Source: Tessaracoccus coleopterorum
GTDB taxonomy: Bacteria; Actinomycetota; Actinomycetes; Propionibacteriales; Propionibacteriaceae
DNA: 64,000 nt
NCBI RefSeq assembly: GCF_011174705.1
Contig: NZ_JAANIJ010000001.1
Coordinates: 1,612,001 to 1,676,000, forward strand
Direction of reading: 5' to 3'
A program made the translations under genes and the position numbers. The notes below the pieces were generated by a model. It searched no databases, was not told where the DNA came from, and saw nothing but the letters and a program-made list of their open reading frames with translations. Every line of letters starts with the position of its first letter. Within the stretch, counting starts at the first letter, position 1. Positions 1 to 64,000 of this stretch are shown here, piece by piece.

Positions 1-4
1 GGGC

Positions 5-1433
5 GTGAGTACCTTGCCCGAAGAGGACCTGTCGAGGGTCACGATCATCTCGAGCAGCCGCCGCGTCGATCTCGCGCTCCCGGGGCCGTGACGCTGAACG
101 AGCTGATGCCGAGCATCGTGCGCTTCTCCGGGCTCGAGTCGAACACCCCGACCGACGCCGTGCACGGCTGGGTCCTGCAGCGCTTCGGCTCCGACCCGTT
201 CGACCTCTACACCCCGTCGGGAAGCTGAACCTGCGCGACGGCGAGACCCTGCACCTGCGGCAGCGTGAGAACGCGATTCCCGATGCCGCCTTCGACGATG
301 TCGTGGATGCGGTGGCGGGCGCCACCAACTCCAGGCCGTCGTGGGTCGCCCGCAACTCCCAGCGCATCGGGCTCATCCTCATGATGGCGGTGCTGATCGG
401 GTTGCCGCTGCTCATCATCCTGGCCCAGCCGAACGTCGATCCTGAGCAGGCCCGGGTGGATCCGTGGCTCCGGTTCCCGCTCGGTGTCGCCGTCGTCACG
501 ACGGCGTTCCTCAGCTTCGCCGCCTGCATCGGATCGGTGGCGCTGGCCCGGGCGGCGAAGGAGATCCCGACGGCGACCTGCCTCGCCTGGGCGAGCGCCG
601 CGCTGGCGGGCATCGCCGGCTGGTTTGCGGCTGAGCCGGTGTCGGAGACGGTGCCGATGTCGATCCGGCTGGTCCTGTCGTCTGCGCTGGTGCTGATCGC
701 CTCGGCCGCGGCCGCGCTCGCCGCCCGGGTGAGCGCGCTCGCGCTGTTCGCGGTGGCCCTGTCATCCGCGTTCACGCTCGTCGCTGCCAGTTGCATGATC
801 ATCTTCCCCGGCAACAACGTGGAGGTGGCGGCGATCACGCTGACGGTGATGGCCTTCCTGACCTCGTTCCTGCCGACGCTGAGCTACCGCATCGCGGGCA
901 TCGCGCTGCCCAACCTGCCGGTGACCACCGAGGCCATGCTGGCCGACGAGACACCGGTGCAGTCCGACATCGTGAGCAGGGCGCTCTTCGCCGACCGCCT
1001 GCTCGGGTCGATGCTCGCGGCGAGTTCCGCGACCGCCGTACTGGCCGCGCTGCTCACCCTGACGCAGGGGTCGATCTGGTCGACGCTGCTGCCGGTGTGC
1101 GTCGGGCTCGCGTTCCTGCTGCGGGCCCGCTCCTTCGTGGGCCTGACGCAGCGCATGGCGCTGCTGATCGGCGGCGCCCTGTGCGTGGCCATGGCGGTCG
1201 TGACGCTCAGCATCGGGGCCTCCCGGTCGCTGCTCGGCATGTCGCTGCTGTTCGCGGGCTGCCTGGTGCTCGCCTATGTCTTCGCCCACTACTCGGCGTC
1301 GACCTACAACAAGGTGCTCTCGCCGACGTGGGGGCGCTGGGGCGACGTGTTCGAGTGGCTCGCGATCATCGGGATCGTTCCCACCCTGCTCGGCGTGCTC
1401 GACCTCTACGCCTACTTCGGCAGCCTCCTCTGA
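5..1433 (+). CDS. eccD: Type VII secretion membrane protein EccD
   Basis: EccD is the polytopic membrane subunit of the ESX/type VII secretion translocon. The first ~90 residues after a GTG at 5 form a ubiquitin-like (YukD-type) domain (VTIISSSRRVDLALPG, then LNLRDGETLHLR). The remaining ~360 residues are a run of hydrophobic segments, consistent with the family's ~11 transmembrane helices. Reading it through needs one extra base near 83-86 (GGGG) and one near 221-224. The start lies at the window edge, so an upstream start is possible. It converges on the gene at 1448. The ATPase EccC and a mycosin protease are not in the window and may lie upstream. Domain assignment is firm; the exact start is not. 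Confidence 0.85.
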
Positions 1434-1447
1434 CGGAGGCCCCGCGG

Positions 1448-2102
1448 CTATCCGCCGAACAGCAGCCGGTACTCGGTCGGCGACGGCGGCATCGACACCC
1501 TCGTGACGCGGCGCACGCTCGCCAGCACGACCTCGGTCTCCGCGAGGTCGGTGACGGCCTTCACCTGCCCCGTCGACAGCGCGTAGGCGCGGCGCAGGTG
1601 CTCGGCGCCCTTCGTCGACAGTGGCGCGATCAGAGCGACCTCGGCGGCCCTGAGGTCGCTGACGGCGCGGCCCGCCTCCGGATCGCCCATGGTGACGAGC
1701 GTCTGCCACGCCCGAGCCGGTCGGTCGGGGCCACGGCGCCCATGCCGTCGATGATCAGGCTCGGCCGGTAGGGGCGGCCCTGACCGGGAAGGTTCTCCGG
1801 GGTGCGGAGCAGGTCGATGGTGCCGCCGCAGGCGCGCACGGTGTCTGCGAGCGTCAGCCACCGGCGGTGGTCCTCGACGATCACGGAGAGGTGGGCTCCG
1901 AGACACATGGCCCGGAACGCGAGCAGCCAACTGACGTACTCGGGCGTGGCCATGAACACCCTGGTGGGTTGCTGGCGGAACAACCTGAGCGTGACGGGGC
2001 CGCGAGCCCCGTGCCGAGCACGAGGCCCCACGGGCCGGTGCGCATCTCCTGCTCCTCGGGCTGCACGGCGGGGCCGAGCGCCTGGAATGTGATCTCGGTC
2101 AT
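1448..2102 (-). CDS. Hypothetical protein of the type VII secretion locus
   Basis: This is a roughly 215-residue protein whose ATG overlaps the eccE stop codon (ATGA at 2099-2102), so it is translationally linked to eccE. It begins MTEITFQALGPAVQPEEQEM and ends PTEYRLLFGG. Its middle part has alternating hydrophobic strands and a stretch LSVIVEDHRRWLTLADTVR. I see no signal peptide, Walker A motif or recognisable catalytic signature. Two reading-frame shifts, near 2000 and near 1710, are needed to join the three segments. Its position suggests an accessory role in ESX secretion, but I do not recognise the family. Confidence 0.6.
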
Positions 2103-3275
2103 CGGCCGATCCGCCTTCCCAATGCCATGGTGGCCAACAGGCCCGGCACCTGGTTGCCGCCCAACGGGCCGAGCCGCAGGTCGCCCTGCACGGATGCCAT
2201 CACGAACTCGTCCGCGGCCGCGGCCTGTTCCAGGTTCGCGGTGACGAGCCGGACGGCGCCACGCGGCGGCTCACCCGGCGAGACGGTCAGCGAGGTGACG
2301 GCGAACATCGCGGGCGACTGCGCCACCACGTCGAGCAGGCCCTGGTAGTGGGCGCTGGGGCGTCGTCGAAGCCGCTGATCCCTCGGGTCTGATGGACGAG
2401 CGTGTCGCAGGTCCAGTGTTCCCACGCCTCGCTGCTGCGCTCCTCCGAGGGCTGGTCCGAGGCGCCGGTGGCCAGCGCGAGGACGTCGGCGATGCCGAGC
2501 GGGTCGAGCGGTTCGGTGGGCATGCCGTGGCGCTTGAGCGTCGCCTGGGCGCGGTGGAGGCCGAAGCGCAGTGTGGCGAACACGCCGACCTGGCCCGAAC
2601 CGCGCCGGTCGACGGCCTCGAGGCAGAGGCGCGGGTCGAGCCGCAGCGCGATCCAGGTGCGGCGGACGGCGGGCGGGGTGGCGCGCCCGGCGATCTCGCG
2701 GTAGGCGTCGAGGGCGGGCGAGTTCGGCGGAAGCATGGCGCCGGCGGGCCCGGGACGGTGTAGGTGACGATCTGGATGCCGGAGAAGACGACGTCGTCCT
2801 GCCTGGTCAGCGAGCCGAGCACCGCGAGGTCGAGGCGGGCACCCCGGTCGGTGAACAGGGAGTTGTCGCTGGTGACCTCGAGGATGCCCGACCACGATTC
2901 GCCGTCGGCGACGACGCCGATCTCGCCGTCGTGGGCGTCCTTGATCTCGGTCACCTCCAGCTTCGGCAACCACTGGGCGAGCGGCACGAGTTCGGCCGCG
3001 ACGTCGGGGTGTTCGAGCCGGTGCCGTGCACGGGACGCGAACCGGCGGCGGGTGCGCACGGTTCGGCCGAGGGTGCGCCCGTTGACGGGGATGGTGAGAA
3101 GCAGTGCGGCGAGCAGCATCAGCGCGGCCAGCGAGATCGACCAGATCTGCATGCGGAGGGCCAGCGCGACGGCGACCACGAGCACGATCTGCCAGGCGAC
3201 GACGAGCCCGAGGTGGCGGGTCGAGCGACTCCGCCTGGGCAGCGCCGCCCGCGAGGGCTGGGTCCTGCGCAACAT
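2099..3275 (-). CDS. eccE: Type VII secretion protein EccE
   Basis: EccE is the peripheral membrane subunit of the ESX translocon. Two hydrophobic helices occupy residues ~25-65 (WQIVLVVAVALALRM and SLAALMLLAALLLTIPV). They are followed by a soluble region with the family-like pattern ADGESWSGILEV and DLAVLGSLTRQDDVVFSGIQIV. The ATG at 3275 has a strong ribosome site (AGGAGGGAAAAACAG) upstream. It is divergent from eccB, with 134 bases between the starts. Frameshifts near 2745 and 2360 split it; the rejoined protein is about 390 residues. The family call rests on topology and locus context, since EccE proteins vary widely in sequence. Confidence 0.75.
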
Positions 3276-3409
3276 CTGTTTTTCCCTCCTTCAGGCCGCG
3301 GCCCACTCTATGGCCTCGCCCGCGCACGAACGGGGCCGTGCGCGCCCTGTTGTGCCGCCACCGGGGCTAAAGTGGCCCGGACCGCTCCCCACGATCACCC
3401 AGGACAGGC

Positions 3410-4789
3410 ATGGCGACCCGTAAAGACCTCCTGAAGGCCCAGTCCTTCACGTCGCGGCGCATGATCGCGGCCTTCGTGGACCGTGACCCCGACGACCCGA
3501 CGCCGCCGCTTCGCCGCGTGGGGACGGCGACCTTCGTCTCCATCCTGATCGGGGTCGTGCTGCTGGCGGGCACCACACTGTTGGGGTGCTGCGTGGGGCA
3601 CGGCCAACGAGTCGTGGAAGGACCAGTCCAACGTCATCCTCTCCGACGCCCAGTCCGGGCCCTGTTCGTGTACCAGGACGACAGGTTGTACCCGATGGCC
3701 GACGTGTCGTCGGCCCGCCTGAAGGCGGCGGGCGCGGAACCGGAGGGCCAACCCCGTGTCATCGAGGTCAAGACCGAGGCTCTCCGCGGGCAGGTCCAGC
3801 AGCCCGAGGAGGGCATCCCTGGCTCGCCGCGCCAACTGCCCGCCGTCAAGGACCTCCGCGGCTACCCGCTGCGGCTGTGCTCGACGGCGCCGCAGGGCCA
3901 CGACCGCCGGTACCTGACGCTCGAGTTCGGGTCGGGGGCCTCCAGCAGCAACGACTTCGCCATCGTGGCCAGGCACTCCAACGGCACCGACTACCTGCTG
4001 TTCGGCGGCCAGACCCACCAGCTGTATGCGGCCCCGGGTCAGCAGTCGAGTCTGATCGGGGACCTGCCGGTCGTGACGCCCGGGACGGCTGGATCGCGGC
4101 CCTGCCCGCCGGGCTCCCATCAACCCACGGGTCGTCGAGGGATACGGGGCGCCAGGCAGCGACCGGATGAAGATCGGACAGATGGCGGTGGTCGACGACG
4201 GTGACAACGACCGTTACTACATCCAACTCTCGGGTGGCCTTTCGCGCATCTCCTACCTGGAGATGAAGGCCATCGCGCAGCAGAACAAGGATGAGAGCGA
4301 TCCCGTGCCACTCACCGACGTCGAGGTGACGCAGATGGGCAACGCGGAGATCCCGCGGTTCAGCGCCGACGGGATCCCGCTCGGCGAACCCGCCCTCCCC
4401 GGGTGACTTCTCCTCCGAGAGCGCCTCGGTGTGTGCCACCTTCGAGGAGGATTCACCGGGGCGGGTGTCGCTCGGCATCGACCAGCGCACCCCCGAGATC
4501 CCCTCGAACGCGAACGCACCGCTGGGACAGTACGTCGACCTCGTGACGCTGCCCCGCTCAGCGGGGCCCTGCTACGCAACATGGACGCGGTCACCGACGA
4601 GGGCGCCACCACATTGCTGCTGAACGGCCGGAGCTACGCCATCCCGACGACGGGTGCCCGCCGGGCGCTGGGCTACGGCGGGTCAAGCCGATCCCGGTGC
4701 CGGGTGGCCTCATCAACCTGCTTCCACCCGGCCTGGCCAACACCGGTAGCGCACTGTCGGCCGACATGATCGTCAGGACCGGCGACTAG
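3410..4789 (+). CDS. eccB: Type VII secretion protein EccB
   Basis: EccB is the single-pass membrane subunit with a large extracytoplasmic domain that carries the ESX pore. The N-terminus MATRKDLLKAQSFTSRRMIAAFV, followed by one transmembrane helix (ATFVSILIGVVLLAGTTLLG), is typical of the family. Downstream blocks include LFVYQDDRLYPMADVSSARL, YLLFGGQTHQLY and a C-terminal GLINLLPPGLANTGSALSAD. The rejoined length of about 460 residues fits EccB. At least six one-base shifts are needed (near 3590, 3655, 4085, 4398, 4560 and 4680), so it is one of the most fragmented genes here. It reads towards the WXG100 genes. Confidence 0.87.
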
Positions 4790-4971
4790 GCGCAGATGAG
4801 CGTCGCCCAACCGGCCCTCTAGGTACTGCTACTCGAAAACGGCGGGCCGCTGGGAACTGACCCGACCTCCGCCTAGTGTTTTGCCCGACAGCACAGCAGC
4901 AAGCGCGATCCTCTCGCCCGAGTTGCTACCAATGAGTCCCGAACGGACTCACCGTCGAAGGGAATGGAACC

Positions 4972-5280
4972 ATGGGCGATAAGTCCGTTGACCGCGCTGC
5001 TATGCAGAAGGCCACGCAGCAGATCGAGACCAAGCACCAGCAGATCCACCAGCTGCAGAGCCGCCTCCAGGGCCAGATGATCGACCTCTCCTCGCGCTGG
5101 CACGGCAACGCCTCGACCGCGTTCCAGCAGGGCTACCAGCAGTTCGACACGGAGTTCGAGAAGGTCAAGCAGGGCCTGGACAAGATCCACACCTCCCTCG
5201 TTGAGACGCTCCGTGAGTACGGGTCGCGTGAGGAAGAGAACCAGGCCACCGCAAACCAGATCGCCGGCCTCATCGGCTGA
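4972..5280 (+). CDS. WXG100 family ESX substrate (first of pair)
   Basis: This is a small secreted helical-hairpin protein of the EsxA/EsxB type, 102 residues, with no frameshift. The WXG turn is WHG at residues ~43-45, between two amphipathic helices rich in Gln and Lys. A YxxxE secretion signal (YGSRE) follows the second helix near residue 83. It is followed 33 bases later by a second WXG100 gene; the two products probably form the usual heterodimer exported by the adjacent EccB/D/E machinery. I cannot tell from sequence whether it corresponds to EsxA or EsxB. Confidence 0.92.
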   Translation: MGDKSVDRAAMQKATQQIETKHQQIHQLQSRLQGQMIDLSSRWHGNASTAFQQGYQQFDTEFEKVKQGLDKIHTSLVETLREYGSREEENQATANQIAGLIG

Positions 5281-5313
5281 CCCAGTCACTTTCTGATTCG
5301 ATAGGAGACACCA

Positions 5314-5604
5314 ATGAGCGATTCAACCACTTACTCCGTCGGCGGCCTGCAGGAGGGCATCAGCAACCTCTCCGCCGCCCACAAGGAACTCACCACCCTT
5401 CTCGAGGACCTCAAGGCTGAGCTGTCGACCTCGCTGGGCGCGTGGGAGGACAACGCCCGTAACGCCTACGTCGAGGTGCAGCGTTCGTGGGACGCCTCGG
5501 CCGCCAAGCAGCAGGACATCGTGCAGCGCATGCCCGTCCTCCTCGGCAACATCGCAGACGGCTACAACGCCACCGAGTCCCGCAACGCGGGCATCTGGGG
5601 CTGA
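5314..5604 (+). CDS. WXG100 family ESX substrate (second of pair)
   Basis: A 96-residue WXG100-family protein, intact. The turn is WED at residues ~43-45, so the glycine of the classical WXG is replaced by aspartate. The C-terminal secretion motif YxxxE is present as YNATE. A ribosome site (ATAGGAGACACC) precedes the ATG. It is the probable partner of the preceding WXG100 protein. A strong hairpin terminator closes the operon 10 bases after the stop. Confidence 0.9.
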   Translation: MSDSTTYSVGGLQEGISNLSAAHKELTTLLEDLKAELSTSLGAWEDNARNAYVEVQRSWDASAAKQQDIVQRMPVLLGNIADGYNATESRNAGIWG

Positions 5605-5614
5605 CCGGTTCCAA

Positions 5615-5663
5615 GCGCAACAGCAGTGGGGTCCGGCGATGCCGGGCCCCACTGCTGTTGCGC
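5615..5663. terminator. Bidirectional hairpin terminator
   Basis: A perfect 17-bp inverted repeat (5615-5631 with 5647-5663) has a 15-base loop that itself contains CCGGC/GCCGG. It lies between the WXG100 operon and the converging enolase gene and could stop transcription from both sides. No long T run follows. Confidence 0.8.
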
Positions 5664-5664
5664 G

Positions 5665-6940
5665 GGTTCCTTCGCGGATCAGGTGGCCCGCGGTGCGGCC
5701 CGCAGCGGGCCGCGAGCGGTAGGCCCCGCAGGCCTCGTCGATGCGGATGAGCTCGTTCCACTTCGCGGTGCGTTCGCCGCGTGCGATGGAGCCGACCTTG
5801 ACGATGTCGGCGCCCATCCCGAGGCGAGGTGCGCGACCGTCACGTCCTCCGTCTCGCCCGACCGGGCCGACACGATGACGCCGAGGCCCGCCTCGCGGGA
5901 GGCGCGCACCGCGGCCGCGGCGGCGCTGACGGTGCCCGCCTGATTCACCTTGATCAGCGACGCCTCCACCTCGCGCGCGGCCGCGGCGGACCGCACCCGC
6001 CCCGCATCGGTCACCAGGTAGTCGTCGCCGACGACGACCGCGGGAACGGTCGACACGGCCAGTGCCATGCCCTCCGGATCGTCCTCGCCGGCCGGGTCCT
6101 CGATCGTGGCGACCGGGAAGTCCTCGCACAGGCCGCGCAGTTCGCCGATCCACTCCCGGTCGGGTACCCGGTTCCCGCGATCCGGTAGGCGCCGTCGACC
6201 AGGAACTGGGTGGCCGCGATGTCGAGGGCGATGGCGATGTCGACGCCGGGCCTGAGACCCGCGAGTTCCATGCCGTCGACCAGCACCTGCAGCGCGTCGC
6301 GGGTGCCTGCGACCTCGGGCCAGTGCCCGCCCTCGTCGGCGACCCCGCGGGGTTCGCCGCGGCGGAGCATCACGTCGCCGACGGCCAGATACACCTCGGC
6401 CACGTGGCTCAGCGCGTCCGCGATGGTGGTCGCTGCGATGGGATAGACCATGAAGTCCTGCACGGCGACGCGGTGGGCGGCGTGCGCGCCGCCCCCATGA
6501 TCTGGATCTGGGGACGCGGGATGTGGGTCAGGGGCTGCCCGAGCCGGGCCCACAGCGGCAGGCCGAGCGAGGCGGCCCCGCGTGGGCCACAGCCATCGAC
6601 ACCGCCGTCGTGGTGTTGCCTCCGATGCCCGAGCGTTGCGGGTCGGGATCGGCGGCGTCGAGGATCGCGTCGATGGCCTCCTGGTCGGTGACCGGCATCC
6701 CACGCAGCGCGGGGGCAAGGGTCTCAGCCACCTTCCGCACCGCCTCACGCACGCCGAGGCCGCCCATCCGCCTGCCGCCGTCACGCAGTTCGATCGCCTC
6801 GCGGCGGCCGGTGGAGGCCCCTGCGGGGCGATCGCGCGCCCCACGGCCCCACCGATCGTCACCACCTCGGCCTCGATGGTGGGCAGTCCTCTGGAGTCCC
6901 AGACCTCCCTGGCGCGGATGTCTGCGATGGTGTCGGTCAT
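5665..6940 (-). CDS. Enolase paralogue with altered active-site residues
   Basis: Enolase converts 2-phosphoglycerate to phosphoenolpyruvate; this copy looks like a specialised paralogue. Conserved blocks are the catalytic loop GAST, GGAHA, QDFM, the acid/base glutamate motif DEGG, the metal ligands in ALDIAA, IEDP and VVGDD, the catalytic lysine in IKVNQAGT, and ERTAKWNELIRI near the C-terminus. Differences from usual enolases are DSRGLP for DSRGNP, PQGAST for PSGAST, and SARSGETED for SHRSGETED, so the histidine equivalent to yeast His373 is alanine (codon 5865-5867). It is the last gene of a five-gene sugar-acid operon. At least five frameshifts are present, and the 3' end is uncertain (5665-5681). 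Confidence 0.8.
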
Positions 6941-6943
6941 TTC

Positions 6944-7862
6944 TCACTGCTTCCGTGGGTGTCGGTGTGTGACGAGCTCCGAGACGGCCCGGTCGCGGAC
7001 CATCCGGCGCTCGGCCGGGTCAGATACTCGGCCGGTGAGGCGCCCGCGACGCGCGCGAGCTGCAGCGCGGGGAGGCACCGGGAGATGCGTTCGTCGAGCT
7101 CCGCCACCGGTTCCCAGTCGACCAGATCGAGGTAGGCACGGCGCAGGGCACCGGCCGCCCGGGCGAGGTTCGCCGCGTGCGGCGGGAGGTGGACGGCCTT
7201 GAGTTCCAGGTGGTTCAGGCAGAAGGCGACGTCGAAGGCGGGTCGCCCAGGTGGCGCACTCCGCGTCCAGGAGAACGGGCGAGGAGGCGCCCACGAGGAT
7301 GTTCTTCGGGCTCACGTCACCGTGGACGAGCGCGCGGGGTTCGCTCCGAGCATCCCGATGACGTCGGCGATGGCATCGGCCACCTCGGGGACGGCCAGCG
7401 CCGTCCTGCGCAGGTAGGGCTCGATCCGGAGCGACTCGAACTGGGCCTGGTTGGCGAACCCCGCCGCCAACCCGGGGGTCGCGGCACTCGCGGCGTGGAT
7501 GCGTCCCAGCATGCGGCCGACGGAGGCGGCGAAGCCGACGTCGACGAGGCCGCCAGCAGTTGCTCCTTCCAGTTCGGGAAGTCTCCGGGTGGGAGGTAGT
7601 CGAGCGCGACCGCGAAGGTCTCGGCGTCCGTCGCGAGCACCGCAGGAACCGCCTCAGGCACCACGGTGGCGACGTAGCGCAGCCACCGCGCCTCCGCCGC
7701 GCCCCGCTCGAGGGGGCGTGCCATTCCGCCTCGACCCGCAACCGGCCGAGGGCACGTTTGAGCACGAAGGCCCGGTCGCCCACCCTGACCAGCCGGATGT
7801 CGGAGGACACCCCTCCGGTCAGGGGCGTCAGCTCCGGCTCCTCCCCTCACGGAGGAGCCCCA
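6944..7862 (-). CDS. APH-family small-molecule kinase
   Basis: A protein of the aminoglycoside-phosphotransferase/choline-kinase fold, about 300 residues when rejoined. The Brenner motif HGDVSPKNIL supplies the catalytic Asp and metal-binding Asn, and LLDAEC follows as the DFG-like element. The N-lobe carries FVLKRA with the likely ATP-binding lysine. It starts near 7862, just after the uxuA stop, and ends 4 bases before the enolase start, so all are co-transcribed. Several frameshifts occur (near 7840, 7730, 7545, 7335 and 7255). The family includes kinases for sugars, methylthioribose, homoserine and fructosamine; the operon suggests a sugar acid or a three-carbon acid as substrate. Antibiotic resistance is unlikely given the context. 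Confidence 0.7.
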
Positions 7863-7868
7863 TGCGGG

Positions 7869-8946
7869 TCAGGATGGCGCGGTCGTCGTCCACCTGTCGT
7901 CCCTGCGGGCGGGATGGCCGTAGGCCGCGTGCTCGAGGCCACGGATGTAGCCGATGGCGAAGAGGCGGCCGAGCATCTCGTAGCCGGGCGCGTCGTTCGA
8001 CTCACCCTCGAGGGTCGGCACGTGGTCGGGGCGCATCGCGCCGCCGAACCCGATCTCGTGGTACGCCTCGAGGCAGGCGGCCATGTCGGTCTGACCCGCG
8101 TCGTGGAACGTCTCGCGGAACTCCTCGACGGTGCCCCTCACGTCGCGGAAGTGCACGAACGGGATCTTGGCCGTGCCGAACTCACGGATCAGGTCCGGGA
8201 TGCTGGTCTCTCCCGCGAGCACCTCCGGCATCAGCGCGAAGTTGCCCTGGCAGAACGTCATGCCGTTGTAGTCGGACGCGACGATGTCGAGCATGCGGCG
8301 GTAGTTCGCGACCGAGCCCATGATGCGCGGAACGCCACGGTCGAACGGCTGGGGCGGGTCGTCGGGATGCAGGGCCAGGCGGACGCCGGCCTTCTCGGCC
8401 TCCGGGACGACGGCCTTCAGGAAGTACGCGAGCGCGTCCCACATCTCCTCCGGGTGACCTCGCCCTCGGGAGCAGTGGTTCGCGCGCCTGCGCGACGGAA
8501 CGGTTGTAGCCCGTGACGAGGGCGCCGCCGCGGTCCTCGAGCGCGGTCGAGGTGCGACCCCAACTGCTGAGCGCCATCCAGTTGTAGGCCATGGTCGGCA
8601 CCCCGAGCACCCCGAGCGCCCGGATCTGCTCGATGAACTGCTCGATCTCCTCGTCGCGGCCGGGGAGCCCGAGGCGGGTGCGGTCCATCGGCGCGGTGTC
8701 CTCGGTGGCGATCAGCTTGAAGCCCCACTCCTCGTAGATCTCCTTGTTCCTGCGCAGCGCAGCGAGGCTCCACGGCACCTCCGAGCGGTCATCGATCTTC
8801 CAGCCGGCGCTGCCCACCGAGGCGAACATCCGCGTGTCCTGTTCACCTCCGTTCAGGACTCCGACGACGTTGTCGACACCGACCTGTCGGATGAGCTTCC
8901 AGTTGCGGGACGGTCGCGGGGGAAGGAACTCGCTGAGTTGGAGCAT
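7869..8946 (-). CDS. uxuA: Mannonate dehydratase family sugar-acid dehydratase (UxuA-like)
   Basis: This TIM-barrel sugar-acid dehydratase removes water from an aldonate or hexonate to give a 2-keto-3-deoxy acid. Seen motifs are LHPDDPP in the middle, IMGSVANYRRML, VHFRDVRG and a C-terminal GFGGAMRPDHVPT, all characteristic of the UxuA family. The rejoined length of about 358 residues is normal. One base is missing near 8460 (VTPEEMWDAL is restored by one C). It starts 3 bases after the preceding SDR stop. The substrate may be D-mannonate or a related acid; the accompanying lactonase and diketo-acid hydrolase make a non-standard substrate possible. Confidence 0.85.
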
Positions 8947-8948
8947 GG

Positions 8949-9773
8949 TCACACCTTCTGTAGTCGTCGGGTCAGGGCTTCTCGGGAGAGCGGCCGCGGT
9001 ACGCGCCAGCAGGCCGCCGTCGACGCGGATCTCCGCACCGGTGATGAAGCTGGCCTCCGAGCTGGCCAGGAACGAGCAGGTGCTTCCGAGCTCGGAGGGG
9101 CGGCCCACACGGCCGAGCGGGTGCATCCTGCCCCACTCGGCGATGACCCCTCTTCTCCGGCGTCGGTGCCGTCGGACCAGTCACGCGCCGCGGCGCGCAG
9201 CATCGGGGTGTCCACCGATCCGGGCAGCACCGCGTTGACCCGGACCCCGTAGGCGGCCTCGTCGACCGCGAGAGCGCGGGCCATCGCGTTGAGGGCACCC
9301 TTGGTGGAGGTGTAGCCCACCACGTTGTTCTGGGTGGCGACGCCCTGGGCGGACGAGATCAGCGAGATCGTACCGGCGTTGCGTCGAATCTCCGCGATGG
9401 CCGCATGCACCGCCAGGAAGACACCACGTACGTTGACCGCGAAGACGCGGTCGAAATCGGCGGGCGTCGTCTCGGCTGCGTCGCCGTAGGTCTGGATCCC
9501 TGCCGACGTGACGAGGTGGTCGATGCGTCCGAAGGCCGACATGGCAGCCTCGACCAGCGCGGTGTGCGTCTCCTCGAGCGACACCTCTCCTGCCACCCCG
9601 ACGGCCGCACCACCGTCCGCGATGATCCGTGCGACGCCCTGGTCGACCTCCTCCCGGCTGAGCCCATGGATGACGACCGAGGCGCCGTCGGCCGCGAAGG
9701 CCTCCACCACTCCCCGACCGATTCCTGCCGAACCGCCTGTGACGATGACGACCTTTCCGGTGTGCCTGCCCAT
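8949..9773 (-). CDS. Short-chain dehydrogenase/reductase, sugar-acid operon
   Basis: A classical SDR with the cofactor motif TGGSAGIGRG near residue 12, NAG-like TSAGI, the catalytic Ser region SLISSAQG, the YTSTKGA (Tyr-x-x-x-Lys) motif and the C-terminal ITGAEIRVDGG. Shifts near 9150 and 9000 split it; the restored C-terminus REALTRRLQKV stops at 8949, 3 bases before the uxuA ATG. It probably oxidises or reduces a hydroxyl on a sugar or sugar acid with NAD(P). It is the second gene of the leftward operon. Confidence 0.85.
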   Translation of the reverse strand: MGRHTGKVVIVTGGSAGIGRGVVEAFAADGASVVIHGLSREEVDQGVARIIADGGAAVGVAGEVSLEETHTALVEAAMSAFGRIDHLVTSAGIQTYGDAAETTPADFDRVFAVNVRGVFLAVHAAIAEIRRNAGTISLISSAQGVATQNNVVGYTSTKGALNAMARALAVDEAAYGVRVNAVLPGSVDTPMLRAAARDWSDGTDAGEEGSSPSGAGCTRSAVWAAPPSSEAPARSWPARRPASSPVRRSASTAACWRVPRPLSREALTRRLQKV

Positions 9774-9821
9774 GTTCTCCGGTTCTCCTTGGTTGTTCTG
9801 AACGAGTTGTTGGTGTCCTGG

Positions 9822-10481
9822 TCAGAGCACGCCGAAGCGTGCGAATGCCTCGGTGGCGCTCATCCCGCCGGCGATGGCCGCGGCGACGAGGTTCTCCGTT
9901 CCCGCCTTCTCAAGGGCGGCCCGATCACCTCGTCCTCGAGTTCCTGCGGGATCACGAGCACGCCGTCGACGTCACCGAAGATCAGGTCGCCCGGCGCGAT
10001 GCGGACGCCACCGACCTCGACGGGCACGCGGAACTCTCGGACCACCGTGCGCACGGACGAGTCCTGCGCGTAGCCGCCCCAGCTGAAGACGGGGAAGTCG
10101 CGCGCGAGGGTCTGGGGGTGTCGCGATGGTAGCCGTCGACGACGGCACCGACCGCCCCCGCTGCTGGGCCGTCGTGGTGAGGATCTCGCCCCACATCGCC
10201 ACCGGCTGCACCACGCGGGTACCCACCCACACCTCGCCGGGACGGAGTTGGTCGAGGGCCTCGGTGAGGTACCCGAAGGGCTTCTCCTGCGGGCCGTACA
10301 CGTCCGCGACGAGGACGGGCATCGCCCTGCCTGCGAGCTTCATCTCCGGGCGCAGCGGGCGGACGGCCGGCGGGAGGAACTGGTGCGTCCGTCCGAGCCG
10401 GTCGAGGATGTCGCCCACGACAGGCGTGTACAGCGACGTCCTCATGAGTTGGAGGAGTTCCTCGTCGGTATGTTGACCCAT
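9822..10481 (-). CDS. RraA-like aldolase/hydrolase family protein
   Basis: The protein belongs to the RraA-like fold, which includes 4-hydroxy-4-methyl-2-oxoglutarate aldolases and oxaloacetate decarboxylases. Signature segments are VVGDILDRLGR near the N-terminus and VPVEVGGVRIAPGDLIFGD followed by DGVLVIP, whose Asp binds the divalent metal. The rejoined protein is ~219 residues, with shifts near 10110 and 9910. It is the first gene of the leftward operon, starting 94 bases from the divergent GntR gene. A retro-aldol cleavage of a keto acid is a plausible role; the substrate is unknown. Confidence 0.78.
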
Positions 10482-10530
10482 GATCCTCGCTTCGTTGCTG
10501 GAACTCGACTAGCCACCACAATCGTGACAT

Positions 10531-10544
10531 ACTTGTATACTAGT
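10531..10544. promoter_or_regulatory. Near-perfect palindrome, likely GntR operator
   Basis: ACTTGTATACTAGT reads as ACTnGTATACnAGT, symmetric at 12 of 14 positions. The GTATAC core resembles operators of GntR/FadR-type regulators. It lies in the 93-base gap between the divergent RraA and GntR genes and contains a -10-like TATACT at 10536-10541. Autoregulation and control of both operons is inferred. Confidence 0.65.
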
Positions 10545-10574
10545 TTCAAGAGTCGACGAGAGGAGGGCAGGTCG

Positions 10575-11287
10575 ATGCTGGACACACCGCAGGCAACCCT
10601 GTCATCGCTGCAACCCCTTGCCAGCCCGAAGTCGCGCTACCGGATCTCCGACGCGGTGTTCGAGTCGCTCAGCGAGTCGATCCGCAATCTGCGGCTCCCA
10701 CCCGGCTCCCCCATTTCGGAGCCCGCGATCGCCGCCTCGCTCCAGGTGAGCCGCTCGCCCGTCCGCGAGGCGATCACCCGCCTGGTGGATCTGGGGCTCG
10801 TCTCGGTGGTTCCTCAGGTGGGGAGCCGGATCGCGCCCATCTCACTGCGCGAGGTCGACGAGGCCGTCTTCATCCGTCGGGCGTTGGAGACCAGCGCCTT
10901 CACCTACGCCATCCGTGACGTCCGCCCTGACGTCTCCGAGATCCAGGGCCACGTCAATGCCAACGCGGCCGCCGCGGCCGAGGGCGACGCGGAGCGGTTC
11001 TTCGAGACCGACGAGCTGATCCATCAGGCGGTGTTCATCCTCGCGGGTGTGCCCCGCCTCTGGGACGTGGTGCGCGGAACGAAGATGCAGCTCGACAGGC
11101 TCCGGCGCCTCCATCTGGATGCCGCCCTGTCCAGTGAGGACCTGCTGGCCGAGCACCAGGCCCTCGTCGACGCCCTCGCCGATCGCGACCTGCCGAGGGC
11201 ACCGCCCTGATCGACGAGCACGCGACGCGCATCCTCTCCGATACCACCCGGCTCCGCGAGAGCCATCCGAGCTTCTTCACCGACTGA
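10575..11287 (+). CDS. GntR family (FCD) transcriptional regulator
   Basis: The N-terminal winged-helix domain contains RLPPGSPISEPAIAASLQVSRSPVREAITRL, a textbook GntR recognition helix pattern (described here by its segments RLPPGSPIS and SRSPVREAI). The C-terminal ~130 residues match the all-helical FCD sensor domain with Asp/His metal-ligand positions (FFETDELIHQAV). A ribosome site GAGGAGGGCAG precedes the ATG. One shift near 11205 separates the last 27 residues. It sits at the divergence point of the sugar-acid cluster and is the natural local repressor, with an acid intermediate as probable effector. Confidence 0.88.
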
Positions 11288-11308
11288 TCCTCCACACGTT
11301 CAGGAGAA

Positions 11309-12168
11309 ATGAAAGTGACCGAACACGTCAACGTCGTCGTACCTCGTCACACACAATGCGGAGAGGGTCCGTACTGGGACCCGGAGAGCCGCACCGTCGT
11401 CTGGGTGGACATCATCGGTAAACAGGCGCTGCGCACCACGATCGGCGGCGACACCACCGTGATCGACTATCCAGAGATGGTCGGGGCCGCCGCCCCGCGC
11501 GTCGGCGGCGGGCTGGTGCTGGCCGTCGAGTCCGGCTTCGCGCTGCTCGACGCCACCGGCGAGGTCACCTCATGGGTCGACGTGCTGACGCCGCCGCTCC
11601 GGATGAACGACGCGAAGGTCGATCCGGCCGGGCGCTACTGGGCCGGGGCCTGCGCCATGGACTTCAGCGAGGGAAAGGGCGGGCTCTGGCGGCTGGACGA
11701 GAACCTGTCCGCCGAGCTGGTGCTCGACGGCCTGACGCAGCCCAACGGGATCGGTTGGAGCCCTGACGGCACCACGATGTATCTGGCCGAGACCCAGGCC
11801 CGCCAGCTCCTCAGCTACGGGTTCGACCCCGTCACGTCCAACATCCTGAGCGGGCCGTCGGTCGTCGCGGAGGGCTTCGCCGACTACCCGGACGGCCTCT
11901 GCGTCGACCGGGACGGCCACATCTGGCTCGCCGAGTACGGCGGGGCGTCGTGCACGAGATCACCCCCGACGGCGACGTGGTGCGGAGCATCCGGTTCGAC
12001 ACCCCTCAGACCACGTCGTGTGCCTTCGTGGGCGACGACCTCGACACCCTCCTGGTCACCACCGCCGGCGTGGGCCTCGACCCGGAGACCGATCCGATCG
12101 CCGGGTCCCTCCTCGAGATCACCGGGCACGGCACCGCCGGGCTCGCAGTCGCCCTGTTCAAGGGCTGA
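11309..12168 (+). CDS. SMP-30/gluconolactonase family lactonase
   Basis: A six-bladed propeller lactonase that opens aldonolactones to sugar acids. Seen family signatures are the N-terminal GEGPYWDPES (metal-binding Glu), LRMNDAKVDPAGRYWAG (Asn/Asp ligands), LTQPNGIGWSPDGTTMYLAET and YPDGLCVDRDGHIWLAEY. Length of about 286 residues is normal. A one-base loss near 11943 shifts the last third. It starts 22 bases after the GntR stop with ribosome site CAGGAGAA. It would supply the acid for the UxuA-like dehydratase on the other side of the divergon. Confidence 0.88.
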
Positions 12169-12230
12169 CCCGGGCACGACGCAGCCTCCACTCCCGACCG
12201 ACACCGCTGTCACCTAACGAAAGGACAACA

Positions 12231-13083
12231 ATGCAGTTCCAACGCCTCGGCCCCTCGGCCGTGAGATCCCGGTCGCCGTCGTCGACGGCCGCACCCTCGA
12301 CCTGCGCCCGATCACTCCCGACATCACCGGTGACTTCCTGGCGGACGACCCGGTGGGCACGGTGACAGCCCGGTTGGGGGAACTCACCGACCTCGAGGGT
12401 GCCGCCGCGCTGCGCGTCGGGGCCCCGGTCGCCCGCCCCGGGTCGGTCTACTGCATCGGCATGAACTATGCCGCGCATGCCCGGGAGGGTGGGTCGGAGC
12501 CGCCGGAGCGGATCGTGGTGTTCATGAAACCGTCCCACACGCTCGCCGGCCCGGATGACGACTTCCCCGCATCGCGCGGGGCGCAGAAGCTCGACTGGGA
12601 GGTCGAGTTGGCCCTCGTGGTCGGTCGACGCGCCTGGAACCTCGGACCCGACGACGACGCGCGGGGCGTGATCGCCGGCTATGCCGTCGCCAACGACATC
12701 TCGGAGCGCGCCTGGCAGTTGGAGGAGTCGGGCGGTCAATGGTCCAAGGGAAAGAGCGGCCCGGGCTTCCTTCCGCTGGGCCCGGTGCTGGTCCCGACGG
12801 CCGACCTCGACCCGTCGGACCTGCGGTTGCGGTCGTGGGTGAACGGCGAGCCCCGCCAGGACTCGACCACCGCCGACCTGATCTTCGACATCGACACGAT
12901 CGTCCGTGACCTCAGCACCTACACCGTCCTCGAGCCTGGAGACGTCATCCTCACCGGCACACCGGAGGGCGTTGCCCTCTCGGGCCGCTTCCCGTACCTG
13001 GGCGTCGGCGATGTGATGGAGATCGACATCGAGGCCTGGGGCGACAGCGTCAGGTCGTCGTCGCAGACGGGACGCTGCGATGA
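12231..13083 (+). CDS. Fumarylacetoacetate hydrolase family protein
   Basis: This family hydrolyses C-C bonds of diketo acids or isomerises related products. Features are YCIGMNYAAHA, FMKPSHTLAGP, the metal-ligand pattern LDWEVELALVVGR and GYAVANDISERAWQ, and the C-terminal GDVILTGTPEGV. Length is ~283 residues. Shifts lie near 12261 and 13040. Its stop overlaps the next SDR start (ATGA at 13080-13083). In non-phosphorylative L-fucose and L-rhamnose pathways, such enzymes cleave 2,4-diketo-3-deoxy acids to pyruvate plus lactate or similar; that role fits here. Confidence 0.88.
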
Positions 13084-13830
13084 GCGATCCGCGCTTCGAC
13101 GGCCTCGTGGCCGTGGTCACCGGCGGCATGTCGGGGATCGGCGCCGCGTGCGCCGCCCGGCTGCAGGAACTCGGGCCGACGTGGCTGTGATCGACCGGGA
13201 TGTCTCCGCCGGGGCGTCGCCGGCGCTGTGCCTCGAGGCCGACGTGAGCGACGTGGCGGCGGTGGGGCCGCCGTCGCCGCGGTCGTCTCGCGGTGGGGCC
13301 GGATCGACATCCTCGTGAACTCGGCCGGGATCGGCGCTGCGGGAACCGTGCTCGAGAACGACGTGGAGGAGTGGCAGCGCGTCCTGGGCATCAACGTGAT
13401 CGGCATGGCCAACGTGGTCAAGGCGTGCCTTCCCCACCTGATCGCCTCGCCTGCGGCGAGCGTCGTCAACGTGTCGTCGGCGGTGGCCCTGACGGGCTTC
13501 CCGAACCGGGTGCTCTACACGGCGAGTAAGGGCGCGGTGCTGTCCATGACCCGCGCCATGGCCGTCGACCACCTGGCCGACGGCGTGCGCTTCAACGCCG
13601 TGTGCCCGGGCACCACGGAGACCCCGTGGATCGGCCGCCTGCTCGGCGACTCGGTCGACCCGGCGGCGGCGCGGGAGGCGCTGGAGGCGAGGCAGCCCCA
13701 CCACCGGTTGATCTCGGCCGAGGAGGTGGCCGAGGCGGTCGCCTACCTGGCCGGCCCGCGGTCGGCCTCGACGAACGGAGTGGCGCTGTCGGTGGACGCG
13801 GGTATCGAGTCGCTCTACGTGGCGCACTGA
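13080..13830 (+). CDS. Short-chain dehydrogenase/reductase, second in cluster
   Basis: A ~249-residue SDR with TGGMSGIGAA cofactor loop, VNSAGIG (NAG motif), VNVSSAVAL catalytic Ser and YTASKGA (Tyr/Lys). Two shifts, near 13170 and 13262, interrupt the N-terminal half. Translationally coupled to the FAH gene. In the analogous fuconate and rhamnonate routes an SDR oxidises the 2-keto-3-deoxy acid to the diketo acid, which the FAH enzyme then cleaves; I infer the same here. Confidence 0.87.
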
Positions 13831-13843
13831 GGCCAGAGACGCG

Positions 13844-13877
13844 GGTGAGGGGGTGGGCCAAGGCCCACCCCCTCACC
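13844..13877. terminator. Strong hairpin terminator
   Basis: A perfect 16-bp GC-rich inverted repeat (13844-13859 with 13862-13877) separated by AA follows the SDR stop by 14 bases and ends the rightward sugar-acid operon. The downstream gene is on the opposite strand, so it may serve both. Confidence 0.82.
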
Positions 13878-14019
13878 TGTCCCCCGTCTCAGGCGCGCAC
13901 CACGACGGCGGCCCGTGAGCGACGACGACACCGCTTCGCTCACCCGGTCACAAACGCTCACCCGGCCCCGGCGGGCCGTTGGATCGCGCACCGGCGGCGA
14001 GCCGGCGCTCAGCGGGTGG

Positions 14020-15202
14020 TCAGCGCAGGCTGACGGCCTCGTCGTCGGCGACCACGGCGATCGAGGCGCGGTCGAGGTCGACGCGCACCTCACACCAGCG
14101 CGAGCCGGAGGTACAGCGGTAGAACAGGGCGCGGTTGTCGCGGTGCAGCACCTCGACCTCGGCGGTGGCCAGCCAGGCGTGCCTGCGGCGGAAGCCGATC
14201 GCCCGACGGTAGGCCGCGTGCAGCCGGGAGCCGAACGGGCTGAGAGCCCCGGGCGAGTCGGGCAGCGGGGGCCGCACCTCATCGTCGCCGGCGAACTGGT
14301 CGCGCTTGGTGCCGGTGAAGCCCTGCTCGTCGCCGTAGTAGACGCTGGGCACGCCGGGGAGCGTCATGAGGAGGAAGGCGGCGATGCCCGCGAGGTCGGG
14401 GCCCACGAGCGTGGCGATGCGGCTGACGTCGTGGTTGCCGACGAAGGTCTGCGGGAGGAACGAGCGGCAGAAGTCGGCGTGCCGGTCGATGGCGTGGGCC
14501 AACTCCCAGAGATTCTCCTCCTTCAGCGACGACCAGATCGCCTTCCACAGCTCGTACTGCGTGACGGTGGTGAGCGTCGACCCGGAGACGAAGCCCGCGT
14601 AGTCACCATGGATGACCTCGCCGACGAAGACCACATCGGGGAACTCGGCGCGGACCCGCGCGGCGACATCACGCCAGAACGCCGTCGGGACGGCGTATGC
14701 GACGTCGAGCCGCCACCCGGCGGCCCCTTCCGCAGCCAGTGCAGCATCACGTCGACGACGAGGTCGGCCACGGCGGGGTTGGAGTGGTCGAGCTCGACGA
14801 GGTCGTCGTGGCCCTCCCACCCGCGGGCCGGTCGCCGTCCATGGCGATCAGATCAGGTCGCTCCGTGACGAGGGGGTGGCTCCTGGCAACGTGGTTGAAG
14901 ACGCCGTCCAGCACGACACCCAACCCACGCGCACCGCACTGTGCGATCAGGTGGTCGAAGTCGGCGTCGTCGCCCAGGCGCGGATCGATCCGGTAGTGGT
15001 CCAGCGTGTCGTAGCCGTGGCTGACGGACGCGAAGATCGGGTTCAGGAGGAGGCCGTTGCAGCCGAGTTCGACGACGTAGTCGAGCCACGCCTCGAGGCG
15101 GCGGAGCCGGTGGGCCGGCTCCCCGTGGTCACCGCGGAGCGGGGCACCGAGCGCGCCGAGTGGATAGACCTGCCACCAGATGTCGTACTCGAGCATGCCC
15201 AT
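14020..15202 (-). CDS. GH13 alpha-amylase family glycosidase
   Basis: The four GH13 signature regions are visible: DGVFNHV (region I), GWRLDVAYAV with the nucleophile Asp (II), VFVGEVIHGDY with the acid/base Glu (III) and FVGNHDVSRI (IV). The protein starts MGMLEYDIWWQVYPLGA and is ~395 residues, short for the family, lacking a long C-terminal domain. No signal peptide is seen, so it is likely cytoplasmic and acts on maltodextrins or an alpha-glucoside. Shifts near 14810 and 14725 interrupt the middle. Bases 13878-14019 contain nothing I recognise. Confidence 0.87.
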
Positions 15203-15212
15203 GAGCCTAGGG

Positions 15213-16074
15213 CTACTTCAGCAACTTCGACATCCGACGGTCGGCCAGCGGCTTCCCGCCGGTCTGGCAACCCGGGCAGTACTGAAGCGACGAGTCGGCG
15301 AACGAAACCTCCGCGATGGTGGTGCCACACTCGTCGCACGGCTCCCCGCGCGGCCGTGCACGCGCATGCCGGAGCGCTTTGCGTCCTTCAGCTTGTCGAT
15401 CGGCACCCCGGACGCCGCGTCGATCGCCTGACCGAGCACCTCACGGAGCCGGCCGAACAGGTCGGCCACCCCGTCCCCGTCGAGCCCGTCGGCGGGCTTG
15501 AACGGGCTCAGCCGGGCGGCGTGCAGGATCTCGTCGGAGTAGGCGTTGCCGATCCCGGCGAGCCGGCGCTGATCGCGCAGCACACCCTTCAACTGCGCCC
15601 TCCCCGCCTCGGCGAGGACGCGGCCGAGGTCGGCGGCGGTGAAACCCTCGGCCATCGGGTCGGGCCCGAGCGCCGCGATCCCGGGCACCTCCTGTGGGTC
15701 GTCTACCACGTAGACGGCGAGGTGTTTCTGGGTGCCGGCCTCGGTGAGACTGAAGCCCGACCCGTCGTCGAGCACGACCCGCAGCGCGAGCCCCGACTTC
15801 CCTGGTCGCGCGGGCACCGTCGGGGCGACCTGGTGCCACTGCACCCACCCGGCACGGGCCAGGTGGAAGATCAGGTGGATGCCCTGCGCCCCGATGTCGA
15901 TGAACTTGCCATGCCTGGCCACGCCGTCGATCTCGAGCCCCGCGAGCGCATCCAGTGGGATCCGGAACGTCTTGAGCGCGGAGAAGGACACCAGGTGCCC
16001 CGACGCGATCGCCCGGCCCGCAGGCGCCCGTCGAGGGTGGTGGCGAGCGCTGCCACCTCAGGCATCTCCGGCAT
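15213..16074 (-). CDS. Formamidopyrimidine-DNA glycosylase (Fpg/Nei family)
   Basis: A bifunctional base-excision repair glycosylase. The mature N-terminus PEMPEV carries the catalytic Pro and Glu, KTFRIPLDAL and GVARHGKFIDI follow, and the helix-two-turn-helix region reads LAGIGNAYSDEILHAA. The C-terminal zinc finger has Cys pairs CDECG and YCPGC. Length ~285 residues. Shifts near 16015 and 15350. MPEMPEV rather than MPELPEV and the other motifs suit an actinobacterial Fpg/Nei paralogue; substrate preference (8-oxoG versus oxidised pyrimidines) cannot be told. Confidence 0.9.
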
Positions 16075-16162
16075 GGTTCCTCCTCACGCACACGCTACCG
16101 CTCAGCCGCCCGCCCGAGGCGGCCCGCCGTCGCGTGCCGGTCGCGCATGCCGCGCCAGGCGC

Positions 16163-16841
16163 TCAGCAGCTCGGCCCCGGGAGGCGACCGCGGTCGGACC
16201 AGCCACGCGTGGGTCGCTCCAACACCAGCGACAGCCGCCGCAGGTACTCCTCGCGCGGCACCTCGTAGGCCCCAGCGTCCCGAGGTGCTCGGTGAGCCAC
16301 TGCACGTCGAGCAGCTCCACCCCGGACGCCTCGAGTTCCAGCACGAGCCGCACCAGCGCGACCTTCGACGCGTCCCTGCCACGCTCCGGGTCGTGGAACA
16401 TCGACTCGCCCGCGAACAGGCCGCCCACCTGCACCCCGTACAGCCCGCCGACCAGTTCACCGTCGGCATCCCACACCTCGACGCTGTGCGCCCAGCCCGC
16501 TCGTGGAGGCGACGGTAGGCGGCCGAGATGCGCGAGTCGATCCACGCGCCGTCACGTGCGGGGTCGGCGCAGCGCCCGACGACCCGACCGAACTCCAGGT
16601 CGGTGGTGGTGCGGTACCGCCTCACCATCTTCCCGAGCGACCTGGTGACCCGCAGCCCCTGCACCGGCAGCAACCCCCGCAGCACCGGCGACCACCACCC
16701 CATCTCCGACCGGTTCAGGGGCATCGGGAAAACGCCGCAGCGGTAGGCCTCCAGCGCGACGGCAGCATCGAACTCGTCGGAGTATCCGATGAGATCACGC
16801 GGCGGCCAGTCCTCCGGCCGGCCGAACAGGGTGCCGAGCAT
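16163..16841 (-). CDS. aat: Leucyl/phenylalanyl-tRNA--protein transferase
   Basis: Aat adds Leu or Phe to N-terminal Lys/Arg residues, marking proteins for ClpS/ClpAP degradation. Family motifs are [24 protein letters not shown], and [32 protein letters not shown] in the catalytic GNAT-like core (given as segments AHSVEVWD and [10 protein letters not shown]), then [15 protein letters not shown]. Reading in the restored frame gives a stop at 16163 and ~226 residues, the usual length. Shifts near 16500 and 16265. Confidence 0.92.
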
Positions 16842-16967
16842 GCCCCAAGTCTGTCAGCGTCCGGGACATCGGCGGGGAGCTCACCCGGAACCGTCCCCAA
16901 CCGGCCCTGACTCCCTCGCCTTCCTTGGTCGCGTATGTCACGCTTGAGTGCGTAGGAAGGGGTGCGG

Positions 16968-17653
16968 ATGGCTACCCAGAACCAGGCGGTCGCCCTCACT
17001 GAGGGCATCACCGCCAACGCGATCCACGAAATCCTCGAACTCGCGATCGAGGGCAAAGGCAGGCTGCCCGGGGCCAAGCACGCCGCGAAACAGCTTCTGG
17101 TGCAGCGCAATGACGCCGAGCTTGCGATCTCGCGCATGCTCACCACCCACGTCGCCATGGCCAGCGGCCAGGGCTTCGCCACCAACTGGGCGGGTTCCTC
17201 GTCTCCCTCGTGACCATTCCCGCCAACATGGCCGCCGCCACCTTCCTGCAGGCCCGCCTCGTCGCCGGGATCGCGCACCTGCGCGGCTATGAGCTGACCG
17301 ATCCTCGGGTCCGCACCGCCATCCTCATGGTGATGCTCGGCCCGGCAGGCAACGCCGACCTCGTCTCCAAGGGCGTGCTGCCCTCGTCGCCGCTCGTGGT
17401 GGCGACGGCGCCGGTCTTCGATGCCCGCCTTGACCGTCAGGTCTCGAAGGCTCTTCTCGACCGCGCACTCAACCAGATGACGGGCAAGCGGTTCGGCGTG
17501 TGGATGGCCAAGCGGGTGCCGATCGTCGGCGGTGGCGTCGGCGCGGCAGTCGATGGCTGGTCGACCAGGTCGATCGGGATGCACGCCATGGAGGAGTTCA
17601 CGAGCCGCCGTCCGCGGCTGACCCGCACCGTCGTGGAGACCGACCCTCAGTAG
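16968..17653 (+). CDS. EcsC family protein
   Basis: A ~228-residue protein related to Bacillus EcsC, whose biochemical role is poorly defined. Diagnostic regions are an early helical part (ITANAIHEILELAIEGKGRLPGA, quoted as ANAIHEILELAI) and a hydrophobic segment with VTIPANMAAATFLQARLVAGIAHLRGY. The C-terminus carries GKRFGVWMAKRVPIVGGGVGAAVDG. The ATG has a good ribosome site (AGGAAGGGG). One base is missing near 17195. Its end overlaps the 3' end of alr by 7 bases. Confidence 0.8.
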
Positions 17654-18754
17654 TCGCGCTGCACACGCGCCGTGATGAGGCAGGTCACCTCATAGGTGAT
17701 CGTGTCCATCAGGGTGGCGAGTTCCTCGACGCCGATCCGCTGGTCGCCGCTGGTGCCCATCACCACGACCTCGTCGCCGACCCTCACGGTGGTGGGGCCG
17801 GGCCGAGGTCGAGCATCGTCTGGTCCATGCACACACGCCCCACCACGGGGTACGAGACGCCGTCGATCAGCATCCGGCCCCGGGACGAGAACCGGCGGGA
17901 GTAGCCGTCGCCGTAGCCGATGGCGACCGTCGCGATCCACGTGTCGCGCTCCGCCTCCCAGGTGCGTCCGTAACCGACGGTCTCACCGGCGCGGATGCGC
18001 TTGACGAAGTTGACCCGGCTCGTCCACCGCGCCACGTCGCGGAGCCCGGCCGGGTGCCCTCCGACGACGTCGGGGTAGGACCCGTAGATCATGATGCCTG
18101 GCCGGATCAGGTTGCTGCGGCCCAGATCGTGGCCGAGGACGGCGCCGGAGTTGGCCACGTGCACCAGCCCGATGGGGCCATGGGTCCGCTCGACCTCATC
18201 GACCACCGCGTAGAACCGGGCAAGCTCCGCGACCGTGTAGTCGGCGCCGTCGTCGACGTCGCTCACGGGGAGGTGGGTGAAGATTCCCTGCAGCCGCAGG
18301 TTGGGCGCGGCATCGATCCTGGCTGCGAGCGGGGCCGCCGCATCCGGGTCGATCCCCACACGTCGCATGCCCGTGTCCACCTTCAGGTGCACGTCGATCG
18401 TGCGCCCAGCCAGCGCGGCGGCCGCCTGTGCCTGGTCGACGGTGTCGTCGTCGTCGACCGACAGCGTGACGTCGGCCGCGATCGCGTCGGGCAGTTCCTC
18501 GGCGAGCGAGGGGAGAACTTGAGGATCGGCAGGGTGACGCCGGCGGCGCGCAGTTGGCGGCCCTCCTCGACGAGCGCGACGCCCAGCCATTCCGCCGATC
18601 CGCGCTCCTGGATGCTCAGCGCCACCGGCACCAGCCCGTGTCCGTATGCGTCTGCCTTCACCGGGGCGAGCACCATCCTCCCGCCGGCCAACTCGCGTGC
18701 GACGGCGAGGTTGTGGTGCAGCGCATCGAGGTCGATATGCAGGCGCGTGAGCAT
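17647..18754 (-). CDS. alr: Alanine racemase
   Basis: PLP-dependent racemase making D-alanine for peptidoglycan. The PLP lysine lies in VKADAYGHG near residue 31. HLKVDTGMRRVGI, FTHLPVSD, VANSGAVL and the catalytic tyrosine region VGYGRTW follow. The C-terminal beta domain ends with VGRVCMDQTMLDLG and DTITYEVTCLITARVQR. Length of about 369 residues is standard. Shifts near 18515 and 17800. Because alr is normally essential unless a second copy exists, the apparent breaks support sequencing error. Confidence 0.93.
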
Positions 18755-18835
18755 GGTTCCCAGTGTGGCCCCGGCCAGGTAGGAAAGTGAAAACGCCCGG
18801 CAGCCCTGAACTCAAATCGTGGCAGACTTGCGGCC

Positions 18836-19597
18836 ATGTCGAACCAACAGTGGAACAGCGGTCAGGGCTCCAATGAGTGGGCGCCGCAGCAGGACTGGGG
18901 TCAGCAGGCCCAGCCGCAGCCTTCCGGTCAGGACTGGGGCCAGCAGGCCCAGCCCCAGCCTTCCGGTCAGGACTGGGGACAGCAGGGTGCACCGGCGCAG
19001 GACTGGGGACAGCAGGCCGCCCCGACCCACGACTGGGGACAGCAGCAGGCCCAGCCGCAGCCCTCCGCTCAGGACTGGGGCCAGCAGCAGGCCCAGCCGC
19101 AGCCTTCCGGTCAGGACTGGGGCCAGCAGGCCGCCTCCACCCACGACTGGGGACAGCAGCCGCAGCCTGGCGCTGACTGGCAGTCTCAGCCGGCGCAGCC
19201 CGACTGGAATCAGCAGCAGAACTGGCAGGGCCAGCCGCAGCAGGGCCAGTACCTCCCAGCCCAGCAGCAGTTCCCGGCCAGGCCGGTCGAGCCCAAGGGT
19301 GGCCTGTTCGACTTCAGCTTCAAGAAGCTGTCGCTGCCCGGCTCCGCAGGCACGATCTTCCTGGTTGGCACGATCGCCGTCGCCGTCGGCTGGCTGTTCG
19401 GGTTCATCAACCTGCTCGGCTCCGGGTTCGCGACCCCGCTCAATGTCATCGAGTCCCTGGTCAGCGGCCTTGCCACCGCTCTGTTCCAGATCCTGGTGCT
19501 GCGGGTGCTGGTCGAGATCGGCGTGATCGGCACGAGGCTGCTGACCAGGGCGGAGGAGAAGCCGGCCAAGAAGACCGAGTCACCCGAGGCACCCTGA
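18836..19597 (+). CDS. DUF4282 membrane protein with DWGQQ repeat tail
   Basis: An intact 253-residue protein. Residues ~1-150 are a low-complexity region rich in Gln, Pro, Trp and Ala with eight DWGQQ repeats. Residues ~165-250 hold two hydrophobic segments (AGTIFLVGTIAVAVGWLFGF and a second ending FQILVLRVLVEIGVIG), matching the DUF4282 arrangement. The N-terminal region is probably cytoplasmic and disordered. Function is not known. It is divergent from alr with 81 bases between the starts. Confidence 0.8.
   Translation: MSNQQWNSGQGSNEWAPQQDWGQQAQPQPSGQDWGQQAQPQPSGQDWGQQGAPAQDWGQQAAPTHDWGQQQAQPQPSAQDWGQQQAQPQPSGQDWGQQAASTHDWGQQPQPGADWQSQPAQPDWNQQQNWQGQPQQGQYLPAQQQFPARPVEPKGGLFDFSFKKLSLPGSAGTIFLVGTIAVAVGWLFGFINLLGSGFATPLNVIESLVSGLATALFQILVLRVLVEIGVIGTRLLTRAEEKPAKKTESPEAP
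18889..19175 (+). repeat. In-frame tandem repeats encoding DWGQQ units
   Basis: Eight imperfect units of about 30-39 bases, each centred on GACTGGGGNCAGCAG, with intervening CAGCCGCAGCC. Two neighbouring units (QDWGQQAQPQPSG) are nearly identical at DNA level, pointing to recent slippage or duplication. All are in frame. Confidence 0.85.
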
Positions 19598-19627
19598 TCC
19601 CACCCACGGCGGCTCAGGCGTCGGGCC

Positions 19628-20661
19628 TCACCTGATGGTGAGCAGGGCGTCGACGGCCTCCGAGGTGACACCGATCACCGGCCAGGCGCCCGGTGAGCTG
19701 TTTCCGAGCACGCTCACCGTGGTGGCCGCGGCCGGTATGTGGGTGGAGCAGAAGGAGACGCCCGCGTCGTAGCCCTCGATCATCGTGGCGGCGCCTGTCG
19801 CATGCAGCCAGAGCCCGAGGCCGTAGGCGTTGCGGGGCTCTGATCCGTCGGCCGGGGGCGTCCGCATCGCGGCCACGGTGGGAGGCGACACGATCCGCCC
19901 GGAGTGGAGCGCTTCCCAGAACCGGTGGAGGTCGGCGGCGGTGCTGAAGGCTCCGCCGTCGCCGTTACCGAGGACCGGCAGTCGGAGGGCGTTGACGGCG
20001 TCCCCCTCTTCGAAGAGGTAGCCCGTGGCCGCCGAGCCTGGGAGGTCATCCATCCGCAGATACGCGGTCTCGGTGAGGGCCGCGGGTGCGAACACCGAAC
20101 GCTGAATGACCTCGTGGAAGGCCTGTCCGGTGATGCGTTCGAGGACGATCGCGAGCACCATGTACCCACCGTTGCAGTACGAGAAGGCACTCCCGGGCTC
20201 GAACTTCTGCGGGAAGCCGTCGAGCGCAGGCAGAAATGCCTCCGCGGTGGTGAGGGTGTGCACCGGGAGGGTGAAGACGTAGTCGTCGACCTCCCACTCG
20301 CCGTCCTCATCCAGGTAGTCGCCGATCCCGACGTGTGCCTGAGCAGCTGCTCGATGGTCACGGCATCATCGATCAGTGGGAGGTCCCCGCCGAGGATCCC
20401 ACGCACCGGCTCATCGAGCCTCAGGCTGCCGTCCTCGACGAGCCGGAGGATCGCAAGGGCGGTGAACGCCTTGCTTCCGCTGGCAAGGCCGAACTGCATG
20501 GCGGCCGTGACGGGCACCCCGTACCCGCGGTGGGCCAGGCCGTAGCAGCGCTCGAACACGCGCCGGTCGGCGACATCGACGGTGACGACGCCCGAGAACG
20601 AGCGCTCGCGCGCGGCGGCATCAAGGGCGGCGGCATCGAGCGTGAGCATGACACACATCAT
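19628..20661 (-). CDS. Beta-lactamase-related serine hydrolase
   Basis: A class C beta-lactamase/DD-peptidase fold protein of ~344 residues. The SxxK nucleophile motif is SGSK in GLASGSKAFTAL, the YxN-type motif is YCNGGYMVLA, and LLRHTSG is also present. No signal peptide is evident at either possible start (20661 or 20649), suggesting a cytoplasmic esterase-like member rather than a periplasmic beta-lactamase. One shift lies near 20330. Substrate unknown. Confidence 0.83.
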
Positions 20662-20700
20662 GACACCGCCCCACGATCCACCGGTGCCCGCGGGCGCGGG

Positions 20701-22233
20701 TCAGTACAGCAGCGCCATCGCGGGCTCGGCGAGGATCGACGCTACGTCGTGCAGGAAGCGCGACCCCTGCTCGCCGTCGATGATCCGGTGGTCGAACGCG
20801 ACGGCGAGCGTGGTGACCCAGCGCGGCTCGACCCGCTCGTCCGCGCCCTCGCCGACCACCCACGGCCGGCGCTGGATGGCGCCCATGCAGAAGATGGCCG
20901 ACTCGTCGCCGTTGATGATGGGCGTGCCCGCGTCGATACCGAAGACGCCGACGTTGGTGATGGTGAAGGTGCCGTGCGCGTAGTCGCCGGGCCGCAGCTT
21001 GCCCTCGCGGGACACCTGCACAAGCCGGTTGATGGTCTGGCACAGCTCCAGCAGGCCGAGCCGCTGCGCCGCCTTGATGTTGGGCACCATCAGGCCACGC
21101 GGGTGGCGGCCGCGATGCCGAGGTTCACGTCACGGTAGTAGACGATCTCCTGACGCTCCTCGTCCCACGAGGTGTTCAGGTCGGGGTTGCGGCCGAGCGC
21201 GAGACAGATGGCCTTCGCGTAGATCAGCAGGGGTGACACCCGGAGGCCCGCGAACTCGCGGCGTTCCTTGAGTCGCTCCACGAACTCCATCGTCCCGGTG
21301 ACGTCGACGGTGGTCCATTCGGTGACGTGCACGTGCGTGTTCACCGAGCGCACCATGTTCTCGGCCGTCAGTTTCCGCACGCCCTTGATGGGCACCCGTC
21401 GCTCGGCGCGGCCCTCAAACGGGTCGAACCCGCCGAGCCCCTCGGTCGGGCCACCGAACGCGGAGCCACCCATGCCCGAGTCGGAGAAGGACGGACCGGG
21501 CTGACCCCCGTCACCGGCGGAGAAACCGCCACCGGCCTGGAAGGTGGCGCTGTCGTTGATGATCCGGCCCTCGCGCGGCTGCTCCGACAGGAAGCGGAAC
21601 GCGGCGGCGGCCTCGACGTCACGTCGGGTGATCGACCCGTCGGGGCCGGTGCCGACGATCCCGGCGAGGTCGACGCCGAGATCCTTCGCGTACTTGCGCA
21701 CCGGCGGCTTCGCCTTGACCGACCCGGCCTCCGAGGCGAGCACCAACTGCGACTCGGCGGGCGCGCGGCCCGGGTCGGCAGCGGATCGCCCTCGGGCTGG
21801 GCGGTGATGGTGGTGGTGGGATGCACCTCGTCGGTGCGGCGCCCCGGCTCGTGCGGTTCATAGGCCGCGGACAGCGCCTCCGACGCGGCCCGCGACTCCT
21901 CCGCCGGGCGGGTCCGACGGCGTCGACGTGACGGCGTCGCATCGCTCGCCCCGTAGCCCACCAGGTTCGGCTCCGGCTCGTCCTCGGCCGGGTCGCTGCC
22001 GTCATCGATCTCGACGATGGGCGCGCCCACCTCGACGGTGGTGCCCTCGGGCACCAGCAGCGCGGTGACTGTGCCCGCGTACGGCGAGGGAAGCTCGACG
22101 AGCGACTTGGCCGTCTCGATCTCGACGAGAATGTCGTTGACCTCGATCGTCTGGCCCTCGGTCACCCGCCAGGCGACGAGTTCGGCCTCGAGAAGCCCTC
22201 ACCGGGGTCGGGCAGCAGAAACTGGCGCTTCAC
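20701..22233 (-). CDS. 2-oxoacid dehydrogenase E2 (dihydrolipoamide acyltransferase)
   Basis: E2 core of a pyruvate or branched-chain 2-oxoacid dehydrogenase. A single N-terminal lipoyl domain has the lipoyl lysine in EIETAKSLVELPSP. A charged linker follows, then an E1/E3-binding domain (KPPVRKYAKDLGVDLAGIVGTG, seen as VRKYAKDLGVDL). A Gly-rich linker precedes the catalytic domain, with FTITNVGVFG and the active-site DHRIIDGEQG. GTG at 22233 is the preferred start (KRQFLLPDPGEG). Shifts near 22195, 21775 and 21090. It is the third gene of the E1alpha-E1beta-E2 operon. Confidence 0.92.
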
Positions 22234-22272
22234 GCGAGCGCTCCCTTCATCATCGGCTCCATGTCAGGCTCC

Positions 22273-23248
22273 TCAGTACGCAAGAGACCGGTCGACGGCG
22301 TCGAGGATCCGGTCGACCGAGGGCAGGTACTGCTCCTCGACCCTTGCAGGCGGGTATGGCATGTCGAAGCCCGCCACGCGCTGCACTGGCGACTCCATCA
22401 CGTAGAACAGGTCCTCGTGCAGCTTCGCCGCGATCTCCGCACCCACGCCGAGGGTCTTCGGCGCCTCATGCACGATGATCGCCCGCTTCGTGCGGCGCAC
22501 CGACGAGATCACCGTCACCCAGTCGATGGGGCTGATGGTGCGCAGGTCGACCACCTCGAGCGAGGTGCCCTCCTCCTCAGCGACGGCGGCCGCGTCGAGG
22601 CACGTCTTGACCATGGGCCGTAGCAGAACAGGGTTGCGTCGGTGCCGTAGCGGGTGATGGCCGCCTGATGCATCGGCTGCGGCTTCGCGGTGAAGTTCAC
22701 CTCGCCCTTGACGTGGTAGCGGCGCTTCGGCTCGAGGAAGACGACGGGATCGTCGGACTGGATCGCCTGCTGCATCATCCAGTAGGCGTCGTTCGGGTTG
22801 GAGCACGCGACGACCTTGAGCCCCGGGGTGTGCGCGAAGTAGGCCTCGGGCGACTCGGAGTGGTGTTCGACCGCGCCGATGCCGCCGCCGAACGGGATGC
22901 GGATCACCATCGGCATCGGGGTCTGGCCGCCGGTGCGCATGTGGAACTTGGCGACCTGGGTGACGATCTGCGAGAAGCCGGGGAACACGAACCCGTCGAA
23001 CTGGATCTCCACGACCGGCCGGTAGCCGCGCATGCAGAGCCCGACGGCGGTGCCGATGATGCCCGACTCCGCCAGCGGCGAATCGACGACGCGGTTCTCG
23101 CCGAACTCGGCCTGCAGCCCCTCGGTGATGCGGAACACGCCGCCGAGCTTGCCGATGTCCTCGCCGGCGAGCAGCACCTTCGGGTCGGCCTGCAGCGCGC
23201 GGCGCAGCCCCGGTTGAGGGCCTTCGCCATGGTGAGCGTCTCGCTCAT
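22273..23248 (-). CDS. 2-oxoacid dehydrogenase E1 beta subunit
   Basis: Transketolase-like subunit of the thiamine-dependent E1. Motifs include LLAGEDIGKLGGVFR, SPLAESGIIGTAVGL, the FDGFVFPGFSQI region and HHSESPEAYFAHTPGLKVV. The C-terminal domain has DLRTISPIDW and VHEAPKTLGVGAEIAA. About 324 residues. Start overlaps the E1alpha stop (ATGA at 23245-23248). Shifts near 23210 and 22620. It pairs with the upstream alpha subunit to decarboxylate the 2-oxoacid and acylate the lipoyl group of E2. Confidence 0.93.
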
Positions 23249-24333
23249 GCTTCCTCCCCCTCGAGGTACTCGGCGAACTCGCGACGCTGGGACTCGAGCG
23301 CAACGGTCGGCTCGGCGTAAACCGTCTCGAACAGCCGGTCCATCGTGGTGTCCTCCAGCTCAGGGATGGCCGCGCGGATCTCCACACCCAACTGCTTCGC
23401 CTCCTCCTCGACGGCCGCGAACCATGCGTCGTCGACGGCGCCCTCGGCCCGCAGGTACCGCGTCAGGCGCAGGATCGGGTCGCGGCCACGCCAGGCCTCC
23501 TCATCGGAGGACGCGCGGTACTTGGTGGGATCGTCCGATGTGGTGTGCGCCCCCATCCGGTAGGTATAGGCCTCGATGAAGCAGGGCCCTCCCCCGATCT
23601 GGCGCGCTGGAGGGCCCAGTCGGTGACGGCCTTCACGGCGAGCACATCGTTGCCGTCCACCTGGACGCCGGGGAAACCGAAGCCTCGGGCACGCTCGAAA
23701 AGCGGGATACGCGACTGCAGGGCGATCGGTTCGGAGATGGCCCACTGGTTGTTCTGGCAGAAGAACACGACCGGGGCGTTGTAGGAGGCGGCGAACACGT
23801 AGGCCTCGTTGACGTCGCCCTGGCTCGCGGCGCCGTCACCGTGGTAGACGACCACTGCGGAATTCTCGGCGTCGTTGTCGTTCCCGACGGCACCGTCCAA
23901 CTGGAGGCCCATCGCGTAGCCGGTCGCGTGGAGCGTCTGGCAGCCGATCACGATCTGGTAGTTCTTGAAGGTCTCGAGCCGCTGCCAGTCGCCGCCGTCC
24001 GAGCCGCGGAACAGGGCGAGCAGATTGGTGAACGGCACCCCGAGCACCATGGCGACGGCGTGCTCGCGGTACGACGGGAACACGACGTCCCCTCGCGCAG
24101 CGCACGCCCGGAGCCGACCTGCGCAGCCTCCTGGCCGAGCAGCGGCGTCCAGAGCCCGAGCTCGCCGTGGCGCTGCAGCGCGGTGGCCTCTGCGTCGAAG
24201 CGGCGGGCGAGGATCATGTCACGCAGGTAGCCGACAAGGTCCTCGGTGGTGCCGACGAACTCGAACGCATCGTGACTGACCCGTTCCCCTCAGGGGTGAG
24301 GAGCTGAACCATGTCGTGGCTCTGACCGCGCAC
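23245..24333 (-). CDS. 2-oxoacid dehydrogenase E1 alpha subunit
   Basis: Thiamine-diphosphate-binding subunit. The GDG...N motif is VYHGDGAASQGDVNEAYVFAA followed by FFCQNNQWAIS. The phosphorylation-loop-like region is YRMGAHTTSDDPTKYR. Start is assigned to GTG 24333 (RGQSHDMVQLLTPEG), preceded by AAAGGGG. Shifts near 24285, 24090 and 23590. Substrate (pyruvate versus branched-chain keto acids) is not fixed by sequence alone. No E3 gene is adjacent, so dihydrolipoamide dehydrogenase is presumably encoded elsewhere. Confidence 0.92.
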
Positions 24334-24360
24334 GCGGACCCCTTTCGACAACCTACGAAA

Positions 24361-24388
24361 CCGTAACTTACGCCAGCGTAGCTTACGG
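24361..24388. promoter_or_regulatory. Nested palindrome upstream of E1 alpha
   Basis: CCGTAA (24361-24366) and TTACGG (24383-24388) are inverted repeats flanking a second perfect inverted pair, TACGC-CA-GCGTA. It lies 28 bases upstream of the E1alpha start in the divergent gap (24334-24619), a typical place for a TetR-like or similar dimeric repressor. The binding protein is unknown. The remainder of the gap shows nothing else I recognise. Confidence 0.6.
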
Positions 24389-24619
24389 ATCGGGCGGCCC
24401 GGAGATGGCGATCCACCAACCTGACCCCCGGGATTGTGGGAAGCCGACAAACGGCCGGGACCGTGAACGACCGGTGACCCTTCGGTGACAACTCGGTGGA
24501 TTCGCCCTTTCCAGCTTGCCGACCACCTTGTGTGCCTAGAGTGTGGAACCCAGCGGCAGGGGGCAGGATTTCTGCCGTCCTGCGGCAGATCTCATACGTC
24601 AATCGACCATTGGAGAGAG

Positions 24620-27078
24620 ATGACCACACACACCTCGCGGTTGACGGCGGGCCTCGCCGCCACCGCATTGGTGGCAAGCGGCCTGGCGATCACCACCGGC
24701 GCCACCACCGCCACCGCCGACGTCAAACAGTGCGTCGCGACCAACCCCACGGAGACGGTGTCCGTCTTCGGCATCAACGACTTCCACGGGCGCGTCATCG
24801 ACGACTCGAAACCCGTGACGGACCCGACCGCGTACCTGGCGGGCCGACTGTTCACGCCGGTCGAGCAGGCCCGCGACACCCAGGGCGAGGACAACGTCCT
24901 GCTGATCTCCTCAGGCGACAACATCGGCGCTTCCACGTTCGTGTCGATGATCACCGACGACCTCCCGACCCTCGACATCCTCAACGCTGCGGGTCTCGAC
25001 GTGTCGACCGTCGGCAACCACGAGTTCGACAAGGGCTGGAGCGACCTGTCCGGCCGCGTGGCCGCAGACTCCGAGTTCGGCTACCTCGGCGCCAACGTAT
25101 ACAAGGGCACCGGCACGACCGTGCCTGCACCCCTGAAGGAATACGAGATCTTCGAGAAGGCCGGCGTGAAGATCGCGGTGGTCGGTGTCGTCACCGCCGA
25201 CGTGCCCTCCCTCGTCTCCCCGCCGGCGTCGCAGGCCTGAGGTTCGGCGACCCCGCCGCGGCCGTGAACCGCGTCACGAAGGCGCTCCTCGACGGAGACA
25301 CGGCCAATGGCGAGGCCGATGTCGTCATCGCCTCGTTCCACGAGGGCGCAGCCAACGGGGCCCTCACGGCCGCGCAGAACGCCGCAGACAGCGCCGCATT
25401 CGACGAGATCTTCCGCGACGTCGACCCGCGCGTCACCGCGATCTTCAACGGCCACACGCACCAGAAGTACATCTACGAGTCGACCAGCAAGGTCCCGATC
25501 ATCCAGACCGGCTCCTACGCGGCCAACATGGGCAGGATCGATCTGGTCGTCGACTCGATCACCAAGGGCGTCTGTTCCGCGACCCCTGCCGTGACCGAGT
25601 CGCCCAAGACCCCGACGAGTCATTCCCAGCCATCGCGGCCATCAATGACATCGCCGAGGTGGCGTTCGGCGTCGCCGACGAGCTCGGCAGGGAGGTCGTC
25701 GGCGAGGCGACCAAGGCGATCTCGACCCCGGCACCGGCGGCTCGGGCACCCGCGACCAGGAGTCGCCGATGAGCAACGCCGTCGCCCAGATGTTCTACGA
25801 CACGCTCAGCAACGGCAACCCGAACTTCATCGGCCTGCAGAACCCCGGCGGCACCCGAGACAGCTTCAACGCGGGCGACATCACCTACCGCGAGGCTGCC
25901 ATGACGCTGCCGTTCGCCAACTCGCTGTTCACCACCGAGATCACCGGCGCGCAGTTCAAGACCGTCCTCGAGCAGCAGTGGCAGCGTGACCAGGAGGGCA
26001 AGGTTCCGTCGCGTCCATTCCTCCAGCTCGGCCTCTCAGACAACGTGACCTATACCTACGACGAGACCCTCGAAGAGGGCTCGCGGATCACGTCGATCAT
26101 GGTCAACGGCAAGCCGATCGACCCCGCCGCGAAGTACACCGTCGGCTCCGGGTCGTTCCTGATCGCGGGCGGCGACAACTTCTGGGAGCTCGCCAAGGGC
26201 ACCAACACGAAGGACACCGGCCGCGCCGACCTTGAGGCATGGGTCAACTGGGTGGCCGACTCCAGCCCACTCAGCCCCGACTACACCAAGCGGGGCGTCT
26301 CGGCGAAGCTCGCCGACGGCACACTCGTCGAGGGGGCGACGACCTTGTCTTCTCGTTCGGCCAGGTCAAGGCCGACGGCGTCGCTCCGCAGACCCTCGAC
26401 ATGTACCTCGAGACGGGCGACAAGGTCTCCCGAAGCTCGCCAACCGGCAGATCCGGGCCTACCTCGACGGAGTCCAAGTCGGTTCCGGCAAGGTGACCAA
26501 CGGCGCGGGCACCATCTCCGTGTGGCTGCCCGAGGGCACCAGCATCCTGAGCGGCAACTACACGCTGGAGTTCAAGGTGCTCGAGTCCGGCACCACGATC
26601 CACTTCCCCATCAAGGTGGAGACCACGGCCAAGCCGAAGCCCACGCCGACCCCGACCCCGACGCCGACCCCGCCGCCGGTCCCCAGACGCTGTACACCAC
26701 TCCCGGCGTGCACCGTGTCAATGGGCGCCTCTGGGTCACCTCCTGCGAGCCGTACTCGCAGACCACGCGCTGCCGCACAGAGATCTGGGCCACCCAGATC
26801 CGCTACATCGACGGCAGGTTCGTCAAGGTCAACGACTTCGCGTTCAACAACATGACGTACCTGCCTCGAAGCGGTCCCTGTGGGTGGGCAACCCGCTCGG
26901 CACGCCAGGCAACCACGTGGTCAACGGTCGCAACTGGCGCACCGAGTGCGACACGGCCCTGACGGGTCGCAACGCGTGCCGCAGCTTCATCAAGACGTGG
27001 GTGATCGAGCCCGCGCCGGGTGGCGGCTACCGCAACGTTCAGAAGTATGTGCTGAACAACATCGTGCTGTTCTCCTGA
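24620..27078 (+). CDS. Secreted 5'-nucleotidase / UDP-sugar hydrolase family protein
   Basis: An extracellular metallophosphoesterase of about 820 residues. A signal peptide occupies residues 1-34 (RLTAGLAATALVASGLAITTG core). The metallophosphatase domain has FGINDFHGR, SSGDNIGAS, TVGNHEFDKGW and FNGHTHQ, the binuclear metal ligands. The nucleotidase C-terminal domain follows (GDITYREAAMTLPFANSL and VGSGSFLIAGGDNFW). A TP-rich linker near 26640 leads to a C-terminal ~120-residue module with VNGRLWVTSCEPYSQ and VNGRNWRTEC, possibly a surface-binding domain. About seven frameshifts occur. No LPXTG motif is seen. Confidence 0.88.
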
Positions 27079-27094
27079 GCATCGCCTGACGCGA

Positions 27095-27123
27095 GGGGCT
27101 GGACGCCGGCGGCGTCCAGCCCC
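27095..27123. terminator. Hairpin terminator after the nucleotidase gene
   Basis: A perfect 13-bp inverted repeat (GGGGCTGGACGCC, 27095-27107, with 27111-27123) and a 3-base loop lie 16 bases after the stop. Confidence 0.8.
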
Positions 27124-27193
27124 CTCCATGTCGTCACCCCTGATGGGCCGCCGGAGGAGGCGGTCGGCGCCCACTCGGGCCGCTCAGGACATA

Positions 27194-27271
27194 TTCAAAC
27201 TGTTTCGACTCATCACGGCTCACGGGATCGTTTGAAACGGACAACACCCACACAGACACGGACAACACCCA
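27194..27271. repeat. Short inverted and direct repeats upstream of the HNH gene
   Basis: TTCAAAC (27194-27200) and GTTTGAA (27230-27236) are inverted. ACGGACAACACCCA occurs twice (27237-27250 and 27258-27271), 21 bases apart. This AT-richer gap (27124-27349) is the likely promoter region of the HNH gene; the repeats could be regulatory sites. Confidence 0.5.
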
Positions 27272-27349
27272 TAGCCAAACCTCAGTAAATCCCCGAAAAA
27301 GGTACCCCAGGGTGGTTCCGAAATGTATCGAACGGGGTAGAATCGGAAC

Positions 27350-28727
27350 ATGTTGGACGGCCCGTTCCCGAACACCCGCGATGAGGCAATCGCGCGGCTG
27401 GAACAGGGCCTCCACCTCTGGAACTCCCCCCAGACGTCCGGAACACCGGAACACGAGTTGGAGCAGTTGGCCCAGCTCAACACCCTGATCGACCGACTGC
27501 TCGCCACCCGCTCCCTGGCCATCTCCGACGCCGACAAGCGACGGGTCGCCGAAACGGCGACCGGGTTGACGATGGCTGTGTGGCTGAAGTCGACCCGACG
27601 GGCCACGAAGGGCGAGGCGACCGGGATCATCTTCGCCGGCCATGACCTTGCCGCACACCCGGAGGTCGGCAAGGCCGCGGTGGACGGGACGGTCTCGACC
27701 AGGCAGGCGGCGTGTATCACGGCGATGCTCGACGATCTACCGTCCCGGTTGAGTGTGGAGCAGCAGGGCAGGGCGGCGGAGTTCCTGGTCGCGAAGGCCG
27801 CCAACCTCGACACCAACTCGTTGAAGCGCCTCGCCAGTGAGGCGCTCGACGTCGCAGACCCGGTCGAGTCGGAGGCTGATGCGGCGCAGCGGGAGCAGGT
27901 GCGGTTGGAGGCGCAGCAGCGACGCGCGGAACGGAACCGGGCGTTCCGGTACCACTACGACGACGGGTCGCTCCATTTCTCCGGCCAGGTCCCCGCCGTC
28001 GACGGCGCCGAACTGGTCCGCCTGGTCGAAGCCAGGGTCGAAGCCGTCAAGCGCGCCACCCGTGACGATCGACGCGGAGCCGATGTGGGGCGGCCTGAGG
28101 TGACTCCGGAGCAGCGGGCGGCGGACGCGTTCATGGCGATCATCCGCGGACATGACACCTCGGGTGTGCGGGTGGCGCAGGACCGGGCCCGGGTCGTGGT
28201 CCACCTCGACGAAGAGACCCTGCGGCGTCGCGTTGAGCAGGCAGGAGTGCTGCCGTCGGGCAGAAGATCAGCGCAGGTGAGTTGCGGCGCCTGTGCTGCG
28301 ACGCTGACCTCACCCCCGTCGTCCTGGGCACCGCCTCTGAGGTACTCGATCTGGGCCGGACGCGGCGGCTGGTGTCCGATGAGATGCGCCTCGCGCTCAG
28401 CATCCGTGACCGCGGCTGCGCGTTCCCCGGCTGCGACGCCGCCGACCATGAGTGTGAGGCCACCACATGGTTCCGTGGTGGGCAGGAGGTGCCACCACCC
28501 TCGGCAATCTCGTCCTGCTGTGTCCGAAGCACCACAAACTGGTCGAGCCACCCCGGATGCACCACCCGCCAGGCAGACCTCCAGACGGAACCCGAACCTC
28601 TGGGCGGGACTCTGCCCGGGAGCGGTGGGAAGTCCGGATCAATCAGCACGCGATGCCCGAGTTCCTTCCCCCGGAACGGCTCGACCCGACACGCTCCCCG
28701 ATCCCGGCCACGGCACCCTGCCCCTGA
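27350..28727 (+). CDS. HNH endonuclease, DUF222 / 13E12 repeat family
   Basis: A ~458-residue member of the actinobacterial 13E12 family. The long helical DUF222 region runs from residue ~10 to ~320 (for example TRQAACITAMLDDLP and FHFSGQVP-like LHFSGQVPAVDGAELVRLV). The C-terminal HNH domain has RDRGCAFPGC, HHMVPWWAGG, TTLGNLVLLCPKHH. Shifts near 28260 and 28475. These proteins are often multicopy and linked to repeats, and the array directly downstream fits that. The cellular function is not established. Confidence 0.88.
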
Positions 28728-28760
28728 CCGTCTGACCCGCCCCATCGGCGGGTCGGACGG
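28728..28760. terminator. Hairpin terminator after the HNH gene
   Basis: A 14-bp stem (28728-28741 with 28747-28760, one T-G mismatch) and 5-base loop directly follow the TGA of the HNH gene. Confidence 0.78.
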
Positions 28761-28862
28761 TGCGCCCCGGCCCAGCTGAACATCCGGGAAGGCATCCACC
28801 GACCGGAGCCGGCCGTGACCGCGTCGTCCGCATCACCCCATCCGGTCCCCGCGAAGCAGCCG

Positions 28863-29530
28863 GGGCAGTGGCCACTATTTTCAGCAGGACCGACCAGAAT
28901 CGGCCACTGGCCCATTTCTCCAGGAGGCCCGGCAGGAGGACGGGCAAGTCAGTGGGCACCTTTTCCAGGCAGACCGACCAGAATCGGCTACTGGCCCATT
29001 TTTCCGAGCCCGGCAGCCCAGACCCGGCGCGCGCAGAACCATCCCCGTTGCTGCCAGGAACCCCAACCACCGCACGGCCCTGACCGACGCCTGAACAGAG
29101 CACCCCCGTCCGCCTCGACGCAGCAAAGGAGCGGGGTAGTGGTCACTATCTCAGCAGGACCGACCAGAACCGGCTACTGGCCCATTTTTCCAGGAGGCCC
29201 GACAGGAGGAGGGCAAGTCAGTGGGCACCTTTTCCAGGCAGACCGACCAGAATCGGCTACTGGCCCATTTTTCCGAGGCCCGGCAGCCCAGACCCGGCGC
29301 GCGCAGAACCATCCCCGTTGCTGCCAGGAACCCCAACCACCGCGCAACCCTGGCCGACGACCCAGACGGGGGATCCCCGTCTGCCGCGACGCCACCAAGG
29401 AGCGGGGTAGTGGTCACTTTTTTCAGCAGGACCGACCAGAATCGGCTACTGGCCCATTTTTCCGAGAGCCCGGTAGAGGGCAGTGGCCACTATTTTCAGC
29501 AGGACCGACCAGAACCGGCCACTGGCTGAA
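28863..29530. repeat. Left part of an intergenic repeat array (six core copies)
   Basis: Two long units of ~275 bases (28863-29140 and 29141-29415) and a partial third make up this gene-free stretch. Each unit holds a core GACCGACCAGAAYCGGCY followed by ACTGGCCCATTTYTCC. Core copies start near 28889, 28972, 29159, 29239, 29429 and 29500. Many are preceded by GTGGCCACTATTTTCAGCAG or GTGGGCACCTTTTCCAGGCA. The GGCCACT end pairs with an upstream AGTGGCC, so a copy can form a hairpin. The ~140-base spacer after copies 2 and 4 (GGCAGCCCAGACCCGGC onwards) is also repeated. No credible coding potential. Confidence 0.85.
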
Positions 29531-29643
29531 TATTCGCTTCTCTGAGCGCCACGAGTATTGCGGTTGAGCGCCACCTGCTCGTGGGCGCGTTCGCGTCGTT
29601 GAGCGCCACCGGGTATTCGGGTTCGGCGCCACCTTCCTAGGCT

Positions 29644-29677
29644 CCTTCTGCCGCGTGGCTGATCACGCGGCAGAAGG
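29644..29677 (+). promoter_or_regulatory. Perfect hairpin covering the istA ribosome site
   Basis: CCTTCTGCCGCGTG (29644-29657) and CACGCGGCAGAAGG (29664-29677) form a 14-bp stem with a 6-base loop. The right arm contains AGAAGG of the ribosome site AGAAGGAG for the ATG at 29688. Folding would mask it in long transcripts from outside the element. Confidence 0.7.
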
Positions 29678-29687
29678 AGTAGTTCGG

Positions 29688-31245
29688 ATGGTACGCAGGA
29701 TCAAGGCGAAGCTGGTGTTGAGGCTTCGCGCGGAGGGGCTCACGGGTCGGCAGATCGCGGCGCAGGGTATGTCTCGGCACTCGGTGTCGGCGGTGCTCGA
29801 CGCCGCCGACCGGGAGGGCGTCGGCTGGGACGACGTCGCGGAGCTCGACGAGGCGGACGTGTATGCGCGGCTGTTCCCCGGGCGTGGTGAGCACGAGAGT
29901 GTTCACGCGCAGCCGGACTGGGACAAGGTACATCGGGAGCTCGCGAGGGTCGGGTGACGTTGAAGCTGCTGCATGGCGAGTACGTCGATGCCTGCCGGGC
30001 CAAGGGCGAGACGGCGATGGGCTACGACCGGTTCTGCAAGACCTACCAGCGTCATGTGCTGGTGATCGGGGCGGCATCGCGGGTCGGTCACAAGGCCGGG
30101 CAGACGGTCGAGGTCGACTGGTCGGGCAAGACTATGCAGCTCAGCGACCCGGTCACCGGGCAGGCGACGAGGGTCTACCTGTTCGTCGCGACGCTGCCGT
30201 TCTCCCGCTACTCGTTCGTCGAGCCGACGCTGGATATGAAGCAGGACACCTGGCTGCGCGCGAACACGGCGATGTTCGACTGGTTCGGCGGCAGTGTCCC
30301 CGGATCGTCCCGGATAACCTGAAGGCGGGTGTGATCAAGCACCCTGCCGAGGGCGAGGTGGTGCTGAACGACGCGTATCGGGAGCTCGCGGCGCACTATT
30401 CGGCGGCGGTGCTGCCGGGACGGGTGAAGAAGCCGAAGGACAAGCCGAGTGTCGAGGGCACGGTCGGGAACGTTGCGACGGTGGTGATCGCGGCTCTCCG
30501 CGACCGCACCTTCGCGACGCTGCCGGAGTTGCGGGCCGCGGTCTACGAACGCGTCGCCGCTTACAACGCGAAGCCGTTTCAGAAACGCGCCGGGTCGAGG
30601 CTTTCGGTGTTCGAGGGTGAGGAGAAGCCGCTGCTGCGGCCGCTCCCGCAGGTTCCGTTCGAGATCTCGCAGTGGCTCTACGGCCGCAAGGTCCAGAAGA
30701 ACGGACATGTGGTGTTCGAGAGGAACTTCTACTCGGTCCCTTACGAGAACATCGGCCGGTCCGTCGACCTGCGCATCACCGACACCACCCTCGAGGTGTT
30801 CGCCGGCGATCAGCGGCTCACCAGCCATCTCCTCGCCCCAGCCGGGGTGGTCAACGAGTACCGGACGCACGACTCGGATCTGCCCGACGGGCCCCGCTAC
30901 CAGCAGATGGACCCGCAACGGGCACGGGAGTGGGCCGCTCGGATCGGGGAGAACACCACCACGATCGTGAACCGGATCTTCGAGTCCGTCCCCGTCGACG
31001 AGCAGGGGCTGGGAGCTGCGCTGGCAGTGCTCAGGTTGACCCGCCGCTATTCCGCCACCCGGGTCGAAGCCGCCGCCGGCATCGCACTCGATGCCCGAGT
31101 CCGATCACCCAGGTATGCGCACCTGCGGCCGATCCTCGACTCGAATCAGGACCAACGCGGCAGAGGCCCATGGTTCGAACCAGCCGACGAGGAACCCGCC
31201 GGCTACGTCCGCGGCGCCGACTACTACGCAGGAGGCACCCGATGA
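29688..31245 (+). CDS. istA: IS21 family transposase IstA
   Basis: DDE transposase of an IS21 element, ~519 residues. The N-terminal helix-turn-helix is GLTGRQIAAQGMSRHSVSAVL. The catalytic domain opens with VEVDWSGKTMQL (first Asp), continues with the VPDNLKAGVIKHP motif (second Asp) and KPSVEGTVGNVATVVI (Glu). The C-terminal part includes WLYGRKVQKNGHVVFERNFYSVPYE (short form GHVVFERNFYSVPYE). The ATG at 29688 has ribosome site AGAAGGAG. One G is missing near 29953 (restores RVGVTLKLLHGEY) and one C near 30298. Stop overlaps the istB start. Confidence 0.93.
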
Positions 31246-31991
31246 GCCGGCTCGACTCCGAGACGAAGCGGAAGCTGCGAGAGATGGGCGTCCCCGCCCT
31301 CGTCGACGCGCTCGACATCCAAGACGAGGGCCTCACGATGGGGCTGGTGTTCGAGGAGCGGATCAAGCTCGCCGTCGACGACGCCCACGCCGCGTTCACC
31401 CACTCCAAAGTCGAAGGCCTCATCCGCCGCGCCGGGCTCCGCTACCCGAACGCGGACCTCCGCCGCGTCGACATGCTCGAACAACGCGGGCTCGACAGAG
31501 GCGTGATCGCGCAGCTCGGGACCTGCCAGTTCATCCAGAGGCACATGAACGTCGTGTTCCAAGGCTTCACCGGGTCCGGGAAGAGCTATCTCGGGTCGGC
31601 GCTGGCGAAGCAGGCGTGTCAGCACCGCTACCGGGCGCACTACATCCGCATGCCCGACCTCGAAGAGACCTGGACCGCGGCGAAAGACAAGCCCGCCGGT
31701 CGGGAGAAGTGGTTGCGGAAGTACTCCACGTTCACGCTCCTCGTGATCGACGAATGGCTGCTCGACCCGCCCACCGACGACGTCCGGTTCATGCTGCTCG
31801 AGCTCCTCGAACGCCGTTACGACGCGACCTCGACGGTGTTCTGCACCCAGTACGCGAAGAAGGACTGGCACCAGCGCCTCGGCGGCGGGGTCCACGCCGA
31901 CGCGATCATGGACCGCATCGTCCACAACACCCTCTGGATCGAGACCGGCGACGTCAACATGCGCGAGCACACCGCCGCCGCGGCCGGCTGA
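31242..31991 (+). CDS. istB: IS21 helper ATPase IstB
   Basis: AAA+ ATPase that assists IstA in target selection; intact, 249 residues. Walker A is GFTGSGKSYL, Walker B is LLVIDEWLL, and a sensor-like STVFCTQYAKKDW follows. The N-terminal helical region precedes it. ATG overlaps the istA TGA (ATGA), indicating translational coupling. Confidence 0.95.
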   Translation: MSRLDSETKRKLREMGVPALVDALDIQDEGLTMGLVFEERIKLAVDDAHAAFTHSKVEGLIRRAGLRYPNADLRRVDMLEQRGLDRGVIAQLGTCQFIQRHMNVVFQGFTGSGKSYLGSALAKQACQHRYRAHYIRMPDLEETWTAAKDKPAGREKWLRKYSTFTLLVIDEWLLDPPTDDVRFMLLELLERRYDATSTVFCTQYAKKDWHQRLGGGVHADAIMDRIVHNTLWIETGDVNMREHTAAAAG

Positions 31992-32109
31992 ACCCGGGCC
32001 GGTGAGCGTCGCGCCGACCGGGGTGGCGCTCACCGGCAATACCGGTGGCCCTGAGAGTGAATATCGACTGGCCCTCAACCGCAATAATCAGTGGCGCTCA
32101 CGACTCCAA

Positions 32110-32335
32110 ATACTCAACTGGCCCATTCTTCCGAGGCCCGGCAGCCCAGACCCGGCGCACGCAGAACCATCCCCGTTGCTGCCAAGAACCCCAACCACCG
32201 CGCAACCCTGGCCGACGCCCCAGACGGGGATCCTCCGTCTGCCGCGACGCCACCAAGGAGGGAAGCAGGGGTAGTGGTCACTATTTTCAGCAGGACCGAC
32301 CAGAACCGGCCACTGGCCCATTTTTCCGAGGTCCG
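32110..32335. repeat. Right part of the repeat array, beyond the IS21 element
   Basis: This gene-free stretch continues the repeat unit seen left of the insertion sequence: ACTGGCCCATTCTTCCGAGG, the ~140-base spacer (GGCAGCCCAGACCCGGCGCA onwards) and a seventh core copy near 32297 (GACCGACCAGAACCGGCC). It shows that IS21 landed within the array. Confidence 0.8.
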
Positions 32336-32365
32336 GCGGAATCAAGGCCGACGGGAGCGGAGCGG

Positions 32366-32416
32366 GGCGGGTCGGTCGGCGGGGCGGGTCGGTCGGCGGG
32401 CGGGTCGGTCGGCGGG
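32366..32416. repeat. G-rich tandem repeat, three units
   Basis: Three copies of GCGGGTCGGTCGGCGG, 16-17 bases each, lie just downstream of the arr stop. The strand is very G-rich and could fold into unusual structures. No gene seen. Confidence 0.75.
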
Positions 32417-32422
32417 AGCGGG

Positions 32423-32847
32423 TCAGTCGTCGATGACGTCCTCGCCGCGGCGGGCCAACTCGGCGAGAGACTCGCGCATGCCGAGGATCTGCTCGGCACT
32501 GTGCCCCTCCCAGTCCATCAACTCACCCACGACGCGGACCGGGTCGGCCGAGCGGTAGGACTGCGTCGGGTTCCCCGGAAACCGCTTGTCCGTGACGTTC
32601 GGGTCGTCCTCATACGCGCCTGTCGGCTCGACGACGTAGATGCGCTGCACCCCGTCCCCGTCGGCCAGTTCCGCACCCCAGGCCGCCGCGTCGAGCGTCC
32701 GCGTGAAGTAGACGTGGTTGGCGCTCCGACCGCCACCGAAGTTCGACCGCCACCCGGCGACCAGCAGGTCACCCACGACCAGATCCGCCTTGGTGCCGTG
32801 CAGGAACGCTCCGGAGGGGTGCGCCTCGAAGGGGTCGGCCGGGTCAC
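32423..32847 (-). CDS. arr: Rifamycin ADP-ribosyltransferase (Arr family)
   Basis: Arr enzymes inactivate rifamycins by NAD-dependent ADP-ribosylation. Family hallmarks: [12 protein letters not shown] (His), [21 protein letters not shown] (Tyr, given as [13 protein letters not shown]), [15 protein letters not shown] and [12 protein letters not shown] (Asp region), and a C-terminal [12 protein letters not shown]. About 141 residues, typical. The likely GTG start (32847) overlaps the argF stop, so it is the distal gene of an argF transcript. A shift near 32800 separates the first residues. Activity is inferred from family. Confidence 0.9.
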
Positions 32848-33840
32848 GATGCCGCCAGCGTCGCGACCAGCACCGCCTTGATGGTGTGCATCCTGTTCTC
32901 GGCCTGGTCGAACACGATGCTCGCCGGCGACTCGAACACCTCGTCGGTCACCTCGACACCCTCGATGCCGAACTGCTCGTGGAGATCGCGACCCACCGCC
33001 GTGGCCAGGTCGTGGAAGGCAGGCAGGCAGTGCATGAACTTCGCGTCAGGGTTGCCCGTGGCCGCCATCAGCTCCGCGTTGACCTGGTAGGGCCGCAGCA
33101 GTTCGATCCGTTCGGCCCACACCTCCTTCGGTTCGCCGAGCGACACCCACACATCGGTGTAGACGAAATCAACGCCCCGCACACCCTCGGCGACGTCGTC
33201 GGTGATGGTGATCCGGGCCCCGGTCGTGGCGGCCAGCCGTCGTGCCTCTTCGACGATCTCGGGCGCGTTCTGCTGCGAGGGGGAGCGACCATCCGCACAT
33301 CCATGCCCATCATGGCGCCGGAGATCAGCAGCGAGTTCCCCACATTGTTGCGGGCGTCACCCAGAAACGCGAAGGCGATCCCGCTCAGCGGCTTGCCGCT
33401 GTGCTCGAGCATCGTCAACTGGTCGGCGAGCATCTGCGTCGGGTGCCAATCGTCGGTGAGCCCGTTGTAGACGGGCACTCCGGCATGCTCGGCGAGGGTC
33501 TCGACAATGCCCTGCCCTGCCCGCGGTACTCGATGCCGTCGTACCAGCGGCCGAGGACGCGGGCCGTGTCGGCCGCGGACTCCTTGTGGCCGATCTGCGA
33601 ACCTGCCGGATCCAGGTAGGTGGTGGTGCCACCCTGATCGGCCATCGCCACCTCGAAGGCGCAGCGGGTGCGCGTCGACGTCTTCTCGAAGAGCAGCACG
33701 ACCTGACGGCCCTCGAGCCGACGGACCTCACGCCCCTCACGCCGGGCGGCTTTCAGGTCGGCGGCCAGGTCGAGCAGCGAGCGCCACTCGTCAGCCGTGA
33801 AGTCGAGTTCCTTGAGGAAGCTGCGTCCGAGCAGGGTCAT
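32844..33840 (-). CDS. argF: Ornithine carbamoyltransferase
   Basis: Forms citrulline from ornithine and carbamoyl phosphate. Signatures are [13 protein letters not shown] (carbamoyl phosphate), the [14 protein letters not shown] motif, and the ornithine loop [10 protein letters not shown]. The last block [15 protein letters not shown] is typical. About 333 residues. Shifts near 33525 and 33285. Length and sequence do not separate anabolic ArgF from catabolic ArcB; no other arginine gene is adjacent. Confidence 0.93.
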
Positions 33841-33922
33841 CGTCGCGCCTTTCGGGTCTGGAAGCCCTCAGGATAATCGGCCCGCGGCGCGGCCCCCGAG
33901 GGGTCCAACCCCGGACCGGGCC

Positions 33923-34373
33923 TCACCCGCCGACCGCATCGAGGATGCCGGGCATGGCCGCCTCGACGTCCTCGAGGGTCTCCTCGAAGCCGGCCTGATC
34001 GCCGTACCAGGGTCCACCAGCGCCTCACCCTTCGGTTTACGCGGGTTGAAGTCGTTCAGGAGCGCGACCCTTGCACCGGGCGCCGAGCGCAGCAACCGCT
34101 CGACCTGGAAGGGCTCAACCGCAACCACCAGGTCGGCCCCGAGCAGGTCGTCCGCGGTCACCCTGCGGGCCTGATGGCCGGAGGCGTCGTAACCGTGGGC
34201 CGTGAGGGTACGCGCCGCGCGCCGGTCGATGGGGTTGCCCGCCTCCTCCGCGGAGATACCGAAGCTCTCCACCTCCAGGTCGATCCCGCGCTCCCGCGCC
34301 TCCCGGATCGCGACCCGCTCCGCCATCGGGAACGACAGATGTTGCCCCAGCACACGAACACCAGCTTCGACAT
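33923..34373 (-). CDS. Low molecular weight protein-tyrosine phosphatase
   Basis: The P-loop is VCWGNICRSR near residue 8 (family C-x-G-N-x-C-R-S), and the catalytic aspartate lies in the C-terminal DPWYGDQAGFEETL. Rejoined length ~150 residues. Shifts near 34335 and 34010. Such phosphatases act on protein phosphotyrosine or arsenate; here there is no arsenic gene nearby. It is divergent from the response regulator gene. Confidence 0.9.
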
Positions 34374-34470
34374 CGCCCCACCCTAATCCCGGGCACGCGG
34401 ACCGGGAAGCGGGATCCGTCCGACGACCCGGGTAGGATTCCGGCAGGTACCGGACGAAGGGTGGGCCCAC

Positions 34471-35156
34471 ATGCAGATCCTGGTGGTGGACGACGATCAG
34501 GCCGTGCGCGACTCGCTCGCGCGTTCCCTGACCTATTCCGGCGACGAGGTGCAGACGGCGGGCGACGGCGTGGAGGCCCTGGCCAAGCTCGTCAGCTACT
34601 CCCCCGACGCGATCATCATGGACGTCATGATGCCCCGCCTCGACGGCCTGGAGACCACCCGAATGCTGCGTGACGGCGGCAACGACATCCCGATCCTGAT
34701 CCTCACCGCCCGTGACGCGGTGGGCGACCGCGTCGACGGCCTCGACGCCGGCGCCGACGACTACATGGTCAAGCCCTTCGCGCTCGATGAGCTGCTGGCG
34801 CGGCTCCGCGCGCTCACGCGGCGGGCGAAGCCGGCCGCGGAGGCCGAGTCGCGGGTGCTGACGTTCCAGGACGTCACGCTCGACACCCAGCACCGCGAGG
34901 TGACCCGGGCCGGCCAGCACATCTCGCTCACCCGCACCGAGTTCGCGCTGCTGCAGGTGTTCATGGAGAACCCGCGCCGCGTGATGGAACGCAACACGCT
35001 CCTCAACGAGGTGTGGGGCTTCGAGTTCCCGACCACCGCCAACTCGCTCGAGGTCTACATCGGGTACCTGCGGCGGAAGACCGAGGCAGGCGGTCGCGCG
35101 CGCCTGATCCACACCGTGAGGGGCATCGGGTATGTCCTGCGCGAAACGCCCCGTGA
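34471..35156 (+). CDS. OmpR-type response regulator (MprA-like)
   Basis: Receiver domain with acidic pocket DDD at residues 7-9, phospho-acceptor Asp in [12 protein letters not shown] and [12 protein letters not shown]. The C-terminal winged helix has [16 protein letters not shown] and [11 protein letters not shown]. About 228 residues. One C is missing near 35148: adding it gives RETPP then TGA, overlapping the kinase GTG start at 35153. The pair resembles actinobacterial MprAB, which senses envelope stress. Confidence 0.92.
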
Positions 35157-36575
35157 TCTCCAGCTGGTGGATCAGGATCCAACGTGCCATCGGTCGGCTG
35201 GTCAGCGGCCAGTCACTCCAGTGGCGCCTGGCGCTCCTGACCGGCGCCAGCGTCGCCATCTCGGTGATCGTGGTGGGCGCCACCACCTTCACGGTGACGC
35301 GCTGGTCGCTCCAGGATCAGCTTGACCGTGAACTGATCGAGGTCGCCCAGAGCACGACCTCGTCGGTTGCGGGTGAGTACTCCGACAGTGGCCGGCTCAC
35401 CCAGGGTTGCTGGTCGCATCCAACGGGCTGCTTGCCGTGGTAGGTGCGGACGCCTCCGTCGAGCAGCTTCCCGGCCAGAGCCGCGACATCCCGGCGACCG
35501 CCTCCGAGATCTCGATCGCGCGGCTGCAGACGGGCTCCTCGGCCCGCACCCTCTTCACCGACGCCCTCACCTACCGCGTGGTCGCCGTGCCGCTCCGCCT
35601 GAACGACGGCACCCCTGTGGCGGTGATGTTCGCCCGCCCCATGACGAGCCTCGAGACCACGCTCGGCACCCTGTGGATCGTGCTGCTGATCGCCGGGGCG
35701 CTCGGCGTCATCACCGCGACGATGGCGGCGCTGTGGACCGGCCGCGCCGTCCTCGCCCCGGTGCGGCGGCTGTCGCAGGCCGTGAAGTCCGTGACGCAGA
35801 CCGACGAACTGAACCCGATCCGCATCTACGGCCGCGATGACCTCGGCGAGCTGACCCAGTCGTTCAACACGATGCTCCGCTCGCTGCAGCAGTCGCGCGA
35901 GCAGCAGCGCCAACTGATCGCAGACGCCGGCCACGAACTGCGCACGCCGCTGACCTCGATGCGCACCAACATCGAGCTGCTGGTGGCCGACGACACCACC
36001 GGCATGCTGCCGGAAGGCGCCCGCTCCGAGGTGCTCGGCGACGTGGCCGCCCAGCTCGGCGAGTTCTCCGCGCTGGTCGGCGACCTCGTGGCGCTGACCC
36101 GGGACGACCACCTCCAGCGTCCACACGAGATGGTCGACCTCGCCGACATCACCATCTCCGCCATCGAGCGCGCCCGCAGGCGCGGCCCGGGCATCGAGTT
36201 CGACGCGAGCCTTGAGCCGACGCCGATCATGGGCGATCCCGCCACCCTGGAGCGGGCCATCACGAACCTGCTCGACAACGCGGTGAAGTTCTCCCCGCCG
36301 GACGGTGTGATCCGCGTCCACCTCGAGGCCGGCGAGCTCACCATCATCGACCATGGCCCGGGCATCGAAGAGGACGACCTTCCCCTTGTGTTCGACCGCT
36401 TCTACCGCTCCGACAAGGCGCGCAACACCCCGGCACCGGCCTCGGGCTCGCGATCGTCGCCCACACCGCGGAGGTGCACGGCGGCTCCGTGAAGGCTGGC
36501 AACGAGCCGGGCGCGGGCGCGAAGTTCACGTTCCGGGTGCCGATCCTGGAGATTCCCGCCGAGGCGTACGAGTAG
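35153..36575 (+). CDS. Sensor histidine kinase (MprB-like)
   Basis: Two transmembrane helices ([21 protein letters not shown] and [21 protein letters not shown], each ~20 residues) flank an extracellular sensor domain. A HAMP domain follows, then the H-box [21 protein letters not shown]-box [11 protein letters not shown] and the ATP-lid glycine boxes HGPGIEEDD and [17 protein letters not shown]. Length ~473 residues. Shifts near 35405 and 36430. Partner of the preceding regulator. Confidence 0.92.
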
Positions 36576-36590
36576 GAGTCCCCGATCGGG

Positions 36591-36820
36591 CTAGCGCTTG
36601 CGCCCCCACAGCAGATAGGCGGTGGGCAGGATCCCCACGGAATTCACGAGCGTGAGCGCCGGGACCCAGACCTCCTTGGGGCCGTTGATCGTGCTCTGGT
36701 CGCGCCGGGCGACGTCGACGAGGGCGTAGGCGCGGAGCACAGCGTCGAGGACGCCCCGATCCACAGGGCGCCCCTCACGGGCTTGGGTAGGTTCTCGAAC
36801 CGGACTTTGTTGGACTTCAT
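36591..36820 (-). CDS. Small PLDc_N-like membrane protein
   Basis: About 75 residues with an excellent ribosome site (AGGAGGAAAGACG) before ATG 36820. It begins MKSNKVRFENLPKPVRGALW and contains two helices; the second ends VNSVGILPTAYLLWGRKR, the pattern of PLD-nuclease N-terminal (PLDc_N) small membrane proteins. One shift near 36757. Function unknown. Confidence 0.65.
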
Positions 36821-36856
36821 CGTCTTTCCTCCTCCCTCCAGCGTAGCCTCGGGCAT

Positions 36857-37638
36857 ATGTCCGCACATCAACCAAGTCCTCTGCTCGAATTCGACCCGAC
36901 GACCCGCGCGTTCATCGAGCCCGGCGCGCTGATCCGTCCCCGTGGGGACATGCCGAAGGCCTGCGTCCTCACCTGGTTCCGGGACGCGGCCGACCGGATG
37001 GTCGAGACCACCTTCGGACGGCGGATCGTCCAGCTCCGCTGGGAGGATGGACCGCGGCCCGTCTACGCGATCGAGCACGACTCCCGCACGGTGGCGCTCG
37101 CGCCGATGCCGGTGGGAGGGGCGCCCTCGGCGGCCCTGCTGGAAGAGCTGATCGCGCTGGGCTGCCGTTCGTTCATCGCCTGCGGCGGAGCAGGCGCCCT
37201 GCGGCCCGAGTTCACCGCCGGGCATGCCGTGCTGGTCACGTCCTCGCTGCGGGACGAGGGCGCCTCCCACCACTACCTCCCACCGTCGCGCACCGTGGAG
37301 GCCGACAACCACGCCGTCAGCACGCTGCGCCGCACCCTGACGGAGGCAGGCGTGCCGTTCGACGAGGGCCGCACCTGGACCACCGACGGCCTGTACCGGG
37401 AGACGGCAGACAGGATCGCCGCCCGGGTCGCCGAGGACTGCGTCACCGTCGAGATGGAGGCCGCGTCCGTGGCCGCGGTCGCCGAGTTCAGGGTGTCCGC
37501 CTGGCCCAGGTGCTCTACTGCGGCGATGACCTCACCGGCGAGGTGTGGGACGAGCGCGGATGGCAGGACAACCACGACGTGCGCGACCGGCTCCTGTCTG
37601 TGGCCGCCTCCGCCGCGTTGCGTCTCGAAACCCCCTGA
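36857..37638 (+). CDS. Nucleoside phosphorylase family protein
   Basis: A purine/uridine phosphorylase-type enzyme, ~260 residues. Seen are the phosphate-binding-like FIACGGAGALRPEFTAGHAVLV, EGRTWTTDGLYRET, and the conserved substrate motif VTVEMEAASVAAVAEFRGV. One G is missing near 37495. It cleaves nucleosides to base plus ribose-1-phosphate or acts on related nucleosides; specificity unknown. Confidence 0.85.
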
Positions 37639-37669
37639 CACCTGCCCGGCCGGGTGGCAGGATCGTCGC

Positions 37670-38014
37670 ATGGGAACCATTGACGAGTACCTCGCGGGTC
37701 TCCCCGACGCGGACGCGGAGGTCGTCCGAGGCGCCTACGACGTGGCACAACGGGTCGTGCCGCAGGCTGAGCAGGGCCTCGGCTACGGGATGCCTGCCCT
37801 CACCTACCGGGGCAAGCCGCTGCTGTCTGTGATGCGCGCGCGGCAGCACTTCGGCATCTACCCGTTCAGCGGCCGGATCGTCGAGGACATCTCCGAACTG
37901 CTGGAGGGGATCGACCACGCCAAGGGCACGATCCGGGTGCGGCCCGGGCAGCCGCTGCCCGACGCGGTCATCGAGGCGATCGTGGAGCGCCGCCGCGCTG
38001 AGATCGACGGCTGA
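37670..38014 (+). CDS. DUF1801 family protein (YdhG-like)
   Basis: Intact, 114 residues, starting MGTIDEYLAGLPDADAEVV. Family-like blocks are LGYGMPALTYRGKPLLSVM and HFGIYPFSGRIVE, followed by KGTIRVRPGQPLPDAVI. No catalytic residues are known for this family. It follows the phosphorylase by 31 bases and may be co-transcribed. Confidence 0.82.
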   Translation: MGTIDEYLAGLPDADAEVVRGAYDVAQRVVPQAEQGLGYGMPALTYRGKPLLSVMRARQHFGIYPFSGRIVEDISELLEGIDHAKGTIRVRPGQPLPDAVIEAIVERRRAEIDG

Positions 38015-38037
38015 GCCCATCGACGGCTGGCCCTCGG

Positions 38038-39302
38038 TCAGGCGCGGTAGTTTCTGAACGCGGGGAACGCGACCGCGACGACGGCGATGCCGACCAGCAC
38101 GAGCAGTCCCCCACCACCGCTGGCCCAGGCCGGGCCGACCAGCTCCGAGGCCGCACCGTGCGCGGCATCGGCGATGCGGGCCCGCCCGCCACCACGACGA
38201 TGAACACGCCCTGCAGCCGGCCCGGACATCGTCGTCTGCCGCGGAGAGCAGGATGGTCTGCCGGAAGGCTGCGGACACCATGTCCGCGGCGCCGCCCACG
38301 ATCAACATGGCGAGCGAGGCGCCGAGCATCAGCGTCACGGTGGACGGGGCCAGCCCGACGAAGAGGCCGAAGAGGGCCATCGCCGCGCCCCACACGCAGA
38401 TGGCCACCAGCACCGCAGCGCCCTGCAACCGCACCCTCGTCACCCAGCCACTGAACACGCCGCCGAGCACCGCGCCCAACGGCATCGCGGCATACAACAG
38501 CGCGAACTCGAGCCCGCCCTCGTCGGGCCCGCCGAACGCGACGTGCGCGATCTCGGGATAGAGCGCGCGGGACATGCCGAACACCATGGCGATCAGGTCG
38601 ACCAGGAAGCTGAGCAGCAGGATCCGGTGCCCGCGAGATACCGCAGCCCCTCCACCACCGAGCGCAGCCCCGGGCTGCCGGAGCGCCGCTCAACGGGCAG
38701 CGGGGCAGCCGGTAGACCGCGTACAGCGTCGCGAGCAGCGTGAAGGTGTCGATCAGGTACAGCCAGGAGTAGCCGAGCACCGGGATCAGCGCACCGCCGA
38801 CGAGCGGCCCGGCGATCGCACCTGCCGACATCACCGTCATGTTGAGCGCGTTCGCGGCGGGTAGCTGCCGCAGCGGGATCAGCTTGGGCAGGATCGCCAC
38901 CCGGGTCGGCTGGTTGACGGCGAAGAATGCCTGCTGGAGCGAGAAGAGTGCGAGCAGCAGCCACACGTTGCCGAGGCCGAGGAACGCCTGGAGCCAGAAC
39001 AACGCTGAGGTGGCCACCAGCCCGAGGGTGGTGATCTCGAGGAGCCTGCGGCGGTCGACGTGGTCGGCCAGCGCCCCACCCCAGAGCCCGAAGACGATGA
39101 GAGGCACGAGCCCGAACACGCCCGTCAGGCCCACCATGCCGGACGACCCCGTGATCGCGTAGATCTGCGCCGGCACCGCCACCACCGTCAACTGGGCGCC
39201 GATGACGGTGACGATGTTGGCCGTCCACAGGCGCCGGAAGTGTGGTTCGCTCAGCGGCCGGATGTCGGCGATCATCCCGCGCAGCCTCCGCGCGAGGCTC
39301 AC
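38038..39302 (-). CDS. MFS exporter (EntS-like)
   Basis: A 12-helix major facilitator transporter of ~420 residues. The N-terminal half is uninterrupted: FRRLWTANIVTVIGAQLTVVA, the loop motif GGALADHVDRRRLL, and FFAVNQPTRVAILPKLIP are typical of EntS-like exporters. Four shifts affect the second half (near 38700, 38640, 38220 and 38165). Likely drug or siderophore efflux; substrate unknown. Confidence 0.83.
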
Positions 39303-39335
39303 CTGGTACCCGACCGGTCGATCACGGCCGACACG

Positions 39336-39885
39336 TTACTCCGCGGTGTGGCCCGCCTCACGCAGTGCCGTCCACTGCAGGACAGACCAGGGGCTGATCA
39401 GGAACGGCGTGTTGTCGACCAGCGCGTCCAGGTCGGCGGTCGTGACCCAACGGAACGAGGCGACCTCTTCGGGTTGGGCTCGGGAGCGACATCGGCGTCG
39501 AGGATCCACACGGGGCAGATCTCGTTCTCGACGACGCCCGAGTCGTCGACGGCGCGGTAACGGAAGTCGGGCAGCGCGAGCGTGAGCCGCGACGCGTCGA
39601 CGGTGATGCCGAGCTCGGCGAGGCCATGGCGGGCGATGGTTGCAGTCGGCTCCTCACCGAGGTCCGGGTGCCCGCAGAAGGCGTTGGTCCACACGCCCGG
39701 CCAGGTGAGCTTCGACACGGCGCGCCGCGACAGGAGCCAGCGGCCGTCGCTGCCGCGCACGTGGCAGGAGAAGGCACGGTGCAGCGGCGTCGCGTCGGTG
39801 TGGACGGTGGACTTGGGGCGGTGCCAAGCACCACGTTCGCGTCGTCGACGAGCACCACGTGCTGGCCGGATCCCAGGTCGGTCAT
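39336..39885 (-). CDS. idi: Isopentenyl-diphosphate delta-isomerase, type I
   Basis: Interconverts IPP and DMAPP. The catalytic cysteine is in TNAFCGHP, the Nudix-like acidic site includes ENEICPVW, and HRAFSCHVRG is present near the N-terminus. About 183 residues. Shifts near 39825 and 39475. Start at 39885 (MTDLGSGQHVVLVDDANVVL). Confidence 0.92.
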
Positions 39886-39894
39886 GCCCGGACC

Positions 39895-40461
39895 CTAGCC
39901 GGGCACCCGGGTTTGTGCACGTTCCGGCTGCGCGTCGACGGTCAGCTTCAGCACGCGCGCGTTGGGCAGCGTCGCGAGTTCGGCGCCGTCGACCAGGAGC
40001 TTCGAGCCGCGCACGCCCCCGCCGATAACGACCGGGCCTGCCGCGGCTACGGCCTCGTCGACAAGGATGGGCCAGTGGGCGGGCAGGCCCACCGGCGTGA
40101 TGCCGCCCTGGGTCATGCCGGTGAGTTCCTCGGCCGTCGGCTGGTCGGCGAACGACATCTTGCGCATCCCGAGTTCCCTGCGCACCACCTTGTTCACGTC
40201 GGCCCTGTCGGTGGCGAGCACCATGACGGCGGCGTGCACGCTCTCGTCGCCGCGGCGGCCGAACACGACCACGCAGTTGGCGGAGGCCTCCTGCGCGACG
40301 TCGTAGGCCTCGCAGAAGGCGGCGGTATCGGCGAGCGTCGCGTCGATCGCGGCGACCCGCGCACCGGGCACGTGGCCCGCCGCGGCCGCCACGGGTGGGG
40401 CGACCAGCTCCGGGTTCTCGCGCAGCGGCTTCCAGTCCAGGGTTCCCTCGGCAGATGGCAT
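39895..40461 (-). CDS. YbaK/EbsC family aminoacyl-tRNA deacylase
   Basis: Intact, 188 residues. YbaK-domain features are ANCVVVFGRRGDE, KVVRRELGMRKMSFA (catalytic Lys) and GMTQGGITPVGLP, then VIGGGVRGSKLLVDG. These proteins hydrolyse mischarged tRNAs (for example Cys-tRNAPro). It is 9 bases upstream of idi in the same direction and could share its transcript. Confidence 0.87.
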   Translation of the reverse strand: MPSAEGTLDWKPLRENPELVAPPVAAAAGHVPGARVAAIDATLADTAAFCEAYDVAQEASANCVVVFGRRGDESVHAAVMVLATDRADVNKVVRRELGMRKMSFADQPTAEELTGMTQGGITPVGLPAHWPILVDEAVAAAGPVVIGGGVRGSKLLVDGAELATLPNARVLKLTVDAQPERAQTRVPG

Positions 40462-40466
40462 GGGGA

Positions 40467-41409
40467 TCAGGCTACGCGCTCCAGCAGCGCGGTCGCCGTC
40501 GGCTCATCGGTGACGAGGGCATCGATCAGGCGACCCGCCACCGCGCCGCGGATCGCGTCGACCTTCTCGAGACCCCCGCGACTGCGACCACGTTGCTCAG
40601 TTCGCGGAGCTCCTCGAGGCCGAGGCCGATCCGGCGGCGCGACCAGTTGGTCTCGACGACGTTGCCCTCGACGTCGAACCACTCGCCCATGATGTCGCCG
40701 ACGGCGCCGCGGGCCGCGAATCCGGCCACCTCGGCGTCGGTGGTGACACCGAACTGGACGGCGGAGCAGCCGGGGGTCGCCGAGCCCATGCCCGTCAGGG
40801 TGACTGCGGCGGAGCGGGCAAGGTCGAGCACTTCGCGCACCGCGTCCTCCCCACGGATCGCCTCGGCCACCTCCGGGTGGACACGAGCAGTGGGGCGGGC
40901 AGGGTCCGCAGCCGCTGGAGCACGTGCGGGCTGCGGGTGAGCACCTCGTCGATGGCGGTCAGGGCGCCCGCGGTGGCCACGATCTGCACGCCGTCGAGGT
41001 TCTCCTCCGGCAGCATCGACAGCGACCGGGCCACCGAATCGCCCCAGCTGACGCCGACCACGGCGCCGGGGTGCAGGTGGCGCCGGACGAACGCGGCGAG
41101 CGCGGCGGCCACCCGCTCGTTGGTCCGCTCCCGGGACATCCGGCCCTGTGCGGTGGGCACGACGACGGCGTCACGGAGGCCGAGGCGGTCACGCAGCCGG
41201 GTGGCGAGCTGCATGGCGGCCAGGTACTGGGAGTCGAGCTCGATGCGGACGATGCCCTGCTGTCGGGCGCTCTCCAGCAGCCTGCCGACCGTCTGGCGCG
41301 ACACGAACAGCCGGGTGGCGATCTGCGCCTGGGTGAGGCCGTCCTCGTAGTAGAGCCACGCGGCCCGCACGACCATGTCGATGTCGTTCGGGGCCGGGTT
41401 GAGCACCAT
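40467..41409 (-). CDS. SorC family transcriptional regulator
   Basis: The N-terminal helix-turn-helix AAWLYYEDGLTQAQIATRL followed by FVSRQTVGRLLESAR is a SorC/DeoR-type domain. The C-terminal sugar-binding domain has GVSWGDSVARSLSMLP, GAVGDIMGEWFD and VVAVAGG followed by KVDAIRGAVAG. ~314 residues; shifts near 40875 and 40580. It is divergent from the dehydrogenase at 41527 and likely controls it in response to a phosphorylated sugar or polyol. Confidence 0.9.
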
Positions 41410-41526
41410 CGTGTGTCCTCCTCAGACGTGTTGTGTCCGTGAGCATATGCCCAGTTGGGCCGCCGCCCCTTTCCGGGACGGCCCCGTTGCCTATCTTGGT
41501 GGAAAGACTCCAGAGAAAGGCCTCCG
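41410..41526. promoter_or_regulatory. Divergent promoter region, SorC gene / dehydrogenase
   Basis: This 117-base gap separates the SorC-family gene from the dehydrogenase. It contains a small AT-rich palindromic core, GCATATGC, near 41443 inside TGAGCATATGCCCA, a candidate operator. No convincing -35 element was identified. Confidence 0.45.
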
Positions 41527-43131
41527 GTGAGCCAGATCCCCGCCCTCCAGCACGCCATCCAGATCGTCGGCGTCGATGAGATCGTCGTCAACGACGCCAA
41601 GCCGGTCGACCCGGTCGGCCCGCACCAGATGCTGCTCCAGGTCGAGTCGTGCGGCATCTGCTTCAGCGACACCAAGCTTCTGCACGCGTTCGACTCCCAC
41701 CCACGCAAGGCGGAGGTGGTCGAGGGCATCTCCGCCGAGGCGCTCGCCGAGATCCCCGGCTACAAGCCCGGGTCGCTCCCGACGGTGCCGGGCCACGAGC
41801 CGGTTGGCCGCATCGTCGCCGCGGGCGACAAGGTGACGCACTTCAAGGTCGGCGACCGCGTCCTCGTGCAGGCCGACTGGAAGCACCTCCGCACGCCCAA
41901 GTCGAACGGCGCGTTCGGCTACAACTTCGAGGGCGCGCTGCAGGAGTACGTCGTCATCGACGAGCGCTGCGTCGTGTCGCCGTCCGGCGAGGAATTCCTG
42001 ATCCACGTCTCCGACGGCCCGTCCGCCGCTGCCGTCGGCCTCATCGAGCCCTGGGCCACCGTCGAGGGCTCCTACGCCTGGGCCGAGCGCAACCACGTCA
42101 AGGATGACGGCACCCTGCTGGTCGTCACCGACGGCGAGGCCACCGGGCTGGCCGACCTGACCGCCGCCCACGCCCCCGGCGAGATCGTCACCATCCCGGC
42201 GGCCGACATCGCCTCGATGGAGGGGCGCACGTTCGACGACATCGTCTACTACGGCGCCGACGCGGCCACGATCGAGTCGCTTGCGGCCCTGCTGGGCACC
42301 CGCTCGGTGTTCTGCGTGGTGCTCGGTGGCGCCGCCATCGACCGGAGGGTGTCGCTGGACATCGGCCGCGTGCACTACGACTTCATCCGCTTCGTCGGCA
42401 CCACCGGTGACAGCCCGGCCGACGGCTACGCCTGGATCCCCGCCAACGGCGACCTCCGTGCGGGCGACAACATCGCCATCATGGGCGCCGCGGGCCCGAT
42501 GGGCCTCATGCACACGATGCGCGCCGTCACGTCGGGCGTGCCCGGCATCACCGTGACCGGCACCGACCTGAACGACGACCGCCTGCGGCACCTCGCCGAG
42601 ACGGTGGCCCCGGCCGCCGCCGACCGGGGCGTCGCCGTCAGCTACATCAACTCGGGCACCACCGAGCTGCAGCCCGGCTACACGCACATCTCGTGCATGG
42701 TTCCGGTGCCGGCGGTCGTGTCGCAGGCCGTCGACCTTGCCGCCGAGGACTCGATCCTCAACGCCTTCGCGGGGATCCCGGCCGGCACGCTCGGCGAGTT
42801 CGACCTGCAGGGCATCATCGAGCGCCGCATCTTCATGCTCGGCACCTCGGGCTCCGATGTCTCCGACATGCGCACCGTGCTCGACAAGATCGAGAAGGGC
42901 ATCATCGACACCCACATCTCGCTCGACGCCGTCACCGGCATGGCCGGGTTCCGCGACGCGATCGACTCGGTGATCAACCGCACCTCCGGCGGCAAGATCA
43001 TGGTCTACCCGCAGCTCCACGACCTCCCGCTGACCAGGCTCGTCGACATGCCGGAGAAGCTTCCGCACGTCGCGGCGAAGCTGAAGGACGGGATCTGGAC
43101 CAAGGAGGCCGAGCAGGCCCTGCTCGGCTGA
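41527..43131 (+). CDS. Large zinc-dependent alcohol/polyol dehydrogenase
   Basis: Intact, 534 residues, well above the ~350 usual for medium-chain dehydrogenases. The N-terminal GroES-like domain has ESCGICFSDTKLLHAF (catalytic Zn Cys), PTVPGHEPVGRI (His) and GDRVLVQADWKH; no four-Cys structural zinc cluster is seen. About 150 residues of extra sequence (TLLVVTDGEATGLADL to FCVVLGGAAIDRR) precede the NAD motif IMGAAGPMGLM. The SorC regulator next door and similarity in layout to SorE-like sugar-phosphate reductases suggest a phosphorylated ketose or polyol as substrate. GTG start follows AGAGAAAGG. Confidence 0.8.
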   Translation: MSQIPALQHAIQIVGVDEIVVNDAKPVDPVGPHQMLLQVESCGICFSDTKLLHAFDSHPRKAEVVEGISAEALAEIPGYKPGSLPTVPGHEPVGRIVAAGDKVTHFKVGDRVLVQADWKHLRTPKSNGAFGYNFEGALQEYVVIDERCVVSPSGEEFLIHVSDGPSAAAVGLIEPWATVEGSYAWAERNHVKDDGTLLVVTDGEATGLADLTAAHAPGEIVTIPAADIASMEGRTFDDIVYYGADAATIESLAALLGTRSVFCVVLGGAAIDRRVSLDIGRVHYDFIRFVGTTGDSPADGYAWIPANGDLRAGDNIAIMGAAGPMGLMHTMRAVTSGVPGITVTGTDLNDDRLRHLAETVAPAAADRGVAVSYINSGTTELQPGYTHISCMVPVPAVVSQAVDLAAEDSILNAFAGIPAGTLGEFDLQGIIERRIFMLGTSGSDVSDMRTVLDKIEKGIIDTHISLDAVTGMAGFRDAIDSVINRTSGGKIMVYPQLHDLPLTRLVDMPEKLPHVAAKLKDGIWTKEAEQALLG

Positions 43132-43135
43132 CCGC

Positions 43136-43164
43136 ACGGTGTGCCTCCGCGGGAGGCACACCGT
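43136..43164. terminator. Hairpin terminator after the dehydrogenase
   Basis: A perfect 13-bp inverted repeat (ACGGTGTGCCTCC, 43136-43148, with 43152-43164) with loop GCG starts 5 bases after the stop. It also ends the converging S4 gene. Confidence 0.82.
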
Positions 43165-43166
43165 CT

Positions 43167-43534
43167 TCATTCCCGGGCCCGCAGCTTCTCGATGGCCCGG
43201 CGGTCACGCTTGGTGGGGCGCCCTGCGCCCCGGTCGCGCACCGCGACCCTCCCACCATCTCCGGGATCGGGGCGGGCTTCTCAGGCGTCCGGTCGATGTA
43301 GGCGGCCTGGGCGAGCGGGGCACCGACGCGCTTGTCGAGCGTCGGATCGACGACCTCGATCAGCCTCTCGTCCTGCTCCTTGCGCACCCGCACCTTCTGG
43401 CCGGTGACGACGGGCTGCGCGGCCTTGGCGAGCTTGTCGTCGACGCGGACATGGCCACCGCGCACAGCGGCGGTGGCCATCGAACGGGTCTTGTACATCC
43501 GCACGGCCCACAGCCAGGAATCCAGTCGCGCCAT
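43167..43534 (-). CDS. S4-domain RNA-binding protein (Hsp15-like)
   Basis: About 122 residues, starting MARLDSWLWAVRMYKTRS, with the S4 fold signature AVRGGHVRVDDKLAKAAQPV followed by TGQKVRVRKEQ. The basic tail GRPTKRDRRAIEKLRARE is restored by one base near 43250. Hsp15/RqcP-type proteins bind stalled 50S-nascent-chain complexes or rRNA. Confidence 0.86.
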
Positions 43535-43578
43535 CGCCCCAGCTTAGGCGAGCCGGTCCCCGCCATGGGGCTGCGGGG

Positions 43579-44755
43579 TCAGCGGAGACCGAGCCTCCGC
43601 GAGCAGGCGGGCCACTGGCCCCAACCGGCCTTGGCCTGCAGCATCTTCGCCCGCTTCGTCTGCTCGGCCGCGGAGGCCCGCGAGGGCAGCCCGGAGCCTC
43701 CGACGGAGCGCCAGGTGGACACGGTGAACTGGTAGAGGCCGTGGTAGAGCCCGTTGCTGCTGACGATGCGCGGGTTGCCGCCGGACTCGCACTGCGCGAG
43801 CCTGGCCCACACGCCCCACCGATGGCCGACGCGGTGTCCTCCGCCTTCTCCACCTTCGTCCCCACCGTGGTCACCTCGTCCACGGCCTCAACCGCTACCG
43901 TCTCCGAGAGCAGCTTCCGCTGCGTCTCCACGCCGTCGCGGGTGGTGACCTCGAAGAGGCGGTCGATGCGTCCGTCGATGCCCTGGGTGGTCACCTGCGT
44001 GGTGCCGGACCTGTACTTTCCGCTCTTGACCTGGCTGGCGCCGTGGGCGACCGCCTCGGACTCGGTGACCTGTGTGGTGGCCCAGCGCACGATCGTGAGG
44101 ACGGTGGCACCGTCCTCCCCGACGGCCACGGTCAGTTCGTCGGCGTCGCCGAGGCTGAGGTCCTGATCGTCGAGCACCGACTGCAGCGGCGTCGGGCCCT
44201 CGAGCGAGGCGGTCGAGGCACCGTCGACGTGGACGATGCTGATCTCCCCGCCAGCGGCAGGTCGATCTCGGCACGGCCCTGCGACCGGGAGACCGTCATG
44301 GCCATGTCGCGGCCACCCGCCGCCTTCGCGAGTGCGGCACCCGCATGGTCCTCGGTGGTCCAGAGGATCGTGTGCTCGCTGTCGAGGACGACGTCGACGG
44401 CCCGCGCCCGGTCGATGCGGACGGTGCTGCCGTCGGCCAGCCGCGCGTCGAGGGCCGGGCTCACCTCGTCGTGTTCGCCCAACTCGATGCCCTGCTCCGC
44501 CAGGAGCTCCGACACATCGCCGGTGAACGTGCCGGTGCTGAGGAGCCGTCCGTCCGCCTCGAGGGTCACAGATTTGTGCGCGGCGGCCACCCCGACGCCG
44601 CCGAGCCCGAGCAGCAGCGCCAGCGAGATGGCCACCCCTGTGACCGCGACGCCGGGGCGCCTGCCGCGCGGCGCGGAACGCTTCGGGGAGGCCAGCTCGG
44701 TGACCTCGTCGATCCGGATCGACGCGTCGTCGGCCATGCGGCGTGGTGTGCTCAT
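43579..44755 (-). CDS. rpf: Resuscitation-promoting factor (Rpf)
   Basis: A secreted muralytic enzyme of ~390 residues. One membrane/signal helix (VAVTGVAISLALLLGLGGVGV) is followed by DUF348-type repeats (TLEADGRLLSTGTFTGDV), a G5 domain (SQVKSGKYRSGTTQVTTQG, QRKLLSETVAVEAVDEV) and the lysozyme-like Rpf domain VWARLAQCESGGNPRI with catalytic Glu and GLYHGLYQFTVSTWRSVGG. Shifts near 44250 and 43815. RpfB-type layout. Confidence 0.92.
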
Positions 44756-44879
44756 GCTTCTCCCATGGTGGCTCGATCGGCGCCAAGACTACCGATGGGG
44801 CCTTGTCACTGTCGCATCGCAGGGCACCGGCCGCACGGTCCGACCCCACCGGTAGGCTGCCTGGCAGGAGGAGAAGCAC

Positions 44880-45341
44880 ATGAGCATTCAGGATTACGGA
44901 CCGCAGCCCAACGTCTTCGACATCGAGGCCGCGACCGTCGCGAACCCCAACTACCGCACCGTCGCGTGGACCGGGAAGTACCTTCAGGTGACGCTGATGT
45001 CGATTCCGGTGGGTGGGTCGATCGGCCTCGAGACGCACCCCGAGACCGACCAGTTCCTGCGCATCGACGCCGGCCGCGGCCGCGTCACGATGGGCCCCGC
45101 CGAGGACGACCTTCCGTTCAGCGAGGAGGTGGGTGACGGCTGGTCCATCCAGGTGCCCGCCGGCACCTGGCACGACGTGATCAACATCGGCGACGAGCCC
45201 CTCCAGCTCTACACGATCTACGCCCCACCCATCACGCGGCCGGAAAGGTACACGCGACGTTCGCCGACGCCGAGGCCGACGAGGAGTCCGGCAACGACGA
45301 GCCACCCGCATGGAGCCACCAGCCGCACCCGGAGCACTGAG
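44880..45341 (+). CDS. Cupin domain protein
   Basis: About 153 residues. The cupin motifs are GGSIGLETHPETDQFLRID (His/Glu/Gln type metal ligands) and VPAGTWHDVINIGDEPLQLY. A polar acidic tail follows, reached through a shift near 45240. Similar small cupins are annotated as mannose-6-phosphate isomerase-like. It lies 3 bases upstream of an SDR gene. Confidence 0.85.
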
Positions 45342-45343
45342 GA

Positions 45344-48595
<3,252 letters not shown>

Positions 48596-48617
48596 CAGCG
48601 GCCGGGTCGGCCGGGCG

Positions 48618-49487
48618 TCACGCCTGCTCGGAGGCGGTCAGCGGGGTCGCGATGGCCCACCCTGCGACGCGGGTGGCGAACCTGCCCAGCGGCAACCCGA
48701 CGAGCCGGTCGAACCACCTCGACGTCGGGAGGTCGAGCATCTGCCTCGCCCAGACAGGCAGCGTCGCGACGGCGCCGGCCGCGAGCATCCAGTAGCCGAG
48801 CTTCCCGGGCCACGGCACCGGGGGCGTCCGCAGGATGAAGTCGACGGTGTCGCGCGCGGCGGGCGAGACGCGAAGCTCGGGCCGGTAGGCGTCGATGACC
48901 GCGAGCAGGTCGGCCTCGGTGCGTGGCAGGTCGACGGCGCCGAGCAGTTCCCCGACCGGTGCCGCCGAGGCGACGTACGCGTCGGCCTCCCCCGGCCCGA
49001 GCCGCGCGGGCCCGAAGGCCTGGTAGGAGGCGAGGAAGCTCTGCGTCTCGGCGACGTGCACCCAGGCGAGCAGGTGCGGGTCGGACGCCCGGTAGGGGGT
49101 GCCGTCATCGGTCTTGCCGCGGACCCGCTCATGCACGGAGCGGACCCGGCCGATCAGGGCCTCGGCCGACGGGATGGGGCCGTAGGTCGTCATGGCGATG
49201 AACTCGCCTGTGCGCTGCAGCCGCCCCCACGGGTCGGACCGGTACCCCGAATGCCCGGCGACGCCCGCCATGGCGGCGGGGTGGAGCGCCTGGAGCAGCA
49301 GCGCCCGGATGCCTCCGGCGTACATGGCGGCGTCGCGGTTGATACGCCAGATCGCCTCGTCGCTCCGGTGCCAGCGCTCGCCGTCAGCGCCCCAGATGCT
49401 CGCTTCGCGGGCCTCCGGGTCGGGGCCGGCGACCTTGTCACGGATCGCCGACCCGATGAGGTGACGCAGCTTCTCGATCGGGCGCAT
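48618..49487 (-). CDS. DUF2236 / MpaB-type oxygenase family protein
   Basis: Intact, 289 residues, no signal peptide. Typical features are YAGGIRALLLQALHPAAMAGV, HSGYRSDPWGRLQRT, DPHLLAWVHVAETQSFL and a C-terminal hydrophobic stretch near GYWMLAAGAVATLPVW. The family contains b-type-heme oxygenases such as latex-clearing protein relatives, with histidines in HPAAM and HVAE as candidate ligands. Substrate unknown. Confidence 0.85.
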   Translation of the reverse strand: MRPIEKLRHLIGSAIRDKVAGPDPEAREASIWGADGERWHRSDEAIWRINRDAAMYAGGIRALLLQALHPAAMAGVAGHSGYRSDPWGRLQRTGEFIAMTTYGPIPSAEALIGRVRSVHERVRGKTDDGTPYRASDPHLLAWVHVAETQSFLASYQAFGPARLGPGEADAYVASAAPVGELLGAVDLPRTEADLLAVIDAYRPELRVSPAARDTVDFILRTPPVPWPGKLGYWMLAAGAVATLPVWARQMLDLPTSRWFDRLVGLPLGRFATRVAGWAIATPLTASEQA

Positions 49488-49510
49488 GCCCCAAGGGTAT
49501 GCGCGAACCG

Positions 49511-50613
49511 GCTAGATGTACTTCCCCGTGACGTTGTGAACGCGTTCTGAGGGGTTTGGCCGCCGATCCCGGTGTGGGGTCTGTGGTGATTGTAGTGATG
49601 CAGCCACGTTTCGTAGGCAGCGGCTCGTTCGGCTTCGCTGGTGTAGGGCTTCGCGTATGCCCACTCGGCGGCGAGGGTGCGGTTGAAGCGCTCGACCTTC
49701 CCGTTGGTCTGCGGCCGGTAGGGCTTGGTCCACTTGTGTTTGACGCCCTCTCCGAGAGCGTCGCGGAAGGCGTGGGATCGGTAGCAGGCGCCGTTGTCGG
49801 TCATCACCGCGGTGACGGTCACGCCGAGTCCCTGGAAGAACGCGTTCGCGCGGGTCCAGAACCCGCGGCGGTCTCCTTGCGTTCGTCGTCGAGGATCTCC
49901 GAGTACGCGACCCGGGAGTGGTCGTCGACGGCGTGGTGGAGGTATCGGTAGCCGCGGGAGCCTGCCGCTCCTGCCCGCGTTGCCTTGTCGCGGGCGGAAC
50001 CCGCGGCGCGGTCCTGCGTGGATCCGCGGCCGTGGGCGTGCCAGCCGCCGCCGTCGGGGATCCGGCCCTGCTTCTTGATGTCGACGTGCACGAGCTGCCC
50101 GGGCGCGGCGACCTCGTACCGTTTCGGCTTCGGCTTTCGCACCGGCAGCCCGGTGGCCTGGTCGATGTCCACCAGCTTCGGCATGCCGTACCGGGCCAGC
50201 ACACGACCCACCGTCGAGCGTGCCAGATGCAGGTGATACGCGATCCGGTGCGGACCCCACCGGCGCGTGAACCGCAACGCGATGATGCGCCGCTCCAACT
50301 TCCGCGGCAGTCGATTCGGCGAGGACGCCGGCCTCGAGCTGCGGTCAGTGAGTGGCTGCCCGGCCCGATACCTGTCGACCCACCGTTTCGCCGTCGCCGG
50401 CGAGCACTGGAACCGTTCCGCCGCGCGTCGCAGCGACCAGCCGCGATCGACGACGAGAACAACAAGACGACGACGCCCCTCCGGCGTCAAAGGCGCGTTA
50501 GCGTGGGACATGAAGACCTCCGTGAGCAAGATGCGAGTGTGGTAACCCACATCCTGCACGGAGGTCTTCGCCTACCTCACCCGTTCACAACCTGCCGGGG
50601 AAGTACAGCTAGA
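49511..50613. mobile_element. IS481-family insertion sequence with GCTAGA target duplication
   Basis: The element proper is 49517-50607 (1,091 bp). Its ends are inverted: TGTACTTCCCCG then a few differing bases and GTTGTGAAC on the left, matched on the minus strand from 50607. Identical 6-bp GCTAGA sequences flank it (49511-49516 and 50608-50613), matching the NCTAGN target preference known for IS481. It separates poxB from the DUF2236 gene. Confidence 0.92.
49512..50511 (-). CDS. IS481 family transposase
   Basis: DDE transposase of ~333 residues. The N-terminal helix-turn-helix has GWSLRRAAERFQCSPATAKRW and later RWGPHRIAYHLHLARSTVGRV. The catalytic core has VHVDIKKQGRIPDGGGW (first Asp), VMTDNGACYRS (second Asp) and RPQTNGKVERFNRTLAAEW (Glu). 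ATG 50511 is chosen over an in-frame upstream start near 50559. Shifts near 49860 and 49550; the restored C-terminus VHNVTGKYI ends with TAG contributed by the CTAG target. Confidence 0.92.
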
Positions 50614-52331
50614 AGACCTGTCTCCAGTTGGTGGCGGCGAGGTCGAGCAGTTCGTCGCCGCGGCCGTTGAGCACGGTGCGGATCGCGTACAGCGCGAAGC
50701 CCTTGAGCTGCTCCTGGGTGATCTTCGGCGGGATGGTCAGTTCCTGGCGACCCGTGGGGATGTCGATCAGCGCAGGTCCGTCGTGCGCGAACGCCTCGCG
50801 GAGCGTCTCCTCCAGCTTGGCGGCGTCGTCGACGCGGTAGCCCTTGACTCCGATCGCCTCGGCGACCTTCGCGAAGTCGGGGTTGACGAGGTCGGTGCCG
50901 AAGTCGACGAAGCCGGCGGCCTTCATCTCGAGCTCCACGAAGTTGAGGCTGGAGTTGTTGAGCACGACCACCTTCACCGGCAGCTTCTCCTGGACGAGGG
51001 TGAGCAGCTCACCGAAAAGCATGGTGAGGCCGCCGTCGCCCGACATCGTGACGATCTGGCGCCCGGGGAACGCGGCCTGCGCGCCGATGGCCTGCGGGAT
51101 CGCGTTGGCCATGGAGCCGTGGCTGAAGGAGCCGACGATGCGGCGCCTTCCGTTCATGGTGAGGTAGCGGGCTGCGTAGATGACGGGCGAGCCCACGTCG
51201 GGGAGGAAGACGGCGTCGTCAGCGGCGAGCTGGTCGATCACCTTCGCCACATACTGCGGGTGGAGCGGCTTGCCCTTCGGCGTGGGGGTGGCGAGGTCGT
51301 CGAGCTTGGTGCGGGTCTTCCGGTAGTGCTTCTGGGCCTCCTCCAGGTGGGAGCGGTCCTTCTTGCGCGGCACCATCCGGATCAACGCCTCGGCGGTGTC
51401 CTTGACCGTGCCGACCAACCCGAGGTCGAGCTGGACGCGGCGGCCGAGCTGCTCGCCGCGCACGTCGACCTGGATCACCTTGGCGTTGTCCGGGTAGAAC
51501 TGCTGGTAGGGGAAGTCGGTGCCGAGCATCAGGAGGGTGTCGGCGTTGGCCATGGCGCGGTAGCCGCTGGCGAACCCGAGCAGGCCCGTCATGCCGACGT
51601 CGAACGGGTTGTCGTACTCGACGTGCTCCTTGCCACGCATGGCGTGCACGATCGGGGCCCCCAGCACGTCGGCCAACGCGACCAGCTCATCGTGTGCCCC
51701 CGCCGCGCCTGCGCCGGCAAGGATGGTGATGCGCTTGCCGTTGTCGAGGAGCTCGACGGCGCGCCCCAGATCCTCCGAGCCCGGGATGACGCGCGGCTCC
51801 GCCTCGAAGGCGTGGGCCAGCTGGTCGCCGGCGGCCTGGCTGAGCGCCACGTCCCCGGGATCACCAGCACCGCCACGCCCCGCTTGGAGATGGCCTCCTG
51901 CATGGCGATGCGGAGGAGGCGGGGCATCTGGTCGGGGCTGCTGACGAGTTCGGCCCAGACGGAGCACTCGCGGAACAGCTCCTGCGGGTGGGTCTCCTGG
52001 AAGTAGTTGGAGCCGATCTCACCGGAGGGAATGTGCGCGGCGATCGCGAGCATCGGCACCCGGCTGCGCTGGGCGTCGAAGAGACCGTTGATGAGGTGGA
52101 GGTTGCCCGGCCCGCAGGAGCCTGCACAGACCGTCAGCCTGCCGGTCAGCTCGGCCTCGGCCCCGGCGGCGAAGGCGGCGGACTCCTCGTGTCTGACGTG
52201 GACCCACTCGAGCTTGGACGAACTGCGGACCGCGTCTGTGAGGCCGTTGAGCGAGTCTCCGGAGAGACCGTAGATCCGCTCGACCCCTGTGCTTCCAGCG
52301 ATGAAACGATGATCTGCGCGACGGTAGCCAT
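50609..52331 (-). CDS. poxB: Pyruvate dehydrogenase (quinone), PoxB-type
   Basis: A thiamine-diphosphate enzyme of ~574 residues, converting pyruvate to acetate and CO2 with electron transfer to quinone. Motifs are [21 protein letters not shown] (catalytic Glu, seen as [11 protein letters not shown]), [26 protein letters not shown] and the ThDP motif [31 protein letters not shown] (as SGDGGLTML and VVLNN). Shifts near 52290 and 51860. The stop TAG is part of the IS481 target duplication, so the reading frame is preserved. Other ThDP oxidases are less likely. Confidence 0.88.
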
Positions 52332-52434
52332 GTGCTTGATTCTTCTACATTCTCCGCCCCATCACCGACGAAGCACAGGGTCGCCCGCAGTCAACGCCGT
52401 TACTCCGGTCGCGAACACCCGACACCCGGGCGGG

Positions 52435-52923
52435 TCAGGCAGTCAGCAGGCCGTCGATCTGGTTGATCGCCGAGGTCGCTCCCTCGATCATCCCCATGTC
52501 GAGCACCTGCTGCAACGACTCGGCGGTCGGGTAGACCGATACCGCCGTCATGGTGGTGTGCCCACCGTTCGGCTCGAAGCGGTAGGTGTTGATGCTGACC
52601 GGGAGATCGGTGTTCTCGGCAAACGTCTCGTCGACGGCGAACCCGTCCTCGAAGGTGAAACTCCTGGGCGAGTCCACCTCCGTGACGCGCCAGAAGCCGT
52701 AGTACCGCTCCCCGTCGGGACCGGTCATGAAGTAGTTCATCCTGCCGCCCGGTGCGAGGTCGTGGTCGACGAAGGTGGCGGGATGCGTGGGCGGGCCCCA
52801 GACCCGCTCGAGCTGACGCGGGTCGGCGTAGACCTGCCAGACGCGCTCTACGGGGGCCGCGAAGTCGGCGGTGAGGATGATGGTGCGCGACTCGAGGTCG
52901 TGCGTTGCATCGGTGAGAGGCAT
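52435..52923 (-). CDS. SRPBCC/AHSA1 family protein
   Basis: Intact, 162 residues. The START-like fold opens with FAAPVERVWQVYADPRQLERVWGPP and includes GRMNYFMTGPDGERYYGFWRV. The C-terminal helix is SLQQVLDMGMIEGATSAINQI. Genes of this type are commonly paired with an ArsR regulator, as here (6 bases apart). Role unknown; ligand binding likely. Confidence 0.87.
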   Translation of the reverse strand: MPLTDATHDLESRTIILTADFAAPVERVWQVYADPRQLERVWGPPTHPATFVDHDLAPGGRMNYFMTGPDGERYYGFWRVTEVDSPRSFTFEDGFAVDETFAENTDLPVSINTYRFEPNGGHTTMTAVSVYPTAESLQQVLDMGMIEGATSAINQIDGLLTA

Positions 52924-52929
52924 GGTGGT

Positions 52930-53274
52930 TCATCCCTTCGGATCGGGTTGCGGTTCGGCCAGGAGTTCGTCGATGCGGGCGATGCGCCCGCGCCAGACGT
53001 CCTCGAGCTCGGCGAGCATGTCGCGCACGGAGCGGACCGCCGCGATGTCGCCGCTGGTGAGGGCCTCGCGGCCCTGTCGCCGCTTGGTGATGAGGCCCGC
53101 CTTCTCCAGGACGGCGATGTGTTTCTGGACGGCGGCGAAGCTCATGTCGTACTTCGCCGCGAGGGCCGAGACGCTGTGCTCCCCGGCAAGTACCCGACGC
53201 AGAACATCGCGCCGGGTGCGGTCGGCGAGCGCGTGGAACAGTGCGTCTGCACGATCCTCTTCGTTCCCGGCCAT
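52930..53274 (-). CDS. ArsR family transcriptional regulator
   Basis: About 114 residues from ATG 53274 (MAGNEEDRADALFHALADR). The winged helix contains HSVSALAAKYDMSFAAVQKHIAVLEKAGLI (recognition helix SFAAVQKHIAVLE). No metal-binding Cys motif, so it is a non-metal ArsR of the kind linked to AHSA1 genes. A longer in-frame start exists, but the promoter spacing favours 53274 and a leaderless message. Confidence 0.9.
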   Translation of the reverse strand: MAGNEEDRADALFHALADRTRRDVLRRVLAGEHSVSALAAKYDMSFAAVQKHIAVLEKAGLITKRRQGREALTSGDIAAVRSVRDMLAELEDVWRGRIARIDELLAEPQPDPKG

Positions 53275-53281
53275 GCCGCCC

Positions 53282-53309
53282 AATCTACAACCATTTAGTT
53301 GCATGTCAA
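53282..53309 (-). promoter_or_regulatory. ArsR promoter with embedded operator
   Basis: On the minus strand TTGACA (53309-53304) and TAGATT (53287-53282) are spaced by 16 bases. The spacer contains CAACTAAATGGTTG (53288-53301), an imperfect palindrome suited to an ArsR dimer. The ATG at 53274 is only 7 bases beyond the -10, implying a leaderless or nearly leaderless mRNA. Confidence 0.78.
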
Positions 53310-53391
53310 GGGTCCGCGGCCCACTTCCCGCCCGACGCGCCCTCCCGGGCCACCCGCCGACAGCATCCGGACACCGACCCAGGGCATTTTG

Positions 53392-53419
53392 GTTAGCCAA
53401 ACTAATGAACTAGGCTAAC
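53392..53419. promoter_or_regulatory. Inverted repeat upstream of marR, likely operator
   Basis: GTTAGCC (53392-53398) and GGCTAAC (53413-53419) form a perfect interrupted palindrome in the AT-rich stretch before the MarR gene. Its place 24 bases upstream of the ATG fits autorepression by MarR. Confidence 0.7.
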
Positions 53420-53442
53420 TACCCGAAGAGGGAGTACAACAC

Positions 53443-53898
53443 ATGAATCTGTCGGCGGAGACCGGGAACAACGCGGAGGACGCGCCCATGATCACGCTCG
53501 CGAACGACCTGCGGCTGGCGTGCCAACGCATCGCCCGCCGGGTGCGCTTCGAGTCGACGACCGCCGTCGCACCGCACCAGTTCTCGGTGCTCGTCTACCT
53601 GCACCGCATCGGCCCGCAGACGCCGACGCAGCTCGCCGCCCACGACCGGGTCAGCGCGCCGTCCATGACGAAGACCGTCAACTGCCTCGCCGAGGACGGC
53701 CTCGTCGAGCGCTTCCCCCATCCCGACGACCGGCGGCAGGTGCTCGTGCGCCCCACCGAGGCCGGGCACGCCGTCATCCGTGACACCATCGCCCAGCGCG
53801 ACACCTGGATGCTCGAGCACCTCGAGGGCCTCAGCGAGGAGCAGCTCACCCTGCTGCGCAGCGCCGCCGACCTGCTACTGGAGGTCTCGGATGCCTGA
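53443..53898 (+). CDS. MarR family transcriptional regulator
   Basis: Intact, 151 residues. The winged helix is TPTQLAAHDRVSAPSMTKTV then DGLVERFPHPDDRRQVLVRPT, where DDRRQ is the MarR wing signature. The MFS gene starts inside its 3' end (ATG 53891), so both are translated together; MarR presumably represses its own operon until a substrate of the exporter is present. Confidence 0.93.
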   Translation: MNLSAETGNNAEDAPMITLANDLRLACQRIARRVRFESTTAVAPHQFSVLVYLHRIGPQTPTQLAAHDRVSAPSMTKTVNCLAEDGLVERFPHPDDRRQVLVRPTEAGHAVIRDTIAQRDTWMLEHLEGLSEEQLTLLRSAADLLLEVSDA

Positions 53899-55173
53899 AC
53901 GCCTCAGTACCTTCGCCTCCCTCGGGATCCGCAACTACCGCTACTTCTTCGTCGGCGCGCTCGTCAGCAACCTCGGCACCTGGATCCAGCGCATCGGCCA
54001 GGACTGGCTGGTGCTCACCGAACTGACCGACAACTCCAGCACCGCTCTGGGCATCGTGACCGCCCTGCAGTTCCTCGCGATCCCGCTGCTCGCCCCCTAT
54101 GCGGGCGCCATCATCGACCGCTACCCCAAGCGCAAGGTGCTGATCGTCACCCAGGTCGGCCTGATGCTGACGGCGCTCGGGCTCTGGGCCCTTGTCGCAA
54201 CCGGAACCGTCGCGTTGTGGCACGTCTACGTCTTCGCTCTGCTGATGGGCATCATCACGGCCTTCGACAACCCGGCGCGGCAGGCGTTCGTCACCGAGAT
54301 CGTGCCGGAGGACCACATCACCAACGCCGTCGGCCTCAACTCGACGTCGTTCAACGGCGCCCGTCTCGTGGGTCCCGGCCTCGCCGGCCTACTGGTCGCC
54401 GCGGTCGGCGTCGGCCCGACCCTGCTGATCAACGCGCTGAGCTTCCTCGGCATGATCGCCGCCGTGATCGCCATGCACGGCGACGAGCTGCGCCCCGCCC
54501 CGATCCCCAAGACGAGGGCGGCGCCCTCGACGGGCTGCGCTACCTCTGGCACCGACCCGACCTGATCGTGGTCCTCGTGATGGTGTTCGTGCTCGGCACC
54601 TTCGGCATGAACTTCCAGATCTTCAACGCCACCATGTCGACGGTCGAGTTCGGGAGGGGTGCCTCCGCCTTCGGCATGCTGGGCACCATCATGGCCGTCG
54701 GCACCCTCGCGGGCGCCCTGATGGCGGCCCGCCGCACGAAGCCGACGCTGCGCACCCTGATGCTGTCGATGGTCGGCTTCTCGATCAGCACCTTCGCGCT
54801 GGCGCTGTCCCCCAACTACTACGTCTACGCTGCGCTCCTCATCCCGACGGGCTTCTTCTCCCTCACCGCGATGACCACGGCGAACGCGTCGGTGCAGTTG
54901 GGCACCGCCCCGGAGTTCAGGGGCCGCGTGATGGCCGTCTACATGGCGATCTTCCTCGGCGGCACCCCGCTCGGGTCGCCTTTCATCGGCTGGGTGGGCC
55001 AGGTTCTCGGGCCACGCGCCTCGGTGCTGGTCGGCTCGGTGACGGTGGGACTCTGCGCCATCGGCGTGTTCGCCTACCTCGTCCTCCACAAGGGCATGCG
55101 GGTCAGGGTGGCGCGACACCCGATCCGGATAAGGGTGTGGACGCACCGCTCGGAGGCCCCGGCCGTCAGCTGA
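53891..55173 (+). CDS. MFS transporter of the marR operon
   Basis: A ~427-residue 12-helix exporter. Conserved N-terminal parts include FRNYRYFFVG-like IRNYRYFFVGALVSNLG, WIQRIGQDWLV and the loop IIDRYPKRKVLI. Later DNPARQAFVTEIVP and ELRPAP then DEGGALDGLRYLW in the central loop. Shift near 54515. Likely drug/metabolite efflux, substrate unknown. Confidence 0.88.
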
Positions 55174-55220
55174 AAACCCGCGCGCTAGTGTCGGTGCCAC
55201 AGGCAACCATCGGAGGCGGC

Positions 55221-56592
55221 ATGTCGATCAGCGCGCTCGATCTGTTCAAGATCGGCATCGGTCCTTCTTCATCGCACACGATGGGTCCGATGCGGGCCGG
55301 GGCCCTCTTCGCGGAGGCCCTGGCCGACCTGCTCGATGAGGTGGCCCGCGTCCGGATCGACCTGTACGGGTCGCTCGCCGCGACGGGCATCGGGCACGGC
55401 ACGGACAAGGCGGTCGTCGGCGGGCTGCTCGGCAACCTGCCCGAGGCGACCGACCCCGACCGCTTCGAGGCCGACGTCGCCGCGGTCGGGCGTGAGGGCC
55501 GCCTCCTGCTCGCGGGGCGCCGTCCCGTCCCGTTCGACTGGGCCACCGATCTCCGGTTCCACCGCGAGGCGCTGCCCCGACACCCGAACGCGCTCGACCT
55601 GACGGCCCTGGGCGAGGACGGCCGCGTCGTCCACACGGCCCGCTACTACTCGATCGGCGGCGGCTTCGTCGTCGATGAGGAGGAGGCCGCGCGGGGCGGC
55701 ACCGGGGTCGACGAGGTGAGCGTCCGGTACCCGTTCAACACCGCCGAGGAGCTGTTGGCGACGGCCGCACGCGAGTCGCTCAGCATCGCGCAGGTGGTCG
55801 CGGCCAACGAGGAGGCCTGGCGCCCCGCCCACGAGACGCGGGCCGCCCTGGTCAACATCTGGGGCGTGATGGAGGCCTGCGTGGAGCGTGGGATCAGGCA
55901 GGAGGGTCTCCTTCCCGGCGGGCTCCGGGTGCCGCGGCGCGCGCCCGACCTGTACCGGCGGCTCACCTGCGACCCGCGGCCGAACCTGATCACCGTGACC
56001 TTCTCGGCGATGGAGTGGGTCAACCTCTACGCGCTGGCCGTCAATGAGGAGAACGCGGGCGGCGGCCGGGTCGTCACCGCCCCACCAACGGCGCGGCCGG
56101 GATCATCCCGGCCGTGCTCCACTACTACATGGACTTCGCCGAGCACCCGGGCGACGACGACATCGTCGACTTCCTGCTGGCCGCCACCGCGGTGGGGGTG
56201 CTGTTGAAGCAGAACGCCTCCATCTCCGGTGCGGAGGTGGGTTGCCAGGGCGAGGTCGGTTCGGCGTGCGCGATGGCCGCTGCGGGCTCGCCCAGGTGCT
56301 GGGCGGCACGCCGGGGCAGGTGGAGAACGCGGCGGAGATCGGCCTCGAACACAACCTGGGGCTGACGTGCGACCCGATCGGCGGGCTCGTCCAGGTGCCG
56401 TGCATCGAGCGCAACGCGATGGCGGCCGTGAAGGCGATCAACGCGGCCCAACTGGCACTCAACGGCGACGGCACCCACCGCGTCACCCTCGATCAGGCGA
56501 TCCGCACCATGCGCGACACCGGACACGACATGTTGAGCAAGTACAAGGAGACCTCGGAGGGCGGCCTCGCGGTCGCCTTCATCGAGTGCTGA
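55221..56592 (+). CDS. sdaA: L-serine ammonia-lyase (single-chain, Fe-S)
   Basis: Deaminates L-serine to pyruvate using a [4Fe-4S] cluster. The N-terminus has [19 protein letters not shown] and [14 protein letters not shown]. The alpha part has the catalytic loop [19 protein letters not shown] and cluster cysteines in [15 protein letters not shown] and [17 protein letters not shown]. About 458 residues, beta and alpha fused. Shifts near 56080 and 56282. Confidence 0.93.
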
Positions 56593-56599
56593 CGCCCGG

Positions 56600-56778
56600 T
56601 CAGGTCGGGTCGGCGGACTCCTCGGCCGGCCCGGTCGCGACGGTGCGTTCGTTCAGTTCGATCCAGGACGAATCGCAGCCGGGGCAGCGGTAGACGGGCG
56701 CCCCTCGACCCGCTCGTCGGTCTCGACGGTGCCGCAGGCATCCTGGCACGGCCAGGTGGAGAGGAACCTGGCGCTCAC
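56600..56778 (-). CDS. Small zinc-ribbon protein
   Basis: About 58 residues, GTG start overlapping the esterase stop (GTGA at 56775-56778). It carries CQDAC near residue 11 and YRCPGCDSSWIEL near residue 30, four cysteines spaced like a zinc ribbon. One G is missing near 56700. Function unknown; the gene is too small to be sure but the cysteine layout argues for reality. Confidence 0.55.
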
Positions 56779-57618
56779 CGGGCCGCCCAGGTCGCCCGGA
56801 GCCACGAGAGGCAGAGCCCCAGCCAGGCCTGGGCGTTCTCGGGCAGGGCGCCGCGGTCGGCATTGGAGAGCGGCGTCGCCATCGACAGGCCGTGCGGGCC
56901 GCGGTCGAAGTGGTGGTACTCGAACTCGACGCCCGCCTCCGCAAGGGCCGCCGCGAAGCGCAGCGACTGGGTGGGCGGGACGGTGGTGTCCTCGTTGGTG
57001 GTCCAGAGGAACGTCGGTGGCGTCGCGGCCGAGACGCCCGCAATGCAGTCGCCAAACGTCAGGTGGGGGCGGGAGCGGCCGTCGTCCCAGTCCATGGTGA
57101 GCACCGCGTAGCAGGGGACGATGGCGTCGGGGCGGGGCTGAAGGCCATCAGACCGGCGTTGATCTCGACGCCCGCGGCAACCAGCGCGTCGTATTCGGCC
57201 CGTTCGGCGGTCTCGAGTGCGGGGTCGTCCCAGGCGGTGCCGATCATCCCCGTCACGTGGCCACCGGCCGAGAAGCCGAGGACCGCAACCCGGGTCGGGT
57301 CGTTCCCCAGCTCTTCGGCGTGTGCCCGGACCCACCGGACGGCGCGGGCGGCGTCGACGGCGGGGTTGGGCCCGGTGGCGTGCTCGTTGATGGAGTAGCG
57401 CAGCACGAACGTGTTGAAGCCGCCCGCGAGGAAGGACGCGACCACCGGGTCGACCTCGCGCTGGGAGAGGAACTCGTAGCCGCCCCGGGGCAGATGACGA
57501 TGGCCGGCCGCGGGTGCTCCAACGGCGTGGGTCGCTCCGAGTGCAGCGGCAGGTCGAAGACCGTCGCCTCAAGGGAGACGCTCCGTTGTGGGTTCAACTC
57601 GACGGTGAAGGTGCGCAC
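56775..57618 (-). CDS. Alpha/beta hydrolase (esterase/BD-FAE-like)
   Basis: About 281 residues. Oxyanion region GGGYEFLSQRE, nucleophile elbow LGFSAGGHVTGM (G-x-S-x-G-G), and the C-terminal catalytic His in HHFDRGPHGLSMA with Asp before it in TTNEDTTVP. The pattern resembles acetyl-xylan/carbohydrate esterases. No signal peptide, so cytoplasmic. Shifts near 57487 and 57140. Confidence 0.85.
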
Positions 57619-57670
57619 CGATCAAGCCTATCCCGATCGGGCAGGGGCACCGGGATGTGAGGATGGGGTG

Positions 57671-58071
57671 ATGGCAGCGCACCCACCGCAGTTCGACCCG
57701 GCCGATCCGTACCTGGCCCGCCTCCGCACGGTGGCGCTGGCGCTGCCCGGCGCCGGGGAGAAGCTCGTGGTCGGGCACCCCGCGTTCTACACCCGCAAGG
57801 TGTTCGGCTACTTCGGGATGAGCTACAAGGTGGGGGTGAGTGGGCGCACTCGCCGCGGTCGGCAGCCTTCCTGCTGCCGGAGGACGAGCGACTCGCGCTG
57901 CTCGACGACCCGCGCGTGCACATCCCCGGCTACATCGGGCCGTTCGGCTGGATCGGGGTCACGCTGGACGACTCGACCGACTGGGACGAGATCGCCGAGC
58001 TGATGGAGCTGTCCTACCGGGAGACTGCGGGCTCCCGGCTCCTACGGGAGCTGGACGCCCGGCGCCCCTGA
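57671..58071 (+). CDS. MmcQ/YjbR family protein
   Basis: About 133 residues. PYLARLRTVALALPGAGEKLVVGHPAFYTRKVFGYFGM (quoted as LRTVALALPGAGEK and PAFYTRKVFGYF) and the C-terminal DWDEIAELMELSYRETAG match the CyaY-like fold of MmcQ/YjbR proteins. One shift near 57835. Function unknown. Confidence 0.82.
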
Positions 58072-58074
58072 GCT

Positions 58075-59078
58075 TCAGAGCCCGCGGACCTTTCCGGAGA
58101 CCCACTTCCCGAGGTCGGTCACGCCCTCCCCAGGTCGCGGGCCAGCTTGGCCAACGCGTCCTCGCTCTGCCTGAAATCTGCGGCGTAGGCGTCGGCGGCG
58201 GCGCTCGCCTCCGACGAGATCTTCGCATCGGCGTCCTCGTCGCGGCGCGGGTACCCACCGCGAGGATCGCGGCATAGGCTCCCGACTCGACCCACCGTCG
58301 GATCTCGCTCGCCCGCACAACGTTCATCGGGTGGGTGGAGCCGTCGACGAGCATCAGCTTCGCGATCGAGTCGCGCAGGTCGTCGCTCTCCTGGTACTCC
58401 CGCGCCTGGGCAAGGAACTCCGTCTGGTCGAGGTCCTCCAGGTGCCCACCGGAGGCGAGCTTCATGTTGACCCGCACGGCCGCAGGCACATCCTGGGTGG
58501 CGAGCAGCCCGGCCCGGTCGGCGGACAGCTCCGACTTGCGAGACCACTCCGTGAGGGCCGAGCGGAGCGCGATCAGCCCGATGCCACCGAATGGGACGCT
58601 CGTCAGGGTGAACCCGAAGGTGAGGATGTACTGCAGCAGGGTGCGGTAGAGGGCGTGCCCGCTCAACGCGTGGCCGAGCTCGTGGCCGAGCACGAACCGC
58701 AACTCCTGGTCGTCGAGGAGGTCTACCAGCGCGGAGTTGACCACGATCTTGGGCTTGTCGATCCCGATCGTCATGGCGTTGAGCACCGGGGAGGCCATGA
58801 CATACAGCTCGGGCAGTTCGGGGCGTCCAACGCGGTGGCCGCGTCGGCGTGCAGCCGATGGACCCGCGGGAACTGGCGCTCGCTGACGCGGACGGCGGAA
58901 CCGAGCAGCTGCATCCGGATGGAGCGCTCGTTCATGAACGCGGAGAACTTCCGCAGGATGGTGTCGAAGCCCTGGAGCTTGCGCAGCGCGACGAGCGCCC
59001 CCTGTCCGCCGGATGCTCCCAGGCCCGGCTGGAAATGCCCTTGAGGGGTATGCGGTGTCGGGTGGTGTCGGAGGTCAT
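58075..59078 (-). CDS. M48 family metallopeptidase
   Basis: About 334 residues. The zinc motif HELGH is in VLGHELGHALSGH, with the third ligand Glu in SELSADRAGLL. A hydrophobic segment (YILTFGFTLTSVPFGGIGLIAL) follows the active site. The upstream part starts TSDTTRHRIPLKGISSRAWEHPADR. Shifts near 58820, 58255 and 58125. HtpX-like proteases handle membrane proteins; substrate unknown. Confidence 0.87.
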
Positions 59079-59147
59079 GGGTCCAGTGTGCCCGCTCCCC
59101 CGTCCAGCCCGCCTGCGACCCAGGTCCCTGTCACGACCCTTTCGGCC

Positions 59148-59321
59148 GGGACGGTGGCCCATTCTTCCGGGCAGACCGACCGGAATCGGCCACTGGCCGA
59201 TTTCTCCGGCAGGCCCCGAGGGATGCAGCCGACCGGGACGCTGGCCCATTCTTCCGGGCAGACCGACCGGAATCGGCCACTGGCCGATTTCTCCGGCAGG
59301 GCCCCGGGGGATGCAGTTGGC
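59148..59321. repeat. Two tandem 87-bp palindromic repeats
   Basis: Copies at 59148-59234 and 59235-59321 differ at few positions. Each contains GTGGCC-type and TTCCGG arms facing CCGGAA and GGCCAC, giving a hairpin around GCAGACCGA. The core GACCGACCGGAATCGGCCAC followed by TGGCC is the same family as the array at 28863-32335. The surrounding gap (59079-59390) holds no gene. Confidence 0.85.
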
Positions 59322-59335
59322 AGGGCCGAGGATGC

Positions 59336-59368
59336 AGAGAGGGCCCGGCCGAAGCCGGGGCCCTCTCC
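59336..59368 (-). terminator. Terminator of the rpsF-ssb-rpsR-rplI operon
   Basis: GAGGGCCCGGC and GCCGGGGCCCTC form a stem with loop CGAA and one bulged G, 23 bases downstream of the rplI stop. Confidence 0.75.
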
Positions 59369-59390
59369 TAAAGGACTTCGTCCTGTGGGA

Positions 59391-59837
59391 TCACTCAGCG
59401 GTGACCTCGAACGGCACGTGCGCGGTGACCGCGCCGTGCAGCTTGACGTTGGCGGCGTGGCCACCAACGGACTTCACGGGCTTCGCGAACGAGACCGAGC
59501 GCTTGTCGATCGTCGGGCCGCCGGCCTTCTTCACGGCAACCGCGAAGTCGTTGGCGGTCACGGCGCCGAACAGGTGACCCTGCTCGGAGGCGCGCGAGGT
59601 GACCTTGATGGTCAGGCCCTCGAGCTGCGAGCGGATCTCCTGCGCGTGCTCGACACCGCGAACCTCGCGGGCGTCGCGGGCACGCTTGATGCCATCGATC
59701 TGCTTCTCGTTGCCACGGGTCCAGCGGATCGCCTTGCCCTGCGGCAGCAGGTAGTTGCGGCCGTAGCCGTCCTTCACCTCGACGATGTCGCCGGCGATGC
59801 CGAGCTTGTCAACGGTGCCAGTCAGGATGAGCTTCAT
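59391..59837 (-). CDS. rplI: 50S ribosomal protein bL9
   Basis: Intact, 148 residues. The L9 N-terminal domain reads MKLILTGTVDKLGIAGDIV then VKDGYGRNYLLPQGKA. The long connecting helix and the C-terminal domain (HLFGAVTANDF) follow. The fourth gene of the conserved operon. Confidence 0.96.
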   Translation of the reverse strand: MKLILTGTVDKLGIAGDIVEVKDGYGRNYLLPQGKAIRWTRGNEKQIDGIKRARDAREVRGVEHAQEIRSQLEGLTIKVTSRASEQGHLFGAVTANDFAVAVKKAGGPTIDKRSVSFAKPVKSVGGHAANVKLHGAVTAHVPFEVTAE

Positions 59838-59859
59838 AGTGAACCTTTCCCTTCCGTGA

Positions 59860-60099
59860 TCAGCGAGCGGTCGACGCGTAGGGCAGCAGGGCAACCTCAC
59901 GCGCGTTCTTGACGGCGATGGCGACCTTGCGCTGGTCCTGGACCGAGAGGCCAGTGACGCGGCGGGCGCGAATCTTGCCACGCTCGGAGATGAACTTCTT
60001 GAGCGTGTTGGTGTCCTTGTAGTCGATGTTGGCGACGCGGGTCGTCTTCACCGGCATGATCTTCTTCTTGTTCACAGGCTTGCGCTGTGGACCGGCCAT
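59860..60099 (-). CDS. rpsR: 30S ribosomal protein bS18
   Basis: Intact, 79 residues, with [20 protein letters not shown] and [21 protein letters not shown]. There is no cysteine anywhere, so this is the zinc-independent type of S18. Some actinobacteria carry both zinc-binding and zinc-free versions controlled by zinc. Confidence 0.96.
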
Positions 60100-60180
60100 T
60101 GTGGTGCTCTCCTTTGTTGGTGGGCGGGATGCCCTGAAAGCCCGTCTCGCGACGGAATGTGCCAGCTAGCCCGCGGAGGG

Positions 60181-60728
60181 CTAGATAAGCGGTGGATCAG
60201 AACGGGGCTCTTCAGGCTGCGACTGGGCCCACGGATCGTTTCCGCCGCGGTTGCCACCGGCATTGCCGGAGCTTGCCCAGGGATCAGCCTGCTGCTGCGG
60301 CTGGTTGCCGCCGCCGCCGTTGCCGCCCTGACTGCCCTGCCACGAGCCGCCACCGCCGCCGCCACCCTGGGTGCGGGTGACCTTCGCGGTTGCGTAGCGC
60401 AGAGCGGGACCGACCTCGTCGACATCAACCTCGAACACGGTTCGCTTCTCACCCTCGCGGGTTTCGTAGCTGCGGGCCTTCAGTCGACCGGAAACGACGA
60501 CGCGCATCCCCTTGGTGAGGGATTCGGCCACGTTCTCGGCGTACTGACGCCAAACCGAGCAGTTGAGGAACATGGCGTCGCCGTCCTTCCACTCGTTCGT
60601 CTGACGATCGAACGTGCGGGGGTGGACGCGACCGTGAAGTTCGCGACAGCGGCCCCATTGGGCGTGAAGCGAAGCTCCGGATCGGCGGTGAGGTTGCCGA
60701 TGAGCGTGATGGGTGTCTCGCCTGCCAT
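60181..60728 (-). CDS. ssb: Single-stranded DNA-binding protein
   Basis: OB-fold SSB, ~182 residues. It starts [21 protein letters not shown], then [18 protein letters not shown] and [20 protein letters not shown]. The tail is Gly/Gln-rich and ends RSDPPLI, an unusual version of the acidic tip. One base is missing in GGGGG at 60618-60622 (minus-strand CCCCC): adding it restores [15 protein letters not shown] exactly. This is the clearest single proof of a homopolymer error in the window. Confidence 0.94.
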
Positions 60729-60878
60729 GTTTTTCAGTGCCTTCCGATGGATCGGACTTCGATGGGCCGAGCGGCCCACCTCGTGTTACCTCCAGATTCT
60801 CGGGCCAGGGCCCGACAATTTTGCAGGTAACTGTGAAGTTGTGGAAAAGAACCCGGTCCCCGCGAGGGGAAACCGAAC

Positions 60879-61166
60879 TCAGTCCTCGAGACGGAGAACC
60901 TTGGTGCGCACGATCTTCTCGTCGATGGACATCAGACGGTCCATCTCGGATACGGTCGCGGGCTCCGCGGTCAGCTGGAGGACGGCGTAGATCGCCTCCG
61001 ACTTCTTGTTGATGTCGTACGCAAGGCGACGACGTCCCCAGATGTCGATGTTGTCGATCGTGCCGCCATCCTTGGTGATGACTTCGAGGTGCTTGTCAAC
61101 GAGTGCGGGTGCCTGACGCTCATCAACGTCGGAATCGATGAGAACCATGACTTCGTACTTACGCAT
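60879..61166 (-). CDS. rpsF: 30S ribosomal protein bS6
   Basis: Intact, 95 residues: [18 protein letters not shown], then [20 protein letters not shown]. First gene of the rpsF-ssb-rpsR-rplI operon. S6 binds S18 in the ribosome. Confidence 0.96.
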
Positions 61167-61195
61167 AGTTCAGCCCCACCTCCTTCGGACTAACG

Positions 61196-61216
61196 GCCAC
61201 GGGTCGTTCCCGTGGC
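61196..61216 (-). promoter_or_regulatory. Leader hairpin upstream of rpsF
   Basis: GCCACGGG (minus strand from 61216) pairs with CCCGTGGC with a 5-base loop, 30 bases upstream of the rpsF start. It sits where S6:S18 autoregulatory leader hairpins occur in many bacteria; whether this is one is an inference. Confidence 0.45.
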
Positions 61217-61240
61217 AGGAGGGCGTGACCGACCAGGTGG

Positions 61241-61882
61241 TCAGTCGATCCACCACCCTACCGTGGGGCGGACGGCTGGCGGAAATCCTTCAGGCCTCCC
61301 GGAGCCCTCGATGACGCCCGAGGAGACGATGGAGTCCCAGTACAGGTCGGCGAACGCCAGGTAGCCCTTGTCGTTGGGGTGGAACCAGTCGGCCGCCGTC
61401 TTTGTGTAGAACCGCAGATACCCGTTGTCCCGCATCGACCGGTAGATGGGCACGAGGTGGTGCCCGTAGCTTTCGATCAGCCCGGTGGCGCGCCGCGTCA
61501 TGGCCAGCGACCGCTGGGAGAGGCCGGGGATCAGGAACCAGGGCACGTCGCCGACGAAGCTGCCCGGCGGCAGCGCCGCCAGGATGGCCTCGAGGCTCGC
61601 GGCGAACGACTCGACGCTGTTGTCCGCCGCGAAGATCACGTCGTTGCCGCCGATGTCGAGCGTGACGATGTCGGGGGTGAAGCCGAGTTCGGCGAGGTGC
61701 GGGAGCTGGCGCGCCACGACGTCACCGGAGACCGCACCCGAGACCGAGAGATTGGTGATCGCAACATCACGCCCCGTCGCCTGCGCCAGCCGGTCACCGA
61801 CGATGGCGACATAGCTCGCGCCGACGTGGCTCGCTCCGACGCCCTGCGCCGCCGAGTCGCCCAGCGCCACGTAGTGGAGCAC
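61241..61882 (-). CDS. SGNH/GDSL hydrolase domain
   Basis: Intact frame of 213 residues. Block I has the nucleophile in YVALGDSAAQGVGA, block III is DIGGNDVIF, and block V is DWFHPNDKGYLAF with catalytic Asp and His. The GTG at 61882 is the only nearby start, and the upstream rhodanese frame joins it after one base change, so it may be the C-terminal half of a larger protein. Substrate probably an ester or acyl group. Confidence 0.85.
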   Translation of the reverse strand: MLHYVALGDSAAQGVGASHVGASYVAIVGDRLAQATGRDVAITNLSVSGAVSGDVVARQLPHLAELGFTPDIVTLDIGGNDVIFAADNSVESFAASLEAILAALPPGSFVGDVPWFLIPGLSQRSLAMTRRATGLIESYGHHLVPIYRSMRDNGYLRFYTKTAADWFHPNDKGYLAFADLYWDSIVSSGVIEGSGRPEGFPPAVRPTVGWWID

Positions 61883-62411
61883 ACCCTCGGCGTGCCCCCA
61901 CGCCGCGACTCCCAGTGCGCCCGGTAGTCGTCGACGTGCCGGTTGATGAGGCGGTGCCCCTTCAGGTAGTTGTAGCCGACGGCGGCCAGGCCGGCGGCCG
62001 CGGCGCCTACGGCGAGGCCGGCCCGAAGCGGTTCATCTCCGCCTCCGGTAGGGGCCGGGATCACCGGGTTGCCGTCCTTGGCCCAGGCTCGCAGCCCACC
62101 CGCCACCGACTCGGCGAGAAGGCCCCTCTCGCGCAACTGGGCAGCGACCAGCGATGAGCGCAGCCCGTTGTCACAGATCACGACGATCGCGGCCTCGCGG
62201 TCCGCCAGCGGGTCGTCGCCGTGGATCGCCAGGAGCGGGTCATCCCCGAAGTCCTTGGGCTCCACCGGCCGCGCCCGGGGGCGTGGCCGGACTCGTACTC
62301 GATCGGCGTGCGGACGTCGATCAGCACGGCCCCTTTGCTGAGCGCCATCAGCGTCTCTTCGATGCTGAGGCCGCCCGCGGAGCGCTTTCCGAGGAAATCC
62401 ATGAAACCCAT
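61880..62411 (-). CDS. Rhodanese-like protein with membrane segment
   Basis: The N-terminus GLSIEETLMALSKGAVLIDVRTPIEYESGHAPG is a rhodanese domain (seen as VLIDVRTPIEYESGH), with the active-site Cys in VVICDNGLRSSLVA. A hydrophobic helix, LRAGLAVGAAAAGLAAVGY, follows. A shift near 62280 interrupts it. No stop codon is found before the SGNH start; adding one base near 61900 gives RRGGHAEGVLHYVALGDS, fusing both domains. Confidence 0.75.
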
Positions 62412-62490
62412 GCGCCCATCGTGGCTTGCGGCAGGGCCGCAGCCAAGTCGGTTCGGCGAATGGACTGCGATTTCGTGGCAGGCTGGCCGG

Positions 62491-63004
62491 ATGGGCATGG
62501 CGGTCGGGATCAGGGACTACGGGCCGGGCGATGCCGCGGCGACGCTTGAGGTGTTCATCGACGCGGTGACGGTGACCGGCGCCGCCTTCTACAGCGCGGC
62601 CCAGCTCGAGGCCTGGGCCGATCCCGGCAACCGGAACTGGAGGCCTGGCACCGGGCCAGGAGCGCGCGGGGACCTTCGTCGCGACCATCGACGGCGAGGT
62701 GGTCGCCTTCTCCGACGTCGATCCCGCCGGCCACATCGACATGCTGTTCGTGTCCCCGCGTTCGGGTCGGCAGGGCATCGCGACGCGCCTGCTGAAGGAG
62801 GTCGAACGGCGGGCGCGCGCCTCCGGCGTGACCACGTTGACCACGGACGCCAGCCTGGCGCTGCGGCCGCTGCTGGAGCGCCTCGGCTTCACGGTGACGG
62901 CGGAGCAGCACCCCGTGACGAGGGGCGTCGAGTTGACCAACTTCGCGATGGAGAAGGCGCTGGCGTCAGAGGATGCCGAGCTGGGTCAGCCCGACGACGC
63001 CTGA
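62491..63004 (+). CDS. GNAT family N-acetyltransferase
   Basis: About 170 residues. Acetyl-CoA binding follows HIDMLFVSPRSGRQGIATRLL (Q/R-x-x-G-x-G/A), with an N-terminal helix region GPGDAAATLEVFIDAV. The C-terminal RLGFTVTAEQHPVTRGVEL resembles YafP-like acetyltransferases. One shift near 62650. Start could also be 62497. Confidence 0.87.
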
Positions 63005-63292
63005 CACGGCGGCGAGGCCGAGCCCGAGGAGCACGTACCCCGCCCACCGCCTGCGCGCCCAGAACACCGTCAGGACGGGCAGCACCAGCCCCGCCAGCGC
63101 CTGCACCCCGAACCCGATCGACTTCCACAGCGGAGGCGCGGCGATCTCGAAGTCGATGCCCGCGCTGTCGACGGGCGGGATCACGACGTAGGCGAGCCCG
63201 GTCAGGGTCCCGGCCGAGCCGAGCAGCAGCGCGGCGGCTCCGAGCGTGAGCGCACCGGGCCAGGTGGTCCACCACCTGCGACGTTCAGCCAT
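62966..63292 (-). CDS. Small membrane protein, three helices
   Basis: Intact, 108 residues, with helices near LTLGAAALLLGSAGTLTGLAY, IGFGVQALAGLVLPVLTVFW and GYVLLGLGLAAVSGVVGLT. Its 3' end overlaps the GNAT gene by 39 bases on the opposite strand. I do not recognise a family; the regular hydrophobic pattern supports a real gene. Confidence 0.6.
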   Translation of the reverse strand: MAERRRWWTTWPGALTLGAAALLLGSAGTLTGLAYVVIPPVDSAGIDFEIAAPPLWKSIGFGVQALAGLVLPVLTVFWARRRWAGYVLLGLGLAAVSGVVGLTQLGIL

Positions 63293-63323
63293 GCCCCGAC
63301 CCTAGGGCTGTGACGCAAGAACG

Positions 63324-64000
63324 TCAGCGGTCGTCCCGGGCGCGTTCCTTCAACCGGGCGTACATGTCGTCGATCATCGCCTTGAACCTGGCCTCCACCT
63401 CGCGCCGCTTCACCTTCAGCGTCGGCGTCAGCAGGCCGTTGTCCATCGTGAACTCCTCATCGATGACCTGGGTCTCCTTCGGCCGGTCCTGCGACGGGAG
63501 CTTCGCCGTCAACTCGTCGACGCGCTTCCTCATCTCGTCGAGGAGCTCGTTCGAACGGAGCCAGTCCTGCAGCTCACCCTGCCACTTGCCCGCCTTCGCC
63601 AGCGCCTCCACGTGCGGGAGGGACGGCTTGACGAGCAGCGTCACGAACGGGCGGTTGTCGCCCAGCAGCACTGCGTGCTCGAACAGCGGGTCGGCAAGGA
63701 TCAGGCCCTCGATGGGCTGCGGGGCGACGTTCTTCCCGCCGAGCGTGACAATGATGTCCTTCAGCCGGTCGGTGATGGTCAGGAAGCCGTCGGTGTCGAT
63801 GTAGCCGACATCTCCGGTGCGCAGCCAACCGTCCTCGATCGTGTCGGCGGTGGCCTGCTCGTTGTTCCAGTATCCGAGCATGACGTTGGGGCCCTTGAAG
63901 AGAATCTCGCCGAGGTCCCCGATCCGCAGCTCGCCGCCATGGAGGACCTTCCCGGCGGTGCCCTCCTTGAAGTCGGACGGTGCGTTGAACGACACCAGCG
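63324..64000 (-). CDS. Long-chain acyl-CoA synthetase (C-terminal part)
   Basis: AMP-forming acyl-CoA synthetase, cut by the window edge. Seen are GEILFKGPNVMLGYW, the A8 motif GWLRTGDVGYIDTDGFLTITDR, LKDIIVTLGGKNVAPQPIE and the C-terminal catalytic region. About 225 residues remain, intact. It activates fatty acids for lipid metabolism or degradation and resembles FadD15-type enzymes. Confidence 0.92.
   Translation of the reverse strand, partial: LVSFNAPSDFKEGTAGKVLHGGELRIGDLGEILFKGPNVMLGYWNNEQATADTIEDGWLRTGDVGYIDTDGFLTITDRLKDIIVTLGGKNVAPQPIEGLILADPLFEHAVLLGDNRPFVTLLVKPSLPHVEALAKAGKWQGELQDWLRSNELLDEMRKRVDELTAKLPSQDRPKETQVIDEEFTMDNGLLTPTLKVKRREVEARFKAMIDDMYARLKERARDDR

Follow-up and report, generated by a model that had tools for sequence, protein, structure and literature searches.

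An enolase paralogue with replaced active-site residues and an adjoining kinase in Tessaracoccus coleopterorum: a family that may serve an ATP-dependent route to phosphoenolpyruvate

Enolase is, to our knowledge, generally regarded as a one-reaction family. In the 64,000 nucleotide stretch of Tessaracoccus coleopterorum DNA that was analyzed here (the window) we find a gene whose product, judged by its sequence, is an enolase-family protein and not the housekeeping enolase. The replacement of a conserved active-site His in this protein defines a family that is widespread, is found in several phyla and nearly always adjoins a dedicated kinase. Annotation labels the family proteins as phosphopyruvate hydratase; by the two active-site features that were tested, Glu168 and His373, the window protein should not be filed under this name, and despite the enolase label the family's own substrate is probably a different phosphorylated acid from that of enolase. 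We see about an even chance that the kinase and the enolase-like protein form an ATP-dependent two-enzyme elimination module that yields phosphoenolpyruvate (PEP) or a substituted PEP. If the substrate of the pair does differ, a catabolic enzyme goes under the wrong name in many genomes, an entry into PEP metabolism has stayed hidden, and the enolase model TIGR01060 over-calls the family. The control that enolase exerts over its C3 leaving group could also be studied through the fixed His and Glu changes, which amount to a natural experiment. No paper on the kinase–enolase pair or on this set of residues was found in the open-access PMC literature.

The reverse complement of positions 5601-7000, read in three frames, places the paralogue on the minus strand, from about 6940 to 5689 (Table 1). 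Its motifs are scattered over all three frames: APQG, GGAHA, QDF, DEGG and LDIAA lie in one frame, GAST, IEDP, GDDY, KVNQ and SARSG in a second, and IVKVG and AKWNE in the third. Because the neighboring genes and the housekeeping eno of the same assembly are broken too, we read these frame breaks as assembly errors and not as the decay of a single gene. Most of the conserved genes that were inspected, in the window between 5689 and 12165 and at ~1062.7-1063.9 kb of G000:C1, carry frame breaks, and the tblastn matches to the kinase, UxuA, short-chain dehydrogenase, RraA and SMP-30 genes come in several pieces, either for all relatives or for a part of them. The genome measures 3.59 Mb in 2 contigs with an estimated completeness of 60.93%, which, together with the frame breaks, suggests an unpolished long-read assembly.

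Table 1. Features of the enolase paralogue and its operon in the window (positions are those of the window).
Feature	Position	Strand	Basis
Enolase paralogue	5689-6940	-	PF00113 over cut-off, PF03952 just under (6014-6940 fragment); frame-broken, at least five frame changes
Ala codon replacing the conserved His (His373)	5865-5867	-	Frame reading and family alignment
Asp codon replacing catalytic Glu168 (QDF for QEF)	6455-6457	-	Frame reading and family alignment
Apparent Gln codon of PQGAST	6821-6823	-	On frame change; artefact
Aminoglycoside phosphotransferase/methylthioribose kinase-type kinase	7009-7846	-	tblastn from L056, L057, L059-L061, L063; frame-broken
UxuA (mannonate dehydratase)-family protein	7887-8946	-	PF03786; matched by relatives' genes
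Short-chain dehydrogenase	8974-9773	-	PF00106/PF13561; matched by relatives' genes
RraA-like aldolase/decarboxylase	9825-10550	-	PF03737; matched by relatives' genes
GntR/FCD regulator, divergent	10530-11210	+	PF00392, PF07729; matched by relatives' genes
SMP-30/gluconolactonase-like	11303-12165	+	PF08450; matched by relatives' genes
Fumarylacetoacetate-hydrolase (FAH)-family, candidate 2,4-diketo acid hydrolase	12353-13315	+	PF01557; 44-46% to L061/L063 proteins
Second short-chain dehydrogenase	13228-13827	+	PF13561

The original prediction, made from the letters of the window, had read SARSGETED in place of SHRSGETED, and this was borne out: SARSG lies at 5870-5856 with its Ala codon at 5867-5865, as had been claimed. 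It had also described the Glu of DEGG, the Lys of KVNQ and the metal ligands as retained, and the reading of the frames confirms this, with DEGG at 6337-6326, KVNQ at 5951-5940 and the metal-ligand motifs LDIAA, IEDP and GDDY all present; Lys345, Glu211 and the three Mg2+ ligands are all found in the window copy. The second change that it cited, PQGAST in place of PSGAST, is ruled out as a true change, since APQG (6829-6818) and GAST (6821-6810) lie in different frames and the Gln codon sits on the frame change; the relatives have Ala (66/79) or Ser (13/79) at this position. A base-calling slip as the cause of the His to Ala change is likewise ruled out, as the change is common to the whole family. 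Absent from the original prediction were the minus strand, the frame changes, of which there are at least five, and further replacements, namely Glu168Asp (QDF at 6460-6452, where enolases carry QEF), N152Q, N155G and A215W.

Relatives were sought in GTDB genomes with the frame-joined protein as query, and the counts given here refer to the best 80 of 128 confirmed loci, whose proteins are 42-69% identical to the window protein. For the comparison of residues, 79 of these relatives (L072, which is truncated, was left out) were aligned with 66 housekeeping enolases, all from the window's phylum, which remained from 79 after identical sequences had been collapsed. Position 373 is His in all 66 housekeeping enolases and is Ala (70) or Gly (9) in all 79 relatives, while Glu168, again present in 66/66 housekeeping enolases, is Asp in 78 of the 79. 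The uniform Asn152 and Asn155 of the housekeeping enolases are Gln and Gly in every relative aligned, the Gly that uniformly precedes their DEGG is Ala in 79/79, and their uniform Ala215 is Trp in 78/79. Retained among the best 80 loci are the three Mg2+ ligands, Ser39 and His159 (80/80), Arg374, Ser375 and Lys396 (79/79 loci aligned there), Glu211 (79/80) and Lys345 (78 of 79 aligned, L072 being truncated before it). The exception at both of the last two positions is L110, where the gene at 10001-11224 retains Glu168 but has Gln for Glu211 and Thr for Lys345; no kinase adjoins it, and its catalytic pair would appear to be lost or changed again.

The yeast residue numbers used here (His373, Glu168, N152Q, N155G, A215W and the others) were placed by motif. 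The changed His373 presumably sits on the C3 side, and we take the replaced residues (Glu168Asp, His373Ala/Gly, Asn152Gln, Asn155Gly and Ala215Trp) to lie mostly toward the side of the C3 leaving group. In M. tuberculosis enolase, Lys335 abstracts the alpha proton, Glu204 works at C3, Glu163 (the equivalent of Glu168) touches the substrate carboxylate, Arg364 binds the phosphate and Ser42 is on the metal side (PMC10619443). On this map the carboxylate–phosphate–C2 end of the active site is largely kept in the family, and the contact of Glu163 with the carboxylate complicates a pure C3-side reading. For the exact role of His373 no paper was found in the open-access PMC literature.

The gene directly upstream of the window paralogue encodes the kinase, with HGDVSPKN from 7324 and DAE from 7267. 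It was assigned by tblastn from the relatives, and one of its fragments gave no match to Pfam at 1e-4. A same-strand kinase ORF is found in 74 of the best 80 loci, and ORF clustering on the same ORFs gives 74 too. When the nearest start codon is taken, no more than 30 bases separate the kinase stop and the enolase start in 72 of these 74 loci, and in 49 of the 74 the two genes overlap by 4 bases. Such a 4-base overlap is also seen in the annotation of Paracoccus seriniphilus (L136), between an 'aminoglycoside phosphotransferase family protein' and 'eno'. Among the six loci without the kinase, L089, L128 and L135 start at or near the enolase gene, so their upstream sequence is missing, and L090, L101 and L110 have upstream sequence but no adjoining kinase. 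The best kinase matches in the genomes of L090 and L101 lie on another contig (31% and 40% identity, respectively) and none was found in the genome of L110; altogether, a relative of the kinase is present in 48 of 49 host genomes searched. The HGD..PKN and DAE motifs are conserved among 40 aligned kinases, with the A of DAE nearly invariant. Methylthioribose kinase (MtnK) and related APH-fold kinases are the closest fold to the predicted kinase model (pLDDT 94.3), and MtnK is also the best NCBIfam match, though a weak one: the nearest folds are only 14-18% identical, and three kinases score 49-53 bits against the TIGR01767 (S-methyl-5-thioribose kinase) cut-off of 275.

That the window gene is not the housekeeping enolase had been part of the original prediction, together with the proposal to look for the housekeeping eno elsewhere in the genome. 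It was found, in the stretch of G000:C1 named above, with PSGAST, HADSNVDVQEF, DEGG, KVNQ and SHRSGETED, so the paralogue is not the sole enolase; the residue changes fixed across the family point the same way. A canonical-level enolase (PF00113 at 387 bits or more) stands alongside the family member in 44 of the 49 host genomes searched, which come from 50 of the 80 loci, and the paralogues themselves score 216-315 bits with PF00113, the one exception being the second, broken copy in G297. In G266, G272, G279 and G284 the search turned up the paralogue alone, and in G288 it added no more than a fragment of 26 residues; the loci of these five genomes (L064, L071, L083, L090 and L099) are MAG records. 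In a survey of the genus (39 genomes), 37 genomes besides the window's own were matched at 40-43% identity, which is the housekeeping level, and G009 had no match at the limit used. The family gene is therefore rare in the genus sample, where none of the other 38 genomes has a match above that level. E-value alone failed to split the family from housekeeping copies in the PF00113, protein and profile searches of the relatives, the genus and the phylum.

A phylogeny with other enolases, as had been suggested, was made as a quick maximum-likelihood tree of 51 rows (28 of the 80 family loci and the window, 15 housekeeping enolases and 7 other paralogues). The family and the window form one side of a branch with a support of 92, which is below the star level of 95, and the window gene groups with L056 in a Microbacteriaceae/Micrococcaceae set. 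Family members assigned to different phyla interleave in the tree, which suggests horizontal transfer of the family. The AlphaFold model of L056 (pLDDT 92.3) matched the enolase fold, an N-terminal domain plus barrel, and its best match is the M. tuberculosis enolase 7clk (Z 58.5, rmsd 1.4 over 415 residues, 43% identity); with TIGR01060, four relatives score 385-485 bits, over the cut-off of 300. The family thus shares with enolase (TIGR01060, PF00113) the predicted fold, the Mg2+ ligands and the residues Ser39, His159, Glu211, Lys345, Arg374, Ser375 and Lys396, but differs from it by the replacements at 373, 168, 152, 155 and 215, which are fixed or nearly so, by the kinase pairing and by its coexistence with a housekeeping copy in most of the hosts searched.

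The claim that the paralogue belongs to a catabolic operon is supported by the gene families around it (Table 1), which read as those of sugar-acid catabolism. All seven query relatives' genes match parts of this stretch (tblastn), and the order RraA, short-chain dehydrogenase, UxuA, kinase and enolase recurs in L056, L057, L058 and L059. The FAH homologues of L063 and L136 best match NF053535 (2,4-didehydro-3-deoxy-L-rhamnonate hydrolase), below its cut-off; pathways of this kind convert a sugar acid to pyruvate and a short hydroxy acid. Among the best 80 loci, our own gene caller finds within 7 kb a LacI regulator in at least 14 loci, a 2-hydroxyacid dehydrogenase in at least 13, a UxuA-like protein in at least 8, an FAH protein in at least 8, RraA in at least 7, IlvD in at least 6 and an HpcH-type aldolase in at least 4; these are minimum counts, as the caller passed over some genes, such as the FAH gene in L136 and the L058 kinase. 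ORF clustering places a D-2-hydroxyacid dehydrogenase in 21 of the same 80 loci, at any distance in the locus. L134 contains LarA-like nickel isomerases, L116 contains a PanE-like reductase, and in Paracoccus seriniphilus a diketo-hydrolase-type protein adjoins the pair. The neighbors of the kinase in Rhizobium indicum are a 2-hydroxyacid dehydrogenase-like protein and PEP carboxylase; the enolase paralogue is found there on the opposite strand, ~4.6 kb away. Many other pairs lie among genes without an evident metabolic link. Where there is a common thread in these neighborhoods, it would seem to be 2-hydroxy acids and PEP, and not one sugar.

The Rhizobium genes lie on a plasmid (L138, 17898-22728), where the kinase, the 2-hydroxyacid dehydrogenase-like gene and PEP carboxylase follow each other; we take this row to resemble the last steps of the serine cycle, from hydroxypyruvate to oxaloacetate.

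In the elimination module that we propose, the kinase would phosphorylate the 2-OH of a small 2-hydroxy acid with ATP, Lys345 of the enolase-like enzyme would take the C2 proton with expulsion of the C3 group, and the product, PEP or a C3-substituted PEP, would pass to central metabolism. Compared with D-2-phosphoglycerate, the substrate would be altered on the C3 side, in a substituent or in the leaving group, or it would be of the opposite hand (2-phospho-L-glycerate). In the window, the lactonase, the UxuA-type dehydratase, the dehydrogenase and the diketo-acid hydrolase may together turn a sugar acid into pyruvate plus a short 2-hydroxy acid, and this 2-hydroxy acid would feed the kinase. 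The module is favored by the fixed residue changes, the kinase pairing and the canonical enolase present in most hosts, and also by neighbors of the kinds that make or interconvert 2-hydroxy acids, by the PEP carboxylase in Rhizobium and by the diketo-hydrolase in Paracoccus. Against it, the neighbor genes vary so widely among loci that they do not point to one pathway; L090, L101 and L110 have upstream sequence but no adjoining kinase, and L110 is also without Glu211 and Lys345; all four members that were scored exceed the NCBIfam enolase cut-off; and the window's order has sister paralogues in which the His and Glu replacements occur with no kinase of this type close by. We hold it a little short of an even bet that this is an unrecognized, widespread route in which an MtnK-fold kinase and a re-tooled enolase make PEP or substituted PEP from a non-canonical substrate.

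With the same tentative confidence we name, jointly, three candidate substrates for this route: the opposite-hand glycerate, a C3-substituted glycerate or a substrate with a leaving group other than water. The C3-substituted glycerate would fit the residue pattern best, without a named pathway. With L-glycerate as the starting acid, the presence of a dedicated kinase and enolase in the operon would make sense, but the retained Lys345 and Glu211 favor a D-type geometry at C2, which speaks against this version. Plain D-glycerate is less likely because a known D-glycerate kinase family occurs in 44 of 50 hosts (the 49 and the window's own genome): PF02595 and PF13660, which we take to be the D-glycerate kinase families, are over cut-off in 18/50 and 28/50, respectively, both in 2 and at least one in 44/50, the union being counted by hand from two tables. 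The altered specificity put forward in the original prediction thus keeps the support of the fixed residue changes and loses that of PQGAST, one of the two changes it had cited; we still infer it.

The sugar-acid type of the surrounding operons would also suit a pair that makes 2-phospho-aldonates from longer sugar acids and dehydrates them, replacing a sugar-acid dehydratase. The 26 features of the Paracoccus stretch, in a gene table that is incomplete, include kinase, eno, a diketo-hydrolase-type protein and dehydrogenases and no further annotated dehydratase, yet no phosphatase or pyruvate kinase for the enol phosphate is annotated there either. The window-type operons already hold a UxuA-type dehydratase and six loci an IlvD-type one, and we regard such a pair as unlikely. 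Slightly more doubtful is an operon enolase copy whose substrate would be the usual D-2-phosphoglycerate, the kinase then being a new D-glycerate 2-kinase. The serine-cycle-like dehydrogenase and PEP carboxylase genes beside the Rhizobium kinase would fit this, as would the four members that score as enolases by NCBIfam; however, two catalytic positions are altered in nearly the whole family, and the hosts mostly have a known D-glycerate kinase family (44/50) and a canonical-level enolase (44/49) already.

We give far less weight to the two remaining explanations. One is that the leaving group is not water, as in the conversion of 2-phospho-3-sulfolactate to PEP and sulfite, in which the ComA reaction of methanogens would run backward. 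The active-site segments, with their fixed Trp and an additional Arg that is frequent there, are in line with it, and so are the Desulfobulbaceae, Desulfofustis and Thioalkalivibrio loci in the family set and the ORFs on both sides of L134, which are TauE/SafE-like by eye; but the window-type members carry His at one Arg position, and the sulfite exporter family PF01925 occurs in 47/49 hosts and in 14/14 controls, so its presence is uninformative as a marker of a sulfonate route. PF01925 is also outside the 25 commonest families of either neighbor set, in a scan of up to four same-strand genes per locus that excluded the kinase and the enolase (217 named, 197 scanned) and left out L077, L078, L105 and L120 with their near-identical mycobacterial contexts. 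The sulfolactate route finds little support and is very improbable. It is just as improbable that the gene is a decaying pseudogene or encodes a moonlighting protein that is no enzyme; the window copy is indeed frame-broken, but so are its neighbors and the housekeeping eno of the same assembly, while the relatives are intact and, with a single exception, those aligned retain the Mg2+ ligands, the base and the acid.

Both halves of the proposed module have likenesses in known systems. Carboxyphosphonoenolpyruvate synthase of phosphinothricin biosynthesis is an enolase homologue with a changed reaction, and the family may be alike in this respect. The 25-hydroxysteroid kinase (9ft5) is an APH-like kinase that is paired with an elimination step; in that system a lyase step follows and the phosphate itself is said to leave, whereas in the family an enolase-like retention of the phosphate would be expected.

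Several further observations were made along the loci. In the window's order, L171-L176 hold a further set of enolase paralogues, in which SARSG and QD recur together with an AKWN ending; they have no Trp after DEGG, and no such kinase occurs in the 8.5-9 kb stretches that were read. The ORF directly after the paralogue in L171 and L172 resembles, by eye, a zinc-type alcohol dehydrogenase. A third kind of paralogue, with SHRSGETPD and HAPN..DFQEF, is seen in L169 and L170 of the window's genus; its branch in the tree is long and lies close to the housekeeping copies. Directly upstream of the pair in L096 (5950-8925) are a RACo-like corrinoid-activation gene and a pterin-binding methyltransferase-like gene, hinting at a methylated substrate that is demethylated there. 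Before the window operon, two small plus-strand ORFs (4972-5280 and 5314-5604) resemble WXG100 secretion substrates by eye, and this part of the window may be a type VII secretion locus.
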